Part shown: positions 1 to 49,877 of the stretch, piece after piece
Position numbering within the stretch: position 1 is the stretch's first letter
How the letters are laid out: each line of letters starts with the position of its first letter
NCBI GenBank assembly: GCA_030530095.1
Contig: JAUMVO010000012.1
Location: forward strand, 1 to 49,877
Source: Clostridiaceae bacterium
Lineage (GTDB): Bacteria > Bacillota > Clostridia > Oscillospirales > Acutalibacteraceae
Direction: 5' to 3'
DNA length: 49,877 nucleotides
Translations under genes and position numbers: made by a program
The notes under the pieces: generated by a model
Seen by the model: only the letters and a program-made list of their open reading frames with translations
What the model was told of the DNA's origin: nothing
The model's database searches: none

Positions 1-145
1 TTTCCACCCTTACCGCATAAGCGGCGGTATATCTCTATGCACTTTCCCGGAGGTCACCCTCGGCGGCCGTTAGCCGTTACCCTGCTGTGTGATGCTCGGA
101 CTTTCCTCACGGACTTTCGTCCCCGCAATTGCTCAACTTACTCAC
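1..145 (-). ncRNA. rnpB: RNase P RNA (class A), 5' part, truncated by window edge
   Basis: This is the catalytic RNA of RNase P, which trims tRNA 5' leaders. Read on the minus strand it shows the conserved blocks of bacterial class A RNase P RNA in order: GAGGAAAGTCCGAGC, CAGGGTAACGGCTAACGGC, a GGGTGACC block, then AAAGTGCATAGAGATATACCGCC near the left edge. The 3' part, including the region that closes the P4 helix, lies outside the window. The 5' end was placed from the promoter just upstream, whose -10 box ends at 152. Confidence 0.93.
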
Positions 146-151
146 GATATT

Positions 152-180
152 ATTTTAGTATAAAACAGTGCCCGTGTCAA
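152..180 (-). promoter_or_regulatory. rnpB promoter (sigma-A type)
   Basis: On the minus strand TTGACA (180-175) is followed after exactly 17 bp by TAAAAT (157-152). Transcription would start about 7 nt downstream, at the G opening the RNase P RNA. Confidence 0.8.
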
Positions 181-237
181 TAAAGCAATGTGTTTATAAA
201 TTTGAGTTTATCGATGTGATTACGGCGAACATTCAGC

Positions 238-361
238 GCCCCTTGTTAAAGGGGAGAGGGCCAGCGAACGCTGGCGAGGGGATTCAAGAAAGCTTGATAT
301 AACAGTAAAAAGAATCCCACCACCGCCGTACGGCGGTCCCCCTCCCTTTGACAAGGGAGGC
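238..361. repeat. Composite palindromic repeat (MITE-like), copy 1
   Basis: About 124 bp built from four small palindromes arranged as an imperfect inverted repeat. The outer hairpins are CCCCTT-GTTA-AAGGGG (239-254) and CCTCCCTT-TGAC-AAGGGAGG (341-360). The inner hairpins are GCCAGCG-AA-CGCTGGC (260-275) and the perfect palindrome ACCGCCGTACGGCGGT (322-337). Short GAGGGGATT-like and AATCCC-type blocks also face each other. The same architecture recurs at 38131-38259 with different inner-hairpin sequences. No ORF or transposase is present, so it resembles a non-autonomous interspersed repeat. A 13-bp inverted repeat (AGAAAGCTTGATA at 287-299, complement at 370-382) runs from its spacer to its right flank. 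The rest of 181-410 holds no gene that I can support. Confidence 0.75.
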
Positions 362-410
362 TGATGTCCTATCAAGCTTTCTGCTCGATAAACTCCGATT
401 TGTAATGGTT

Positions 411-2978
411 TTACAATTCGTATTTATTTATCGATACGCCGAAGATATACGGTGCGAAGGTATCGCCGCCGTTGAACTTAACCGCGCCGTCATTGGTGAG
501 AGTAATTGTGTTTTCGCCCTCTTTAAGCTCAATGTTCAGCGTGACGGTATTGATGCTTTCCCACGAATATGTGTTGCGGCAATACTGATTTTTCGCCTTT
601 TCGCCGTTTACCGATACGGTTACGAAGCGCTCAATCAGGTCAACGTTGTAATCGTGAACGCCGCCCTCGTCATTGTTGGAATAAGTCAGCGTCAGGCAGC
701 AGGTTCCCGCCTTTTCGGCGTTGACGGTAAATTCAGCCTTGCCGCCGTTGCAGGATATGCCGCCGATATACTGCTTATCCTCGCCGTTTATGTTAAGCGT
801 TTTAAGCTCTGCCCCGTCGCTCAGAACAATATCGGAAAGAGGGATTGTGTTAAGCTCTTCGTCCTGCTTTACGGGTGAAGGAGTATATTTTATTTTTTCC
901 GCGTAGGTAATATAGTTAAGACCTTTTTTCAGATAAACCGTTTTGTTATAAATCTCAACGGGAGTGAAGAGGTAATAGTAGCCGTTTTCGGGCGCTACGG
1001 TAAGGAATTCCGAGTTTTCGCCGCCCTCGTCGGCAAAGATATAGCAGACGGTTTTGCTGTCCTGCGAGCTTTTTTCAACCACAAGACTGTCAAGCACGTA
1101 AGTACCTTCAATATGCTTAAGCGAAACGGTATGCTCACCCTTTGTAAGCTCAACGTTTTCCAGCGTGTAGCAGGACGTATATTCGCTTCTGATTGTGTTA
1201 GGAAGATATACGTTCTGTTCTTTCCCGTCTATTGTCAGAAGCACCTTTGTATGCACTCTGCCGTCGGGGTCCTGCCTGCCGTTTTCAAGGCAGCCGCCGT
1301 CGTTGGAATTGCCGTAAATAAAGGACAGGTCATATTTGCCGTTTTCCTTTACGTTAATACTGATTTCAACGCCGTCGCCCTCGTTTTCCATACCGCCGAC
1401 AAGGTCGACCTCGCTTTTTGCTGATTTGGTGGCGGGACAGTAGCTCTTATAGGTGTAAGCTGAGCCGAGAAGCGTACCGTTCTCGAATTCGAAACGCTCG
1501 TAATAATCGGCTTTCACGTCGATTTTAACATCGGAATGCGCAGGTCTTACGGTAATATGATAAGCGTTTGCAGGGTCAACCCTGCCGATATTGACACTGA
1601 GTGATTTACCGAGCTTTTTAACGGTGTATTCCCTTACCATAAGCGGTCTGAAAACCTCGCCGTAAAGTCCTTTATAAGGCGTCATTTCAACGGTTACGAC
1701 AACCTCTTCGCCGTAAAGAGAAGTGGAGTCGAGATGCTTAAGCTGTACTTTGGATTTTCTGTCGCCCGCGCCGCAGACAATATCGATTTTCTCACCGTCG
1801 TCGGAAACGCTCGCAATACCCGTAAAGCCGCCGAAGGAGAATTCGTCAAGGTCGTATTTGAAATAGTTTGCGAAATTGGACGAGAGTATATCCTTGTTTG
1901 TCGCCCTGACGGTTTCGCCGCTCATATCGGCGTACCAGCGCATAAGCCACCACTGAGCATTGGGTGTGTTTGCGTCGGCACAGTTGTCGTTTAAGTTGTT
2001 CGAAAGCCGCCAATAAGCGTTATCGGCATATACCTTGCAGGTTTCAATCTGCGAAATATACTGTACCATAGCGCCGGGATAGCCGTTTTCGGACATCATA
2101 CCGTATTCGGTTATAATAATCGGTATTTCGTCAATTCCGAGCTCTTTTTCGAGCTTTCTGTAATCTTTGAAATGGTCGTCAAAGAAGAAAGCTTCCTTCT
2201 CGGCAAGTTCGTGATATATCATAATGTCAGGTAGACAATTATTATCTAAGCAATATTTAAGGAAATATTCAATTTCGTCACGGTCCCAGTCACAGAAACC
2301 CGGACCGCCTATTCTGGCGTCGGGATTAATTGATTTGACAAGCTCATATGTCTGCTTCCACGCCGAGTTGAAGTTGTCCCTGCCCTCTGTGTTGTATTCA
2401 CACCATACGCCGTATTTGTTGTCGGGATTGTCGTCCTCACGGCTGACACCGAACCAGACGGCGTTGTCGCACTCGTTGTAAATGCAGTAAACAAGCTTGT
2501 CGGCATAGGTTTTTTCGGACAGTTCCTTTACCTTTTCCGAAACCTTGGGAAGATAGTCGTTATCAAGGTAATCCTGCCACGAATACTCACCCTTTGAGCG
2601 CATCTGCATTATATTTTCGTGGTCGTAATACCAGGTGTCATACATATCCTGAAGATAGACTACATCATAGACTGTACTGTCAAGCATTCTGTATGTTTCG
2701 TCGATATCGCCTGTCGGGTGCTGAAGTCCGCCTGCGACCTTCTGCGAAACCGTGGTAACACCGAGGCTTCTGACCATATCGTAGCTCGGCACGTCGTCAG
2801 TCGCCGCGCCGTAGAGATAACCCGAAGCGCCGTGCATAACCTTTCCCGTTTTCTCGGAAAAATCAAAGCTGACAGTCGCCTTATAGGTCAAAAAGAACAA
2901 CGCTGCCGCAACCCCTGCAAGCAGAACCAGCGAGGCAATTACAATAAATGCAGTTTTCATAATCTTTTTTACTCTCAT
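411..2978 (-). CDS. Membrane-anchored glycoside hydrolase-like protein with C-terminal carbohydrate-binding-like domains
   Basis: 855 aa. Residues about 7-30 form one hydrophobic segment (signal anchor or uncleaved signal), so the bulk should face the outside. The central part looks like a clan-A TIM barrel: IYNECD near residue 165 resembles the Asn-Glu acid/base motif and IIITEYGM near 290 the nucleophile strand, as in GH39/GH51/GH79-type enzymes. The C-terminal half has two beta-rich modules (from about 490 and about 715) with the feel of CBM6/CBM35 sugar-binding domains. Substrate and exact GH family cannot be assigned by eye. The first ATG sits in the U-rich tail of the ftsZ terminator with no good ribosome binding site; Met7 (ATG at 2960) is an alternative start. 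It probably depends on readthrough from the cell-division operon or on a promoter not seen here. Confidence 0.72.
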   Translation of the reverse strand: MRVKKIMKTAFIVIASLVLLAGVAAALFFLTYKATVSFDFSEKTGKVMHGASGYLYGAATDDVPSYDMVRSLGVTTVSQKVAGGLQHPTGDIDETYRMLDSTVYDVVYLQDMYDTWYYDHENIMQMRSKGEYSWQDYLDNDYLPKVSEKVKELSEKTYADKLVYCIYNECDNAVWFGVSREDDNPDNKYGVWCEYNTEGRDNFNSAWKQTYELVKSINPDARIGGPGFCDWDRDEIEYFLKYCLDNNCLPDIMIYHELAEKEAFFFDDHFKDYRKLEKELGIDEIPIIITEYGMMSENGYPGAMVQYISQIETCKVYADNAYWRLSNNLNDNCADANTPNAQWWLMRWYADMSGETVRATNKDILSSNFANYFKYDLDEFSFGGFTGIASVSDDGEKIDIVCGAGDRKSKVQLKHLDSTSLYGEEVVVTVEMTPYKGLYGEVFRPLMVREYTVKKLGKSLSVNIGRVDPANAYHITVRPAHSDVKIDVKADYYERFEFENGTLLGSAYTYKSYCPATKSAKSEVDLVGGMENEGDGVEISINVKENGKYDLSFIYGNSNDGGCLENGRQDPDGRVHTKVLLTIDGKEQNVYLPNTIRSEYTSCYTLENVELTKGEHTVSLKHIEGTYVLDSLVVEKSSQDSKTVCYIFADEGGENSEFLTVAPENGYYYLFTPVEIYNKTVYLKKGLNYITYAEKIKYTPSPVKQDEELNTIPLSDIVLSDGAELKTLNINGEDKQYIGGISCNGGKAEFTVNAEKAGTCCLTLTYSNNDEGGVHDYNVDLIERFVTVSVNGEKAKNQYCRNTYSWESINTVTLNIELKEGENTITLTNDGAVKFNGGDTFAPYIFGVSINKYEL

Positions 2979-3018
2979 AATTTAATAAAATACCCACCTT
3001 CAGCTAAAGAAGGTGGGT
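2979..3018 (-). terminator. Rho-independent terminator after ftsZ
   Basis: Minus-strand hairpin with arms ACCCACCTTC and GAAGGTGGGT (3018-3009 and 3001-2992), a 7-nt loop, then a T-rich tract (TATTTTATT). It begins 15 nt past the ftsZ stop and its tail abuts the start codon of the next gene. Confidence 0.85.
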
Positions 3019-3033
3019 TAATAACAGGTAGAA

Positions 3034-4143
3034 TTATTTATTACCGTTGATGATGTCGATAAACTCGGAATAAGTCTTGTTTGAGCTGTCGCTTTCAACG
3101 GATGCGCTGGAAGATGAGATGTCATCCATCGGATAGAGCATGGGCTGATCCTCTGAGAAGAAGGAGCCGAGCGCATTGTTCTTATTGTCGCCGAAACCGG
3201 TGGCGATAACGGTGATAACCATCTCGTCGTCATCAGGATCGTCTTCCTTAAGGTCAACACCGAAGATGATATTTGCATTGTCAGCCGCAGATGCGCGAAC
3301 GATACCTGCAGCAGTATCAATCTCTTCAAGTCCTACGTCAGCAGGAGCCTTGATGCAGATGATAACGCCGGTAGCGCCGTCGATAGTGGATTCAAGAAGC
3401 GGACTTGTGATGGCAGCCTTGACAGCCTGCTCGCCTCTGTCCTTGCCTTTTGCTCTGCCGATACCCATGTGAGCATGGCCCGCATCCTTCATGATAGCGG
3501 TTACGTCGGCAAAGTCAAGGTTGATAAGAGCGGCATTAACGATAAGATCGGAAATGCTGTTTACGCCGTTAACGAGTACGTCATTGGCAATCTTGAAGCC
3601 GTTGGCGAGAGTAATTCTCTCGGTTGAAACGTTCTTAAGTCTTTCGTTGGGGATTATGATGAGGCTGTCAACGTGACCTGCAAGCTCGGCGATACCCGCC
3701 TCGGCCTGCTGCATGCGGTGCTTGCCTTCAAATGCAAAGGGCTTGGTAACGATACCGACTGTAAGTATGCCCGCTGAATGAGCTATCTCGGCAATAATCG
3801 GAGCTGCGCCCGTGCCTGTGCCGCCGCCCATACCTGCGGTGATGAATACCATCTGTGTATCCTGAAGGAGTTCCTCGATAGCTTCGCGGCTCTCCTCGGC
3901 TGCCATTTTACCTACCTCGGGATTGGCGCCTGCGCCTCTGCCGCCGGTAGCCTTTTCGCCTATCTGAATCTTCTGCGCCTTTGAGAAAGCAAGAGCCTGC
4001 TTGTCCGTATTGATGGCAATAAGCTCTACGCCGGAAATACCCATCTCAACCATGCGGTTGACTGCGTTTCCGCCGCCGCCGCCGACGCCGATAACCTTGA
4101 TATTAGTAATCTCTTTTGTGGTGTTATCCATTTCGAACTGCAT
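3034..4143 (-). CDS. ftsZ: Cell division protein FtsZ
   Basis: Tubulin-like GTPase that polymerises into the Z ring at the division site in the cytoplasm. 369 aa. The nucleotide-binding loop GVGGGGGNAVNRM is at about 19-31, the tubulin signature GGGTGTG at 106-112, and the T7 synergy-loop region LDFADV near 210. AGGAGG stands 8 nt before the ATG. The gene is last in the dcw run and has its own upstream promoter and downstream terminator. Odd point: the extreme C terminus ends YSEFIDIINGNK and lacks a clear DIPxFLR-type peptide, the segment that normally binds FtsA, SepF and other partners. No ftsA is next to it. Confidence 0.97.
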   Translation of the reverse strand: MQFEMDNTTKEITNIKVIGVGGGGGNAVNRMVEMGISGVELIAINTDKQALAFSKAQKIQIGEKATGGRGAGANPEVGKMAAEESREAIEELLQDTQMVFITAGMGGGTGTGAAPIIAEIAHSAGILTVGIVTKPFAFEGKHRMQQAEAGIAELAGHVDSLIIIPNERLKNVSTERITLANGFKIANDVLVNGVNSISDLIVNAALINLDFADVTAIMKDAGHAHMGIGRAKGKDRGEQAVKAAITSPLLESTIDGATGVIICIKAPADVGLEEIDTAAGIVRASAADNANIIFGVDLKEDDPDDDEMVITVIATGFGDNKNNALGSFFSEDQPMLYPMDDISSSSASVESDSSNKTYSEFIDIINGNK

Positions 4144-4215
4144 TTGTTAATCCTCCTGTTTATGTAAATCTTGATTTTTCACACTTTATATTGTTTTAAT
4201 AAACCTATTTAGGAC

Positions 4216-4244
4216 ATTTTAACATATAATTCAATTAATAGCAA
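4216..4244 (-). promoter_or_regulatory. Internal promoter for ftsZ
   Basis: In the 117-nt gap between ftsQ and ftsZ, minus strand: TTGCTA (4244-4239), 17 bp, TAAAAT (4221-4216). It would give ftsZ expression independent of the upstream operon, with a leader of about 65 nt. Confidence 0.65.
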
Positions 4245-4260
4245 CAACTTTTTTAATTTT

Positions 4261-5220
4261 TTAAGTATGGTTTTCTGCAACCGTTGTTGTCTCTCCCGAC
4301 TCACCCTGTTCAGGGGCCACTGTTTCGGGCTCGGCAGGTGCTGGAAGCGTTGTCGCCTGCTCGTCAACGTCGTTCACGAAAGCCTTGTTATCTATAGTGA
4401 AATCAATGGTTCCCTTGAAAGCGGGTTCTTCGCCGTCAAGCTTCTTGAGCGTCGCTTTGATGAAGTCCGTTTTGCTCTCAAGAGAAGCGAGCATTCCCAC
4501 CTTAAGCGTGATACGCATATCGTATTTGAGCGTAAGGTTGTTTATGTCGGTTACGTCGTACTGAGTTATCTTCTCAAGTTCGCTGACCGAAATGATTTCC
4601 GCAAGACGCGTCAGATTGGCGACGTCCTCCGTGTTTTCAAACTCGGCGATATATCCCGCTTCGGCTCGCGTAACGGGGCTTGTGACGATAATTGCCACAT
4701 CCTCGTTTATGCTCTGTGTTTCGGTTTCAAGCACCTTACACGAAGCGTCGAGAAGAGTATAGCTTTCGCCGTTGTCGATTGCCATAACTGCCTTGGCGAC
4801 TGTGACCGTAAAGGTAATTTTACCCGTAGGACTGCGATTTATCGCAAGCTCTCCGACGTAAGGAAGCTTTGTCTCGACGAGGTCTGCCACCTCCTGCTTA
4901 TCAAAGGCAAACAGATTCTCTCCGTTTTTAAGCTCGGAAGCCGCGATTATCTCGTCGGGTGAATAGACCTCGTCACCGCCGACCTCAAACGAGCTTATCT
5001 TGAAGAAGACCGTAAGCGACAGCACAACCGCGACAATAACGACCGCTACTGCCGCCGCGCTGTAACCGATTATCAGGTTACGCTTGCGTTTGCGCCGCCT
5101 TTCGAGATAGCGTTCGCGCCGAAGTTCGTCCCGCGACTTGGGTGCCGAACGCGTTGGTTCCTTCGGCGCAGGTCGTCGGACGGGAATTCTTGTTCTGTTG
5201 TTGTTCTGATTTTCCGCCAT
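4261..5220 (-). CDS. ftsQ: Cell division protein FtsQ/DivIB
   Basis: Bitopic membrane protein of the divisome that links FtsL/FtsB-type partners to septal peptidoglycan synthesis. 319 aa. A basic cytoplasmic N-terminus (about 1-48, many Arg/Lys/Pro) is followed by one transmembrane helix (about 49-72), then a POTRA-like domain (SFEVGGDEVYSPDEI..., about 76-145) and an extracytoplasmic domain ending in an acidic, Pro/Thr-rich tail. Overall similarity to named FtsQ proteins is weak, as usual for this family; the call rests on topology, the POTRA segment and position between murA and ftsZ. The start lies 3 nt after the murA stop. Confidence 0.85.
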   Translation of the reverse strand: MAENQNNNRTRIPVRRPAPKEPTRSAPKSRDELRRERYLERRRKRKRNLIIGYSAAAVAVVIVAVVLSLTVFFKISSFEVGGDEVYSPDEIIAASELKNGENLFAFDKQEVADLVETKLPYVGELAINRSPTGKITFTVTVAKAVMAIDNGESYTLLDASCKVLETETQSINEDVAIIVTSPVTRAEAGYIAEFENTEDVANLTRLAEIISVSELEKITQYDVTDINNLTLKYDMRITLKVGMLASLESKTDFIKATLKKLDGEEPAFKGTIDFTIDNKAFVNDVDEQATTLPAPAEPETVAPEQGESGETTTVAENHT

Positions 5221-5223
5221 AAT

Positions 5224-6477
5224 TCAAATCCTTTTTATATCCGCTCCCAAGCTTTCAAGTATATGCTCGGGTTCTTCATAGCCTCTGTAAATATGCTCAA
5301 TATGAGTTATCTCCGACTCTCCCCTTGCCGCCAGCGCCGCCGTGATAAGCGCAAAGCCGCCGCGCAGGTCGGGCGCTCTGAGCAAAGCTCCCGACAGATA
5401 AGGTACGCCGCGTATTACCGCCATACGTCCCTCAATGCTGATATTTGCGCCGAGCTTGAGAAGCTCGGAAATGTGTTTGTATCTTGATTCAAATATGTTT
5501 TCAATCATTACCGACGTGCCGTCGGCCACCGACAGAGCCGCAGTCATAGGCGCCTGAATGTCGGTCGGAAAGCCCGGATAAGGCATAGTCCGCAGTATTT
5601 CAACACGGGAAAGCCTTGCAGGTGCGACAAGCCGCACACTGTTGGCCGAAAGTTTTATAATACATCCCATTTCCTGCAGTACGGGAAGCAGGACGGCTAT
5701 ATGTTTGGGAGTGATTTCGTTTATCAAAATATTTCCCTGAGTTACGGCAGCGCACAGCAGATACGATGCCGCCGCAATACGGTCGGGAATAACGGTATGC
5801 TCGGCAGGGTGAAGTCTGCCGACGCCCTTTATAATCAACGTACTGTCCCCTGCGCCGTAAATACGCGCGCCGCATTTGTTGAGAAAGTCGGCGAGGTCGG
5901 TGATTTCGGGCTCACGCGCGGCGTTGTCGAGTACGGTGGTACCCTTTGCTACGCATGCGGTCAGCATTACGTTTTCGGTAGCGCCGACGCTCGGAAAAGG
6001 AAGCGTGATTTTTGCGCCTTTAAGTCCGTTTTCTGCTGTAAAATACAGTCTGCCGTCTTCGTTTGTAACGCTGACGCCCAGCGCTTTCACGGCGCCTATA
6101 TGCATATCAATAGGGCGAAGTCCTATCTCGCATCCGCCCGGTGCAGAGAGCACCGCTTTGCCGTTTCGTCCGAGCATAGCGCCCATAAAGATTACCGACG
6201 AGCGCATTTTCTGCATAAGCGGGGCAGGAACCTCGTCATTTTCAAGGCAGCAGGAATTGACCGTTACCGTGTCGTTTTCCCTGTTCACCTTGCAACCGAG
6301 ACTCTTCAATATATCAATCGCGGCATCGACGTCGCTCAATCTCGGGCAGTTATGTATCACGCTCTCGCAGCCTGTAAGCGCGGTTGCCGCGAGTATAGGC
6401 AGAGCGCTGTTTTTTGAACCGTAAACCGACATTTCACCCGTCAGACGGTTGCCGCCGTGTATTACTAATTTTTCCAT
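5224..6477 (-). CDS. murA: UDP-N-acetylglucosamine 1-carboxyvinyltransferase MurA
   Basis: Transfers enolpyruvate from PEP to UDP-GlcNAc, the first committed step of peptidoglycan precursor synthesis in the cytoplasm. Visible family residues are the Lys-Asn pair in GSKNSALP near the N-terminus, the catalytic Cys in APGGCEIGLRP (the fosfomycin target), Asp in PGFPTDIQAP, and the Arg in DLRGGFAL. The start is set at Met17 of the longer frame (ATG at 6477), because GAGGTG lies 7-8 nt before it and MEKLVIHGG matches the usual N-terminus; the longer reading has no such site. About 417 aa, normal for MurA. Confidence 0.96.
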   Translation of the reverse strand: MEKLVIHGGNRLTGEMSVYGSKNSALPILAATALTGCESVIHNCPRLSDVDAAIDILKSLGCKVNRENDTVTVNSCCLENDEVPAPLMQKMRSSVIFMGAMLGRNGKAVLSAPGGCEIGLRPIDMHIGAVKALGVSVTNEDGRLYFTAENGLKGAKITLPFPSVGATENVMLTACVAKGTTVLDNAAREPEITDLADFLNKCGARIYGAGDSTLIIKGVGRLHPAEHTVIPDRIAAASYLLCAAVTQGNILINEITPKHIAVLLPVLQEMGCIIKLSANSVRLVAPARLSRVEILRTMPYPGFPTDIQAPMTAALSVADGTSVMIENIFESRYKHISELLKLGANISIEGRMAVIRGVPYLSGALLRAPDLRGGFALITAALAARGESEITHIEHIYRGYEEPEHILESLGADIKRI

Positions 6478-6549
6478 TTGCGCACACCTCACAGTAAAGA
6501 AGCAGAAATCTTTTCTGCGTTCCATACTATGCGATTGCGCGGGTATTTG

Positions 6550-7668
6550 TTAACCTATCAGGCCTTCGATAACGTCACAGATGCGCTCGGCGGAATTCAT
6601 AACCGCAATTTTTGAGGCGTTCTCACCGTAAGTTTTAAGCATCTGTTTGTCGGCGACCATTTCCCTGACTTCGTTGAGAAGTCTGCCTTCGGTCAGGTCC
6701 TTTTCCTCGATTACCCTTGCCGCATTATTGTTGACGAGAGTCATCGCGTTGTGGTACTGATGGTTTTCGGCTACGTTCGGCGAGGGAATCAGAATTGAAG
6801 CTCTGCCTACCGCCTCGATTTCCGAAAGCGATGAAGCGCCTGCACGGCTTATAACAAGGTCAGCCGCGCTCAGGCAAACGTCCATATCGTCGATATATTC
6901 GCGAACAACAACATTACTTCCGAGGCTTAAATCAACGCCGTTTTCCTTCAGCTTATCGGGCACCCATTTTCCGTACCTTCCGGTGGAGTGCATAAAGAAA
7001 AGCTTCTTGTCCGTATGAAGCGCCGAGATAACCTCGACCATATTTTCATTGATAGTCTTTGCGCCCAAACTTCCGCCCATCGAGAGTATCATAATCTGAT
7101 TTTCGCTGACACCGAGCTTTGCGCGTGAAAATTCGCGGTCGGCGTCGAAGATTTCGCGTCTTACGGGAAGCCCCGTAATAATCGGCTTGTTCTTGGGTGA
7201 AAGATATTTTTCCGCTTGCTCTACGGTGAGCATAACAGCATCAACCTGCTTGGCAAGCGTTTTATTGGTAACGCCGGGGAATGCGTTCTGCTCGTGAATT
7301 GCCGTCTTGATGCCCATTTTTGCCGCCGTTCTTACGACGGGACCGCTGACGTAACCGCCGAAGCCGATTACGGCATCGGGTGCAAATTCACGTATTATCT
7401 TTTTCGTCTGCGAGCTGGACTTGAAAATAAGTCCGACCGTTCTGACGTTCTTAACAAAATTCTTAGGTGTGAGCTTTCTCTGAAAGCCCGCAATTTCAAT
7501 AGTCTTGAAGTCGAATCCCGCATTAGGCACGAGCTTTGATTCCATGTGCTCCTCAGTGCCGATAAACAGTATATCCGCGTCGGGATGCCTTGACCTCAGG
7601 CAGCCTGCCGCTGCAAGCGCAGGATTGATATGACCGCCCGTACCGCCGGCGGCAAAAATAACCTTCAT
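6550..7668 (-). CDS. murG: UDP-GlcNAc--undecaprenyl-PP-MurNAc-pentapeptide GlcNAc transferase MurG
   Basis: Makes lipid II from lipid I at the inner face of the membrane. 372 aa, GT-B fold. The N-terminal glycine-rich motif AAGGTGGHINPA at about 6-17 is diagnostic, as are the inner GFGGYVSGPV motif and the sugar-nucleotide-binding segment ISRAGASSLSE near 278. It lies between ftsW and murA and is read in the same direction; the gap to MurA is about 70 nt, with no terminator seen. Confidence 0.96.
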   Translation of the reverse strand: MKVIFAAGGTGGHINPALAAAGCLRSRHPDADILFIGTEEHMESKLVPNAGFDFKTIEIAGFQRKLTPKNFVKNVRTVGLIFKSSSQTKKIIREFAPDAVIGFGGYVSGPVVRTAAKMGIKTAIHEQNAFPGVTNKTLAKQVDAVMLTVEQAEKYLSPKNKPIITGLPVRREIFDADREFSRAKLGVSENQIMILSMGGSLGAKTINENMVEVISALHTDKKLFFMHSTGRYGKWVPDKLKENGVDLSLGSNVVVREYIDDMDVCLSAADLVISRAGASSLSEIEAVGRASILIPSPNVAENHQYHNAMTLVNNNAARVIEEKDLTEGRLLNEVREMVADKQMLKTYGENASKIAVMNSAERICDVIEGLIG

Positions 7669-7687
7669 TTTCCCTACCCCTTCTGTA

Positions 7688-8956
7688 TTAACTCTTCTTT
7701 AATCTCGAATAACGCGAAACGGCCAGAACCATTCCCATTTCACCCAGCAGCATCAGCAGCGACGTGCCGCCGTAACTGAAGAACGGGAGGCTTATGCCCG
7801 TATTGGGAAGCGTGTCGGTGACAACGCCGATATTAAGCGCCGTCTGAAGTCCAACCTGAAATACGATTCCCATTGAAAGTAAGGCACCGAAACGGTCCTT
7901 TGCGTGAATTCCGATAACAACGCCTCTCCATACAAGAAGTGCGAAAAGCGCGATAATAATTACTGCGCCGACGAAGCCGAGCTCCTCGCAGACGATTGAA
8001 AAGATAAAGTCGTTCTGCGGCTCCGAAACATACAGATGCTTCTGCTTGGAATTACCGAGTCCTACGCCGAACAGTCCGCCCGAACCGATGGCGTACAGTG
8101 AGTTGTTTGTCTGCCAGCGCGCGCCGAGCGGCTGATAGTCCTTATCAAGCCACGCGGTAATTCGTGCGCCTGCATATTTCTCAAGTATCGACGGATTGGT
8201 TATAACAAAGATTATTCCGACTACCGCGACAACGGCGATAATGATAAACCAGTGCTTTTTGAACTCGCCCAGGAAAAGCATAACAACACCGATTGCGAGC
8301 AGCAGAAGCGTACCCGAAACGTGATTTTCAAGATAGATAAGACCGGCGGTTATTATTATAATTCCGCCGTAAATCACAAGCTGAACGAACGAGTCGTAAA
8401 CGACTATTCTGCCGCCGCTGAGATCCGAAACAAGCTTGGAAAACGCCGACTTGTTCTCGGTCTTGCCGATAATCTTTTTGCGGTTCTTTTCAAACGCCCA
8501 CGCACAGACCATAACAATCGCAAGCTTCGCGATTTCGGAGGGCTGGAAGGTGAAATTACCTATATAAATCCAGCGGTGGAAATCCTTGAAATACGGCGGG
8601 ATAATCAGAACGATTATCAGCAGAACCCATGTAATGGGCATAGCAAAGACCGCGGCAATTCTGAAATAGTCGTACTTGATTTTCGAAACGCCGAGCATTG
8701 TCGCAATACCGACAACCGCGAAAATAAGCTGTCTCTTGAAATAAAAGGCGCTGTCGCCGTGACGGTTATAGTAAGCGTCGGTGTAACTGGCGGAGAAAAG
8801 CATTACAAGACCTATTGTGAGTATAACGAGCGTAAGAATCAAAAACGGCAAATCAAAGCTCCCGACTGCAAGCCAGTCGGGTCTTTTGCTTGCTTTCTTC
8901 TGCGCTTTAGGCTTAGCCTGCGCGCCTTTAGGTTTTCTTACGGCCTCGTTTGCCAT
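7688..8956 (-). CDS. ftsW: Septal peptidoglycan glycosyltransferase FtsW (SEDS family)
   Basis: Polytopic SEDS protein that polymerises lipid II at the septum together with its cognate class B PBP. 422 aa. A basic, Lys/Ala-rich cytoplasmic N-terminus (about 1-30) is followed by roughly ten hydrophobic segments. Family features include FQPSEIAKLA (about residue 138), and LPFFSYGGTSLL near the C-terminus, the conserved SEDS signature. It lies directly downstream of mraY (12-nt gap); in the common gene order murD sits between these two, and it is absent here. Confidence 0.95.
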   Translation of the reverse strand: MANEAVRKPKGAQAKPKAQKKASKRPDWLAVGSFDLPFLILTLVILTIGLVMLFSASYTDAYYNRHGDSAFYFKRQLIFAVVGIATMLGVSKIKYDYFRIAAVFAMPITWVLLIIVLIIPPYFKDFHRWIYIGNFTFQPSEIAKLAIVMVCAWAFEKNRKKIIGKTENKSAFSKLVSDLSGGRIVVYDSFVQLVIYGGIIIITAGLIYLENHVSGTLLLLAIGVVMLFLGEFKKHWFIIIAVVAVVGIIFVITNPSILEKYAGARITAWLDKDYQPLGARWQTNNSLYAIGSGGLFGVGLGNSKQKHLYVSEPQNDFIFSIVCEELGFVGAVIIIALFALLVWRGVVIGIHAKDRFGALLSMGIVFQVGLQTALNIGVVTDTLPNTGISLPFFSYGGTSLLMLLGEMGMVLAVSRYSRLKKS

Positions 8957-8968
8957 AGTGCTTTCTCC

Positions 8969-9994
8969 TTATCTTATGCCGTAGTAAAACAGCGCAACGC
9001 CGATTACACAGCCGATTATATTTATGATTGAAAAGATTATTACTATTTTTACCTCTTTCCAGCCGCACATTTCAAAATGGTGGTGGATTGGCGCCATCTT
9101 AAAGATTCTTTTTCCGTGAGTTGCCTTGAAATAGCCGATCTGCAACACGTCGGAAAGCATTTCGATAACGTATATGATGCCTAAGAAAAGAATGATAAGC
9201 GGAGCGTCAAGCGCGTATGCAAGCGCAACTACAAGACCGCCTAAAAACATTGAGCCCGTATCGCCCATCATAACCTTTGAGGGATGCCAGTTCCAGATAA
9301 GATAACCCGCGCACGAGCCTGCAAGGCAGGCGGCGAGAACACTGACGCCGAACGCGCCCTTGAGAACTGCGTAAACGATAAAGCCTACCGCAGCGGTTGT
9401 TGTAACGCTCGCGCAAAGACCGTCAACGCCGTCGGTGAAGTTGACCGCGTTTACCGTAAGGTAGATAACCGCCATGCCGAAAATCCAGAAAAACCACTTG
9501 AGGTCAACGTTGCCGACGAAGGGTATCGTCATAAACGTATTGCCCGACATGAACAGCGCGCCGAGATAAGCGAGCATAAGCGCTATCTGAGCTACAGATT
9601 TCTGGGTTATGGTAAGGCCTAAGTTTCTCTTTTTGACAACCTTGATATAGTCGTCGGCAAAGCCTATAAGACCGAAGCCTATCGCCATAATGATACCGGC
9701 AAATATTTTAATTTTCATACTGTCGGGTACGGGCGAATCGCCGACGAGCAGATTGCCGCCCAGCAGTTTATCGGTCAGAATAACGCCGAAGAAGGTTACT
9801 ATTGAGCTGACGATGAACATAATACCGCCCATTACGGGTGTACCCTGCTTTGACTTATGCCACGCGGGGCCGATATCAAGTATCGTCTGACCGAATTTCA
9901 GCTTGCGAAGCCACGGTATGAGTACGAAGCCCAGCAGCGCGGATATTGCAAAGCTTAAAACCAGCGAAAAAACTATGGCAATTGACAGTTTCAT
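8969..9994 (-). CDS. mraY: Phospho-N-acetylmuramoyl-pentapeptide transferase MraY
   Basis: Integral membrane enzyme that moves phospho-MurNAc-pentapeptide onto undecaprenyl phosphate, giving lipid I. 341 aa, about ten hydrophobic segments. The Asp-rich catalytic motifs are visible: FADDYIKV near 110, NAVNFTDGVDGL near 180, and the C-terminal HHHFE histidine motif (in MAPIHHHFEMCGW). Its ATG overlaps the murF stop in an ATGA arrangement, suggesting translational coupling. Confidence 0.97.
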   Translation of the reverse strand: MKLSIAIVFSLVLSFAISALLGFVLIPWLRKLKFGQTILDIGPAWHKSKQGTPVMGGIMFIVSSIVTFFGVILTDKLLGGNLLVGDSPVPDSMKIKIFAGIIMAIGFGLIGFADDYIKVVKKRNLGLTITQKSVAQIALMLAYLGALFMSGNTFMTIPFVGNVDLKWFFWIFGMAVIYLTVNAVNFTDGVDGLCASVTTTAAVGFIVYAVLKGAFGVSVLAACLAGSCAGYLIWNWHPSKVMMGDTGSMFLGGLVVALAYALDAPLIILFLGIIYVIEMLSDVLQIGYFKATHGKRIFKMAPIHHHFEMCGWKEVKIVIIFSIINIIGCVIGVALFYYGIR

Positions 9995-11355
9995 TTATCC
10001 TTCCACTCCTCGTAGAGTTTGTTAATTACTTCCTCTAATTTCATTCCTCTGCTTGCCTTGAAAAGAACAACGTCAGAGGGCTTAATTTCACGTCTGAGAG
10101 CCTCGAAAAGCGCCTCTTTATCTGTAAAAGCGAACACCTTTACACCGTTCGATTCTGCGGCGGCCGCGATGTTCTTTGACTCCTCGCCGTAGGTGTAGAG
10201 CAAATCAACTTTTTTGGCGGCGGCATACTCGCCGATTTCGGTGTGAGCCGTGGCGGAATAGTCGCCTAACTCAAGCATATCGCCCAGAACGGCGATTTTT
10301 CTGTCGCCCTCAATGCTCATCAGTGCATTGATAGCCGCACGCTGGGAATCGGGACTTGCATTATAGCAATCCTCGATAACGGTAACGCCGTTAATCTTAT
10401 TAATTCTCTGTCTCATTCCCGACGGCTCGTATTCACCGAGAGCTTCGGCAATAACCGACGTTTCAAGACCGATTTCAAGTCCCACGCAATAGGCGGCAAG
10501 CGCGTCATAGACGTTGTGAATGCCGATAGTCGGTATTGTAACCGACTGCGTTTTGCCGTCCGAGAGCACATCAAACGAGGTTCTGCCGTCCTTTTCTGTA
10601 ATGTTTTGAGCGATTACGTTCGCTTCTTTATTATCTATACCGAAGGAAACGATATTATAATCGGCAGTTTTAACCGTCTGTAATTTGTCGTTATCATAAT
10701 TGAGAATCAGCGTCGAGCCCTTTTTCATTCCGTCAAGTATCTCGAGCTTTGCCTTCAGGATACCGTCGCGTGAGCCTAAATGCTCAATATGGGAAACGCC
10801 GATATTAGTGATTATACCGATATCGGGAAGGCAGGTTTTCGAAAGCAGCGAAATCTCTCCGAAAGCACTCATACCCATCTCGATAACCGCGCCGTTATAA
10901 CTGTCGTCAAGAGTGAAGAGCGTGCGCGGAAGTCCGATATCGTTGTTGAGATTGCCCTGAGTTTTGATAGCGTTGAACTTTTTGGAAGCTACGAGGTAGG
11001 TCATTTCCTTGGTTGTGGTTTTGCCTACGCTTCCCGTAAGTCCGATAACGGTCAGATTCTTAATCGACTGTCTGTAGTTTCTCGCTATATCAATAAACGC
11101 TTTTTTGGTGTCCTCAACGTATATGACGGGAATTGATACGTCAACCTCACGATGGCAGACCATAGCCGCAGCGCCGCTTTCTTCGACCTGCTTTGCGAAG
11201 TCGTGAGCGTCGAAGCGCTCACCCTTAATGGCAACGAAAAGCGAGGTCGTATTTACAGCGCGCGAGTCAATGCTCACATTGTCAATTTCGGTATCGTTTC
11301 CCTGTAATCTTCCGCCACACCATTGGGCGACGGTTGAAAGTCTAATTTTGTTCAT
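9991..11355 (-). CDS. murF: UDP-MurNAc-tripeptide--D-Ala-D-Ala ligase MurF
   Basis: ATP-dependent ligase adding D-Ala-D-Ala to the UDP-MurNAc-tripeptide, completing the pentapeptide. The Mur-ligase P-loop TGSVGKTTTKEM is visible at about residues 115-126 of this reading, and EDCYNASPDS near 335 is a typical MurF motif. The start is taken at ATG 11355 (MNKIRLSTVAQ): it follows the murE stop by a single base, and GGAAGG lies about 11 nt upstream, inside murE. A longer in-frame reading would overlap murE by ten codons and has no ribosome site. About 454 aa, usual length. Confidence 0.95.
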   Translation of the reverse strand: MNKIRLSTVAQWCGGRLQGNDTEIDNVSIDSRAVNTTSLFVAIKGERFDAHDFAKQVEESGAAAMVCHREVDVSIPVIYVEDTKKAFIDIARNYRQSIKNLTVIGLTGSVGKTTTKEMTYLVASKKFNAIKTQGNLNNDIGLPRTLFTLDDSYNGAVIEMGMSAFGEISLLSKTCLPDIGIITNIGVSHIEHLGSRDGILKAKLEILDGMKKGSTLILNYDNDKLQTVKTADYNIVSFGIDNKEANVIAQNITEKDGRTSFDVLSDGKTQSVTIPTIGIHNVYDALAAYCVGLEIGLETSVIAEALGEYEPSGMRQRINKINGVTVIEDCYNASPDSQRAAINALMSIEGDRKIAVLGDMLELGDYSATAHTEIGEYAAAKKVDLLYTYGEESKNIAAAAESNGVKVFAFTDKEALFEALRREIKPSDVVLFKASRGMKLEEVINKLYEEWKDK

Positions 11356-11356
11356 C

Positions 11357-12793
11357 CTATATTTTACCTTCCAGAATTCCGGCAACTATCTCGCGTTCGT
11401 CATAATGAATCTTGCCGGTATTTAATATCTGATAGGTTTCGTGTCCCTTGCCGCAAAGCAGGACCACGTCGCCTGTTTTTGCCATCTGCATAGCGCGTTT
11501 TATAGCCTGAGTTCTGTCCTCGACAACTACGATTTCAGCCTTTGAATCAGTCATACCCTCAAGTATATCGTCAATGATAAGCGAGGGGTTTTCGCTTCTC
11601 GGGTTATCACTTGTGACAACCGCAACGTCAGCCAGATCGCCGACTATCTTGCCCATCTTCGGTCTCTTGGTGCGGTCTCTGTCGCCGCCGCAGCCGAAAA
11701 CGGTGATAACCCTGCCCTCGGTTGTTTCCCTTACGGACGAAATAACGTTTTCAAGTCCGTCGGGAGAATGTGCATAGTCAATAAGCACGGTGTACTCGGT
11801 GTCGGTATCGACGACCTCAACTCTGCCGGGAACTCCCTTGGAAGCACATACCGCTTCGAGAACTCTGTCAAACGGAACTCCCGCCTCAATCGCGCATACC
11901 GCCGCTCCCATTGAATTATAAACGGTAAATCGGCCGGGTATCTTTATGCTGACTCTGCCTATGGTCTCGGGAGTGAGAAGCTCATATCGTACGGAGTCGG
12001 CGTAGCACTTTATATTCTTTGCGGTATAATCGCTGTCTTCCTTATCTATTGCGAAGGTTACTACTTTGCAGGGCAGGCCTTCAACCATCTTTTCGGCATA
12101 CGGATCATCGGCGTTTATAATCGCCGTATCGCAGATTTCGAAAAGCTTGCGTTTGGCGTTTGCATAGTTTTCAAAGTTGCCGTGGTAGTCAAGGTGGTCC
12201 TGAGTAAGATTGGTAAACAGTGCAAATTCGAAACGGCAGCCGTCCACCCTGCCCTGAGCAAGAGCCTGAGAGGAAACCTCCATAATGCAGTACTCGCAGC
12301 CGCTGTCAACCATTTCGCGGTAAAGCGACTGAAGTTCCTTGGCATCGGGAGTTGTAAGCGACGAAACGTATTCCTTATCACCCGTGATATTCTTTACCGT
12401 TCCGATAAGTCCGGTCTTTATGCCGAGTGAATTGAAAACGTTCTTTAACAAAAACGTGGTGGTGGTTTTGCCGTTTGTACCCGTCACGCCGATAAGCTTG
12501 AGACTGTCTGCGGGTTCGCCGTAAAACGCCGCGCAGATACGCGAATAAGCGTCGCGGGTATTATCGACAAGTATCTGATTGGCAATGCCTAAATCGCGCT
12601 CCACTATTACCGCGGCGGCGCCGTCTTCCATAGCCTGAGCGGCTACGCTGTGGCCGTCGAAGTGAGCGCCCTTTATGCACACGAAAACGCAGCCATTTGA
12701 AATCTCAGAGGATTTATCGGTAACGTCGCTGACCTCGCGGTCAATATATTTACTTGCGGTTTCAACATTTCTTAAAAGCTCTGATAATTTCAT
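11357..12793 (-). CDS. murE: UDP-MurNAc-L-Ala-D-Glu--meso-DAP ligase MurE
   Basis: Adds the third residue to the peptidoglycan stem peptide. 478 aa. P-loop GVTGTNGKTTTTFLL at about 107-121, and the specificity motif DNPRSENP near 400. DNPR is the established signature of enzymes that use meso-diaminopimelate rather than lysine, so this organism should have mDAP-type peptidoglycan. The Lys that is carbamylated in the family lies in the central domain. It sits between the PBP gene and murF, in the usual dcw order. Confidence 0.96.
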   Translation of the reverse strand: MKLSELLRNVETASKYIDREVSDVTDKSSEISNGCVFVCIKGAHFDGHSVAAQAMEDGAAAVIVERDLGIANQILVDNTRDAYSRICAAFYGEPADSLKLIGVTGTNGKTTTTFLLKNVFNSLGIKTGLIGTVKNITGDKEYVSSLTTPDAKELQSLYREMVDSGCEYCIMEVSSQALAQGRVDGCRFEFALFTNLTQDHLDYHGNFENYANAKRKLFEICDTAIINADDPYAEKMVEGLPCKVVTFAIDKEDSDYTAKNIKCYADSVRYELLTPETIGRVSIKIPGRFTVYNSMGAAVCAIEAGVPFDRVLEAVCASKGVPGRVEVVDTDTEYTVLIDYAHSPDGLENVISSVRETTEGRVITVFGCGGDRDRTKRPKMGKIVGDLADVAVVTSDNPRSENPSLIIDDILEGMTDSKAEIVVVEDRTQAIKRAMQMAKTGDVVLLCGKGHETYQILNTGKIHYDEREIVAGILEGKI

Positions 12794-12837
12794 AATGACC
12801 TCCGTTTCCTTTATCTTCGCCGTGAAAAATGTATTTG

Positions 12838-15051
12838 CTATGCGTCCTGAACGTTAACAGTTGTGCGGAAGTAAACCGTGATAACGCTTCCGAGCTCCGC
12901 TTCGGTGTTAGCTTCAAGACTTTGTTTATATGACATAACCTCGGTCTCGTTTGTCGTGCCCGAGAATCTTATGTTAAATCCTGCGTTTACTGCTGCCGAA
13001 TTCGCCTGCGACATAGTCATATTGGTAAGGTCGGGAACTATTGCCGTCTGTTTCTCGTACTGTTCCTCGGTGTAAAGAACGATTACGCCGCCCGTACGGA
13101 TCTGTGAATCAGCCGCGGGTGACTGAGCGATAACCTTGTCGCCCTTGCCGACTATCTTGAGCGTGTAACCTGCGGTCATGCTTCTTGCCTCCTGAAGCGT
13201 CTTGCCGATAAGTGCGGGCGCCGTCGAGGAAATGTTTGCCATCTCGTTGTCCTCGTACTGAGGCTCGACATTGAGATAAGTGAGCACCTTTTCAAGTATC
13301 TGACCGGCTATCGGGGCCGCAACTACGCCGCCGCCGTGAGCGCCTGCGGGCTCGTCAATGGCGATAAGAATCGCTATTCTCGGATTGTTTGCAGGTGCGA
13401 AGCCCGCAAACGACGCGATATAGGCGCCTTCCTTACCGATTTTTTCCGATGTACCCGTCTTGCCCGCTACGTGGTAGCCGGCAACGTATGCGTTTTTACC
13501 GGTTCCCTTGGAAACAACCGCTTCCATCATATCTGCAACGGTTGAAGCTGTCTTTTCGGAAATAACCTGACGTCTTACGACGGGCTGAGTCTTTTTGATT
13601 ACGTTACCGTCCGAATCAAGCATACTGTCGACAACATAGGGCGTCATAAGCTTACCGCCGTTGGCAATAGCGGAGATTGCGGTGACCATCTGAATAGGCG
13701 AAACCTGGAAGGTCTGACCGAACGAGCTTGACGAAAGCTCGGAGATACCCATGCTTTCAAGTGCGTGGTAGGTAACGTTGGCTACGGGGTTTGCCTCTGC
13801 GGGAACGTCGATACCCGTCTTTTCGGTAAAGCCGAAGGCCTCGAAATATTTGAAGAACTTATCCTTGCCCAGCTTCTGACCGATGGTAATGAAGAAGGGG
13901 TTACAGGAATTCATAAGTCCCTGAGTAAGAGTCTCAGTGCCGTGGCCGCCGTGACGCCAGCACTTCTGATAATTGTTGGCAACCTGAATACCGCCGACGC
14001 AGGTGTAGGTGGTGTTGAGGTCAACCACGTTTTCCTCGAGCGCTGCGGAAACGACTACCGTCTTGAAAACCGAGCCGGGCTCGTAGGTATCGCTGACGGT
14101 TCTGTTTCTCCACTGAGCGAATCTCGCGTTGAGGGTTTCTGTCTTCTTCTCCTCCTCGTCGAGAATCTCGGATATCTTGTCAGCAACGAGCTTATTGCTG
14201 ATAACGTTGGGATTGTTAAGGTCGAAGTCGGGCTTTGACGTCATGGCGAGTATTGCGCCCGTGTCAACGTCCATAATGATACCGTAAGCATATTTACAGC
14301 CCGTATCTATAATCGCCTGATCAAGGCTCTGTTCAAGATAGTACTGAACAACCTCGTCTATCGTGAGAACGAGGTTAGCGCCCTGCTGAGCCTCATAGGT
14401 GGTTTCATATTCGCTCGCCATCTTCTTCTGGCGCGCATTTTTGGCGGTTACTATTCTGCCCGAAACGCCCGTAAGCTCGCCGTTATAGGTAAGCTCTACT
14501 CCGAGCGTACCTTCGTCGTCGGTGTTTACGAAGCCTATAATGCTCGAGGCAAACGACGAATACGGATAATAACGCTTGGTGTCGGGGTCGATGCCGATTA
14601 TGTTGGACAGCTTTTCCTTGCCGTGTTCGCTGATGAACTTTTTAATTTCGTCCTTCTGCTCTTCCTCAACCTCGCCCGCGATTTTGATGTAGTTCGATTC
14701 ACGCATCGTCTTTTCGCGTACGCTCTCTGCGTCAAGCGAAAGCGTGGACGAAAGAATCTCGACTACAAGGTCGCGCTGAGTGTCGTTCTCGATTTTCGAG
14801 GGGACGATGTATATAAGCCATGCGGAAGCGCTCTTGGCAAGCACGTTCATATTAGAGTCGTAAATTGTTCCGCGTTCTGCGCTGATTGTGGTGTCGAGCA
14901 GCTGGTTCTTTTCGGCCTTGAGCTTATACTCCTCGCCATGTACAAGCGCAACTCTGACAAGAGAGCCGACGCAGGTTAAAAATGCCGCAATCAGTATAAA
15001 AAGCGCTATCGACGAGCGCAACGCAAGCCCTTTTGAAGAACCAGTTTTCAT
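12838..15051 (-). CDS. Class B penicillin-binding protein with two PASTA domains (FtsI/SpoVD type)
   Basis: Transpeptidase that cross-links septal peptidoglycan with FtsW. About 737 aa: short cytoplasmic tail, one transmembrane helix (about 12-35), PBP dimerisation domain, transpeptidase domain with SVFK at 327-330, SCN at 382-384 and KTGTS near 533, then two PASTA repeats from about 610 to the end. Starting at ATG 15051 (MKTGSSKG) places GGAG 11 nt upstream; a longer frame would begin nine codons earlier without a ribosome site. In Clostridia such genes are named both pbpB/ftsI (vegetative division) and spoVD (spore cortex). As the only PBP in this dcw cluster it probably serves vegetative division, but that is inference. 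Confidence 0.92.
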   Translation of the reverse strand: MKTGSSKGLALRSSIALFILIAAFLTCVGSLVRVALVHGEEYKLKAEKNQLLDTTISAERGTIYDSNMNVLAKSASAWLIYIVPSKIENDTQRDLVVEILSSTLSLDAESVREKTMRESNYIKIAGEVEEEQKDEIKKFISEHGKEKLSNIIGIDPDTKRYYPYSSFASSIIGFVNTDDEGTLGVELTYNGELTGVSGRIVTAKNARQKKMASEYETTYEAQQGANLVLTIDEVVQYYLEQSLDQAIIDTGCKYAYGIIMDVDTGAILAMTSKPDFDLNNPNVISNKLVADKISEILDEEEKKTETLNARFAQWRNRTVSDTYEPGSVFKTVVVSAALEENVVDLNTTYTCVGGIQVANNYQKCWRHGGHGTETLTQGLMNSCNPFFITIGQKLGKDKFFKYFEAFGFTEKTGIDVPAEANPVANVTYHALESMGISELSSSSFGQTFQVSPIQMVTAISAIANGGKLMTPYVVDSMLDSDGNVIKKTQPVVRRQVISEKTASTVADMMEAVVSKGTGKNAYVAGYHVAGKTGTSEKIGKEGAYIASFAGFAPANNPRIAILIAIDEPAGAHGGGVVAAPIAGQILEKVLTYLNVEPQYEDNEMANISSTAPALIGKTLQEARSMTAGYTLKIVGKGDKVIAQSPAADSQIRTGGVIVLYTEEQYEKQTAIVPDLTNMTMSQANSAAVNAGFNIRFSGTTNETEVMSYKQSLEANTEAELGSVITVYFRTTVNVQDA

Positions 15052-15097
15052 ACTGCCAATCACTCCTTTTCGCCACAATTTCCGGTAATAAGATACA

Positions 15098-15135
15098 ACA
15101 ACGAGAGTTAAGACAAATTACTTAACCCTCGTTGT
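15098..15135 (-). other. Strong hairpin between ftsL and the PBP gene
   Basis: Arms of 15 bp with an 8-nt loop (15135-15121 and 15112-15098). On the minus-strand RNA every position pairs, one of them as G-U; on the plus strand that pair would be an A-C mismatch, so the fold is consistent with the sense transcript. The run after it (TGTATCTTATT) is only moderately U-rich, so it could be a weak terminator, a processing site or an mRNA stabiliser. It lies 12 nt past the ftsL stop and 46 nt before the PBP start. Confidence 0.6.
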
Positions 15136-15147
15136 AATTTTATTTAT

Positions 15148-15708
15148 TTATTTGCTGATATATTCCAGCAGCTTCGAAGCGAAGGACTTATTGTCGACGC
15201 TCAGGGATTTGGTCCCCGAAAGCACAACCTTGTCCTCGCCTGAAAGATCAATGTATTCAATCTGATGGTTTTCCATCTTAACCATGCCGAGCTTGGTCTG
15301 AGCGTAATCCTCAACATTCTTTAAGGAGATGACCGAATCGAGTTTCATATTCAGTCTTACGTTCTCGCTCTGTGCCGCGGTAATCTCGGCGGTAAGGTTC
15401 GAAATCTCACGGTCAAGCTCGTCAACCTTGAATCTTCCGTAAAGAAGGGTTGAGAGCATTGTAAGCAGCAGGACTGCTACAGCGATAACCTTTGCCGTCT
15501 GCAACGCGGTCCGGCGCATCTCACGCTTCTCCTGCGGAGCGGATTTTACGGGATTTCTGACGACACGAAGCTGCGGCTTCTTAGGCTGAGAAACCTTCCG
15601 CGGAGTCTGTTCAATTTTACGCACGGCGTTTTTCTCGTATGAACGGCTGACGGGCTCGAAATCCGAAAAGTCGATGCCGTTAAACATATCATAGCTTCTG
15701 TTCGCCAT
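15148..15708 (-). CDS. ftsL: FtsL-like septum formation protein
   Basis: Small bitopic divisome protein, expected to pair with FtsQ/DivIB and a DivIC/FtsB partner and to activate FtsW-PBP. 186 aa. Residues about 1-68 are cytoplasmic and very basic, 69-90 form one transmembrane helix, and about 91-125 are a coiled-coil-like stretch (DELDREISNLTAEITAAQSE) leading to a short extracytoplasmic tail. Sequence conservation is low across the family; the call depends on topology and on its place between rsmH and the class B PBP. Confidence 0.82.
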   Translation of the reverse strand: MANRSYDMFNGIDFSDFEPVSRSYEKNAVRKIEQTPRKVSQPKKPQLRVVRNPVKSAPQEKREMRRTALQTAKVIAVAVLLLTMLSTLLYGRFKVDELDREISNLTAEITAAQSENVRLNMKLDSVISLKNVEDYAQTKLGMVKMENHQIEYIDLSGEDKVVLSGTKSLSVDNKSFASKLLEYISK

Positions 15709-15722
15709 TTTTCTTCCCTTTC

Positions 15723-16646
15723 TTACTCTTTTTCCTTAATTTTCACAAGAGAGCGTAATCTGGCACTGTGCGAGCGCGGATTGGAGGTCAATTCCGCCTC
15801 GCCCGGCGCCTTGCCCTTTATCGTAAGCTTTGCACAAGGTGTTTTGCCGCACACACAAACGGGAAACTCCTTGGGACACGTACATCCCTCGGCAAAGCTG
15901 TTAAATCTCTGCTTAACCATTCTGTCTTCAAGAGAATGGAACGTTATTATTGAAAGCACGCCGCCGACCTTCAAGCAGTCGAACATATCGTCAAGCGCCG
16001 TGTCAAGCTGGTCAAGCTCGCCGTTGACGGCTATGCGCAGAGCCTGAAACGTTCTGCGGGCGGGGTGCGAATCCCGCATTGCCTTCTGCGGCATAGAGGC
16101 TTTAATTATCTCTATGAGTTCAAAAGTGGTGTTTATCTCCCTCATATGCCGCGAATTGACAATGTTGTTGGCAATACGGTTGGCGTATTTTTCTTCGCCG
16201 TAGTCCCTTATAATTCTCGTAAGCTCACCGACCGAAAGCGTATTGACAAGGTCTTTTGCACTGACGCCGGTTTTGCTCATTCTCATATCGAGCTCGGCAT
16301 CCTTGTGAAACGAAAAGCCGCGTGACGCCTCGTCGAGCTGAAAAGAGCTCACTCCAAGGTCGGCAAGTATTCCGTCCGCCTTACGTCCGTCAAGGACCGC
16401 CTTTATATTATTAAAGGTATTATGTACTATTTCTGTATTTTCGTATGAGCCTAAGCGCTCGTTCAATATCTCAATTGCATCGGGGTCGCGGTCTATGGCT
16501 ATGAGTTTACCCGAAGTCAGCCTGTCAAGTATGGCTTTCGAGTGACCGCCGCCGCCCGCCGTGCAATCAACATAAAGACCGTCAGGCTTAATGTCAAGCG
16601 ACTCTATTGTTTCTTCGAACAGAACGGGAATATGAGAAAACTCCAT
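15723..16646 (-). CDS. rsmH: 16S rRNA (cytosine(1402)-N4)-methyltransferase RsmH (MraW)
   Basis: SAM-dependent methyltransferase that modifies C1402 in the ribosomal decoding centre. 307 aa. N-terminal HIPVLFEETIESL and the SAM-binding DCTAGGGGHSKAIL (about 28-41) are typical, as are ADLGVSSFQLD near 96 and the C-terminal NPRSHSARLRSL. A Cys-rich patch (CTCPKEFPVCVCGKTPC, near 255) occurs in many Gram-positive homologues. It is second in the dcw operon, 12 nt after mraZ. Confidence 0.97.
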   Translation of the reverse strand: MEFSHIPVLFEETIESLDIKPDGLYVDCTAGGGGHSKAILDRLTSGKLIAIDRDPDAIEILNERLGSYENTEIVHNTFNNIKAVLDGRKADGILADLGVSSFQLDEASRGFSFHKDAELDMRMSKTGVSAKDLVNTLSVGELTRIIRDYGEEKYANRIANNIVNSRHMREINTTFELIEIIKASMPQKAMRDSHPARRTFQALRIAVNGELDQLDTALDDMFDCLKVGGVLSIITFHSLEDRMVKQRFNSFAEGCTCPKEFPVCVCGKTPCAKLTIKGKAPGEAELTSNPRSHSARLRSLVKIKEKE

Positions 16647-16658
16647 ATACCCACCCCG

Positions 16659-17072
16659 TCAGTTGACCATACTCGGGAAGCGCTTTGAGGTCGCCTCGAG
16701 CTGAGCGTGCTCCGCCTCGTACTTGTCGGCATCCCAGATTTCAACTCTGTTGCCTACGCCGACAACCGCAACGTCCTTCTTAAGTCCCGCTCCCTTGCAG
16801 AAGTCGGGCTTAACGGTAACTCTGCCCTGCTTGTCCGGTTCAACGGTGATTACGTTTGAGAAGAAGTAACGCTGCCAGTCGGCATCCCTTGACTCAACGA
16901 CCTCGTTGGACTTCTTCTCCCACTCCTCCTCGCTGAAAACCGCGATACAGGGTGAGCCGGGCTCATAATAAAGGTAAAAGGATTCGCCGAGCATCGCTCT
17001 GAAGCGCGCGGGAATAAACAGACGGTTTTTCGCGTCTATCGTATGCTTGTAATTGTTGGTGAATGACGCCAC
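16659..17072 (-). CDS. mraZ: Transcriptional regulator MraZ
   Basis: DNA-binding protein with two SpoVT/AbrB-like folds, known in several bacteria to bind repeats in its own promoter and control the dcw operon. About 137 aa. NNYKHTIDAKNRLFIPARFR at the N-terminus and VEPDKQGRVTV in the second half are the paired MraZ motifs. The frame extends further upstream, but the start is set at GTG 17072: GGGAGG lies 7 nt before it and this gives the standard MraZ N-terminus. First gene of the cluster. Confidence 0.93.
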   Translation of the reverse strand: MASFTNNYKHTIDAKNRLFIPARFRAMLGESFYLYYEPGSPCIAVFSEEEWEKKSNEVVESRDADWQRYFFSNVITVEPDKQGRVTVKPDFCKGAGLKKDVAVVGVGNRVEIWDADKYEAEHAQLEATSKRFPSMVN

Positions 17073-17106
17073 GTCTGTCCCTCCCTTCCGAGTTAAATAT
17101 CTCCAC

Positions 17107-17123
17107 GGTTTCATAGTGAAACC
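17107..17123 (-). promoter_or_regulatory. Leader hairpin upstream of mraZ
   Basis: Perfect 7-bp inverted repeat GGTTTCA-TAG-TGAAACC in the roughly 100-nt 5' leader of the dcw transcript. A GTGGAG sequence abuts it. It has no T-tract, so it is not a terminator; it could be a protein-binding palindrome or an RNA stem. Confidence 0.4.
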
Positions 17124-17181
17124 ATGGGCAAATTCACCTTTATTATGAATTTTGAGTGCTTTTTCGCACCACTTTGTCACC

Positions 17182-17210
17182 ATTATAATGCCAAAACTAT
17201 ATAAAGTCAA
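17182..17210 (-). promoter_or_regulatory. Main dcw operon promoter (PmraZ)
   Basis: Minus strand TTGACT (17210-17205), 17 bp, perfect TATAAT (17187-17182). GTGG-type motifs stand around it: AAAGTGGTG just downstream, TTTGTGGCG upstream and GTGGAG in the leader. MraZ is known to bind clustered GTGG-like direct repeats in other Gram-positive bacteria, so these are candidate autoregulatory boxes. Confidence 0.8.
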
Positions 17211-17356
17211 GCATTTTGTTGAAAAAATATTGAAAAATTTTGTGAAATTTCGCCACAAAGTTTTTTCGCTTAAAAAACGCAAAAAATCACAAAAACAAAC
17301 ACTCCGAAATATATTGTGTATAAGAAAGCACAGTTAAACCGTAAGGAGTTCTTTTA

Positions 17357-18130
17357 ATGACTTTATTTGGCCTTTTTCTGCCGTTTTTCGGCACCTCGCT
17401 GGGTGCCGCAACAGTGTTTCTGATGAAAAGCAAAACAAGCCCGAAGCTTGAGAAGCTGCTGATGGGCTTCGCTTCGGGTGTTATGATAGCCGCTTCGGTT
17501 TGGTCGCTTCTTATTCCATCCATTGAGCTGTCAGGCGTTGGCGCGCTGAGGTTTCTTCCGGCAAGCGCAGGCTTCTCGGCAGGAGTGTGCTTTTTTCTGG
17601 TACTCGACTACGCCCTGCCGAAAATCAAATCAAGAAGCGTATATCCCGACAGGATAAGAAGCACGAAAAAAAGTAAAACCGCGATTATGATAATCGCGGT
17701 TACTCTTCACAATATTCCAGAGGGTATGGCGGTCGGCGTATCACTGGCGGCTGCCCGCGGCGAAAACGCATATATCACCGCAGCCTCGGCTATGGCGCTG
17801 TGCGTCGGAATTGCTATACAGAATTTTCCCGAGGGCGCAATAATCTCGATGCCGTTAAAAGCCGACGGCAAGTCAAAGACAAAAGCGTTTATCGGCGGCG
17901 TACTGTCGGGCGCGGTTGAACCGATAGCAGGCGCGCTGACGCTCATTCTGACAAGGGCGGTATCCGCCGCCCTGCCCTATCTGCTCGCGTTCGCGGCAGG
18001 CGCTATGATTTACGTCGTGGCCGAGGAGCTTATCCCCGACTCAAAGGCACACGGGCGCTCATGCGCCGCAACGCTCGGACTGATGCTTGGATTCGTGGTT
18101 ATGATGACGCTCGACGTGGTTTTCGGGTAA
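17357..18130 (+). CDS. ZIP family divalent metal transporter
   Basis: Membrane carrier moving Zn2+ or related metals toward the cytoplasm. 257 aa with about eight hydrophobic segments. The two family motifs of the transport pathway are clear: HNIPEGMAVGVS in TM4 (about 116) and QNFPEGAIISMP in TM5 (about 155), like the ZupT/GufA branch. AAGGAG lies 8 nt before the ATG. It is transcribed divergently from mraZ and converges with hydF, sharing a terminator. Metal preference cannot be read from the sequence. Confidence 0.9.
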   Translation: MTLFGLFLPFFGTSLGAATVFLMKSKTSPKLEKLLMGFASGVMIAASVWSLLIPSIELSGVGALRFLPASAGFSAGVCFFLVLDYALPKIKSRSVYPDRIRSTKKSKTAIMIIAVTLHNIPEGMAVGVSLAAARGENAYITAASAMALCVGIAIQNFPEGAIISMPLKADGKSKTKAFIGGVLSGAVEPIAGALTLILTRAVSAALPYLLAFAAGAMIYVVAEELIPDSKAHGRSCAATLGLMLGFVVMMTLDVVFG

Positions 18131-18140
18131 TTAACAAAGA

Positions 18141-18180
18141 TAAATAAAAAAACGGCTTCTAAACGAAGCCGTATATTATT
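18141..18180. terminator. Bidirectional terminator between the ZIP gene and hydF
   Basis: Hairpin ACGGCTTC (18152-18159)/GAAGCCGT (18165-18172). A seven-T tract follows on the minus strand (18151-18145) and a weaker TATTATT on the plus strand, so it best serves hydF. Confidence 0.85.
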
Positions 18181-19345
18181 AAAGTATTTCGGTGCTGCGC
18201 TCTAAAATGCCGTTGAGCTTTGCGATTACGGTGCCGTAATTCGTGAAGGCGACGCCCGCCGCCTTCGCCGCATCGACTCTCGACTTCATTTCCGCATCGC
18301 CGAGCATACAGCCGCCGCAGTGAAGCACAAGGTCATAATCGCCTAAATTGTCGGGATAGCCGTGACCGGAGGTGAATTCAAAATTCAAATCCTTTTTCGT
18401 GTATTCCTTCAGCCATCTCGGAAGCTTGACCGTGCCTATGTCCTCGCACTGACGGTGATGGGTACAGCCTTCGCAGACGAGTATTTTTGCACCGTCGGAA
18501 AGGCTGTCGAGTTTCTCTGCGCCCTCGAGCGCCGCATTGAGAAAGCCCTTGTAACGTGCAAGTATAATTGAAAACGAGGTCAGCTTAACGCTTTCGGGGA
18601 CAATCTTCATTACCTTTGCGAAAACCTGTGAATCGGTGATAACGAGCTTCGGAGGTTTTCTGAGTAAATCAAGAGTTTTTTCAAGCTCTTCGGGCTGGCA
18701 GACGAGCGCCCTTGCGTGCGCGTCGAGTATATCGCGCAGCGCCTGCTGCTGCGGCAGAATTATCCTGCCCTTCGGTGCGGATTCGTCGATGGGAATCACG
18801 AGTATTACCGTATCGCCTTTGCTTATAAAATCGGCTACAAGGCGCACTTCTTTTTTCTTAAGATTTGCCTTTTCGGCGATTTTTTCCTTGAGCGCTTCAA
18901 TTCCTTCGCCCGTAAGCGCACTGACATAAAGCTTTGACTTGTCAAAATCCTTCTTCAGATCAGCTTTATTGACTGCGACGAGATACGGAATTTCGCGCTC
19001 CCTGAATATTGCGACAAGTCCGTTTTCCGCTTCGTTGAGTGTTTCGTTTTCGGTGACGAGCACCGCGACATCGCACATATCGAGCGTCTTTTTCGCGCTC
19101 TTTACCCTCTTTTCGCCGAGTTCGCCCTCGTCGTCAATTCCGGGTGTGTCAATAATCACGACAGGACCGACAGGCAGAAGCTCCATAGCCTTTCTGACAG
19201 AATCGGTCGTGGTACCCTTAACGTCGCTGACAACAGACATTTCCTGATTAGTTATTCGGTTTACAAGCGAGCTTTTGCCCGCGTTTCTCACGCCGAAAAA
19301 GCCTATGTGCACTCTCTCGGCAGATGCGGTATCGTTAAGCGACAT
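18179..19345 (-). CDS. hydF: [FeFe]-hydrogenase H-cluster maturation GTPase HydF
   Basis: Scaffold on which the 2Fe subcluster is assembled and then handed to apo-hydrogenase. 388 aa. G-domain motifs: GVRNAGKSSL at about 18-27, the switch Thr region VKGTTTDSV, DTPGID near 70 and NKAD near 126. The C-terminal cluster ligands CTHHRQC (around 290) and HCGGCM (near 340) match HydF. GAGGT precedes the ATG by a few bases and the gap to hydG is 9 nt. No hydrogenase structural gene is in the window. Confidence 0.96.
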   Translation of the reverse strand: MSLNDTASAERVHIGFFGVRNAGKSSLVNRITNQEMSVVSDVKGTTTDSVRKAMELLPVGPVVIIDTPGIDDEGELGEKRVKSAKKTLDMCDVAVLVTENETLNEAENGLVAIFREREIPYLVAVNKADLKKDFDKSKLYVSALTGEGIEALKEKIAEKANLKKKEVRLVADFISKGDTVILVIPIDESAPKGRIILPQQQALRDILDAHARALVCQPEELEKTLDLLRKPPKLVITDSQVFAKVMKIVPESVKLTSFSIILARYKGFLNAALEGAEKLDSLSDGAKILVCEGCTHHRQCEDIGTVKLPRWLKEYTKKDLNFEFTSGHGYPDNLGDYDLVLHCGGCMLGDAEMKSRVDAAKAAGVAFTNYGTVIAKLNGILERSTEIL

Positions 19346-19354
19346 AATTACCTC

Positions 19355-20773
19355 TTAAAACCTGAAATCACGGTTGCCCTGCTCGATAAGTCCGAGTCTT
19401 TCACGAACTATCTCGCGTACCTTTTCCTTCGGGATATTGCCTATTTCCTTCTCAATCATTTCTTCGCCTATTCTGCGCGTGTCCTCACTTGCGTAGTCGA
19501 TAAGGAATTCCTTTAAGGTCATAAGTGCGTTCGGGTGACAGCAGTTCTGAATCTGTCCCGATTTACAAAGCGACATAAAGCGGTCGCCCGTTCTTCCCTC
19601 ACGGTAGCAGGCGGTACAGAACGACGGAATATATCCCGTTCTCATAAGCCAGTTGACAACCTCGTCAAGGGTTCTGTTGTCGGACACGTCAAACTGCTCG
19701 GTGTCGTGCGGACGCTCTGCCTCGGCATAGCCGCCTACGGACGTTCTCGAGCCGCCGCTTATCTGGCTGACGCCCAGACGTATAATTTTCGCTCTTACCT
19801 CGGGAGTCTCTCTCGTCGAGATAATCATACCCGTATAGGGAACGGCAATTCTGATACACGCCGCTATCTTGCAGAACATATCGTCGGAAAGCGAGTTGTC
19901 AAAATCGTCGGGGTCAATATCGTCGGCGGGCTTTACTCTCGGTACGCTGATAGTATGCGGTCCAACACCGTGAACGGCTTCAAGGTGCTCGGCGTGCATA
20001 AGCAGTCCCGCGAATTCATAGCGGTAGTTGTCAAGTCCGAACAGTACACCGCAGCCTACGTCGTCAATGCCGCCCTCCATCGCTCTGTCCATAGCCTCGG
20101 TATGATAGCAATAGTCGTGCTTCGGGCCTGTCGGATGAAGGTACTCGTAGTTCTTTCTGTTATAAGTTTCCTGGAAAAGAATATACGTGCCTATTCCCGC
20201 GTCCTTGAGCTTTTTATAGTTTTCGACGGTAGTAGCCGCAATATTTACGTTGACACGGCGGATTGCGCCGTTTTTGTGCTTGATAGAGTAAATCGTATTA
20301 ATACACTCGAGAATGTACTCAATGGGATTGTTGACGGGGTCCTCGCCCGCTTCGATGGCAAGGCGCTTGTGTCCCATATCCTGAAGGGCGATAACCTCCT
20401 TTGCAACCTCTTCCTGAGTAAGCTTCTTTCTCGGAATGTGCTTGTTTTTCAAGTGATACGGACAGTAAAGACAGCCGTTTACGCAGTAATTCGAAAGGTA
20501 AAGCGGCGCAAACAGAACAATTCTGTTGCCGTAAAAATCCTTCTTAATCTGCTCGGCAAGGTCATAAATCCTCTTCACCGTCTCCTCGTCGTCGCAGGCG
20601 AGAAGCACGCTCGCCTCGCGGTGGGAAAGTCCCTTGCGAAGCTCCGCTTTTTCAAGGATTGCGTTGACAACCTCTTTGTTGTCCTTGTTTTCGTCGGCAT
20701 ATTTGAGAGTATCAAGGATTTCCTCATCGCTGATAAACTCGTCAGCCTTCATGCTTTTTACATCATACTTCAT
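19355..20773 (-). CDS. hydG: Radical SAM tyrosine lyase HydG
   Basis: Cleaves tyrosine to p-cresol and dehydroglycine and makes the CO and CN ligands of the H-cluster. 472 aa. Radical-SAM cysteines C97, C101, C104 (NYCVNGCLYC). The C-terminal part carries the second-cluster cysteines, CTACYREGRTGDRFM followed by NCCHPNAL, which distinguish HydG from ThiH. Its start overlaps the hydE stop by 11 nt, with GAGGAG upstream inside hydE, so the two should be co-translated. Confidence 0.97.
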   Translation of the reverse strand: MKYDVKSMKADEFISDEEILDTLKYADENKDNKEVVNAILEKAELRKGLSHREASVLLACDDEETVKRIYDLAEQIKKDFYGNRIVLFAPLYLSNYCVNGCLYCPYHLKNKHIPRKKLTQEEVAKEVIALQDMGHKRLAIEAGEDPVNNPIEYILECINTIYSIKHKNGAIRRVNVNIAATTVENYKKLKDAGIGTYILFQETYNRKNYEYLHPTGPKHDYCYHTEAMDRAMEGGIDDVGCGVLFGLDNYRYEFAGLLMHAEHLEAVHGVGPHTISVPRVKPADDIDPDDFDNSLSDDMFCKIAACIRIAVPYTGMIISTRETPEVRAKIIRLGVSQISGGSRTSVGGYAEAERPHDTEQFDVSDNRTLDEVVNWLMRTGYIPSFCTACYREGRTGDRFMSLCKSGQIQNCCHPNALMTLKEFLIDYASEDTRRIGEEMIEKEIGNIPKEKVREIVRERLGLIEQGNRDFRF

Positions 20774-21806
20774 TTTTATAATCTCCTCTGTCGGTCACTA
20801 TTTCGTGACCGGTAGTTTTAATACGGTTTTTTAAGCACTCCACGCACTGCGCGGCTTCCTCGCCGGTGCAGATTTTGTTGTCGTAGAGCATATATTTCCC
20901 TCTCACGCTGACGGGTGAAAGATTAGGCATTAGGACGTTTGCGCCAGCGAGTATGCCCTTTTCCCTGCCCTTTGCGTCGAGCGTGCCGAGCGCGGTTGTC
21001 GCGGGAAGCAGCACCCTCGGCAAAGTAAGTCGTATAAGCGAGAGCATAAACAGCGTCTTTTCGGCGCTCCCGCTTTTGAAATCGCAGAAGGGCGTGTCCT
21101 TATGGGTGATAAACGGACCTATGCCGACCATCTGCGGATTAACCTTTTTGAGAAATGCGAATTCGTTTGCAAGGTCACGGTCGGTCTGATACGGTGAGCC
21201 TACCATAAAGCCGACGCCGACCTGATAGCCGAAGCGCTTCAGGTCATCAATACAGCGAAGGCGGTTGTCAAAGCTCATCGAGTCGGGATGAAGCTTTCCG
21301 TAATGCTCACGGTTTGCCGTTTCGTGGCGCAGCAGATATCTGTCTGCGCCTGCATCTTTAAGCCGTTTAAGGCTGTCCGTGCTTCTCTCGCCTAAGGAAA
21401 GCGTAACTGCACAATCGGGATGGCGACGTTTGATTTCCTTAATTACAAATTCGAAATCGTCATCCGTATAGTGCGTGTCCTCGCCGCCCTGCAAAACAAA
21501 GGTACGAAAGCCCAGCTCGTAGCCGCTGTCGGCGCAGGAAACGATTTCGTCGGGTGTCAGCCTGTAGCGCTCAATATTCTTATTACCCGCGCGGATTCCG
21601 CAGTAATAGCAGTTGTTGCGGCAGTAGTTTGAAAACTCGATAAGTCCCCTGACAAAAACCTTGTTGCCGTAGTATTTCTTCTTGGTTTCCACGGCTCTTT
21701 GAGCAGCATAATCGCTTATCTGCTTATAGTTTTCAATCAGCGTAAGGTACTCGTCAGCTGTCAAAAAGCTGTCCGCTTCAAGTCGGTCGATTAACGCCTT
21801 ATACAT
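20763..21806 (-). CDS. hydE: [FeFe]-hydrogenase H-cluster radical SAM maturase HydE
   Basis: Radical SAM enzyme of the 2Fe-subcluster pathway, working with HydG and HydF. About 347 aa. Radical-SAM cysteines C62, C66, C69 (NYCRNNCYYCG) lie almost exactly where known HydE enzymes have them. The start is placed at ATG 21806 (MYKALIDRLE), which overlaps the end of the preceding ACT-domain gene by 8 nt and gives normal length; the longer frame adds eleven codons inside that gene. Confidence 0.95.
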   Translation of the reverse strand: MYKALIDRLEADSFLTADEYLTLIENYKQISDYAAQRAVETKKKYYGNKVFVRGLIEFSNYCRNNCYYCGIRAGNKNIERYRLTPDEIVSCADSGYELGFRTFVLQGGEDTHYTDDDFEFVIKEIKRRHPDCAVTLSLGERSTDSLKRLKDAGADRYLLRHETANREHYGKLHPDSMSFDNRLRCIDDLKRFGYQVGVGFMVGSPYQTDRDLANEFAFLKKVNPQMVGIGPFITHKDTPFCDFKSGSAEKTLFMLSLIRLTLPRVLLPATTALGTLDAKGREKGILAGANVLMPNLSPVSVRGKYMLYDNKICTGEEAAQCVECLKNRIKTTGHEIVTDRGDYKNEV

Positions 21807-22044
21807 TACTGAAAGCCGCCTTGGATGAAACGCCGTCAAGCCGTCCTATTTTACCGCAGAGGGTATTGATTTCGTTCTGCGGCGCGTCAATGACAATGGT
21901 GATACAGTTGATATTCTTTTCGTGATACGGAATGCCCATTCTGCCTATGATATTCTCGCCGTATTCCGAGAGAATGGAATTAAGCTCGGTAACGCTTCCG
22001 GTATTCTCGACTATGATTGCGATTACAGCAACTCTTGTTTCCAT
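21799..22044 (-). CDS. TM1266-family ACT-domain protein (iron-only hydrogenase system regulator)
   Basis: About 81 aa, a single ACT-like domain: METRVAVIAIIVEN forms the first strand, followed by the GSVTELNSILSEYG helix and INCITIVIDAP. This matches the small family known as putative regulators of iron-only hydrogenase systems, usually found next to hydE/hydF/hydG, as here. The actual ligand or target is not established. The start is ATG 22044, because GGAGG lies 4-5 nt before it; the longer frame would start inside the leader terminator. Confidence 0.88.
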   Translation of the reverse strand: METRVAVIAIIVENTGSVTELNSILSEYGENIIGRMGIPYHEKNINCITIVIDAPQNEINTLCGKIGRLDGVSSKAAFSNV

Positions 22045-22140
22045 AATTCCTCCAAAATAAAAAACTGCGCCCTGAGAGCGCAGTAATACCGTCAAAATTA
22101 CTTATAGCGCTTTCGGTCAGATAAATCTTTCCGTCAGGTT
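22045..22140 (-). promoter_or_regulatory. Leader RNA with terminator/antiterminator folds upstream of the hyd maturation operon
   Basis: A 96-nt leader follows the promoter. It ends in a textbook terminator (arms ACTGCGC at 22084-22078 and GCGCAGT at 22070-22064, then TTTTTTATTTT) placed directly before the GGAGG of the first gene. An alternative stem pairs 22111-22107 with 22081-22077 and 22102-22097 with 22087-22082, which captures the promoter-proximal arm of the terminator. TGACGG/TGACCG occurs three times in the leader, once in the antiterminator loop, where CGGT could also pair with an upstream ACCG. I do not recognise a known riboswitch class. Confidence 0.72.
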
Positions 22141-22146
22141 GTTAAT

Positions 22147-22175
22147 ATTTTAACACAAAGTCTTAATAATTGCAA
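22147..22175 (-). promoter_or_regulatory. Promoter of the TM1266-hydE-hydG-hydF operon
   Basis: Minus strand TTGCAA (22175-22170), 17 bp, TAAAAT (22152-22147). The start point would fall near 22140. Confidence 0.72.
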
Positions 22176-22242
22176 CTGTCATTATATACATAAAAAGCCT
22201 TATTCTTACATAATTATTATTGAAATGTAAGGAGGGCTTCAT

Positions 22243-22497
22243 TTGAGATATACGGTTGAAGAACGCGCAGTTGAATTAGGCGAGTACATAGTTGAAAACA
22301 ACGCCACCGTCAGAGCGGCGGCGAAGCAATTCGGAATAAGTAAATCGACTGTCCACATGGACGTTTCCGAAAGACTGAAAAGAGCAAATCCCGCGCTCTT
22401 CAGTCAGGTGCGGCACGTGCTCGACGTCAATAAATCCGAACGCCATATACGCGGCGGAAAAGCGACAAGGGAAAAATACTTATTGATGAAAAAGTGA
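22243..22497 (+). CDS. spoIIID: Sporulation transcriptional regulator SpoIIID
   Basis: Small DNA-binding protein of the mother-cell sporulation programme, acting with sigma-E to switch genes on or off. 84 aa, the usual size. The helix-turn-helix spans about residues 23-45 (ATVRAAAKQFGISKSTVHMD), and RYTVEERAVELGEYI at the front and the basic tail RGGKATREKYL fit the family. It starts with TTG (22243) preceded by GGAGG at 8 nt. It is monocistronic, with a terminator right at its stop codon. Confidence 0.95.
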   Translation: MRYTVEERAVELGEYIVENNATVRAAAKQFGISKSTVHMDVSERLKRANPALFSQVRHVLDVNKSERHIRGGKATREKYLLMKK

Positions 22498-22519
22498 GGG
22501 TGAACATTCACCCTCACTT
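22492..22519. terminator. Bidirectional terminator between spoIIID and the aldo/keto reductase
   Basis: Perfect 13-bp stem (22492-22504 and 22507-22519) with a 2-nt core loop; the spoIIID stop codon lies inside the left arm. T-rich bases flank both sides. Confidence 0.82.
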
Positions 22520-22525
22520 GCTTTA

Positions 22526-23395
22526 TTAAAAGCCTACAACCTGATGCGTTCTCGGTACCGAAGGATCGTCGCCGATACGTCCGTATGTACGAAGCGTTGC
22601 AATCTTTTCCATATCCTCGGCAGAAATTTCAAAGCCGAAAACGTCGGCGTTGTTCTTTATCCTCTCGGGCGTTGCAGATTTCGGTACGGGTACTGCCCCC
22701 TTCTGCACTATAAATCTGACGCAGAGCTGAGCGACGGAAACGCCGTACTTTTCAGCCATTTCAATAAGAAGCTCACGCTTGAATGCCTGCCCCTGAATAA
22801 GCGGGCTCCACGCCTCGGGAATAATGCCGTTCTCTTTACAGTAGGCAATCATTTCCTCCTCGGGATTCTGCGGATGCATCTGGACCTGATTTATCATCGG
22901 GTAGGTTGAGAAGTTACGCTTAATGAGTTCGATATGCTCAATATTGAAATTACTCGTGCCCATTGAGCGAAGCTTTCCGTCATTATATAGACGTTCAAAG
23001 GCTCTCCACGTTTCGCACAAGTCCTCTTCAAGTCTGTCAACGTTCTGCACGAGCACGGGCCAGTGAATAAGATAGGAGTCGAGATAGTCCGTGCCGAGCC
23101 TTTTCAGCGAGGCTTCGCACGATGCAACAGTCTTTTCGTAGCCGTGGTCGTCGTTGGGAAGCTTTGAGACAAGGAAGATTTCCTTACGGTCAATTCCGCT
23201 TTCCCTGATACCTGCGCCGACGTATTCCTCGTTCTGATATGCGGCGGCGGTGTCGATATGACGGTAACCCGTTTCAAGGGCGCATTTCACGGCATCCGCA
23301 GCAACGCGCCCGGGCATTTTCCACGTGCCGAAGGCAACACACGGCACCTCGACGCCGTTTAGTAACTTATAACAGTCGGTAAGCTTATTTACCAT
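22526..23395 (-). CDS. Aldo/keto reductase
   Basis: NADPH-dependent carbonyl reductase of the (beta/alpha)8 AKR superfamily, probably cytoplasmic. 289 aa. The catalytic tetrad is visible: Asp in HIDTAAAYQNEE (about 47-58) with its Tyr, Lys in LVSKLPN near 77, and His in YLIHWP near 110. IPVPKSATPERI-like cofactor residues appear as VPVPKSATPERI near 244. AGAGGTG stands before the ATG. Substrate unknown; the AKR5-like 2,5-diketogluconate reductase group is a reasonable label. Confidence 0.92.
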   Translation of the reverse strand: MVNKLTDCYKLLNGVEVPCVAFGTWKMPGRVAADAVKCALETGYRHIDTAAAYQNEEYVGAGIRESGIDRKEIFLVSKLPNDDHGYEKTVASCEASLKRLGTDYLDSYLIHWPVLVQNVDRLEEDLCETWRAFERLYNDGKLRSMGTSNFNIEHIELIKRNFSTYPMINQVQMHPQNPEEEMIAYCKENGIIPEAWSPLIQGQAFKRELLIEMAEKYGVSVAQLCVRFIVQKGAVPVPKSATPERIKNNADVFGFEISAEDMEKIATLRTYGRIGDDPSVPRTHQVVGF

Positions 23396-23499
23396 TTATT
23401 TCACCTCTGAATAGGATAATCAATTTTTTCTTATCAATTTTACCACCGTTTTGGGAATAAGTAAATACACAGGGAAATAATAAAACGGGAGGGATTAAA

Positions 23500-23853
23500 A
23501 TGATGTTTCTCAAAGCATTCGTTGTAGGCGGACTGATTTGCGTAATCGGTCAGCTGTTAATTGATCTGACAAACTGGACGCCTGCAAGAATACTTGTGCT
23601 GTTCGTAGTTTCGGGCGTTGTACTCGGAGCGCTCGGTATATATCAGCCGCTCTTCGAATGGGCGGGCGCGGGAGCGAGCGTGCCGCTGACGGGCTTCGGA
23701 AATATGCTCGTTCAGGGCACAAAAGAAGCCATACGCGAAAAAGGCTGGCTGGGAATACTCACGGGTCCGCTGTGCGCCGGTTCGGCGGGTATTTCGGCGG
23801 CTATGCTGTCGGCACTCGTTGTATCTGTATTTGCCAGAGCAAAAAGTAAATAA
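23500..23853 (+). CDS. spoVAE: Stage V sporulation protein AE (SpoVAE)
   Basis: Small spore inner-membrane protein of the SpoVA system that moves dipicolinic acid into the spore and out on germination. 117 aa, three or four hydrophobic segments, with the family block VPLTGFGNMLVQGTKEAI at about 66-83. GGGAGG lies before the ATG; Met2 is an equally possible start. The usual partners spoVAC and spoVAD are not beside it, so this is a detached copy. A terminator follows directly. Confidence 0.88.
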   Translation: MMFLKAFVVGGLICVIGQLLIDLTNWTPARILVLFVVSGVVLGALGIYQPLFEWAGAGASVPLTGFGNMLVQGTKEAIREKGWLGILTGPLCAGSAGISAAMLSALVVSVFARAKSK

Positions 23854-23860
23854 AATAATT

Positions 23861-23887
23861 AAGCCCCCTATCATAGGGGGCTTTTTC
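23861..23887. terminator. Terminator after spoVAE
   Basis: AAGCCCCCTA (23861-23870), loop TCA, TAGGGGGCTT (23874-23883), then T's on the plus strand. It may also serve trxA from the other side. Confidence 0.88.
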
Positions 23888-23896
23888 ATAGATTTT

Positions 23897-24205
23897 TTAT
23901 TTCAGTTCTGCGAGGATTGCGTCCTTATCGGTTACGCCGACAAAGGTCTTTACGGACTCGCCGCCCTTGAAAACCATCAGCGTCGGGATGGACATAATGC
24001 CGAAACGCGCAGCAATTTCCTCAGCCTCGTCAACGTCAACCTTGCCGACCTTGATATCGGGATTTTCAGCCGCTATCTCGTCGATTACGGGTGACATGAT
24101 TTTGCACGGACCGCACCAGGTTGCAAAAAAATCAACAAGGCAGGTCTTTTCGCTGTTAAGAATCTCACTTTCAAAATTATCGTCGTTTAATACCAATACG
24201 CTCAT
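23897..24205 (-). CDS. trxA: Thioredoxin
   Basis: Small dithiol protein that reduces disulfides and supplies electrons to peroxidases. 102 aa. Active site WCGPCK with Cys31 and Cys34, and the cis-Pro in IMSIPTLMV near 75. It follows the reductase gene trxB by 1 nt and is last in the gpx-ohrR-trxB-trxA operon, so it probably donates electrons to the glutathione-peroxidase-like enzyme at the operon front. Confidence 0.96.
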   Translation of the reverse strand: MSVLVLNDDNFESEILNSEKTCLVDFFATWCGPCKIMSPVIDEIAAENPDIKVGKVDVDEAEEIAARFGIMSIPTLMVFKGGESVKTFVGVTDKDAILAELK

Positions 24206-24206
24206 A

Positions 24207-25070
24207 TTAATTCTCCTTTAATTTAATATATTTCACTGCGGACAGTCCGGCTTCGGCGCCTTCGTAAACCGCTTTGCATACCTGAAGAAGGCCGCCCGTC
24301 GCGTTGCCGCAGGCAAACACGCCCTTAAGATTCGTGCTCATATCGGGATTGACCTTGATATCGCTGCCGTTAAGGGTTACGCCGAGTTTTTTTGCAAAAT
24401 CAGCGCCGCCCGCAACGCCCTGAGCGATAAACACACCGTCAAGTTCAAGCTCGCTGCCGTCATCAAAGACGACCTTTGAGAGCTTTACCTCGCCGACAAA
24501 TTCCGAAATCTTTTTGGTAATTATCTCGTATTTGTCCGTTTCGGGCGCGGGTTTACCGTCGGTCAGAATTACAAGCTTTCCGACTATATTTTCAAGCTCG
24601 TCGGCTTCGCTTAAGGCATACGCCTCGTTGCCGAGTACGGCGACGCTCTTTTTACGGTAGAAGAAGCCGTCGCAGACCGCACAGTAGCTTATGCCCTTTC
24701 CCTCATAGGCTTCGACGCCCTTTATGTCGGGTTTAAGCTTTTTGTTGCCCGTAGATATTATGAGCGACTTACCCTCATATTTATTCGCGGCAGTTGAAAC
24801 CTCATAATTCATTGAAGCGTTCATGGTTACGTTCAGCGCTTCTTCATTTACTACCTCAACGCCGAGTGAGCGTGCCTGAGCTATGCCGTTTTCATAAAGC
24901 TCTTTGCCCGAAATGCCGCCGTCAAAACCGTAGTAGTTGTCGATAAGATGGGCCTTTTCAAGCTGAGATTCGCCCGAATAAAGCACCAGTACGCTTCGGT
25001 TGGCGCGTTTGGCGTAAAGCGAGGCGGAAATACCCGCCGGGCCTGCGCCGATTATAATAACATCATACAT
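24207..25070 (-). CDS. trxB: Thioredoxin reductase-like flavoprotein lacking NADPH motifs
   Basis: FAD enzyme expected to reduce the adjacent thioredoxin. 287 aa, about 20 shorter than typical TrxB. FAD motif GAGPAG at 8-13, redox cysteines C130 and C133 (CAVCDG), and the C-terminal FAD segment GVFACGNATGG. In the pyridine-nucleotide domain the usual GGGDSA sequence is VLGNEAYALSEA (146-157), and the HRRxxxR motif for the NADPH 2'-phosphate is missing. Ferredoxin-dependent flavin thioredoxin reductases of Clostridium lack the same motifs, so ferredoxin is the more likely electron donor (inference). The start follows the ohrR stop by 2 nt. Confidence 0.9.
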   Translation of the reverse strand: MYDVIIIGAGPAGISASLYAKRANRSVLVLYSGESQLEKAHLIDNYYGFDGGISGKELYENGIAQARSLGVEVVNEEALNVTMNASMNYEVSTAANKYEGKSLIISTGNKKLKPDIKGVEAYEGKGISYCAVCDGFFYRKKSVAVLGNEAYALSEADELENIVGKLVILTDGKPAPETDKYEIITKKISEFVGEVKLSKVVFDDGSELELDGVFIAQGVAGGADFAKKLGVTLNGSDIKVNPDMSTNLKGVFACGNATGGLLQVCKAVYEGAEAGLSAVKYIKLKEN

Positions 25071-25072
25071 AA

Positions 25073-25513
25073 TTATTCACCCTCGCCTATGGTGCTTAAC
25101 ACCTTGTGAAGCAGACGGTAGAGCTCAAACGCTTCATCCCTTGTAAGATGGACGCAGCCCTGCATCTTTTCGGGTATGCAGACCGCCTTTTTCTTGAGCG
25201 CTTCGCCGTCTTCGGTAAGCCTGATAATCACGTTTCTCTCGTCCTCGGCGCTTCTGTGCCTGGTGATATAGCCCTTCGTTTCAAGCTTTTTAAGAAGGGG
25301 CGTCAGTGTACCCGAGTCGAGATACAGCCTTTCGCCGAGGCTTTTGACGTTAATCTCGCCCGTTTCCCACATTACCATCATTACGATATACTGCGTGTAG
25401 GTAAGGTCAATCTCGTCGAGAAAGGGTTTATAGAGTCTGACTATTTCCTTTGAACACGCGTACAGCGGGAAGCAAAGCTGATTATCAAGTTTGAGAGAGT
25501 CGTAGTTTACCAT
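25073..25513 (-). CDS. ohrR: MarR-family organic-peroxide sensor OhrR
   Basis: Winged-helix repressor that loses DNA binding when a cysteine is oxidised by peroxide. 146 aa. The N-terminal LDNQLCFPLYACSKEI carries Cys14, matching the sensing cysteine of OhrR (Cys15 in B. subtilis), and the wing DERNVIIRLTEDG is typical of MarR. Additional cysteines (Cys20 and two near 130) leave open whether it works as a one- or two-cysteine type. It sits between gpx and trxB, so it likely controls its own operon; a candidate operator lies at 26019-26033. Confidence 0.9.
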   Translation of the reverse strand: MVNYDSLKLDNQLCFPLYACSKEIVRLYKPFLDEIDLTYTQYIVMMVMWETGEINVKSLGERLYLDSGTLTPLLKKLETKGYITRHRSAEDERNVIIRLTEDGEALKKKAVCIPEKMQGCVHLTRDEAFELYRLLHKVLSTIGEGE

Positions 25514-25524
25514 TGAATATCACC

Positions 25525-25989
25525 TTATTTAAGCAGTTTTTCCACGCTTGCTTCTATATCCTCGGGCTTCGTTGTCGGCTCAAAACGCTCAACCACGTTA
25601 CCCTCGGCGTCAACGAGGAATTTAGTGAAGTTCCACTTTATTCTGCCGCCCTTCTGCTCCTTAAGGTACTTGAAAAGCTCTGAAGCGTCGCTGCCGTTAA
25701 CCTTGGTTTTCTTAAAGCGCGGGAAGGTCGTTCCGAATTTCAGCGAGCAGATTTTGTTGATGCCGTCGTCGTCCTCACGCGCCTGAAACGCGAACTGATT
25801 GCACGGGAAATCAAGTATCTCAAAGCCGCGGTCCTTAAACTTTTTATACATAGCTTCAAGTCCGTCATACTGGGGAGTGAAGCCGCAATGAGTTGCGGTG
25901 TTGACAATAAGAAGCACCTTGCCCCTGTACTGTGAGAGCGAAACCTCCTCGCCCTTCTGACTTAAAACCTTGTAATCGTAGAATGACAT
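25525..25989 (-). CDS. Glutathione peroxidase-family thiol peroxidase
   Basis: Reduces hydroperoxides; bacterial members mostly use thioredoxin instead of glutathione. About 154 aa. Peroxidatic Cys35 in NTATHCGFTPQY (Cys codon, not selenocysteine), Gln65 in FPCNQF and Trp in IKWNFTKFL complete the family triad. Cys63 in the FPCNQF loop is conserved in many homologues. The start at ATG 25989 has GGAGG 8 nt upstream. First gene of the peroxide-thiol operon. Confidence 0.93.
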   Translation of the reverse strand: MSFYDYKVLSQKGEEVSLSQYRGKVLLIVNTATHCGFTPQYDGLEAMYKKFKDRGFEILDFPCNQFAFQAREDDDGINKICSLKFGTTFPRFKKTKVNGSDASELFKYLKEQKGGRIKWNFTKFLVDAEGNVVERFEPTTKPEDIEASVEKLLK

Positions 25990-26018
25990 AATAATTACCT
26001 CCGTTTTTAACAATTTTG

Positions 26019-26033
26019 CAAAATTAAATTGCG
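26019..26033. promoter_or_regulatory. Candidate OhrR operator
   Basis: CAAAATTAAATTGCG matches the published B. subtilis OhrR site TACAATTAAATTGTA at 11 of 15 positions, including the core AATTAAATTG. It lies about 15-30 nt downstream of the predicted start point of gpx, a position suited to repression. More ACAAT-type half-sites follow at 26034-26050. Confidence 0.5.
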
Positions 26034-26053
26034 TACAATCTTTTTACAATGTC

Positions 26054-26082
26054 ATTCTAACACAGTAATTTTCTCTTGTCAA
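26054..26082 (-). promoter_or_regulatory. Promoter of the gpx-ohrR-trxB-trxA operon
   Basis: Minus strand TTGACA (26082-26077), 17 bp, TAGAAT (26059-26054). Confidence 0.78.
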
Positions 26083-26091
26083 CATTTTTTC

Positions 26092-26123
26092 AAAAAAAAA
26101 TTGAGGGCGGAAATCCGCCCTCA
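26092..26123 (-). terminator. Terminator after hppA
   Basis: TGAGGGCGG/CCGCCCTCA stem (26123-26115 and 26110-26102) with a 4-nt loop, then nine T's on the minus strand. It ends about 10 nt before the gpx promoter. Confidence 0.9.
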
Positions 26124-26146
26124 TACATTTTATATGTTATATAGTC

Positions 26147-28159
26147 TTAAATCAGTCCGCCGAACTTCAGGAATATCGGCGCGAATACGAGTGATACAAC
26201 CGTCATCAGTTTAATAAGTATATTGATTGACGGGCCTGAAGTGTCCTTGCAGGGATCGCCTACCGTATCGCCGACAACCGCAGCCTTGTGAGCTTCCGAG
26301 CCCTTGCCGCCGTTGTTGCCGTCCTCGATGTACTTCTTCGCGTTATCCCACGCGCCGCCCGCATTCGACATAAATATCGCGAGCAGAACGCCCGTTACAA
26401 GCGCGCCTGCAAGCATACCGCCGAGCGCTTCAACGCCGAGCAATATTCCCATGGCAAGCGGTACGAGAACCGCCATTATGCCGGGTACGAGCATTTCCTT
26501 AAGCGCCGCAACGGTTGAAATTGAAATGCAGGATTTATAGTCGGGCTTAGCCTTGCCGTCGAGAATACCGGGGATGTTCTTGAACTGACGGCGAACCTCC
26601 TCAATCATCTTATTTGCCGCCTTGGAAACGGAATCCATAGTCAGCGCAGAGAAGATGAACGGAAGCATACCGCCGACGAGCAGGCCGATAGTGACGCGGA
26701 AATTGAGTATGCTCATTCCGCCCGCAAGAGAAGCGTCGTCGAAGTTTATCTTGACCGCCTGAGCGTAGCTGAAGAACAGCGCAAGTGCCGTTAGCGCGGC
26801 AGAGCCGATTGCAAAGCCCTTGCCCATAGCGGCGGTTGTATTGCCGACCGCGTCGAGCTTATCGGTAATCTTTCTGACGGACTCGTCAAGTCCGCTCATC
26901 TGCGCTATGCCGCCCGCATTGTCCGCGATGGGACCGTAGGCGTCAACCGCGACGGTGATACCCGTTGTCGAAAGCATACCGACAGCCGCAAGCGCGATAC
27001 CGAAAAGACCGCAGGTCTTATAGGAAACAAAAATGCCGATGCCGATAAGAAGTATCGGAACAACAGCCGAACGCATACCGACAGCCATACCGCTGATAAT
27101 AGTGGTGGCGGCGCCGGTTTCGGACTGGTGGGCAATTCTCTTTACATATTTATAGTCGCCCGAGGTGTAAATCTCGGTTACAACGCCGATTATAAGTCCG
27201 ACGATAAGGCCGGTTACAACGGCTATTGCCTGATTAAACGAATTAAAGAAAAGCTTGCCGAACACGAATGCGGCAACAACTACCAGTGCCGCGGAAACGT
27301 ACGAACCCGTCTTAAGCGCGGTGTGGGGATTTGAGTTTTCCTTACCGCGTACAAAGAAGGTCGCGATAATCGCCGCGAATATGCCGCAAGCCGCAAGCAC
27401 AAGCGGATAAACCGCGCCCGCGCCCTCAAAAGCGCCCTTAGCTGAAATTCCGAGCGTCAGCGCGGAAACAAGCGCGCCTACATAGCTTTCAAAAAGGTCG
27501 GCGCCCATGCCCGCTACGTCGCCTACGTTGTCGCCTACGTTGTCGGCGATAACCGCAGGATTTCTCGGGTCGTCCTCGGGGATACCCGCTTCAACCTTAC
27601 CGACAAGGTCGGCGCCTACGTCGGCAGCCTTGGTATAAATTCCGCCGCCTACTCTCGCGAACAGCGCTATTGACGAAGCGCCCAGAGAGAAGCCGGTTAA
27701 GATTTCAACGTTACGAGTGAGTATATAGATAAGCGCACAGCCCAGAAGACCGAGGCCTACAACGCACATTCCCATTACCGAGCCGCCCGAAAAGGCTATC
27801 GAGAGAGCCTTGTTCATACCGCCCGTTCTCGCCGCATTGGCAGTGCGTACGTTCGCCTTGGTCGCAACGTGCATTCCGAGATAGCCCGCGCAGACCGAGA
27901 ACAAAGCGCCGATTACAAAGCATATTGCGGTGGTCCAGCCAATGAACAGACCGATGAGCACGCAAAGCACTGCCACGAAGATAACAAGTATCTTGTACTC
28001 CGAGAACAGAAATGCCTTCGCGCCGTCTGCAATATCCTTTGATATTTCCTGCATTCTGTCGGTTCCGGCGTCAGCTCTGGAAACCTTGAATATCTTAGCC
28101 GCCGCGAACACTAACGCGAGTACGGCAAAGCACGGTGCAAGCCACTGAAGCTTATCCAC
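26147..28159 (-). CDS. hppA: Membrane-bound ion-pumping pyrophosphatase (K+-dependent type)
   Basis: Hydrolyses PPi and pumps H+ and/or Na+ across the membrane. About 670 aa with roughly 16 hydrophobic segments. The substrate-site block [19 protein letters not shown] near 200 and DNAGGIAQM near 425 are family hallmarks. [10 protein letters not shown] has Ala where K+-independent enzymes have Lys, so it should need K+. Ion specificity cannot be decided here. The start is placed at GTG 28159 (AGGAG 7 nt upstream); the TTG one codon earlier is closer than ideal. It has its own promoter and terminator. Confidence 0.95.
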
Positions 28160-28203
28160 CAAATCACTCCTTTACGGGTTTTGCTGTAATTTAGGTAAAA
28201 TAT

Positions 28204-28232
28204 ATAATAACTTATATTAAGTAAAAATGCAA
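28204..28232 (-). promoter_or_regulatory. hppA promoter
   Basis: Minus strand TTGCAT (28232-28227), 17 bp, TATTAT (28209-28204). Confidence 0.7.
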
Positions 28233-28271
28233 GAACTTTTTGTCGCGGCTTCAAAATATGTCGGACAAAAC

Positions 28272-28299
28272 AAAAAAAGACAGTGCCGGAGCACCGTCT
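28272..28299 (-). terminator. Terminator after the diguanylate cyclase gene
   Basis: AGACGGTGC/GCACTGTCT stem (28299-28291 and 28286-28278; one central G-U) followed by seven T's on the minus strand. It closes the Pr6Pr-GH31-GGDEF operon. Confidence 0.85.
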
Positions 28300-28314
28300 C
28301 TGATTTGTTGTAAA

Positions 28315-29481
28315 TTACTCGGACTTTTCCTTCCTCGCCGATTTGATAGAGTAGAGCTGTTCGTCCGCTTTTGTAATCGCCGACTCTATATTATCGGTTT
28401 TCGGGTCAAGCTTCGAGCTGCCGATACTGATTGAAATATCGTAGGGCTTGTCGTTGAGTTTGTTGAGGATGTTAACCTCTTCCTTTATCTTGATTTTCAG
28501 CTCTTCAACCTCGTCCTCACCCTGACGCATACAGATAACTGCAAACTCGTCGCCGCCGTAGCGTGCAGTGAAATCGCTGTTGTCCTGACAGACCTTCGCG
28601 AGAATCTCGGCGACCTGGATAAGAGCGTAATCGCCCTCAATATGGCCGTAGGTATCGTTGATTTGCTTGAATTTATCAATGTCAAGCATAAGCAGATAGA
28701 TGCTCTTCTTATAGTTTTTGTGCGAAAGAAGATTATCGACGTAAATATTGAACTGACGGCGGTTGTTGATGCCGCAGAGCGTGTCGATGTAAATCTGCTT
28801 ACTCTGAATGTTGATGTAGATGAAGAGCACCGCTACCGTAAACGTCATACTCAGTATCGGCTTGTCGTTGACAAGCGACTGAATAATACCGCCCGAAAGA
28901 GCCATCAGCGAGGCGAGAGTCATCGAGAATATCTCCTTCTTGACCGTACGCGATTTTATCAAAAATCTCGAGGTAAGATGTGCAAGAACCGTGGCGTAAA
29001 TGACGTAGGCGGCGCAAATCAGAACCTGAATAATATAAAGCGGGCCCCTGTGATAAACGTTGTTCGAGTCAATGTAATAAACGAGATGCGAAAACTGAGA
29101 AGTCACGGTAAGAAGAATGAAAATATCAAGCGGCAAGGCGTAAAAAATCATTCTTATCATGAACTCTCTTTCAGTTCTGCGGCAGAATTTGTAGTCAACG
29201 TAAACGAGAAGCGTAAAGCTCACAGCGGCAGTTGAGCACAGATATCCCGCATTCGCGGCAACGTTGATGAACCTGAACACAGGACCCTCAATACCGTCAA
29301 CGATAAACCAGATTATGTCGGACAGGAACATAACTATACCCGTGAGCATAACCTCAAGGAAGATTCGCTCATCCTTATTGATACGGTACTGACGGCTTGA
29401 CTGATAAATCAAAGTTGTAAATACCGCTATGCACATCAGATTGTAAAGCACATAATCAGCCGATACTGTCTCTAATAGCAT
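28315..29481 (-). CDS. Membrane-anchored diguanylate cyclase (GGDEF domain)
   Basis: Synthesises cyclic di-GMP from two GTP. 388 aa. Six or seven hydrophobic segments fill residues about 10-225; the GGDEF domain follows, with DIDKFKQINDTYGH at 267-280 and an intact active site RYGGDEF (GGDEF 309-313). The inhibitory RxxD site is replaced by DNSD (300-303), so product inhibition is probably absent. AGGAGG lies 7 nt before the ATG. It follows the GH31 gene by 35 nt, suggesting that its membrane sensor responds to something related to carbohydrate use (inference). Confidence 0.93.
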   Translation of the reverse strand: MLLETVSADYVLYNLMCIAVFTTLIYQSSRQYRINKDERIFLEVMLTGIVMFLSDIIWFIVDGIEGPVFRFINVAANAGYLCSTAAVSFTLLVYVDYKFCRRTEREFMIRMIFYALPLDIFILLTVTSQFSHLVYYIDSNNVYHRGPLYIIQVLICAAYVIYATVLAHLTSRFLIKSRTVKKEIFSMTLASLMALSGGIIQSLVNDKPILSMTFTVAVLFIYINIQSKQIYIDTLCGINNRRQFNIYVDNLLSHKNYKKSIYLLMLDIDKFKQINDTYGHIEGDYALIQVAEILAKVCQDNSDFTARYGGDEFAVICMRQGEDEVEELKIKIKEEVNILNKLNDKPYDISISIGSSKLDPKTDNIESAITKADEQLYSIKSARKEKSE

Positions 29482-29516
29482 GTTCCCGCCTCCTTCATCT
29501 GTATTTTCGGTTAAGG

Positions 29517-31928
29517 TTAATACACCAGATTTTCAATCTCCTCCAGCGGTTCGCGAAGGTCCGATTCGAGCGAAGGCATTTTTTCCTTGCCCATTACGTA
29601 ATCGGTGTAAAGCTTCTTCTTCGGCTCGTTTTTGCCCTGGAACTTTGAAATGCAGTCGGTAAGCGCTATACGCTTGTCAACGTTTCTGAGCGTTTCAATG
29701 CCGTCAAGAGTAATCTCAACCTTATCGTCGGGGCTGATACCGTCAATTTCAACGGCAAGCGTACCTCTGTCGCTGTATGACTTGAAATCGCTGATAAGTC
29801 CGCTGATTATAACGCTTATGTTCTTGCAGGAAACAACGTCCTTAAAGCTCAGCTTATAGCTTCTCTTTTTGGGAAGCACTGAACTGTCGCCCGTCGCAGC
29901 GTTGATAACAAAGCTGATTTTTTTGCCGTTCTCCTTAACTTCATAAACGGTCTTGGCGAAGGCGCCTTTTTCGAATTTCATGCTCTCGCCGTCGTCCTCG
30001 TACATTGAGAAGCTGCCGTTTCCGCGGTAGATAAGGAGTTCCAATGCCTTGGGATTTTTCCAGTCGTTTGTCCTGTCGTTAACATCGAGCGGAATTATCG
30101 CGCCCTCCTTAGCGAGTACGGGGATGGTTGAGATATCGCGGAACATCTTTGTTGTACCGCCGTGATAAATCCTGCCCGTAAAGATATCGGTGTATCTGCC
30201 CTCGGGCAGCCACGCCTGCGCGCCCGCCATATTGGTCTTTTTCGATACGGGCGACGTAATCGGGCATACTATAAGCTCGCTGCCGAACATAAACTCGTTC
30301 TTGCAGTTATAGGCTTCCTTTGTGTCGGGATATGCGTAGTACATAGGCTCGACGAGCGCCAGACCGTCATGGTGGGTGCGGTAGTTCATTGAATAGAGAT
30401 AGGGTATGAGTCTGTGGCGGAAACGAAGCGCATCTGTGGCAAGTATTTCAATCGGCTTCGAGTATTTCCACGGCTCCTTACCCATAAATTCGTTGGAAGT
30501 AGAGTGAAGGCGCATAATCGGGCTGAACACGCCGTACTGAACCCAGCGCAGATACAGCTCATCGTTCTTTACGCCGAAATGGTGGCCGCCGATATCATGG
30601 CTCCACCAGGTGTAGCCGATATTAGTTGCGGTTGAGGTGAAATACGGCTGGAAATCAAGCACCTTCCAGCTCTGTGCAGTGTCGCCCGAGAAGCCGAGCG
30701 CATAACGGTGCGAGCCCGCTCCCGCAAAACGCGAGAGTATAAGCGGACGTTTGTCGCCGTCACGGGCAAGGTCCATCGAATGATAATGGTTGAGCGCCCA
30801 GAGCGGATCAAGACCGGGTATATTGCTCTTTGTGCCCTGCTGCCAATCAATCCACCAGAAGTCAACGCCGTCCTTTTCATACGGCTTGTGAAGAATTTTG
30901 AAGTAACCCTCGACAAATTTCTTATCGGTTATATCAAAGGGATAAGTCTTTTTAAGCTCGGGGTCATCGCCCATAAACTCGGCAAACTCGGGATACATAT
31001 CCTCGAACCAACGTACGCCCGACGCGGGATGAAGGTTCATGGTAACCTTGAAGTTCTTGCTATGAAGCCATTTGAGGAAGGCTTTATAGTCAGGGAAAAG
31101 GTCGGTGTTCCAGCTGTAACCCGTCCAGCCGCCGTTTGAAATGGCGTCGTAAAAGCTCTTTTTGATACTGTCATTATCCTTGAGGCTGTATGAGTCTTTG
31201 CCGAATTTTGACTTTACGTCAACCCAGTGCCAGTCCATATCGATAGTGGCGACGGTAATCGGGATTTCCTCTTCAAGAAAACGCTTCATAAGGGTAACGT
31301 ACTCGTCCTGAGTGTAGGCTCTGTAGCGCGACCACCAGTTGCCCAGCGTAAAGCGCGGAACAAGCGGAGGAGCACCCGTGAGCTTGAAGAAATCCTTGAG
31401 CGCCTGACGGTAATTATTGCCGTAGGCGAAGTAATAGCAATCTTTTTCCTTTGTGCTTCTCGGGCTGACGGTTCCGTCCTCATTCAGAATAAGCGATTTT
31501 GAATCGTCAAATACGGCAACGCCGCTTTCGGACATAATGCCGTCGTCAAGGCTGACGGAGCCGAAGCTCTGGTCAAGAGTGCGGGTAGTGCCCTTGAGAT
31601 TACCCGAACGGTAGTCGGTAACCTTCTCGCCGTCCGGAAGAATAATATATTCCATATAGTCCGCGGCGGTATTGTATGAAAGTTCGATTGCAGACGTTTT
31701 TATGACAATGCGGTTGCCTTTGATTTCGCTCTCAAACTGCGGTTTATCGAAGCAGCGGAACCAAACGCTCTGAGTGGGTTCGTCGCAGAATTTTCCGCTC
31801 TTGGAGCTCTCAACGCGTACAAGCGAATCGGTAAGAACGCTTATTCTCGTCTTTTTCAGCGTGACGCAGAACGCGTCGTCGGTTTTGGGTGCCGCTTTAA
31901 TCTTAAAGGCGTCAAAATATTCACTCAT
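29517..31928 (-). CDS. Glycoside hydrolase family 31 enzyme (alpha-glucosidase/alpha-xylosidase type)
   Basis: Retaining alpha-glycosidase. 803 aa, no signal peptide, so probably cytoplasmic. Domain order is typical: N-terminal beta-sandwich, (beta/alpha)8 barrel, C-terminal beta domains. The barrel shows TIDMDWHWVD, the nucleophile strand as FWWIDWQQG (Asp) and the acid/base Asp in FSGDTAQSW. Exact specificity cannot be told. Its ATG overlaps the stop of the upstream membrane protein (ATGA), with GGAGG in that gene, so the two are coupled. Confidence 0.93.
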   Translation of the reverse strand: MSEYFDAFKIKAAPKTDDAFCVTLKKTRISVLTDSLVRVESSKSGKFCDEPTQSVWFRCFDKPQFESEIKGNRIVIKTSAIELSYNTAADYMEYIILPDGEKVTDYRSGNLKGTTRTLDQSFGSVSLDDGIMSESGVAVFDDSKSLILNEDGTVSPRSTKEKDCYYFAYGNNYRQALKDFFKLTGAPPLVPRFTLGNWWSRYRAYTQDEYVTLMKRFLEEEIPITVATIDMDWHWVDVKSKFGKDSYSLKDNDSIKKSFYDAISNGGWTGYSWNTDLFPDYKAFLKWLHSKNFKVTMNLHPASGVRWFEDMYPEFAEFMGDDPELKKTYPFDITDKKFVEGYFKILHKPYEKDGVDFWWIDWQQGTKSNIPGLDPLWALNHYHSMDLARDGDKRPLILSRFAGAGSHRYALGFSGDTAQSWKVLDFQPYFTSTATNIGYTWWSHDIGGHHFGVKNDELYLRWVQYGVFSPIMRLHSTSNEFMGKEPWKYSKPIEILATDALRFRHRLIPYLYSMNYRTHHDGLALVEPMYYAYPDTKEAYNCKNEFMFGSELIVCPITSPVSKKTNMAGAQAWLPEGRYTDIFTGRIYHGGTTKMFRDISTIPVLAKEGAIIPLDVNDRTNDWKNPKALELLIYRGNGSFSMYEDDGESMKFEKGAFAKTVYEVKENGKKISFVINAATGDSSVLPKKRSYKLSFKDVVSCKNISVIISGLISDFKSYSDRGTLAVEIDGISPDDKVEITLDGIETLRNVDKRIALTDCISKFQGKNEPKKKLYTDYVMGKEKMPSLESDLREPLEEIENLVY

Positions 31929-32686
31929 GACATAACCTCCGTGTTGCTCATATTTGAAACGATTTTGTTGTTGATTAATCTGAGAATTGCCGCTATAAGT
32001 ACGAACAGTCCGATTCCGAAAATCAGCATTACGAACTCAAGCGCGTACGCGTACAGTGTATTGAATTCCCTGCCCTTTAAGAACAGATTCCAGAAAAAGT
32101 CCGGCTTATAGAAGGGGTACGCATAGAAGTGCTGACTTGTCAGCGCACCTCTCGCTATCGAGAAAAGCGAATAGACAAACGGATAAATGCCTGCCAGCCA
32201 CACGCTCTTTTTCGGCACCTTCCTTTCCGTAGGCGGAAGTAAGAACAGAAGCACCGTAAAGGGCGGGATAACCATGTGATGGAACACCTGAATAAAGCTG
32301 TGGGCTATATGCCCGAACGTGTCCCAGTGCAGAGGCGGCGACATACCCAGCGGGAAACCGCCGCAGTACACGGCGCCCGTGACGATAATATATGTCGTCG
32401 CAAAGAGCCTTACCGTAGGGTTGAAGGCAACCTTCATAGCCTTTCTGTTTCCGAATATTGCGAAAGCAAGACAGAAAAGATAAAAGGTCACGAAGATATT
32501 GGACTGAACCGTAAAGTACGAGAAGAAATTGAATCTGCCGTAGTCAATAGGATAATACTGCGGATCGTATTCGTAAACGTAGGTCAGCGGTCGGTAAATA
32601 ACTATCGCGACACCGACAACGGCGAGCAGAAACACTAGTGCTCCAAACGCCTTATTTCTCATCAAAGGTCTGATTTTATAGGTCAT
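31925..32686 (-). CDS. Pr6Pr-like polytopic membrane protein
   Basis: 253 aa with six or seven hydrophobic segments. NFFSYFTVQSNIFVTFYLF near 53 and a central HIAHSFIQVFHHMVIPP histidine-bearing segment (about 127-143) match the Pr6Pr/FAR-17a-AIG1-like family, whose eukaryotic relatives include lipid hydrolases. No function is proven for the bacterial branch. First gene of the operon with GH31 and the diguanylate cyclase, with a clear promoter upstream. Confidence 0.75.
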   Translation of the reverse strand: MTYKIRPLMRNKAFGALVFLLAVVGVAIVIYRPLTYVYEYDPQYYPIDYGRFNFFSYFTVQSNIFVTFYLFCLAFAIFGNRKAMKVAFNPTVRLFATTYIIVTGAVYCGGFPLGMSPPLHWDTFGHIAHSFIQVFHHMVIPPFTVLLFLLPPTERKVPKKSVWLAGIYPFVYSLFSIARGALTSQHFYAYPFYKPDFFWNLFLKGREFNTLYAYALEFVMLIFGIGLFVLIAAILRLINNKIVSNMSNTEVMS

Positions 32687-32705
32687 ACCCTCACCTCTTG
32701 TTTAT

Positions 32706-32734
32706 ATATTAACATATACATTATAAATTGACAA
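32706..32734 (-). promoter_or_regulatory. Promoter of the Pr6Pr-GH31-GGDEF operon
   Basis: Minus strand TTGTCA (32734-32729), 17 bp, TAATAT (32711-32706). Confidence 0.65.
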
Positions 32735-32796
32735 TGTACAAATCAAAAAAATTCGGCGAAAAACTTGTTTTTTACAGGACCGTTGTCAATCCGCTA

Positions 32797-32825
32797 TTGA
32801 ATTCCCACTAAAATTGTAGTAATAT
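32797..32825 (+). promoter_or_regulatory. Promoter with overlapping palindromic operator upstream of rrf2
   Basis: TTGAAT (32797-32802), 17 bp, TAATAT (32820-32825). The spacer holds the near-perfect palindrome ACTAAAATTGTAGT (32807-32820), placed to block polymerase. Autorepression by the Rrf2 protein encoded next is the natural reading, not proven. Confidence 0.6.
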
Positions 32826-32865
32826 AATTTCAACTCCGGAAAACCTATGTAAAAAGGTGATAAGA

Positions 32866-33303
32866 ATGAAGATTTCCACTAAAGGAAGATACGCCATCAG
32901 ACTTATGCTCGAGCTCGCGATGCGCGAAAAGGACGGCTACGTTTCAATCAAGTCAATTGCCTCCAATCAAGGCATATCGGAAAAGTACCTCGAGCAGATT
33001 ATTCAGCTGCTTTCCAAGAACGGACTTGTCGAGAGTACGCGCGGCGCTCAGGGCGGTTATAAGCTTACGAGAAAGCCGTCGGAATATACCGTCGGCGAAA
33101 TACTCAGAGTTACCGAGGGCAGCCTTGCCCCCGTTTCCTGCCTTTCCGATGACGGCGCTCACTGCGAGCACTGCGACGACTGCGTTACAATCGAAATATG
33201 GCAGAACGTGCTCGACGCCATAAACGAGGTTGTTGACGGCATCACGCTCGACTATCTTGTAGAAAAGCAGAAGACGAAGAAGACTTGCTGCAACAAGGGG
33301 TAA
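32866..33303 (+). CDS. Rrf2/IscR-family Fe-S-sensing transcriptional regulator
   Basis: Winged-helix regulator. About 145 aa: MKISTKGRYAIRLMLELA is the canonical Rrf2 N-terminus, the recognition helix covers about 27-50, and four cysteines cluster at C92, C100, C103 and C106 (SCLSDDGAHCEHCDDC), consistent with Fe-S ligation as in IscR, whose ligands are C92, C98 and C104. CymR-type relatives lack such cysteines, so an IscR-like role in Fe-S homeostasis is preferred. The start is ATG 32866, with AAGGTG upstream. The nifS-iscU genes it likely controls lie 3 kb downstream, after the two methionine synthase genes. Confidence 0.9.
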   Translation: MKISTKGRYAIRLMLELAMREKDGYVSIKSIASNQGISEKYLEQIIQLLSKNGLVESTRGAQGGYKLTRKPSEYTVGEILRVTEGSLAPVSCLSDDGAHCEHCDDCVTIEIWQNVLDAINEVVDGITLDYLVEKQKTKKTCCNKG

Positions 33304-33306
33304 AAG

Positions 33307-33945
33307 ATGGAATTAAGACTGTCGGAAATTCTTCGGTATTCGGGCTTTCGTTCCCATGAACCCGACAAATTGACGCTTAAGAAAATTGAACAGCTTGAAG
33401 ACGAAATACTCGCTTCGGTCACGCCGAAAAGCATATACCGCGAGTTCGGCGTCAGAGCGCTTGAAAACGGCATTGAAATTAACGGTGTGAAGTTTCTCAG
33501 CGAAGCGCTTAAGAAGAATCTTTCGGGCTGTGACAGGGTGCTGCTGTACTGCTGTACGCTCGGAATAGAGAGCGACGTAATACTGCGCAAATACGGCGCG
33601 ACGGACTCGTCGAAATTCGTGCTCGCTCAGGCAATTTTTACCGAGATGTGCGAGGCGTATTCCGATGAGATTACCGAAAAGCTTGCGGCTGAATACTTGA
33701 AAAACGGACTGTATCTTAATCCGCGTTTTTCGGTCGGATACGGCGATCTCAGGCTTGAATATCAGCGCGAGTTTTTCAAGCTGCTGGAAATCACGAAGCG
33801 CATAGGCGTAACGCTTAACGACGAATGTATGATGACGCCTTCAAAGTCGGTTACGGCTTTTATCGGCATTACGAGCGACAAGCCCTGCGAACGCAAGACC
33901 TGCGAGATTTGCGATAAGACTGACTGTCAGTTCAGAAAAAGGTGA
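33307..33945 (+). CDS. Stand-alone methionine synthase activation domain protein
   Basis: 212 aa. Matches the C-terminal reactivation (SAM-binding) domain of cobalamin-dependent methionine synthase: LNPRFSVGYGDLRLEYQ at about 137-153 and a late MMTPSKSVTAFIGI segment. In E. coli this domain is part of MetH and remethylates oxidised cobalamin using SAM; here it is a separate gene just before the MetH core, which lacks it. The C-terminus carries a short cysteine cluster (CERKTCEICDKTDC). It starts 3 nt after the rrf2 stop. Confidence 0.88.
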   Translation: MELRLSEILRYSGFRSHEPDKLTLKKIEQLEDEILASVTPKSIYREFGVRALENGIEINGVKFLSEALKKNLSGCDRVLLYCCTLGIESDVILRKYGATDSSKFVLAQAIFTEMCEAYSDEITEKLAAEYLKNGLYLNPRFSVGYGDLRLEYQREFFKLLEITKRIGVTLNDECMMTPSKSVTAFIGITSDKPCERKTCEICDKTDCQFRKR

Positions 33946-33949
33946 GGAA

Positions 33950-36316
33950 ATGAGCTTTAAGGAAAAACTGGGAAAAGAATTACTGATATTTGACGGCGCG
34001 ATGGGTACGATTTTACAAAAAAACGGACTCGTCGCCGGTGAGCTGCCCGAGCTGTGGAATTTCAAAAATGAGGAACTGATTTCGGGCATCCATAAGCAGT
34101 ATATCGAAGCCGGCGCAGATATCATAACGACCAACACCTTCGGCGCAAACTCACTCAAGCTTGACGGCTCGGGTTACAGCGTTGACGCGGTAGTTAAAAA
34201 GGCGTGCTCACTGGCAAGAAAAGCCGCCGATGATGCTGATAAAAAAGTATATGTCGCGCTCGATATGGGCCCGACGGGAAAGCTTCTCGAGCCCTACGGC
34301 GACCTGCCGTTTGAAAATGCGTATGAGCTATATAAAGAACAGATCCTCGCAGGAAAGGACTGCGGAGTTGATTTCGTGTTGCTCGAAACAATGGGTGACC
34401 TTTACGAGATCAAAGCTGCCGTACTCGCAGCTAAGGAAAACTGCGAACTGCCGATAGTCGTTTCAATGATATTTAACGAAAAGGGACAGCTTTTGACGGG
34501 TGCTGACATAAAGACTGCCGTTTTCACGCTTGAAGGTCTCGGAGTTGACGGCATAGGTCTTAACTGCGGTCTGGGACCGAAGCAGATGAAGGACTTTGTA
34601 GGAGAAGCGCTGAAATACACTTCCCTGCCCCTGACTGTCAATCCCAACGCGGGACTGCCCGAATGTGTAAACGGTGTGACAAGCTACAACGTTCTGCCCG
34701 AAGAATTCTCGGACGATATGGCAGATATTGTACGCATGGGCGCTTCCGCTGTCGGAGGCTGCTGCGGCACCGCTCCCGAGCACATAAAGGCGACTGCCAA
34801 AAAGTGCAGAAACATCGCTGTTTGTCCCGTTAACAAAAAGCACTTTACGGCGGTTACGTCATACTCAAAAACCGTTATTATGGGCGGAAAGACGATAATT
34901 ATCGGCGAACGCATAAACCCGACCGGCAAGAAAAAACTCAAGGAAGCGCTGAGAAACAACGACCTTGACTATATCGTTTCCGAAGCCGTCGCTCAGGCCG
35001 ATAAAAACAGCGACGTGCTCGACGTCAACGTAGGTCTGCCCGAAATTGACGAAGCCGAAATGCTGTCAAAGGCGGTAAGGCGTGTTCAGTCGGTCGTAAA
35101 CCTTCCCCTGCAGATAGATACCGCAGACGCTTCGGCGCTTGAAAAAGCTCTTAGAATTTACAACGGAAAACCGCTTATAAACTCAGTCAACGGAAAAGAA
35201 GAGAGTATGAACGCGGTATTCCCGCTTGCAAAGAAATACGGCGGCGTTACAGTCTGTCTTACGCTTGACGAAAACGGCATTCCCGAAACCGCAGAGGGCA
35301 GAATTGAAATTGCTGAGAAGATTATAGCAAAGGCGGAAAGCTACGGTATTTCAAAGGATAATCTTATATTTGATACGCTGACCTTAACCGTCAGCACGGG
35401 CTCGGACAACGCGAAAATCACGCTTGACGCACTCGATTACATACGCCATACCCTCGGCGTCAACACGGTGCTGGGCGTTTCAAACATAAGCTTCGGTCTG
35501 CCGTCGCGTGAGAGCATCAACACGGCATTCTTCACAATGGCGCTGCAGAGAGGTCTGTCGGCGGGTATTGTCAACCCCTTAAGCGAGGATATGATGAACG
35601 CGTACTATTCCTACTGCGCACTTGCAGGCTTTGACGACAACTGCGAAAACTATATCAGAAGTATCGTTAAAACTCAGGCGGCCGAAACGGCTGAAAGCAT
35701 CAGCCTCAAGCAGGCAATTATAAAGGGTATGAACACTCAGTCGGCAACGCTTGCAAAAGAGCTGTTAAAATCAGCCGACGCACTTGAAATAATCAACTCG
35801 GAAATTATACCCGCACTTGACGAGGTCGGTCAGGGCTTTGAAAACGGCACGGTCTTTCTGCCGCAGCTTTTACAGAGCGCTGACTGCGCAAAGGCGGCGT
35901 TTGACGAGATTAAATTCAGCCTTTCCTCTTCGGGCAAAAAGCAGGAAACTAAGGGTAGAATTGTACTTTGCACCGTAAAGGGAGATATTCACGATATAGG
36001 CAAAAACATAGTAAAAGTTCTGCTCGAAAACTACGGCTTCGACGTAATCGATTTAGGCAAGGACGTTGCGCCCGAGACGGTGCTTAAAGCGGTTATTGAT
36101 AACGGCGTCAGACTCGTCGGCTTAAGCGCGCTTATGACGACAACGGTTGTCAGTATGCAGGAGACTATTGATCTGTTGAAGCGTGAACTCGGCGACATTA
36201 CCGTCTGCGTGGGCGGAGCGGTTCTCAATCAGGAATACGCCGATTCAATAGGCGCGGATTTCTATTCGAAGGACGCAATGGGAACGGTTCGTTTTGCGGA
36301 GAAATTTTTCTCTTAA
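33950..36316 (+). CDS. metH: Cobalamin-dependent methionine synthase core (no activation domain)
   Basis: Transfers methyl from methyltetrahydrofolate to homocysteine through cobalamin. 788 aa, shorter than E. coli MetH (about 1230). Domains in order: homocysteine-binding barrel with Zn ligands (LNCGLG near 205 and GGCCGTAPEHI near 270), pterin-binding barrel (GERINPTGKKK near 325 to about 580), four-helix cap, and a B12-binding Rossmann domain with GDIHDIGKNIV near 678, whose His ligates cobalt. The activation domain is the preceding gene. GTGAGG precedes the ATG. Confidence 0.94.
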   Translation: MSFKEKLGKELLIFDGAMGTILQKNGLVAGELPELWNFKNEELISGIHKQYIEAGADIITTNTFGANSLKLDGSGYSVDAVVKKACSLARKAADDADKKVYVALDMGPTGKLLEPYGDLPFENAYELYKEQILAGKDCGVDFVLLETMGDLYEIKAAVLAAKENCELPIVVSMIFNEKGQLLTGADIKTAVFTLEGLGVDGIGLNCGLGPKQMKDFVGEALKYTSLPLTVNPNAGLPECVNGVTSYNVLPEEFSDDMADIVRMGASAVGGCCGTAPEHIKATAKKCRNIAVCPVNKKHFTAVTSYSKTVIMGGKTIIIGERINPTGKKKLKEALRNNDLDYIVSEAVAQADKNSDVLDVNVGLPEIDEAEMLSKAVRRVQSVVNLPLQIDTADASALEKALRIYNGKPLINSVNGKEESMNAVFPLAKKYGGVTVCLTLDENGIPETAEGRIEIAEKIIAKAESYGISKDNLIFDTLTLTVSTGSDNAKITLDALDYIRHTLGVNTVLGVSNISFGLPSRESINTAFFTMALQRGLSAGIVNPLSEDMMNAYYSYCALAGFDDNCENYIRSIVKTQAAETAESISLKQAIIKGMNTQSATLAKELLKSADALEIINSEIIPALDEVGQGFENGTVFLPQLLQSADCAKAAFDEIKFSLSSSGKKQETKGRIVLCTVKGDIHDIGKNIVKVLLENYGFDVIDLGKDVAPETVLKAVIDNGVRLVGLSALMTTTVVSMQETIDLLKRELGDITVCVGGAVLNQEYADSIGADFYSKDAMGTVRFAEKFFS

Positions 36317-36333
36317 AAAGTATTAAAAAGCTA

Positions 36334-36364
36334 TTGACAATATCATACTTATATAGTATGATAT
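36334..36364 (+). promoter_or_regulatory. nifS-iscU promoter overlapped by a perfect palindrome
   Basis: TTGACA (36334-36339), 17 bp, TATGAT (36357-36362). The palindrome ATATCATAC (36340-36348)/GTATGATAT (36356-36364), with a 7-nt centre, fills the spacer and the -10 box. Such placement points to a dimeric repressor, most simply the Rrf2 protein encoded upstream. Confidence 0.75.
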
Positions 36365-36424
36365 CTGCGAATTCATACAAAATTACTGTGAATTAACTTC
36401 ACGGTTTCGAAAAGAGTGATAAAA

Positions 36425-37606
36425 ATGAAGGTTTATGCCGACAATGCGGCAACAACAAAGCTTTCCGAAAAAGCGCTTGAAGCTATGATGCCCTATCTTA
36501 CCGAAACCTTCGGTAACGCGTCAAGCCTGTACGATATCGGTCAGCAGGCACATCACGGCGTACAGTTTGCGCGCCGGACCGTAGCCGAGGCAATCGGCGC
36601 CGACACCAACGAGGTTTATTTCACCTCGGGCGGCAGCGAGGCTGACAACTGGGCTATTAAGGGCGTTGCAGAGGCTATGGCGAAGAAGGGTAAGAAGCAC
36701 CTTATCACCTCAGCGTTCGAGCACCACGCAGTGCTTCACACGATGCAGAAGCTTGAAAAGGACGGCTTCGAGGTCACCTACCTCCCCGTTTACGAAAACG
36801 GAATTGTCAAGGTTGAGGACGTTAAGAACGCAATCCGTGAGGATACGGCGCTCGTTACAATTATGTACGCCAACAATGAAATCGGAACAATTCAGCCCAT
36901 AGCCGAAATCGGAAAGGTATGTCACGAAAAGGGAGTTATCTTCCACACCGACGCCGTTCAGGCGGTAGGACATCTTCCGATTAACGTCAAGGAGCAGAAT
37001 ATCGATATGCTCTCTATGTCGGGCCATAAATTCCACGGCCCCAAGGGCATAGGCGCTCTGTATATGAGAAAAGGCATAAGAATTCCCAATCTTATAGAGG
37101 GCGGCGCTCAGGAGTCAGGAAAGCGTGCGGGCACCGAGGCCGTTTACGCGATGGTCGGTATGGCAACGGCTCTCAAAGAGGCTAACGACAATCTTGAAAG
37201 CAATATGAAAAAGATGTCCGCGCTTCGCGACAGACTTATCGACGGACTTCTCAAAATAGACTCGTCAAGGCTCAACGGCGACAGAAATTGCCGTCTTCCC
37301 GGCAACGTCAACATAAGCTTTGAGGGCGTTGAGGGCGAGAGTCTGCTTCTCTATCTCGACCTGCAGGGCGTTTCGGCTTCATCGGGTTCGGCATGTACCT
37401 CGGGTTCGCTCGATCCGAGCCACGTATTATTAGCAATAGGACTTCCCCACGAGGTTGCGCACGGCTCGTTAAGACTTACGCTGTGCGAGGCCAACACCGA
37501 GGAGGAAATCGACTATATTATTGAATGCGTACCGCCGATTATCGAGAGGCTGCGTTCAATGTCCCCGCTCTGGGAAAGAATTCAAAAGGAAAGAGGTAAC
37601 GCTTAA
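36425..37606 (+). CDS. Cysteine desulfurase (NifS/IscS family)
   Basis: PLP enzyme that takes sulfur from cysteine and passes it as a persulfide to the scaffold for Fe-S assembly. About 393 aa. The PLP lysine is K202 in [12 protein letters not shown], the catalytic loop cysteine C324 in [12 protein letters not shown], and His101 (FEHHAVL) stacks on PLP. The start at ATG 36425 gives the usual [12 protein letters not shown]-terminus; a GTG three codons earlier is possible. Its stop overlaps the iscU start (TAATG). Confidence 0.95.
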
Positions 37607-38040
37607 TGGAATATTCAGAGAAAGTAATGGAGCATTTTGCCCGTCCGCATAACGTCGGAAAAATCGAGGACGCAGACGGTGTCGGCGAGGTCGGCAACGC
37701 AAAGTGCGGCGATATAATGAAAATGTATATCAAGGTTGACGACGGCATTATCACCGACGTAAAGTTCAACACCTACGGCTGTGCTTCGGCAATAGCTACC
37801 TCGTCAATGGCAACCGATATGATTAAGGGCAAACCCGTATCCGAGGCTCTCAAGCTCACCAACAAGGCGGTTGTCGAGGCTCTCGACGGACTTCCGGCAG
37901 TCAAGATTCACTGCTCGGTACTTGCCGAGGAGGCTATCAAGGCGGCGGTCAAGGACTACTATGACAAAAACGGCATAGAGTATGACAAGGAGCTTTTCAA
38001 AGAGGATACCTGCCATTACGAGCATCATCACGACGCTTAA
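37606..38040 (+). CDS. Fe-S cluster assembly scaffold (IscU/NifU N-terminal type)
   Basis: Scaffold on which [2Fe-2S] or [4Fe-4S] clusters form before transfer. 144 aa. The three ligand cysteines are C34 (GNAKCGD, with Asp36), C59 (TYGCASA) and C103 (KIHCSVLAEEAI). The tail is His-rich (CHYEHHHDA). It overlaps nifS by one base, and a terminator closes the unit. In this organism it should feed the radical-SAM hydrogenase maturases among other clients. Confidence 0.95.
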   Translation: MEYSEKVMEHFARPHNVGKIEDADGVGEVGNAKCGDIMKMYIKVDDGIITDVKFNTYGCASAIATSSMATDMIKGKPVSEALKLTNKAVVEALDGLPAVKIHCSVLAEEAIKAAVKDYYDKNGIEYDKELFKEDTCHYEHHHDA

Positions 38041-38052
38041 AAAAGTATAATT

Positions 38053-38078
38053 AAAGGACACCCTGCGGTGTCCTTTTT
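38053..38078 (+). terminator. Terminator after iscU
   Basis: AAAGGACACC (38053-38062), loop CTGC, GGTGTCCTTT (38067-38076), followed by T's. Confidence 0.9.
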
Positions 38079-38130
38079 TGTTACTCAATTCTTAATTTGA
38101 AGATATATTTCGTGTTACGCTATACCCCAA

Positions 38131-38259
38131 CCTCCCCTTGTCAGGGGAGGTGTCAAACGCCTTAGCGTTTGACGGAGGGGTAGTCAAGTCTTCCCGTAGA
38201 TTTACTACCCCTCAGTCGTTTTGCTTAGCAAAACGACAGCTCCCCTGACAAGGGGAGCT
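38131..38259. repeat. Composite palindromic repeat (MITE-like), copy 2
   Basis: 129 bp with the same plan as copy 1: outer hairpins CCTCCCC-TTGTCA-GGGGAGG (38131-38150) and AGCTCCCC-TGACAA-GGGGAGCT (38238-38259); inner hairpins GTCAAACGC/GCGTTTGAC (38152-38173) and GTCGTTTTGC/GCAAAACGAC (38215-38237); then facing GAGGGGTAGT and ACTACCCCTC blocks around a 19-nt spacer. The inner hairpin sequences differ between the arms and between the copies while the fold is kept. It fills most of the gap between iscU and the next gene; the remainder (38086-38130) shows no gene. Confidence 0.8.
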
Positions 38260-38291
38260 TAAAAGGTTTAATATTATTTTTTTGTGATTAA

Positions 38292-39797
38292 TTACATTAT
38301 ATAATCGCGTTCGTTATTGAGTATCAGCAGCGCGCCGACTGCGGCGGAGAGAAGCAGTATTAACACGGTTATCAGAAATACCGTCAGCTTCAACCCCTTT
38401 TTGTCGGTAATTCCGTTCATAAGGTCAACGAGAACAAGCGTTGCGAGCAAAGTCATAACGAGCATAATGTCGGCAAGGTAGCGGATGTTAACCCCGCCCA
38501 GACACATATCGACAAAGGCGATTACAAACACACAGACAGCGCCGCTTAAAACAAAGCCTGTTTTGACCTTGTTTTTCTCGCCCGCATAAAGCGGACCCGA
38601 GGCAAATATCGCCCAGTTGCACGGCAACGAGAGCGCGCCTACGGTCGAGGTCAGGTAAACGTAACCGCTGTAATTCATTTCCTTAATGATATTGACAAAG
38701 CTGATTTTAAGATACGGCAGCTCGCCGATAAATTCGGGTTGTTTTATAAAGTAGTAATAAAAGGTCGGAAGTATAAGCGCAGCGCTTAAGGAATAGTCGT
38801 GCACGTCGTGAACGGTCAGCTGATAAACCGAGCCGAATTCAAAAACATTGCCGAAGCGCGCGTAGTTGTACCACATCACGAACGCCGCGCCGATACAAAC
38901 AGGAACGGCGAACGAAAGCACCTGACGAAGCTTGATTTTTGCGCTGAAATCCTTATTGAGAAGGACATTGAGATATATGGGAATACCCATCACCGCGAAC
39001 AGCGCCATATTCGGTCGGGAAAGCACTAAAAATACAAGCGATACCGCGCTGAGCGCAAAGAACAGGCACTTGCTGCCGACGGTCTTTTTTTCGTACGCCG
39101 TCAGAGTAGTCAGCAGGAACAGCGACAGAAAGAGTATGCCCGACTGTACTGCGGTATAATAAAAATCCGCGCTTGACTGTACCATGAACACAAGGCTTCC
39201 GAACTCGACGGTTATTATCGAAAAAGCCAACAGGAAAAGGTTGACTTCCTTTAAGAAAAGCTTCTGTATTTTAACCGTCAGCGCCGCGATAACGAACACG
39301 GTTATGAACGACATTATGAAACACACGGTTTGCGCCGACGGTACGGCTTTCGTAATGAAATAAAACGGGAAATAGACGAGCAGAACGGGTGCTATACCGA
39401 AATAGCAATAGTAGCTTCCCTCAAAGTACGCTCTGTCCCAGAGATAGCTGACGCCAAGCTCGTTCCTTGCCGCCCAGTCGTAAGGATTGAGCATTTCGGC
39501 AAGCGCGGGCGAAGGCTCAACGTCAAGCCTTAACTGGTGCTTCATCAGCGCGTCGAAAAGCTGTTCGTACGGACTGTAACGGGCAAGGTCGCCCTCAAAC
39601 GGATAAGGTATGCTCTCTTGAAAAAGCAGATGAAAAATCCAGTAAGCCAGAAAACCGCAAGCGCCCGCACATAAAAATATGAGGGCGTTGTGGCTTATCT
39701 TTTTTGAATTGTAGTTTTTTCCGTACAGCCCGAATATCGCCGAAAGCGCCGCAAAAGCCGCAAAGGCGGCAACGCTGCACGAGATAAAAAGAGTCAT
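38292..39797 (-). CDS. Polytopic membrane protein, possible GT-C type glycosyltransferase
   Basis: 501 aa, about 12 hydrophobic segments. The first large outer loop (about 65-135) is polar, with EPSPALAEMLNPYDW and WDRAYFEGSYYCYFG, which resembles the loop of GT-C glycosyltransferases that use polyprenyl-linked sugars. No DxD-type catalytic motif could be fixed with confidence, so function is open. It begins 4 nt after the nitroreductase stop on the same strand. Confidence 0.6.
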   Translation of the reverse strand: MTLFISCSVAAFAAFAALSAIFGLYGKNYNSKKISHNALIFLCAGACGFLAYWIFHLLFQESIPYPFEGDLARYSPYEQLFDALMKHQLRLDVEPSPALAEMLNPYDWAARNELGVSYLWDRAYFEGSYYCYFGIAPVLLVYFPFYFITKAVPSAQTVCFIMSFITVFVIAALTVKIQKLFLKEVNLFLLAFSIITVEFGSLVFMVQSSADFYYTAVQSGILFLSLFLLTTLTAYEKKTVGSKCLFFALSAVSLVFLVLSRPNMALFAVMGIPIYLNVLLNKDFSAKIKLRQVLSFAVPVCIGAAFVMWYNYARFGNVFEFGSVYQLTVHDVHDYSLSAALILPTFYYYFIKQPEFIGELPYLKISFVNIIKEMNYSGYVYLTSTVGALSLPCNWAIFASGPLYAGEKNKVKTGFVLSGAVCVFVIAFVDMCLGGVNIRYLADIMLVMTLLATLVLVDLMNGITDKKGLKLTVFLITVLILLLSAAVGALLILNNERDYIM

Positions 39798-39801
39798 GGT
39801 A

Positions 39802-40341
39802 TCAGCCTATAAAATCAACAAATTCCGAAACGTCTTTTCTGACCTTTTCTCTTAATTCATAGCCGTCAACGGCGTAACCCGTTGCAACAACAAGTCTTAC
39901 CTTCTCGCTCTTGGAAAGACCGAGTGCGCTTGAAAGCTTCTTTTCGTCAAACCAGCCCAAAATGCAGGTCTGAAGTCCGAGGTCGGTCGCCTTGAGCGTG
40001 TAGTATGAAACAGCTGCGCCGACGTCAAGCTGAGCAAATTTCTGAGAGCTTACCATCTCGGCAATTCCCGCCTTGAGCGTTGCGGGCTTCTCAACGAAAA
40101 CGGTAAACGCGGGACAGTCCTCGGTGAATTTGTTCCTGCCCATAAACTGAAGCGCGTCCTTGACAAATCTTGCCTTTTCGCCCGTGACGACGAAAAGCTT
40201 CCACGGCTGAGAATTGCACGCCGACGGAGTGAGCCTTACGGCCTTAACAAGCTCCTCAAGCTTCTCCTTTTCGACGGGTTTGTCCGAATAGCTTCGGCAG
40301 GACTGTCTTGTGTTGATAAGTTCGTCAAATGAATATGCCAT
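39802..40341 (-). CDS. Nitroreductase family protein
   Basis: FMN-dependent oxidoreductase, about 179 aa. INTRQSCRSYSDKPV near the N-terminus binds the FMN phosphate, LTPSACNSQPWKLFVV follows, and the C-terminal VRLVVATGYAVDGYELREKVRK fits the family. The start is placed at ATG 40341 (MAYSFDELI), with GGAAG upstream; a longer frame has no ribosome site. Physiological substrate unknown. First gene of a two-gene unit with the polytopic membrane protein. Confidence 0.9.
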   Translation of the reverse strand: MAYSFDELINTRQSCRSYSDKPVEKEKLEELVKAVRLTPSACNSQPWKLFVVTGEKARFVKDALQFMGRNKFTEDCPAFTVFVEKPATLKAGIAEMVSSQKFAQLDVGAAVSYYTLKATDLGLQTCILGWFDEKKLSSALGLSKSEKVRLVVATGYAVDGYELREKVRKDVSEFVDFIG

Positions 40342-40373
40342 GGTTTTCTTCCTTTCTTTCTCTCCTCGCAAAT

Positions 40374-40402
40374 ATTATAAAACAAATTATAATTATATGC
40401 AA
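40374..40402 (-). promoter_or_regulatory. Promoter of the nitroreductase gene
   Basis: Minus strand TTGCAT (40402-40397), 17 bp, perfect TATAAT (40379-40374). It is back to back with the pncB promoter; the two -35 boxes are 7 bp apart. Confidence 0.75.
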
Positions 40403-40409
40403 TATTTGT

Positions 40410-40438
40410 TTGCCTAATCATAAATAATGTGCTAAAAT
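40410..40438 (+). promoter_or_regulatory. Promoter of pncB
   Basis: TTGCCT (40410-40415), 17 bp, TAAAAT (40433-40438) with an extended -10 TG at 40429-40430. Confidence 0.65.
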
Positions 40439-40468
40439 AAAGTGATATATTATACAGAGGTGAAAGCT

Positions 40469-41926
40469 ATGTCAAAAAACAGTTTGTTCGACGGCTTTTC
40501 AATGCTCACCGAATTCTATGAAATCAAGACGGCTGACGGTTACTTCAACAGCCGTATGCGTGATACGGTGGCGTATTTCGACCTGTTTTTCCGCAAGGTT
40601 CCCGACAACGGCGGCTTTGCAATAATGGCAGGTCTTGAGCAGGTTATCGAATACCTGCAGAATATTGAGTTTACCGACAGCGACCTTGAGTTCTTAAGAA
40701 GCAAGGGCGTCAGCGAGGAATTCTTAAGCTATCTTAAGGATTTCAGGTTTGCCTGCGACGTGTGGGCAATTCCCGAGGGTACGCCGATATTCCCCAACGA
40801 GCCGATTATCAAGGTCAGAGGTCCCGTAGTTCAGGCGCAGCTTATTGAAACGGCGCTTCTGATGCTCATAAATCAGCAAAGCCTTATTGCTACCAAGGCA
40901 AACCGTCTTGTCAGAGCCGCGAGAGGCACAACCGTAGCGGAATACGGCACGCGCCGCGCTCAGGGCTCAAGTCAGGCGATACTCGGAGCGAGAGCCGCGT
41001 ACATCGGCGGCTGTTCAATGACCTCGGGCATAATTCCCGAAAAGGACTTTGACATACCGGGCGTTGATACGATGATTCACTCGTGGGTTCAGATGTTCGA
41101 CTCCGAGTATGAAGCGTTCTGCGAATATGCGCGCCGCTACCCCGACGACTGCTCACTGGTTGTAGATACCTACGACACCATACGCTCGGGTATTCCCAAC
41201 GCGATAAGGGCGTTCAACGACGTGCTTCTTCCGATGGGCAAGAGACCGTCAAGCATAAGAATAGACTCGGGCGACATAACCTATCTTTCAAAGAGAGCGC
41301 GCAAGATGCTCAACGAGGCGGGTTACCCCGACTGCGACATAATGGCGTCAAATTCGCTCGACGAATACCTTATCAACGATATGGTTTCGCAGGGAGCCAA
41401 GATTGACTGCTTCATAGTCGGCGAACGGCTTATAACCTCCGCTTCGTCTCCCCTGTTCAGCGGTGTTTATAAGCTGAGCGCAATAGAGAAGGACGGTCAG
41501 ATAATTCCGAAAATCAATCTTTCCGAGAACGTAAGCAAGATTACGATACCCTCGTCAAAGATGGTTTACAGACTCTTTGATATGAATTCGGGCAAGGCTA
41601 TAGCCGACGTTCTGACGCTCGACGGCGAGGAGATTGACGAATCGAAGCCCTACACGCTGTTCGACCCCGACTTCACCTGGAAGCGCAAGGAAATAGAATC
41701 CTTCGTCGCCCGTCCGCTGCTCGTTCCGATATTCGCAGGCGGCAAATGCGTTTACACGCAGCCCTCGCTTGACGAAATACGCGAGTACTGCTCGGAGCAG
41801 ATTGACACACTCTGGGACGAGGTCAAGCGTTTTGAGAATCCGCACAAGTATTATGTGGACCTTTCAAACGACCTCTGGAAAATAAGAAACGATTTAATTG
41901 AGCAATATAAAGGAGTAACGAAATGA
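40469..41926 (+). CDS. pncB: Nicotinate phosphoribosyltransferase PncB
   Basis: Salvages nicotinate to nicotinate mononucleotide for NAD synthesis, releasing PPi. About 485 aa. EYGTRRAQGSSQAI (near 155) with the phosphorylatable-His region MIHSWVQMF (near 200), VVDTYDT and RIDSGDITYLSK mark the family. The start at ATG 40469 has AGAGGTG 7 nt upstream; an in-frame ATG nine codons earlier lacks one. Its stop overlaps the ppa start (ATGA). Confidence 0.94.
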   Translation: MSKNSLFDGFSMLTEFYEIKTADGYFNSRMRDTVAYFDLFFRKVPDNGGFAIMAGLEQVIEYLQNIEFTDSDLEFLRSKGVSEEFLSYLKDFRFACDVWAIPEGTPIFPNEPIIKVRGPVVQAQLIETALLMLINQQSLIATKANRLVRAARGTTVAEYGTRRAQGSSQAILGARAAYIGGCSMTSGIIPEKDFDIPGVDTMIHSWVQMFDSEYEAFCEYARRYPDDCSLVVDTYDTIRSGIPNAIRAFNDVLLPMGKRPSSIRIDSGDITYLSKRARKMLNEAGYPDCDIMASNSLDEYLINDMVSQGAKIDCFIVGERLITSASSPLFSGVYKLSAIEKDGQIIPKINLSENVSKITIPSSKMVYRLFDMNSGKAIADVLTLDGEEIDESKPYTLFDPDFTWKRKEIESFVARPLLVPIFAGGKCVYTQPSLDEIREYCSEQIDTLWDEVKRFENPHKYYVDLSNDLWKIRNDLIEQYKGVTK

Positions 41927-42453
41927 ATATATGGCATGACATTGACCCCAAAAGAATTACACGCAAGCAGTTCGACGCGGTAATCGAAATAAGCAAGGGC
42001 AGTAAAATGAAGTACGAGCTCGACAAGGAAACGGGCTTCTTAAGACTTGACCGCGTGCTATACACTTCAACGCACTACCCTGCAAACTACGGCTTTGTTC
42101 CGCTGACCTATGCCGAGGACAACGACCCGCTTGACGTTCTCGTTCTCTGCTCTGAGCCGATAGTTCCGATGACGCTGGTTACCTGCTATCCGATAGGCGT
42201 TATCTCGATGCTCGACTGCGGTATGCCGGACTACAAGATAATTGCAATTCCGATTAACGACCCGAACTATAACGAGTACAAGGACATCTCTCAGCTCCCC
42301 GAACACGTTTTCCAGGAGATGAAGCACTTTTTCACCGTATATAAGGAGCTTGAAAACAAGACCACCGATATCGACGAGGTAAAGGGCGTTCTTTCGGCGG
42401 TTGACATAGTAGAGGACTCCATCAAGAGATACAAGGAAAAGTTCAAAAAATAA
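41923..42453 (+). CDS. ppa: Family I inorganic pyrophosphatase
   Basis: Soluble enzyme that hydrolyses PPi to two phosphates and so pulls PPi-releasing reactions forward. 176 aa. The family signature EDNDPLDVLV is at about 65-74, with YPANYGFVPLTY just before it and Asp-rich metal ligands. It overlaps pncB by 4 nt, so it is translated together with an enzyme that makes PPi. A separate ion-pumping PPase is at 26147-28159. Confidence 0.95.
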   Translation: MNIWHDIDPKRITRKQFDAVIEISKGSKMKYELDKETGFLRLDRVLYTSTHYPANYGFVPLTYAEDNDPLDVLVLCSEPIVPMTLVTCYPIGVISMLDCGMPDYKIIAIPINDPNYNEYKDISQLPEHVFQEMKHFFTVYKELENKTTDIDEVKGVLSAVDIVEDSIKRYKEKFKK

Positions 42454-42465
42454 GGGATAATAAAA

Positions 42466-43659
42466 ATGAAAAACAAAGCTGCAAAAATATTCTTTATTGT
42501 GATGCTCTGCATCGTTATTATCAGCGGTACCGTAGCGGTTATCAAGGACGGCGGCAAGGACAAGCCGTCAAAGGTTACCGAGAGCACCACTCTCGCCGAG
42601 GAAAGCACGACCCAGCAGGCAAAGCCTGCAGTCAGCGTCAACTTCCTTTCAGTCGGCGACAATCTCATTCACGACGGTATCTATGAGCAAGCCAACAGAC
42701 GCGCAGGCGGCAACGGCTACGATTTCTCGCTTTGCTACGAGAATATAGCCGAGAAGGTTTCGGCGGCTGACGTCGCGACAATAAATCAGGAGACGATTAT
42801 TGCAAAGAGCTATCAGCCTTCGGGCTATCCGCTCTTCAACTCGCCTCACGAGGTCGGCGACGAGATAGTCAAGGTTGGCTTCGACGTTATCGCGATGGCG
42901 AACAACCACATGATAGACAAGGGCGCAAAAGGCCTTGCGGAAGCTATCGAATACTGGGACTCACAGCCGGTTACACGCACGGGCGCGTACAAGAACAACG
43001 ACGATTTATACAAGGTTGAGTATATAGAGTCCAACGGTATGAAAATCGGTCTTGTAGGCGTTACGCAGTACACCAACGGCCTTTCGCTCCCCGCGGACAG
43101 CGAGCTTAAAATCATTTACTCGGCTGACGAGGACATTATCAAGACAAAGATTGAAAACGCCAAGAAAGAGTGCGATATGGTGCTCGTCAACGTCCACTGG
43201 GGCAACGAGTATCAGACCACGCCGACCGACGATCAGCGCAACCTCGCCAAAAAGATGGCGAACTGGGGCGCCGACGTTATAATCGGCCACCATCCGCACG
43301 TTATTCAGCCCGTTGAGTTTATAACACGCGACGACGGAACGAAGGTGCTTGTCGCCTTCTCGCTGGGCAATTTCATTTCTCAGCAGAACACGCCCGCGAG
43401 AGTTGTCGGCGGTATGCTCACCTACACGGCTACCAAGAACTACGACACAAATACGCTTGAAATCAGCAACGTGGTATTTAACCCGACAGTTACGCACTAC
43501 GTCCGCGGCGTTGACGACGTAAGAGTTTATCTTCTTTCGCAGTACAACGACACGCTTGCCGCAAAGCAGGCTTCAAGGCTTTCACAGTCCAATTTCAGCG
43601 TTTCGTATATCAACGATTTCGTCAGCGGTATCATTGACCCACAGTTTTTGAATAAATAA
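42466..43659 (+). CDS. CapA-family metallophosphoesterase-like protein
   Basis: 397 aa. An N-terminal hydrophobic segment (about 7-25) and a Thr/Ser-rich linker (about 37-52) suggest an extracytoplasmic, membrane-anchored protein. The CapA/PgsA fold shows GDNLIHD near 62, ANNHMID near 145, VNVHWGNEYQ near 243 and IGHHPHVIQP near 275, metal-ligand motifs like those of calcineurin phosphatases. CapA members serve poly-gamma-glutamate capsules in Bacillus, but no pgs/cap genes are near, so the role is uncertain. Confidence 0.88.
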   Translation: MKNKAAKIFFIVMLCIVIISGTVAVIKDGGKDKPSKVTESTTLAEESTTQQAKPAVSVNFLSVGDNLIHDGIYEQANRRAGGNGYDFSLCYENIAEKVSAADVATINQETIIAKSYQPSGYPLFNSPHEVGDEIVKVGFDVIAMANNHMIDKGAKGLAEAIEYWDSQPVTRTGAYKNNDDLYKVEYIESNGMKIGLVGVTQYTNGLSLPADSELKIIYSADEDIIKTKIENAKKECDMVLVNVHWGNEYQTTPTDDQRNLAKKMANWGADVIIGHHPHVIQPVEFITRDDGTKVLVAFSLGNFISQQNTPARVVGGMLTYTATKNYDTNTLEISNVVFNPTVTHYVRGVDDVRVYLLSQYNDTLAAKQASRLSQSNFSVSYINDFVSGIIDPQFLNK

Positions 43660-43660
43660 T

Positions 43661-44593
43661 ATGTTTTACAGAATTACCGACAAGTTAACAGAGATTGAAG
43701 CCTCCGAATTTGACGCGCAGTATCTCACCGCAGGCTATATCAGCCGCGAGGAGCTTATTTCGTGCGGCGAGGGCTTCGGCTTTTCGCAGTCGACTATACA
43801 GTCGTGTCAGACTGTCAGCACGCATTTCCGCTCGGGTGTTGAGGTCTATGACGAATACACCTTCACGGAGCTTCGCATAGCCGATATCATAAACACCGAC
43901 AGATACGATTGCGTTGCACTGTACGTAGCGAAGAATCTGATAATAGTAGTTGATGTTGAGGACTCTGACTTCTCGACGAGAAACAAGTTTATGTCGGCGG
44001 TCAAGAAGTTCCCTGCTTCGACGCTGACGCTTGAAAAGATAATTGCCGCCTTTCTTGACGCGCTTACCGCCAACGATACGCGCTTCCTCGAGGAAAGAGG
44101 CAACGAAATAGCCGAGCTTGAGGGCGACGTGCTCAAGGACAACACCGACAACGATTTCAGCCTTGACCTGCTTGCGCTGAAAAAGGATATGCTCGTAATG
44201 CACAACTACTATGAGCAGCTTATAGATATCACAGAGGCGCTTGAGGAAAACGAAAACAACATTTTCGACAGCGAGGACCTGATGTATATCTCGAATATCG
44301 CCAATAATATTGTAAGGCTGCGTGAGGACGTAGACAGCCTTTCAAGTACTATAAATCACCTTCAGGACGCTTATTCGTCGTCGCTGGACCTCAAACTCAA
44401 TCACACTATGAAGGTGTTTACGGTACTGACGAGTATTTTCTTCCCGCTGACAATCATTACGGGCTGGTACGGAATGAACTTTCATTTTATGCCCGAGCTT
44501 GCGTGGAAGTACGGCTACATTTACGTAATAGCTCTTTCGGTAGTTGTTGTTGCGGTGCTGATGCTCATCGGCAAGAAAAAGAAATGGTATTAA
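43661..44593 (+). CDS. CorA-family magnesium transporter
   Basis: Channel-type Mg2+ (or Co2+) importer. 310 aa. A large cytoplasmic domain with a long stalk helix (about 120-245) is followed by two C-terminal transmembrane helices; the selectivity signature appears as GWYGMNFHFMPEL near 267-279. It starts 1 nt after the capA stop. Its stop codon overlaps the stop of the converging DUF4363 gene, leaving no room for a terminator. Mg2+ supply would suit the pyrophosphatase two genes upstream. Confidence 0.92.
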   Translation: MFYRITDKLTEIEASEFDAQYLTAGYISREELISCGEGFGFSQSTIQSCQTVSTHFRSGVEVYDEYTFTELRIADIINTDRYDCVALYVAKNLIIVVDVEDSDFSTRNKFMSAVKKFPASTLTLEKIIAAFLDALTANDTRFLEERGNEIAELEGDVLKDNTDNDFSLDLLALKKDMLVMHNYYEQLIDITEALEENENNIFDSEDLMYISNIANNIVRLREDVDSLSSTINHLQDAYSSSLDLKLNHTMKVFTVLTSIFFPLTIITGWYGMNFHFMPELAWKYGYIYVIALSVVVVAVLMLIGKKKKWY

Positions 44594-44970
44594 AACACCT
44601 TTGAGAAGGTCGGCGACTGACTGTCCGCCATTCTTCGTAAACTGTTTATATTTTCATACAGCAGTTCCTTAAGCTCCACGGTATCATCGGTACCGAGGAG
44701 CTTTTCTATTTTCGAGTAATTAAGACTGATATCGTACATTTCCTCGGAATAGAGATAAAGCTCAAATCTTTTCCTGCAGCTTTCCCATATTCCGACGGAG
44801 CGTGAAACTGGCGTTTGGTAATCGCCGCCGTTTTCACTCTCTATTATCTCAAGTCCCGCTTCGAGTCCGCTTATCATTTTTTCGGTGCTTTTGCTAACGT
44901 CAAAATACGAATACACCGCGACGCTCAGCGCAAGCAACGCCAGCGCAAGGCTTATCGCAAGTCTTTTCAT
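44590..44970 (-). CDS. DUF4363 family protein
   Basis: 126 aa, one N-terminal hydrophobic segment (about 4-24), then a mostly helical, extracytoplasmic part with ESCRKRFELYLYSEE near 70. Members of this family are found in spore-forming Firmicutes next to DUF421 proteins, as here; no function is established. Its start overlaps the DUF421 stop by 4 nt (ATGA). Confidence 0.75.
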   Translation of the reverse strand: MKRLAISLALALLALSVAVYSYFDVSKSTEKMISGLEAGLEIIESENGGDYQTPVSRSVGIWESCRKRFELYLYSEEMYDISLNYSKIEKLLGTDDTVELKELLYENINSLRRMADSQSPTFSKVF

Positions 44971-45641
44971 ACGCTCTCCTTTTTAATCAGAAATGAGTTA
45001 CCGTCCTTATCAAGTGTGAGAAGCATAACCTCGGAAATGTCGGCGTTATGACCTTTGAGGAGCTTATCAAGGCGTTTGCGGTCGCAGGCGCAAAGGCTCA
45101 TATTGTTTTCTATCACTCTGCCGTCGGATACGATAACGTACGGTATCGTGACCTCTTTAGTAGAGTAGTCCATATTCTTATTTTTTACGCCCGTCTCCCC
45201 TGCCTTAAGCATCACGCTCAGCGAGCCGTCGGTCTCAACTACCGCGTACTGAACTGTTGAAATATCGAACACGTCCTTTTTGCGAAGCTCTTCGAGAAGG
45301 TCGTCGGTCGTCATACGAAGGCTTTTGAGCTGCGACTGGTCAAGCTTTCCGTCCTTTATAAGAATTATCGAGTTGCCCTGCAGCAGCTGACGGAACTTAA
45401 TGCTCTTAAGGCTTATTACAGACGTCAGCATTTCAAGGCTGACTATCAGCAGAACGGGCACTATCATACTTGAAAGAGGAATAGAAACGTCCTGCATGGG
45501 AATTGAAAATATTTCCGACAAAAGGAAGGTTACAACCAGCTCGGCAGGCTGCATCTGCCCTATCTGCCGTTTACCGAGAAGCCGCATTGAGAACATTATC
45601 ATTACATAGATTATGATTGCCCTGAAAACAAATATAAGCAC
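44967..45641 (-). CDS. DUF421 (YetF-like) membrane protein
   Basis: About 224 aa: three N-terminal transmembrane helices (about 2-75) with SMRLLGKRQIGQMQPAELVV near 18, then the cytoplasmic two-part DUF421 domain (KDGKLDQSQLKSLRMTTDDL and following). YetF-like proteins have been found in spore membranes in Bacillus; the role is not firmly known. The start is set at GTG 45641 because AAAGGTG lies 5 nt before it; an upstream GTG eight codons earlier has no such site. Divergent from the ger operon. Confidence 0.85.
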   Translation of the reverse strand: MLIFVFRAIIIYVMIMFSMRLLGKRQIGQMQPAELVVTFLLSEIFSIPMQDVSIPLSSMIVPVLLIVSLEMLTSVISLKSIKFRQLLQGNSIILIKDGKLDQSQLKSLRMTTDDLLEELRKKDVFDISTVQYAVVETDGSLSVMLKAGETGVKNKNMDYSTKEVTIPYVIVSDGRVIENNMSLCACDRKRLDKLLKGHNADISEVMLLTLDKDGNSFLIKKESV

Positions 45642-45675
45642 GTTATCACCTTTATTATATTTCACCGCCGATAAT

Positions 45676-45705
45676 TGAATATACCGAAAAAATCAGGCAA
45701 TACCA
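45676..45705 (+). promoter_or_regulatory. Candidate forespore (sigma-G) promoter of the ger operon
   Basis: TGAATA (45676-45681) matches the sigma-G -35 consensus, and CAATACCA (45698-45705), 16 bp later, is close to its -10 (CATACTA). No sigma-A promoter with 17-bp spacing was seen here. It fits the forespore expression of gerA operons known in Bacillus. Confidence 0.42.
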
Positions 45706-45719
45706 AAATCGGTGATAGT

Positions 45720-47168
45720 ATGGAAAATACGGACAATATTTCGTATTCCCTTTATAAAAACGAAGCACATCTGAGAGAATTGTTCGGCGCGAGCTTCGAT
45801 ATACTCTATAAAATTACGGATATCGGCGGCAATAAGCTTATGTTCGTTATGGCTGACGGAATGTGCGATAATCTGCTGGTATGCGAACAGGTTTTGGGAC
45901 CGATACTTGCAAGCGGCTGTCTGCCTTCGTCACCCGACAGACTGATTGAATACATCAGCCTGAATATCGTTTCGGGTCTTGATCAGAACAAGGCGTTCAC
46001 CTTCAAAAAGGTCTGTGAAGACGTGCTGTCGGGGCTTGTATGTATGTTCGTTGACGGTGTTGATTACGCTGTCTGCTTCGGCGTTCAGGGCTTTCCGAAA
46101 AGAAACGTTGACGAGGCGCAGACCGAGGTTGACGAGCGAGCCTCACACGAAGCGTTTTGCGAAAATTTCAAGGACAACGCCGCACTTTTAAGACGGCGCA
46201 TACGCTCGCCCGCATTAAAGCTTGAGCTCATCACGGCGGGTACAACGAGCAAAACGCGGATCTGCATCTGCTACCTTGAAGGCAGGGCAAAGCCCGAAAC
46301 GATTGAGCTTATCAAGAAACGCATTGAGTCGTCAAAGCTTGACACGGTTTTCGGCGCAGGTTATATAGGCGAATTTCTGTCAAGCAGCCGCTTCACCTTT
46401 TTTCCGACTCTCGGCACAACCGAGCGCCCCGATATAGCCGCGGCGAAAATGGCTGAGGGCAGAATTCTGATTATAACCGACGGCACGCCGTTTGCGATTA
46501 TTGTGCCGTATCTTTTCTCGGAAAGCTTTCAGACGATGGACGATTACAGCTTTCGTCCGTTTTACGCCGCGATTACAAGGCTGATTAAGTACACTGCGTT
46601 TTTTATCTCGGTTTTTCTGCCGTCAATATATATCGCGGTTTGCACGTTTCACCACGAAATACTGCCCGTTTCAATGCTATACGATATTGCCGTACAGGAG
46701 GCTATAACGCCCTTTCCCGTTATGTTCGAAACAATGTTTATACACTTTGTTTATGAGATTGTGCGCGAGGCGGGAGTGCGTATGCCGAAGGCTGTCGGCA
46801 ACGCCGTAAGTATAGTCGGCGCGCTCGTCATAGGTCAGGCGGCGGTTGATGCGGGACTTATCGCCGCGCCTATGCTGATAATTATGGCACTGTCGGCAAT
46901 TTCGTCGTTCATAGTCCCGTCGCTTTATCAGAGCGTAGTTTTTCTGCGCTTTGCGTTTATGACGGTAGGCGGAGTGTTCGGCTTTTACGGTATAGTGATA
47001 GGCTTTGCAGCGGTGCTTATCAACAGCTGCTGGGCTTCGCCCTACGGCGTGCCGCTGTCGGCGCCCGTTGCGCCGTTTTCGCTTAAGGCTATGCGCGACA
47101 CGTTTCTCAGGTTTTCCTGGAAAGAACTGTCAAAGCGCAATTTCAATATAAACTCAATGGAGAGATAA
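45720..47168 (+). CDS. Spore germination receptor subunit A (GerA family)
   Basis: A subunit of a nutrient-sensing germinant receptor in the spore inner membrane. About 482 aa. A long soluble N-terminal domain (about 1-265) leads to about five C-terminal transmembrane segments; FLPSIYIAVCTFHHEILP near 305 and VREAGVRMPKAVGNAVSIVGALVIG near 355-380 match the conserved GerA membrane region. The start is ATG 45720, with GGTGAT upstream; a TTG fifteen codons earlier coincides with the promoter. It has one base between stop and gerAB. Confidence 0.93.
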   Translation: MENTDNISYSLYKNEAHLRELFGASFDILYKITDIGGNKLMFVMADGMCDNLLVCEQVLGPILASGCLPSSPDRLIEYISLNIVSGLDQNKAFTFKKVCEDVLSGLVCMFVDGVDYAVCFGVQGFPKRNVDEAQTEVDERASHEAFCENFKDNAALLRRRIRSPALKLELITAGTTSKTRICICYLEGRAKPETIELIKKRIESSKLDTVFGAGYIGEFLSSSRFTFFPTLGTTERPDIAAAKMAEGRILIITDGTPFAIIVPYLFSESFQTMDDYSFRPFYAAITRLIKYTAFFISVFLPSIYIAVCTFHHEILPVSMLYDIAVQEAITPFPVMFETMFIHFVYEIVREAGVRMPKAVGNAVSIVGALVIGQAAVDAGLIAAPMLIIMALSAISSFIVPSLYQSVVFLRFAFMTVGGVFGFYGIVIGFAAVLINSCWASPYGVPLSAPVAPFSLKAMRDTFLRFSWKELSKRNFNINSMER

Positions 47169-48212
47169 ATGAACTCTAAGGGAAAAATCAGCGCAGTTCA
47201 GCTGTTTATGCTTCTGTCGGTTTCGCGGCTTCTGTCAACGCTTACCTTTGTGCCGTCGTTCGGCTTTGAGGCAGGCGTTTCGGATTATATTATTGCCACG
47301 CTCATAGGCGGCGCGCTGACGTGGATTGCCTGCATTCCGCTTTTTATCTTTCTGAAAAACGGCGAAGGAAAAAGCCTTGTTCGGGGGAACAAAGCTTTAA
47401 GCTTATTTTATTGCGTTTTCTTTTTATTCTCAACCGTGTTCGTGCTCTTAAGGCTTCGGCTGTTCGTTTCGTCGGTGTTTTTCAACACGGCGGGCAATCT
47501 GTTCTTTACAGTTATTACCGTTGCGGCGGTCTGCTACTGTGCGTCATTTTCTCTTGAAGCATTGGGCAGGGCGGGATCGATTTCATTTGTGTTGCTGTGC
47601 GCTTCGCTGGGCATTATCTTCTTAGCACTCAAAGGCAGTCTTGATGTTAACAACCTCTCCCCCGTCTTTTACTACGGCGCTTCGCCCGTTGTAAAGCTCG
47701 CGCTCGGTGTGCTCGTGCGTTCAGGTGAGCCGGCGGTGATTTATATACTCGCGCCGAGAATTTCGGGCAATCTCAGAAAGGGGCTTGCCGTCTGGCTTTC
47801 CGCGATAACGGCGGCTATCACGCTGTGCGGACTTTTTCTTATGCTCTCACTGTCCGATGCGGCACTGTTGCAGGCGTTTCCGTTTCATGCGATGGCGGAG
47901 CTTTCAGGCTTCAGCGTATTTGAGCGCATGGACGCGGTATTCTCGGGAATCTGGATTATGTCGGCGTTTCTCAAGGCGGTGCTCTTTACGCTGATTATAA
48001 AAGAGCTGTTCACAGACTGCTTTGCGGGAATACGTCAGCGGTATTTTCTGACAGGCTTCGGCGTTCTTGTCGGCGCAGTTCTGCTCATTGCGGAAAGCTC
48101 GGTACTGAACACCGCGTTTATCTCGTCAATTGCTTTGCGGGGAGCGCTGTTTCTGATTTTCGTGCTGATACTCCCCTGCTTTATACTCATTAAAAGGAGG
48201 ATGCGCGTATGA
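47169..48212 (+). CDS. Spore germination receptor subunit B (GerAB/APC family permease)
   Basis: 347 aa with about ten transmembrane segments, related to amino acid permeases and thought to hold the germinant-binding site of the receptor. KISAVQLFMLLSVSRLL at the start and SGEPAVIYILAPRIS near 192 fit the family. It begins right after the gerAA stop and overlaps gerAC by 4 nt (ATGA). Confidence 0.9.
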   Translation: MNSKGKISAVQLFMLLSVSRLLSTLTFVPSFGFEAGVSDYIIATLIGGALTWIACIPLFIFLKNGEGKSLVRGNKALSLFYCVFFLFSTVFVLLRLRLFVSSVFFNTAGNLFFTVITVAAVCYCASFSLEALGRAGSISFVLLCASLGIIFLALKGSLDVNNLSPVFYYGASPVVKLALGVLVRSGEPAVIYILAPRISGNLRKGLAVWLSAITAAITLCGLFLMLSLSDAALLQAFPFHAMAELSGFSVFERMDAVFSGIWIMSAFLKAVLFTLIIKELFTDCFAGIRQRYFLTGFGVLVGAVLLIAESSVLNTAFISSIALRGALFLIFVLILPCFILIKRRMRV

Positions 48213-49318
48213 AAAAGCTGACGGCTTGCGTCTGCGTTCTCGCCCTGCTCGTTTCGCTTTGCGGATGTTCGGCAAAGACGGACAAACTTGAAATAAAGCA
48301 CCGCCTGATAGTTCAGGGAATGGGAATCGACAAGGGTGAAAACGGTAAAATCAGGCTGAGCGTGCAGACGCTCAACACCGACGTAGCAACAAATGCGTCG
48401 AGCAATACCACGCCCGAAAAACTCGTCAGGTGCTATACTGCCGAGGGCGCAACTCTCGCAGAATGCACCGAGAAGCTTACGCTTATGACGGGTAAGAATC
48501 CCATGCTCTCACAAAACAGAATTGTCATTTTTTCAAGCGAGCTTGCGCGTGAGGGCATAGGCTCAATGCTCGACAGTTTTGTGCGCAACAACGAAAACCG
48601 CTTCAACGTCTGTGCCGCTTTATCAAGGGGAAACGCGCAGGATATAATCGAAGCCGATTTCGGCGATAACGTAATCGGCGCAAGGCTTACACAGCAGACA
48701 CTTGAAAACGCAGGCTTTGAAACGGTGAAAACGAAAATCTATGACGTTACGAACTGCATACTCGACGGCAATAAAAGCGCCGTACTGCCCATACTCGCTG
48801 CAGGTGAAAACGGTATTATTTATGACGGAGTAGGCATTTTCAGGGGCGACAGACTTTTCTTAACGCTGGCGGGAGAAGCGGCAAGGGGTATCAACCTTAT
48901 CAATAACGCCGTACAGTCGGGAATGCTCAACGCGGGAAACGTAAGCCTTAATATACTCAAGTGCAGAACGGCGATTGAAACCGCGCTTACACAAGGCGCA
49001 CCGAGCTTTGAAATCAAAGTTGAAGCCTCGCTCGCGGTAAGCGAGATTACCGCGGATATAAACGGGAAGCTGAACACCGAGGGTATCGTGAACATCAGAG
49101 AGCTTTGTGAAAACACATTAAAAAGCTATATACAAAACGCGCTTACGCAGTGTATAATAGAAGGCAAAGCGGATACCTTCGGCTTTTCACGCAGAATATG
49201 GCGGCGCTTTCCCGACTTCTATCGGAATAATGAAAACGGATTGCTGAAGAACGCAGACTACAGAATAGAAGTCAAAGTGAAAATCGTCAGAACGGGAGAT
49301 TCGGTAATAAAAAGATGA
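48209..49318 (+). CDS. Spore germination receptor subunit C lipoprotein (Ger(x)C)
   Basis: 369 aa. Signal peptide with lipobox LVSLCGC, predicted lipid anchor at Cys20; HRLIVQGMGIDKGENGKIRLSVQ is the family block of domain 1, and the TGKNPMLSQNRIVIFSSELA segment follows near 93. This completes a gerA-gerAB-gerAC operon in standard order. It overlaps the following MGMT-like gene by 4 nt. Confidence 0.93.
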   Translation: MKKLTACVCVLALLVSLCGCSAKTDKLEIKHRLIVQGMGIDKGENGKIRLSVQTLNTDVATNASSNTTPEKLVRCYTAEGATLAECTEKLTLMTGKNPMLSQNRIVIFSSELAREGIGSMLDSFVRNNENRFNVCAALSRGNAQDIIEADFGDNVIGARLTQQTLENAGFETVKTKIYDVTNCILDGNKSAVLPILAAGENGIIYDGVGIFRGDRLFLTLAGEAARGINLINNAVQSGMLNAGNVSLNILKCRTAIETALTQGAPSFEIKVEASLAVSEITADINGKLNTEGIVNIRELCENTLKSYIQNALTQCIIEGKADTFGFSRRIWRRFPDFYRNNENGLLKNADYRIEVKVKIVRTGDSVIKR

Positions 49319-49623
49319 ACAGCTTTGAAAAGATTTACGGCGTAGTAAAAAGAATTCCCAAAGGCAAGGTTGCAACCTACGGTCAGATAGCGCTTTTTGC
49401 GGGCAATGTGCACTGGTCGCGGGTTGTCGGCTACGCCCTGCACGTCAATCCCGACCCCGACGGCATACCCTGCTTTCGTGTGGTGAACCGCTTCGGCAAA
49501 GTTTCCGAGGCGTTCGCCTTCGGCGGTGAGATCCGTCAGATTGAGTTGCTCAGAGACGACGGTGTCGAAGTCAGCGACGACGGATACGTAGATTTGTCGA
49601 AATTTCTGTGGAACGGAGAATAA
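49315..49623 (+). CDS. MGMT/ATL-like DNA-binding protein
   Basis: 102 aa, the C-terminal DNA-binding/alkyl-acceptor domain only. YGVVKRIPKGKVATYGQIA at 8-26 and VVGYALHVNPDPDGIPCFRVVN at about 37-58. The active-site sequence PCHRV of O6-alkylguanine transferases reads PCFRV here: Cys is kept but His is replaced by Phe. True ATL proteins have Trp in place of Cys. Repair activity is therefore uncertain; flipping damaged bases out for another pathway is possible. Its ATG overlaps the gerAC stop, placing it in the germination operon. Confidence 0.85.
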   Translation: MNSFEKIYGVVKRIPKGKVATYGQIALFAGNVHWSRVVGYALHVNPDPDGIPCFRVVNRFGKVSEAFAFGGEIRQIELLRDDGVEVSDDGYVDLSKFLWNGE

Positions 49624-49638
49624 AATACTTATTTTATC

Positions 49639-49667
49639 TTGACAAAATCGAATTAGGCATATATAAT
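49639..49667 (+). promoter_or_regulatory. tRNA operon promoter
   Basis: TTGACA (49639-49644), 17 bp, TATAAT (49662-49667): both hexamers are perfect consensus. Confidence 0.88.
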
Positions 49668-49685
49668 GTTTAAGCATTCGAAAAT

Positions 49686-49762
49686 GCGCTGATAGCTCAG
49701 CTGGATAGAGCATCTGCCTTCTAAGCAGAGGGTCGGGGGTTCGAGTCCCTCTCAGCGCGCCA
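49686..49762 (+). tRNA. tRNA-Arg (anticodon TCT)
   Basis: 77 nt with encoded CCA. Acceptor stem GCGCTGA/TCAGCGC, anticodon stem around loop CTTCTAA, T-arm with GGTTCGAGTCC. Reads AGA and AGG codons. Confidence 0.97.
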
Positions 49763-49765
49763 TAC

Positions 49766-49843
49766 GGTGGGTATAGCGTAGTTGGTTAACGCGTCAGTTT
49801 GTGGCACTGAAGACCGTCGGTTCGAATCCGACTATCCACCCCA
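49766..49843 (+). tRNA. tRNA-His (anticodon GTG)
   Basis: Encoded CCA. Acceptor GTGGGTA/TATCCAC with the extra G at -1 (49766) facing discriminator C, the identity mark of tRNA-His; anticodon loop TTGTGGC; T-arm GGTTCGAATCC. It lies 3 nt after tRNA-Arg, so the two are co-transcribed. Confidence 0.97.
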
Positions 49844-49846
49844 CTT

Positions 49847-49877
49847 AAAAATCCCGTGTTGAAAAACACGGGATTTT
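49847..49877 (+). terminator. Terminator after the tRNA pair, cut by window edge
   Basis: Long stem with AAAATCCCGTGTT-type arms around a short loop, ending in TTTT at the last base of the window. Confidence 0.82.

Follow-up and report, generated by a model that had tools for sequence, protein, structure and literature searches.

The products of hydE, hydG and hydF build the [FeFe]-hydrogenase cofactor. Among leader RNAs that switch bacterial operons, the RAT hairpin of the LicT/SacT systems is about 30 nt long and has two internal loops that are read by a symmetric protein dimer; it overlaps an arm of the terminator, and protein binding antiterminates. The riboswitch classes of Rfam 15 share with the element described below the layout of a leader RNA with a terminator or Shine-Dalgarno (SD) output. 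In the pyr operon of Bacillus subtilis, according to PMC4347634, an upstream structure stabilized by the PyrR protein is an anti-antiterminator, and binding leads to termination. In the literature searched we found little on the control of [FeFe]-hydrogenase cofactor building. In its section on the redox factor Rex, PMC8457756 tabulates Clostridium thermocellum hydG together with a "putative iron-only hydrogenase system transcriptional regulator", so promoter-level control may exist too. Thermotoga maritima TM1266 (2NZC; PF21699, TIGR03959), of the same family and fold as the product of the first gene of the operon studied here, is named "iron-only hydrogenase system putative regulator"; no mechanism behind this name turned up in the literature searched.

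The window analyzed is a stretch of 49,877 nt from a Clostridiaceae bacterium (contig JAUMVO010000012.1). On its minus strand, a 98-nt leader (22142-22045) precedes TM1266-hydE-hydG-hydF and, from our reading of the sequence, carries a promoter-like site, a terminator and a competing stem. The features are distributed as follows:

22147-22175, minus strand: promoter-like site TTGCAA-17-TAAAAT, with TG preceding the second hexamer (9 of 12 matches; consensus match only)
22109-22139, minus strand: conserved hairpin core C-UGA-CGG-AAA-GA-UUUA-UC-UGA-CCG-AAA-G, candidate binding site and anti-antiterminator (models R1 and R2, covariation in relatives)
22107-22111, minus strand: antiterminator 5' arm AGCGC, pairing with 22081-22077 and sharing with the hairpin core its three 3'-terminal nucleotides, 22111-22109 (sequence, fold series, swap test over relatives)
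22097-22102, minus strand: second 5' segment of the antiterminator, pairing with 22087-22082 (sequence and fold series, window only)
22064-22084, minus strand: intrinsic terminator hairpin ACTGCGCTC-TCA-GGGCGCAGT, 9 pairs, then a U tract (-13.8 kcal/mol)
22049-22053, minus strand: SD sequence GGAGG of the TM1266 gene (sequence)
21802-22044, minus strand: TM1266-family ACT-fold protein, candidate RNA-binding regulator (PF21699, E 2.1e-29; TIGR03959 over cut-off; model pLDDT 95.6)
20763-21809, minus strand: hydE, radical SAM (PF04055; TIGR03956 over cut-off here)
19355-20773, minus strand: hydG (PF06968, PF04055; TIGR03955 over cut-off)
18179-19345, minus strand: hydF (PF18133, PF18128; TIGR03918 over cut-off)

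The terminator adjoins GGAGG and the ATG at 22044. The promoter and the terminator ending near the first ribosome site had been reported in the initial annotation, and both are present. The same reading had counted TGACGG/TGACCG three times; the first two occurrences turn out to be the strands of the conserved hairpin, whereas the third lies in the linker, and by eye the linkers read in relatives differ. For the same reason a pseudoknot that had been proposed between a loop CGGT and an upstream ACCG is abandoned: among the leaders read it is not conserved. The element missed at that stage is the 31-nt hairpin core itself (22139-22109), in which CUGACGGAAAG pairs with CUGACCGAAAG.

Considered as a single sequence, the window leader does not have an unusual fold (z -1.14), and a 35-nt piece with the core reaches -5.3 kcal/mol (z -1.49), the bare hairpin being weak. 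The case for the element therefore rests on relatives. The same 11 kb contain 27 promoter-like and 24 terminator-like sites, compared to 11.0 and 14.6 in shuffles. It is conservation, i.e. the recurrence of the core with covariation in relatives, that raises this leader above chance. A leader-peptide attenuator was discarded, as no short reading frame lies inside the window leader: there is no ATG or GTG within 22142-22045, and a TTG frame from 22095, seen in the window only, continues into TM1266. The leader is flanked by a divergent SpoIIID-like gene (22243-22497, plus strand; PF12116, E 2.8e-37), which in the ORF list has a TTG start, placed some 70 bp away from the promoter-like site. Just past hydF, on the opposite strand, a ZIP-family metal transporter (PF02535; 17357-18130, plus strand) is a candidate link to iron supply.

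The upstream regions of relatives were aligned and checked for covariation, as the initial annotation had suggested, and the core does recur with covariation. TM1266 was found in 42 of 98 relatives' genomes, and upstream of 30 of these loci we read by eye a shared block (C-UGA-C..., a hairpin, then ...UGA..G-AAA-G), often close behind a -10-like box. Twenty-six cores were marked; 20 of them, the window included, were aligned as A2 and gave the covariance model R1, near-duplicates and the long-loop L003 and L018 being left out. R2 is a refined model whose training included 15 R1 matches from TM1266 upstream regions. The window core scores 29.2 bits with R1 (E 5.1e-4 over the whole genome), its leader being itself among the 20 training leaders, and 28.9 bits with R2, for which the window has no other match up to E 5. 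The consensus is C-UGA-CNN(N)-RAA-hairpin-UGA-(N)NNG-RAA-G, i.e. two similar internal loops, UGA opposite RAA, in a pseudo-dyad relation. In the 125 cores aligned, UGA forms the outer loop in 104, opposite AAA (96) or GAA (22). Conservation is lower at the inner loop, where, on the other strand, UGA is read in 60 cores, opposite AAA (43) or GAA (38).

Double-change cells number 30 in A2 compared to 8.2 in shuffled alignments, 174 in A3 compared to 49.4 (sd 11.3), and 84 in A5, made from loci fetched by protein, compared to 26.6. In A3, 93% of cells are paired, against at most 52% in slid versions. In each of A2, A3 and A5, none of the 500 shuffles and no slid version equals the real alignment in cells paired, double-change cells or covariation score. 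Two of the five measures are weak: in A2, A3 and A5 respectively, 181, 116 and 42 of 500 shuffles reached the observed number of pairs with changes on both sides, and 176, 17 and 15 reached that of further pair types. A3 and A5 were fitted to the model, so the structure is favoured in their statistics; the source of A5 is a set of 80 TM1266 loci, of which at least three, to go by their lengths, are contigs already used. The leader is a real conserved attenuator RNA, of a class absent from Rfam 15, and relatives bear out the attenuator-type leader first annotated ahead of the H-cluster maturation operon. Membership of a known Rfam 15 class was rejected: no curated model matches at the motif in the window or in 15 related loci (E up to 5), in keeping with the initial annotation, which had recognized no described class. 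Over the window, the Rfam 15 scan gave only two tRNAs at gathering level. The element is undescribed in the literature searched, with an earlier mention possible among the 224 RNAs of the Weinberg 2017 list; the main text of PMC8632094, PMC11109978 and PMC7266159 contains no hydrogenase, hydE, hydG or TM1266 term.

We then considered how the hairpin relates to the expression signals. The competing stem given in the initial annotation reappears in a fold series of growing window transcripts, at -19.3 kcal/mol for 73-79 nt, and the value is -19.6 kcal/mol once the terminator is complete at 82 nt; in the window sequence, the hairpin 5' CCUGA is also paired in the antiterminator state, to the terminator's UCAGG. 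Judged by a relaxed test, a terminator lies downstream of 116 of 122 sites, against 55-65 in shuffles. A swap test set the last ten hairpin nucleotides plus six more against the terminator 5' arm and loop. Over 110 pairs, the duplex of a tail with its own terminator averages -11.1 kcal/mol compared to -8.5 for swapped ones, none of 2000 permutations is as low as the own mean, and 80% of tails beat the mean of other tails on their own terminator. The window tail ranks eleventh of 110 for its terminator, and the window hairpin shares only three nucleotides with the antiterminator. An intrinsic terminator preceding the first gene, a competing antiterminator that consumes its 5' arm, and an upstream hairpin that sequesters the antiterminator 5' strand (computed over 110 leaders; 3 nt in the window) are thus found together, as in attenuators working like those of the PyrR type. 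The pairing of a covarying conserved RNA domain with an expression platform, which characterizes riboswitches as a kind, is found as well.

A second geometry exists at hydG. Eight of the nine non-leader R2 matches in the named set end 12-19 nt upstream of the hydG start codon and run into AAGGA-type SD sequences. Five further copies of this kind were read, which brings the total to 13 loci; they include G287, where the hydG site is the sole motif copy as far as seen. The R2 scan gives no such site in the window. A constitutive partial terminator acting without ligand would agree with the non-significant single-sequence folds of the window, but it leaves the covariation, the conserved loops and the copies running into the hydG SD sequence unaccounted for, and we hold it to be very improbable.

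The terminator and SD arrangements both suggest that a bound hairpin means genes off, a sign of control that we infer from geometry. Our main reading, to which we give a probability of slightly above one half, is that the leader is a PyrR-like attenuator whose hairpin is held by TM1266, binding turning the operon off. A partner holding the hairpin 22139-22109 would prevent its 3' end from pairing with the terminator 5' arm; the terminator 22084-22064 would then form, and TM1266-hydE-hydG-hydF would be off. A free hairpin would instead let the antiterminator form (22111-22107/22081-22077 plus 22102-22097/22087-22082), and the operon would be read. At the hydG SD copies, binding would block translation. 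The partner would most likely be the TM1266 protein, with its ACT/NikR-type regulatory fold, whose own symmetry may recognize the two similar loops; it would feed back on its own operon and might respond to a small ligand connected with iron or with H-cluster supply.

As in PyrR attenuators, the candidate regulator is encoded within the controlled operon. The system differs from them in its hairpin, with the pair of similar UGA/RAA loops, in its unrelated candidate protein, and in the copies that overlap the SD sequence at hydG. By analogy, it would work like a PyrR anti-antiterminator while standing outside the PyrR family, which was set apart on the grounds that there is no Rfam match and that hyd rather than pyr genes lie downstream. 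The hairpin resembles the LicT/SacT RAT in its length, about 30 nt, and in its two internal loops, a symmetric-dimer reader being here only a candidate. Unlike the RAT, the hairpin 22139-22109 is placed upstream of the terminator 22084-22064 and does not overlap its 5' arm in the window; this geometry implies termination on binding, and a RAT-type antiterminator was rejected.

The TM1266 protein is 80 residues long and has no DNA-binding domain, so a non-DNA target is expected. Its model (pLDDT 95.6) has the ferredoxin-like strand/helix order of ACT domains, and its best matches among solved structures are T. maritima TM1266 (2NZC) and the regulatory domains of NikR. A comparison of 18 sequences gives twelve invariant columns, of which four are basic (R4, R35, K65, K75). 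The domain also occurs fused to an ABC ATPase, which suggests ligand sensing. To our knowledge, no ACT domain is known to bind RNA; if the main reading is true, the ACT fold would acquire such a role, and the long-named, unexplained "hydrogenase system regulator" would gain a mechanism.

The distribution of the motif was compared with those of TM1266 and HydG. At E up to 0.5, the 80 TM1266 loci give 45 R1 matches in 43 loci and 50 R2 matches in 44 loci, none on the opposite strand (50 of 50 on the TM1266 strand for R2). These R2 matches are distributed as follows: 41 upstream of TM1266, eight before hydG, and one (L246) downstream of TM1266. Named carriers include Sporobacter termitidis, Massilioclostridium coli, Agrilactobacillus yilanensis and Mobilitalea sibirica.

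A class set of 291 genomes was also scanned; 176 of them have TM1266 (E up to 1e-5) and 184 have HydG (E up to 1e-90). Counting only matches with a hyd or TM1266 gene context, the genome-wide scan places the motif in 30 of 144 genomes with both proteins, 7 of 32 with TM1266 only, 1 of 40 with HydG only, and 0 of 75 with neither; within HydG genomes, the association of motif and TM1266 gives a Fisher p of 0.0038, with relatedness uncontrolled. Of 54 genomes matching at E up to 0.1, 38 were kept; 16 were discarded as chance, a judgement made from sequences read or from coordinates alone; no hyd gene was seen at the R1 matches L053, L057, L059, L060, L078, L079 and L081. With local scans added, the motif genomes become 45, 7, 2 and 0, from an unequal effort: 60 TM1266 upstream regions (57 genomes) against 36 hydG upstream regions of genomes without TM1266. 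The 60 regions, which have no adjacent genome-wide match, yield 15 R1 matches, on which R2 was then trained, and 21 R2 matches (one too far upstream), and many TM1266 genes have no detectable motif. The 36 hydG regions include five from the relatives set and cover 31 of the 40 class genomes with HydG only, some being shortened by contig ends; of the remainder, G287 was read in L113 and eight lie outside the local scan. At E up to 1, R1 matches there in place in L128, inside hydG in L141, on the other strand in L145 and L156, and 1.4 kb upstream in L135 (E 0.89); R2 retains only L128 and L141. Because filtering is stricter whenever a scan covers more than 40 genomes, absences in such scans are weak. 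A phylum scan with R2 matched 1 of 249 genomes (L308, with no recognized hyd gene) but missed the known-positive window genome, and says nothing on absence. A phage search gave no match.

Individual genomes follow the same tendency. Among the 98 relatives, the motif stands beside hydG in none of the five genomes with HydG only, and beside TM1266 in four of the six with TM1266 only; it was not found in G074 and G082, which have TM1266 without HydG. In genus g145, G244 has TM1266 and the motif, and three others (G199, G348, G382) have HydG but neither of these. In G066, G090 and G209 the motif lies on the hydG operon and TM1266 elsewhere, at loci (L164-L166) with no R1 or R2 match. TM1266 is encoded by 14 of 15 hand-picked motif genomes, nine of them picked because the operon showed no TM1266. 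Two genomes without TM1266 have the motif before hydG. One, G111 (L128), is probably a contig-end case: its hydG is near a contig end, and TM1266 lies just downstream of hydG in two genomes of the same genus. The other, G287 (93% complete), remains an exception to TM1266 dependence.

The motif thus tracks TM1266 rather than HydG, a pattern that fits a trans-acting regulator and its site and falls short of proving contact. Since it is nearly confined to TM1266-encoding genomes, TM1266 is the likely partner and the best-supported hypothesis, most likely on comparative grounds, for what reads the hairpin. Among the effectors first proposed, the best fit is the ACT protein itself, as the motif is more closely tied to TM1266 than to HydG; SAM has no support and was rejected as ligand, the motif also preceding operons of an aspartase-like gene and hydF, hydF-first operons, and operons of TM1266 and a transporter. 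A HydG product as the only link was discarded too, given the 7 of 32 class genomes with TM1266 and motif but no HydG. Co-occurrence could also arise if a different RNA-binding protein read the hairpin, TM1266 acting upstream or correlating historically, and the many TM1266 genes without detectable motif count in favour of this. Against this, TM1266 itself is the commonest gene behind the motif (22 of the 26 R1 matches at E <0.01 in relatives precede it, mostly training sequences), and an unsystematic reading of the loci brought no other regulator gene to notice beside it; we find such a protein improbable.

The main rival is a small-molecule riboswitch: the hairpin itself would bind a metabolite or ion of H-cluster supply (e.g. 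a maturation intermediate or some form of iron), perhaps one at each of the two similar loops, TM1266 merely belonging to the same regulon. Compact conserved loops with covarying helices, the riboswitch-like layout with terminator or SD outputs, the TM1266 genes without motif and the tandem copies in several leaders can all be read this way. These copies were seen by eye in L010, L043, L050 and L262, and by R1 in L221 (E 0.01 and 0.26); tandem hairpins resemble tandem riboswitches or cooperative protein sites. Yet the motif is nearly confined to genomes with TM1266, although those with HydG and no TM1266 run the same chemistry, and it is kept where no HydE, HydF or HydG exceeds the cut-off, which makes a ligand produced in that cell by these enzymes less likely. 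We regard a riboswitch as a possibility to be taken seriously, clearly behind attenuation by TM1266.

Beyond TM1266-hydE-hydG-hydF, the motif precedes GNAT-like-hydG-hydF (L103, L104), hydG-hydF-hydE (L099), hydE-hydF (L100), hydF-hydE (L101) and aspartase-like-hydF (L098), the aspartase and GNAT labels being assigned from sequence by eye. It also precedes importer operons: TM1266-FecCD-ATPase-binding protein in L088 and, next to a PF02906 gene, TM1266-ECF substrate component in L096 and L097; the ECF match is of 31.0 bits for a cut-off of 30.7. Seven genomes given as 96-99% complete (G006, G003, G007, G010 of the window's genus, G206, G152, G228) have matches to the [FeFe]-hydrogenase large domain (PF02906) and no HydE, HydF or HydG over curated cut-offs; in G006, G206, G152 and G228, TM1266 and the motif precede importer genes.

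What appears to be new here, from comparison of genomes, is a widespread RNA element at the H-cluster operon with a specific candidate protein partner, TM1266. If this is true, the motif would mark additional H-cluster supply genes in genomes, including importers and a nitrogenase-like cluster. In a bolder and rather doubtful extension, TM1266 would found a class of RNA-binding ACT-domain regulators: it would sense an iron or H-cluster precursor, clamp the hairpin and shut down the H-cluster operon at transcription and hydG at translation, and its regulon would reach FecCD-type and ECF importers where [FeFe]-hydrogenase-like genes occur without HydE, HydF and HydG, possibly importing a cofactor precursor.

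A last type of operon was read in L091, L090 and L089 (genomes G097, G076 and G089). Its order is TM1266, FecCD permease, a fusion of ABC ATPase and TM1266 domain, HydE (absent in L089), a NifH-like protein, two nitrogenase-component-1-like proteins and Peripla_BP_2; family searches were made on L091 only, and similar parts were seen by eye in L101 and L123. The three genomes have HydF and a PF02906 protein without HydG, and this operon is perhaps a HydG-independent route or a means of precursor import.
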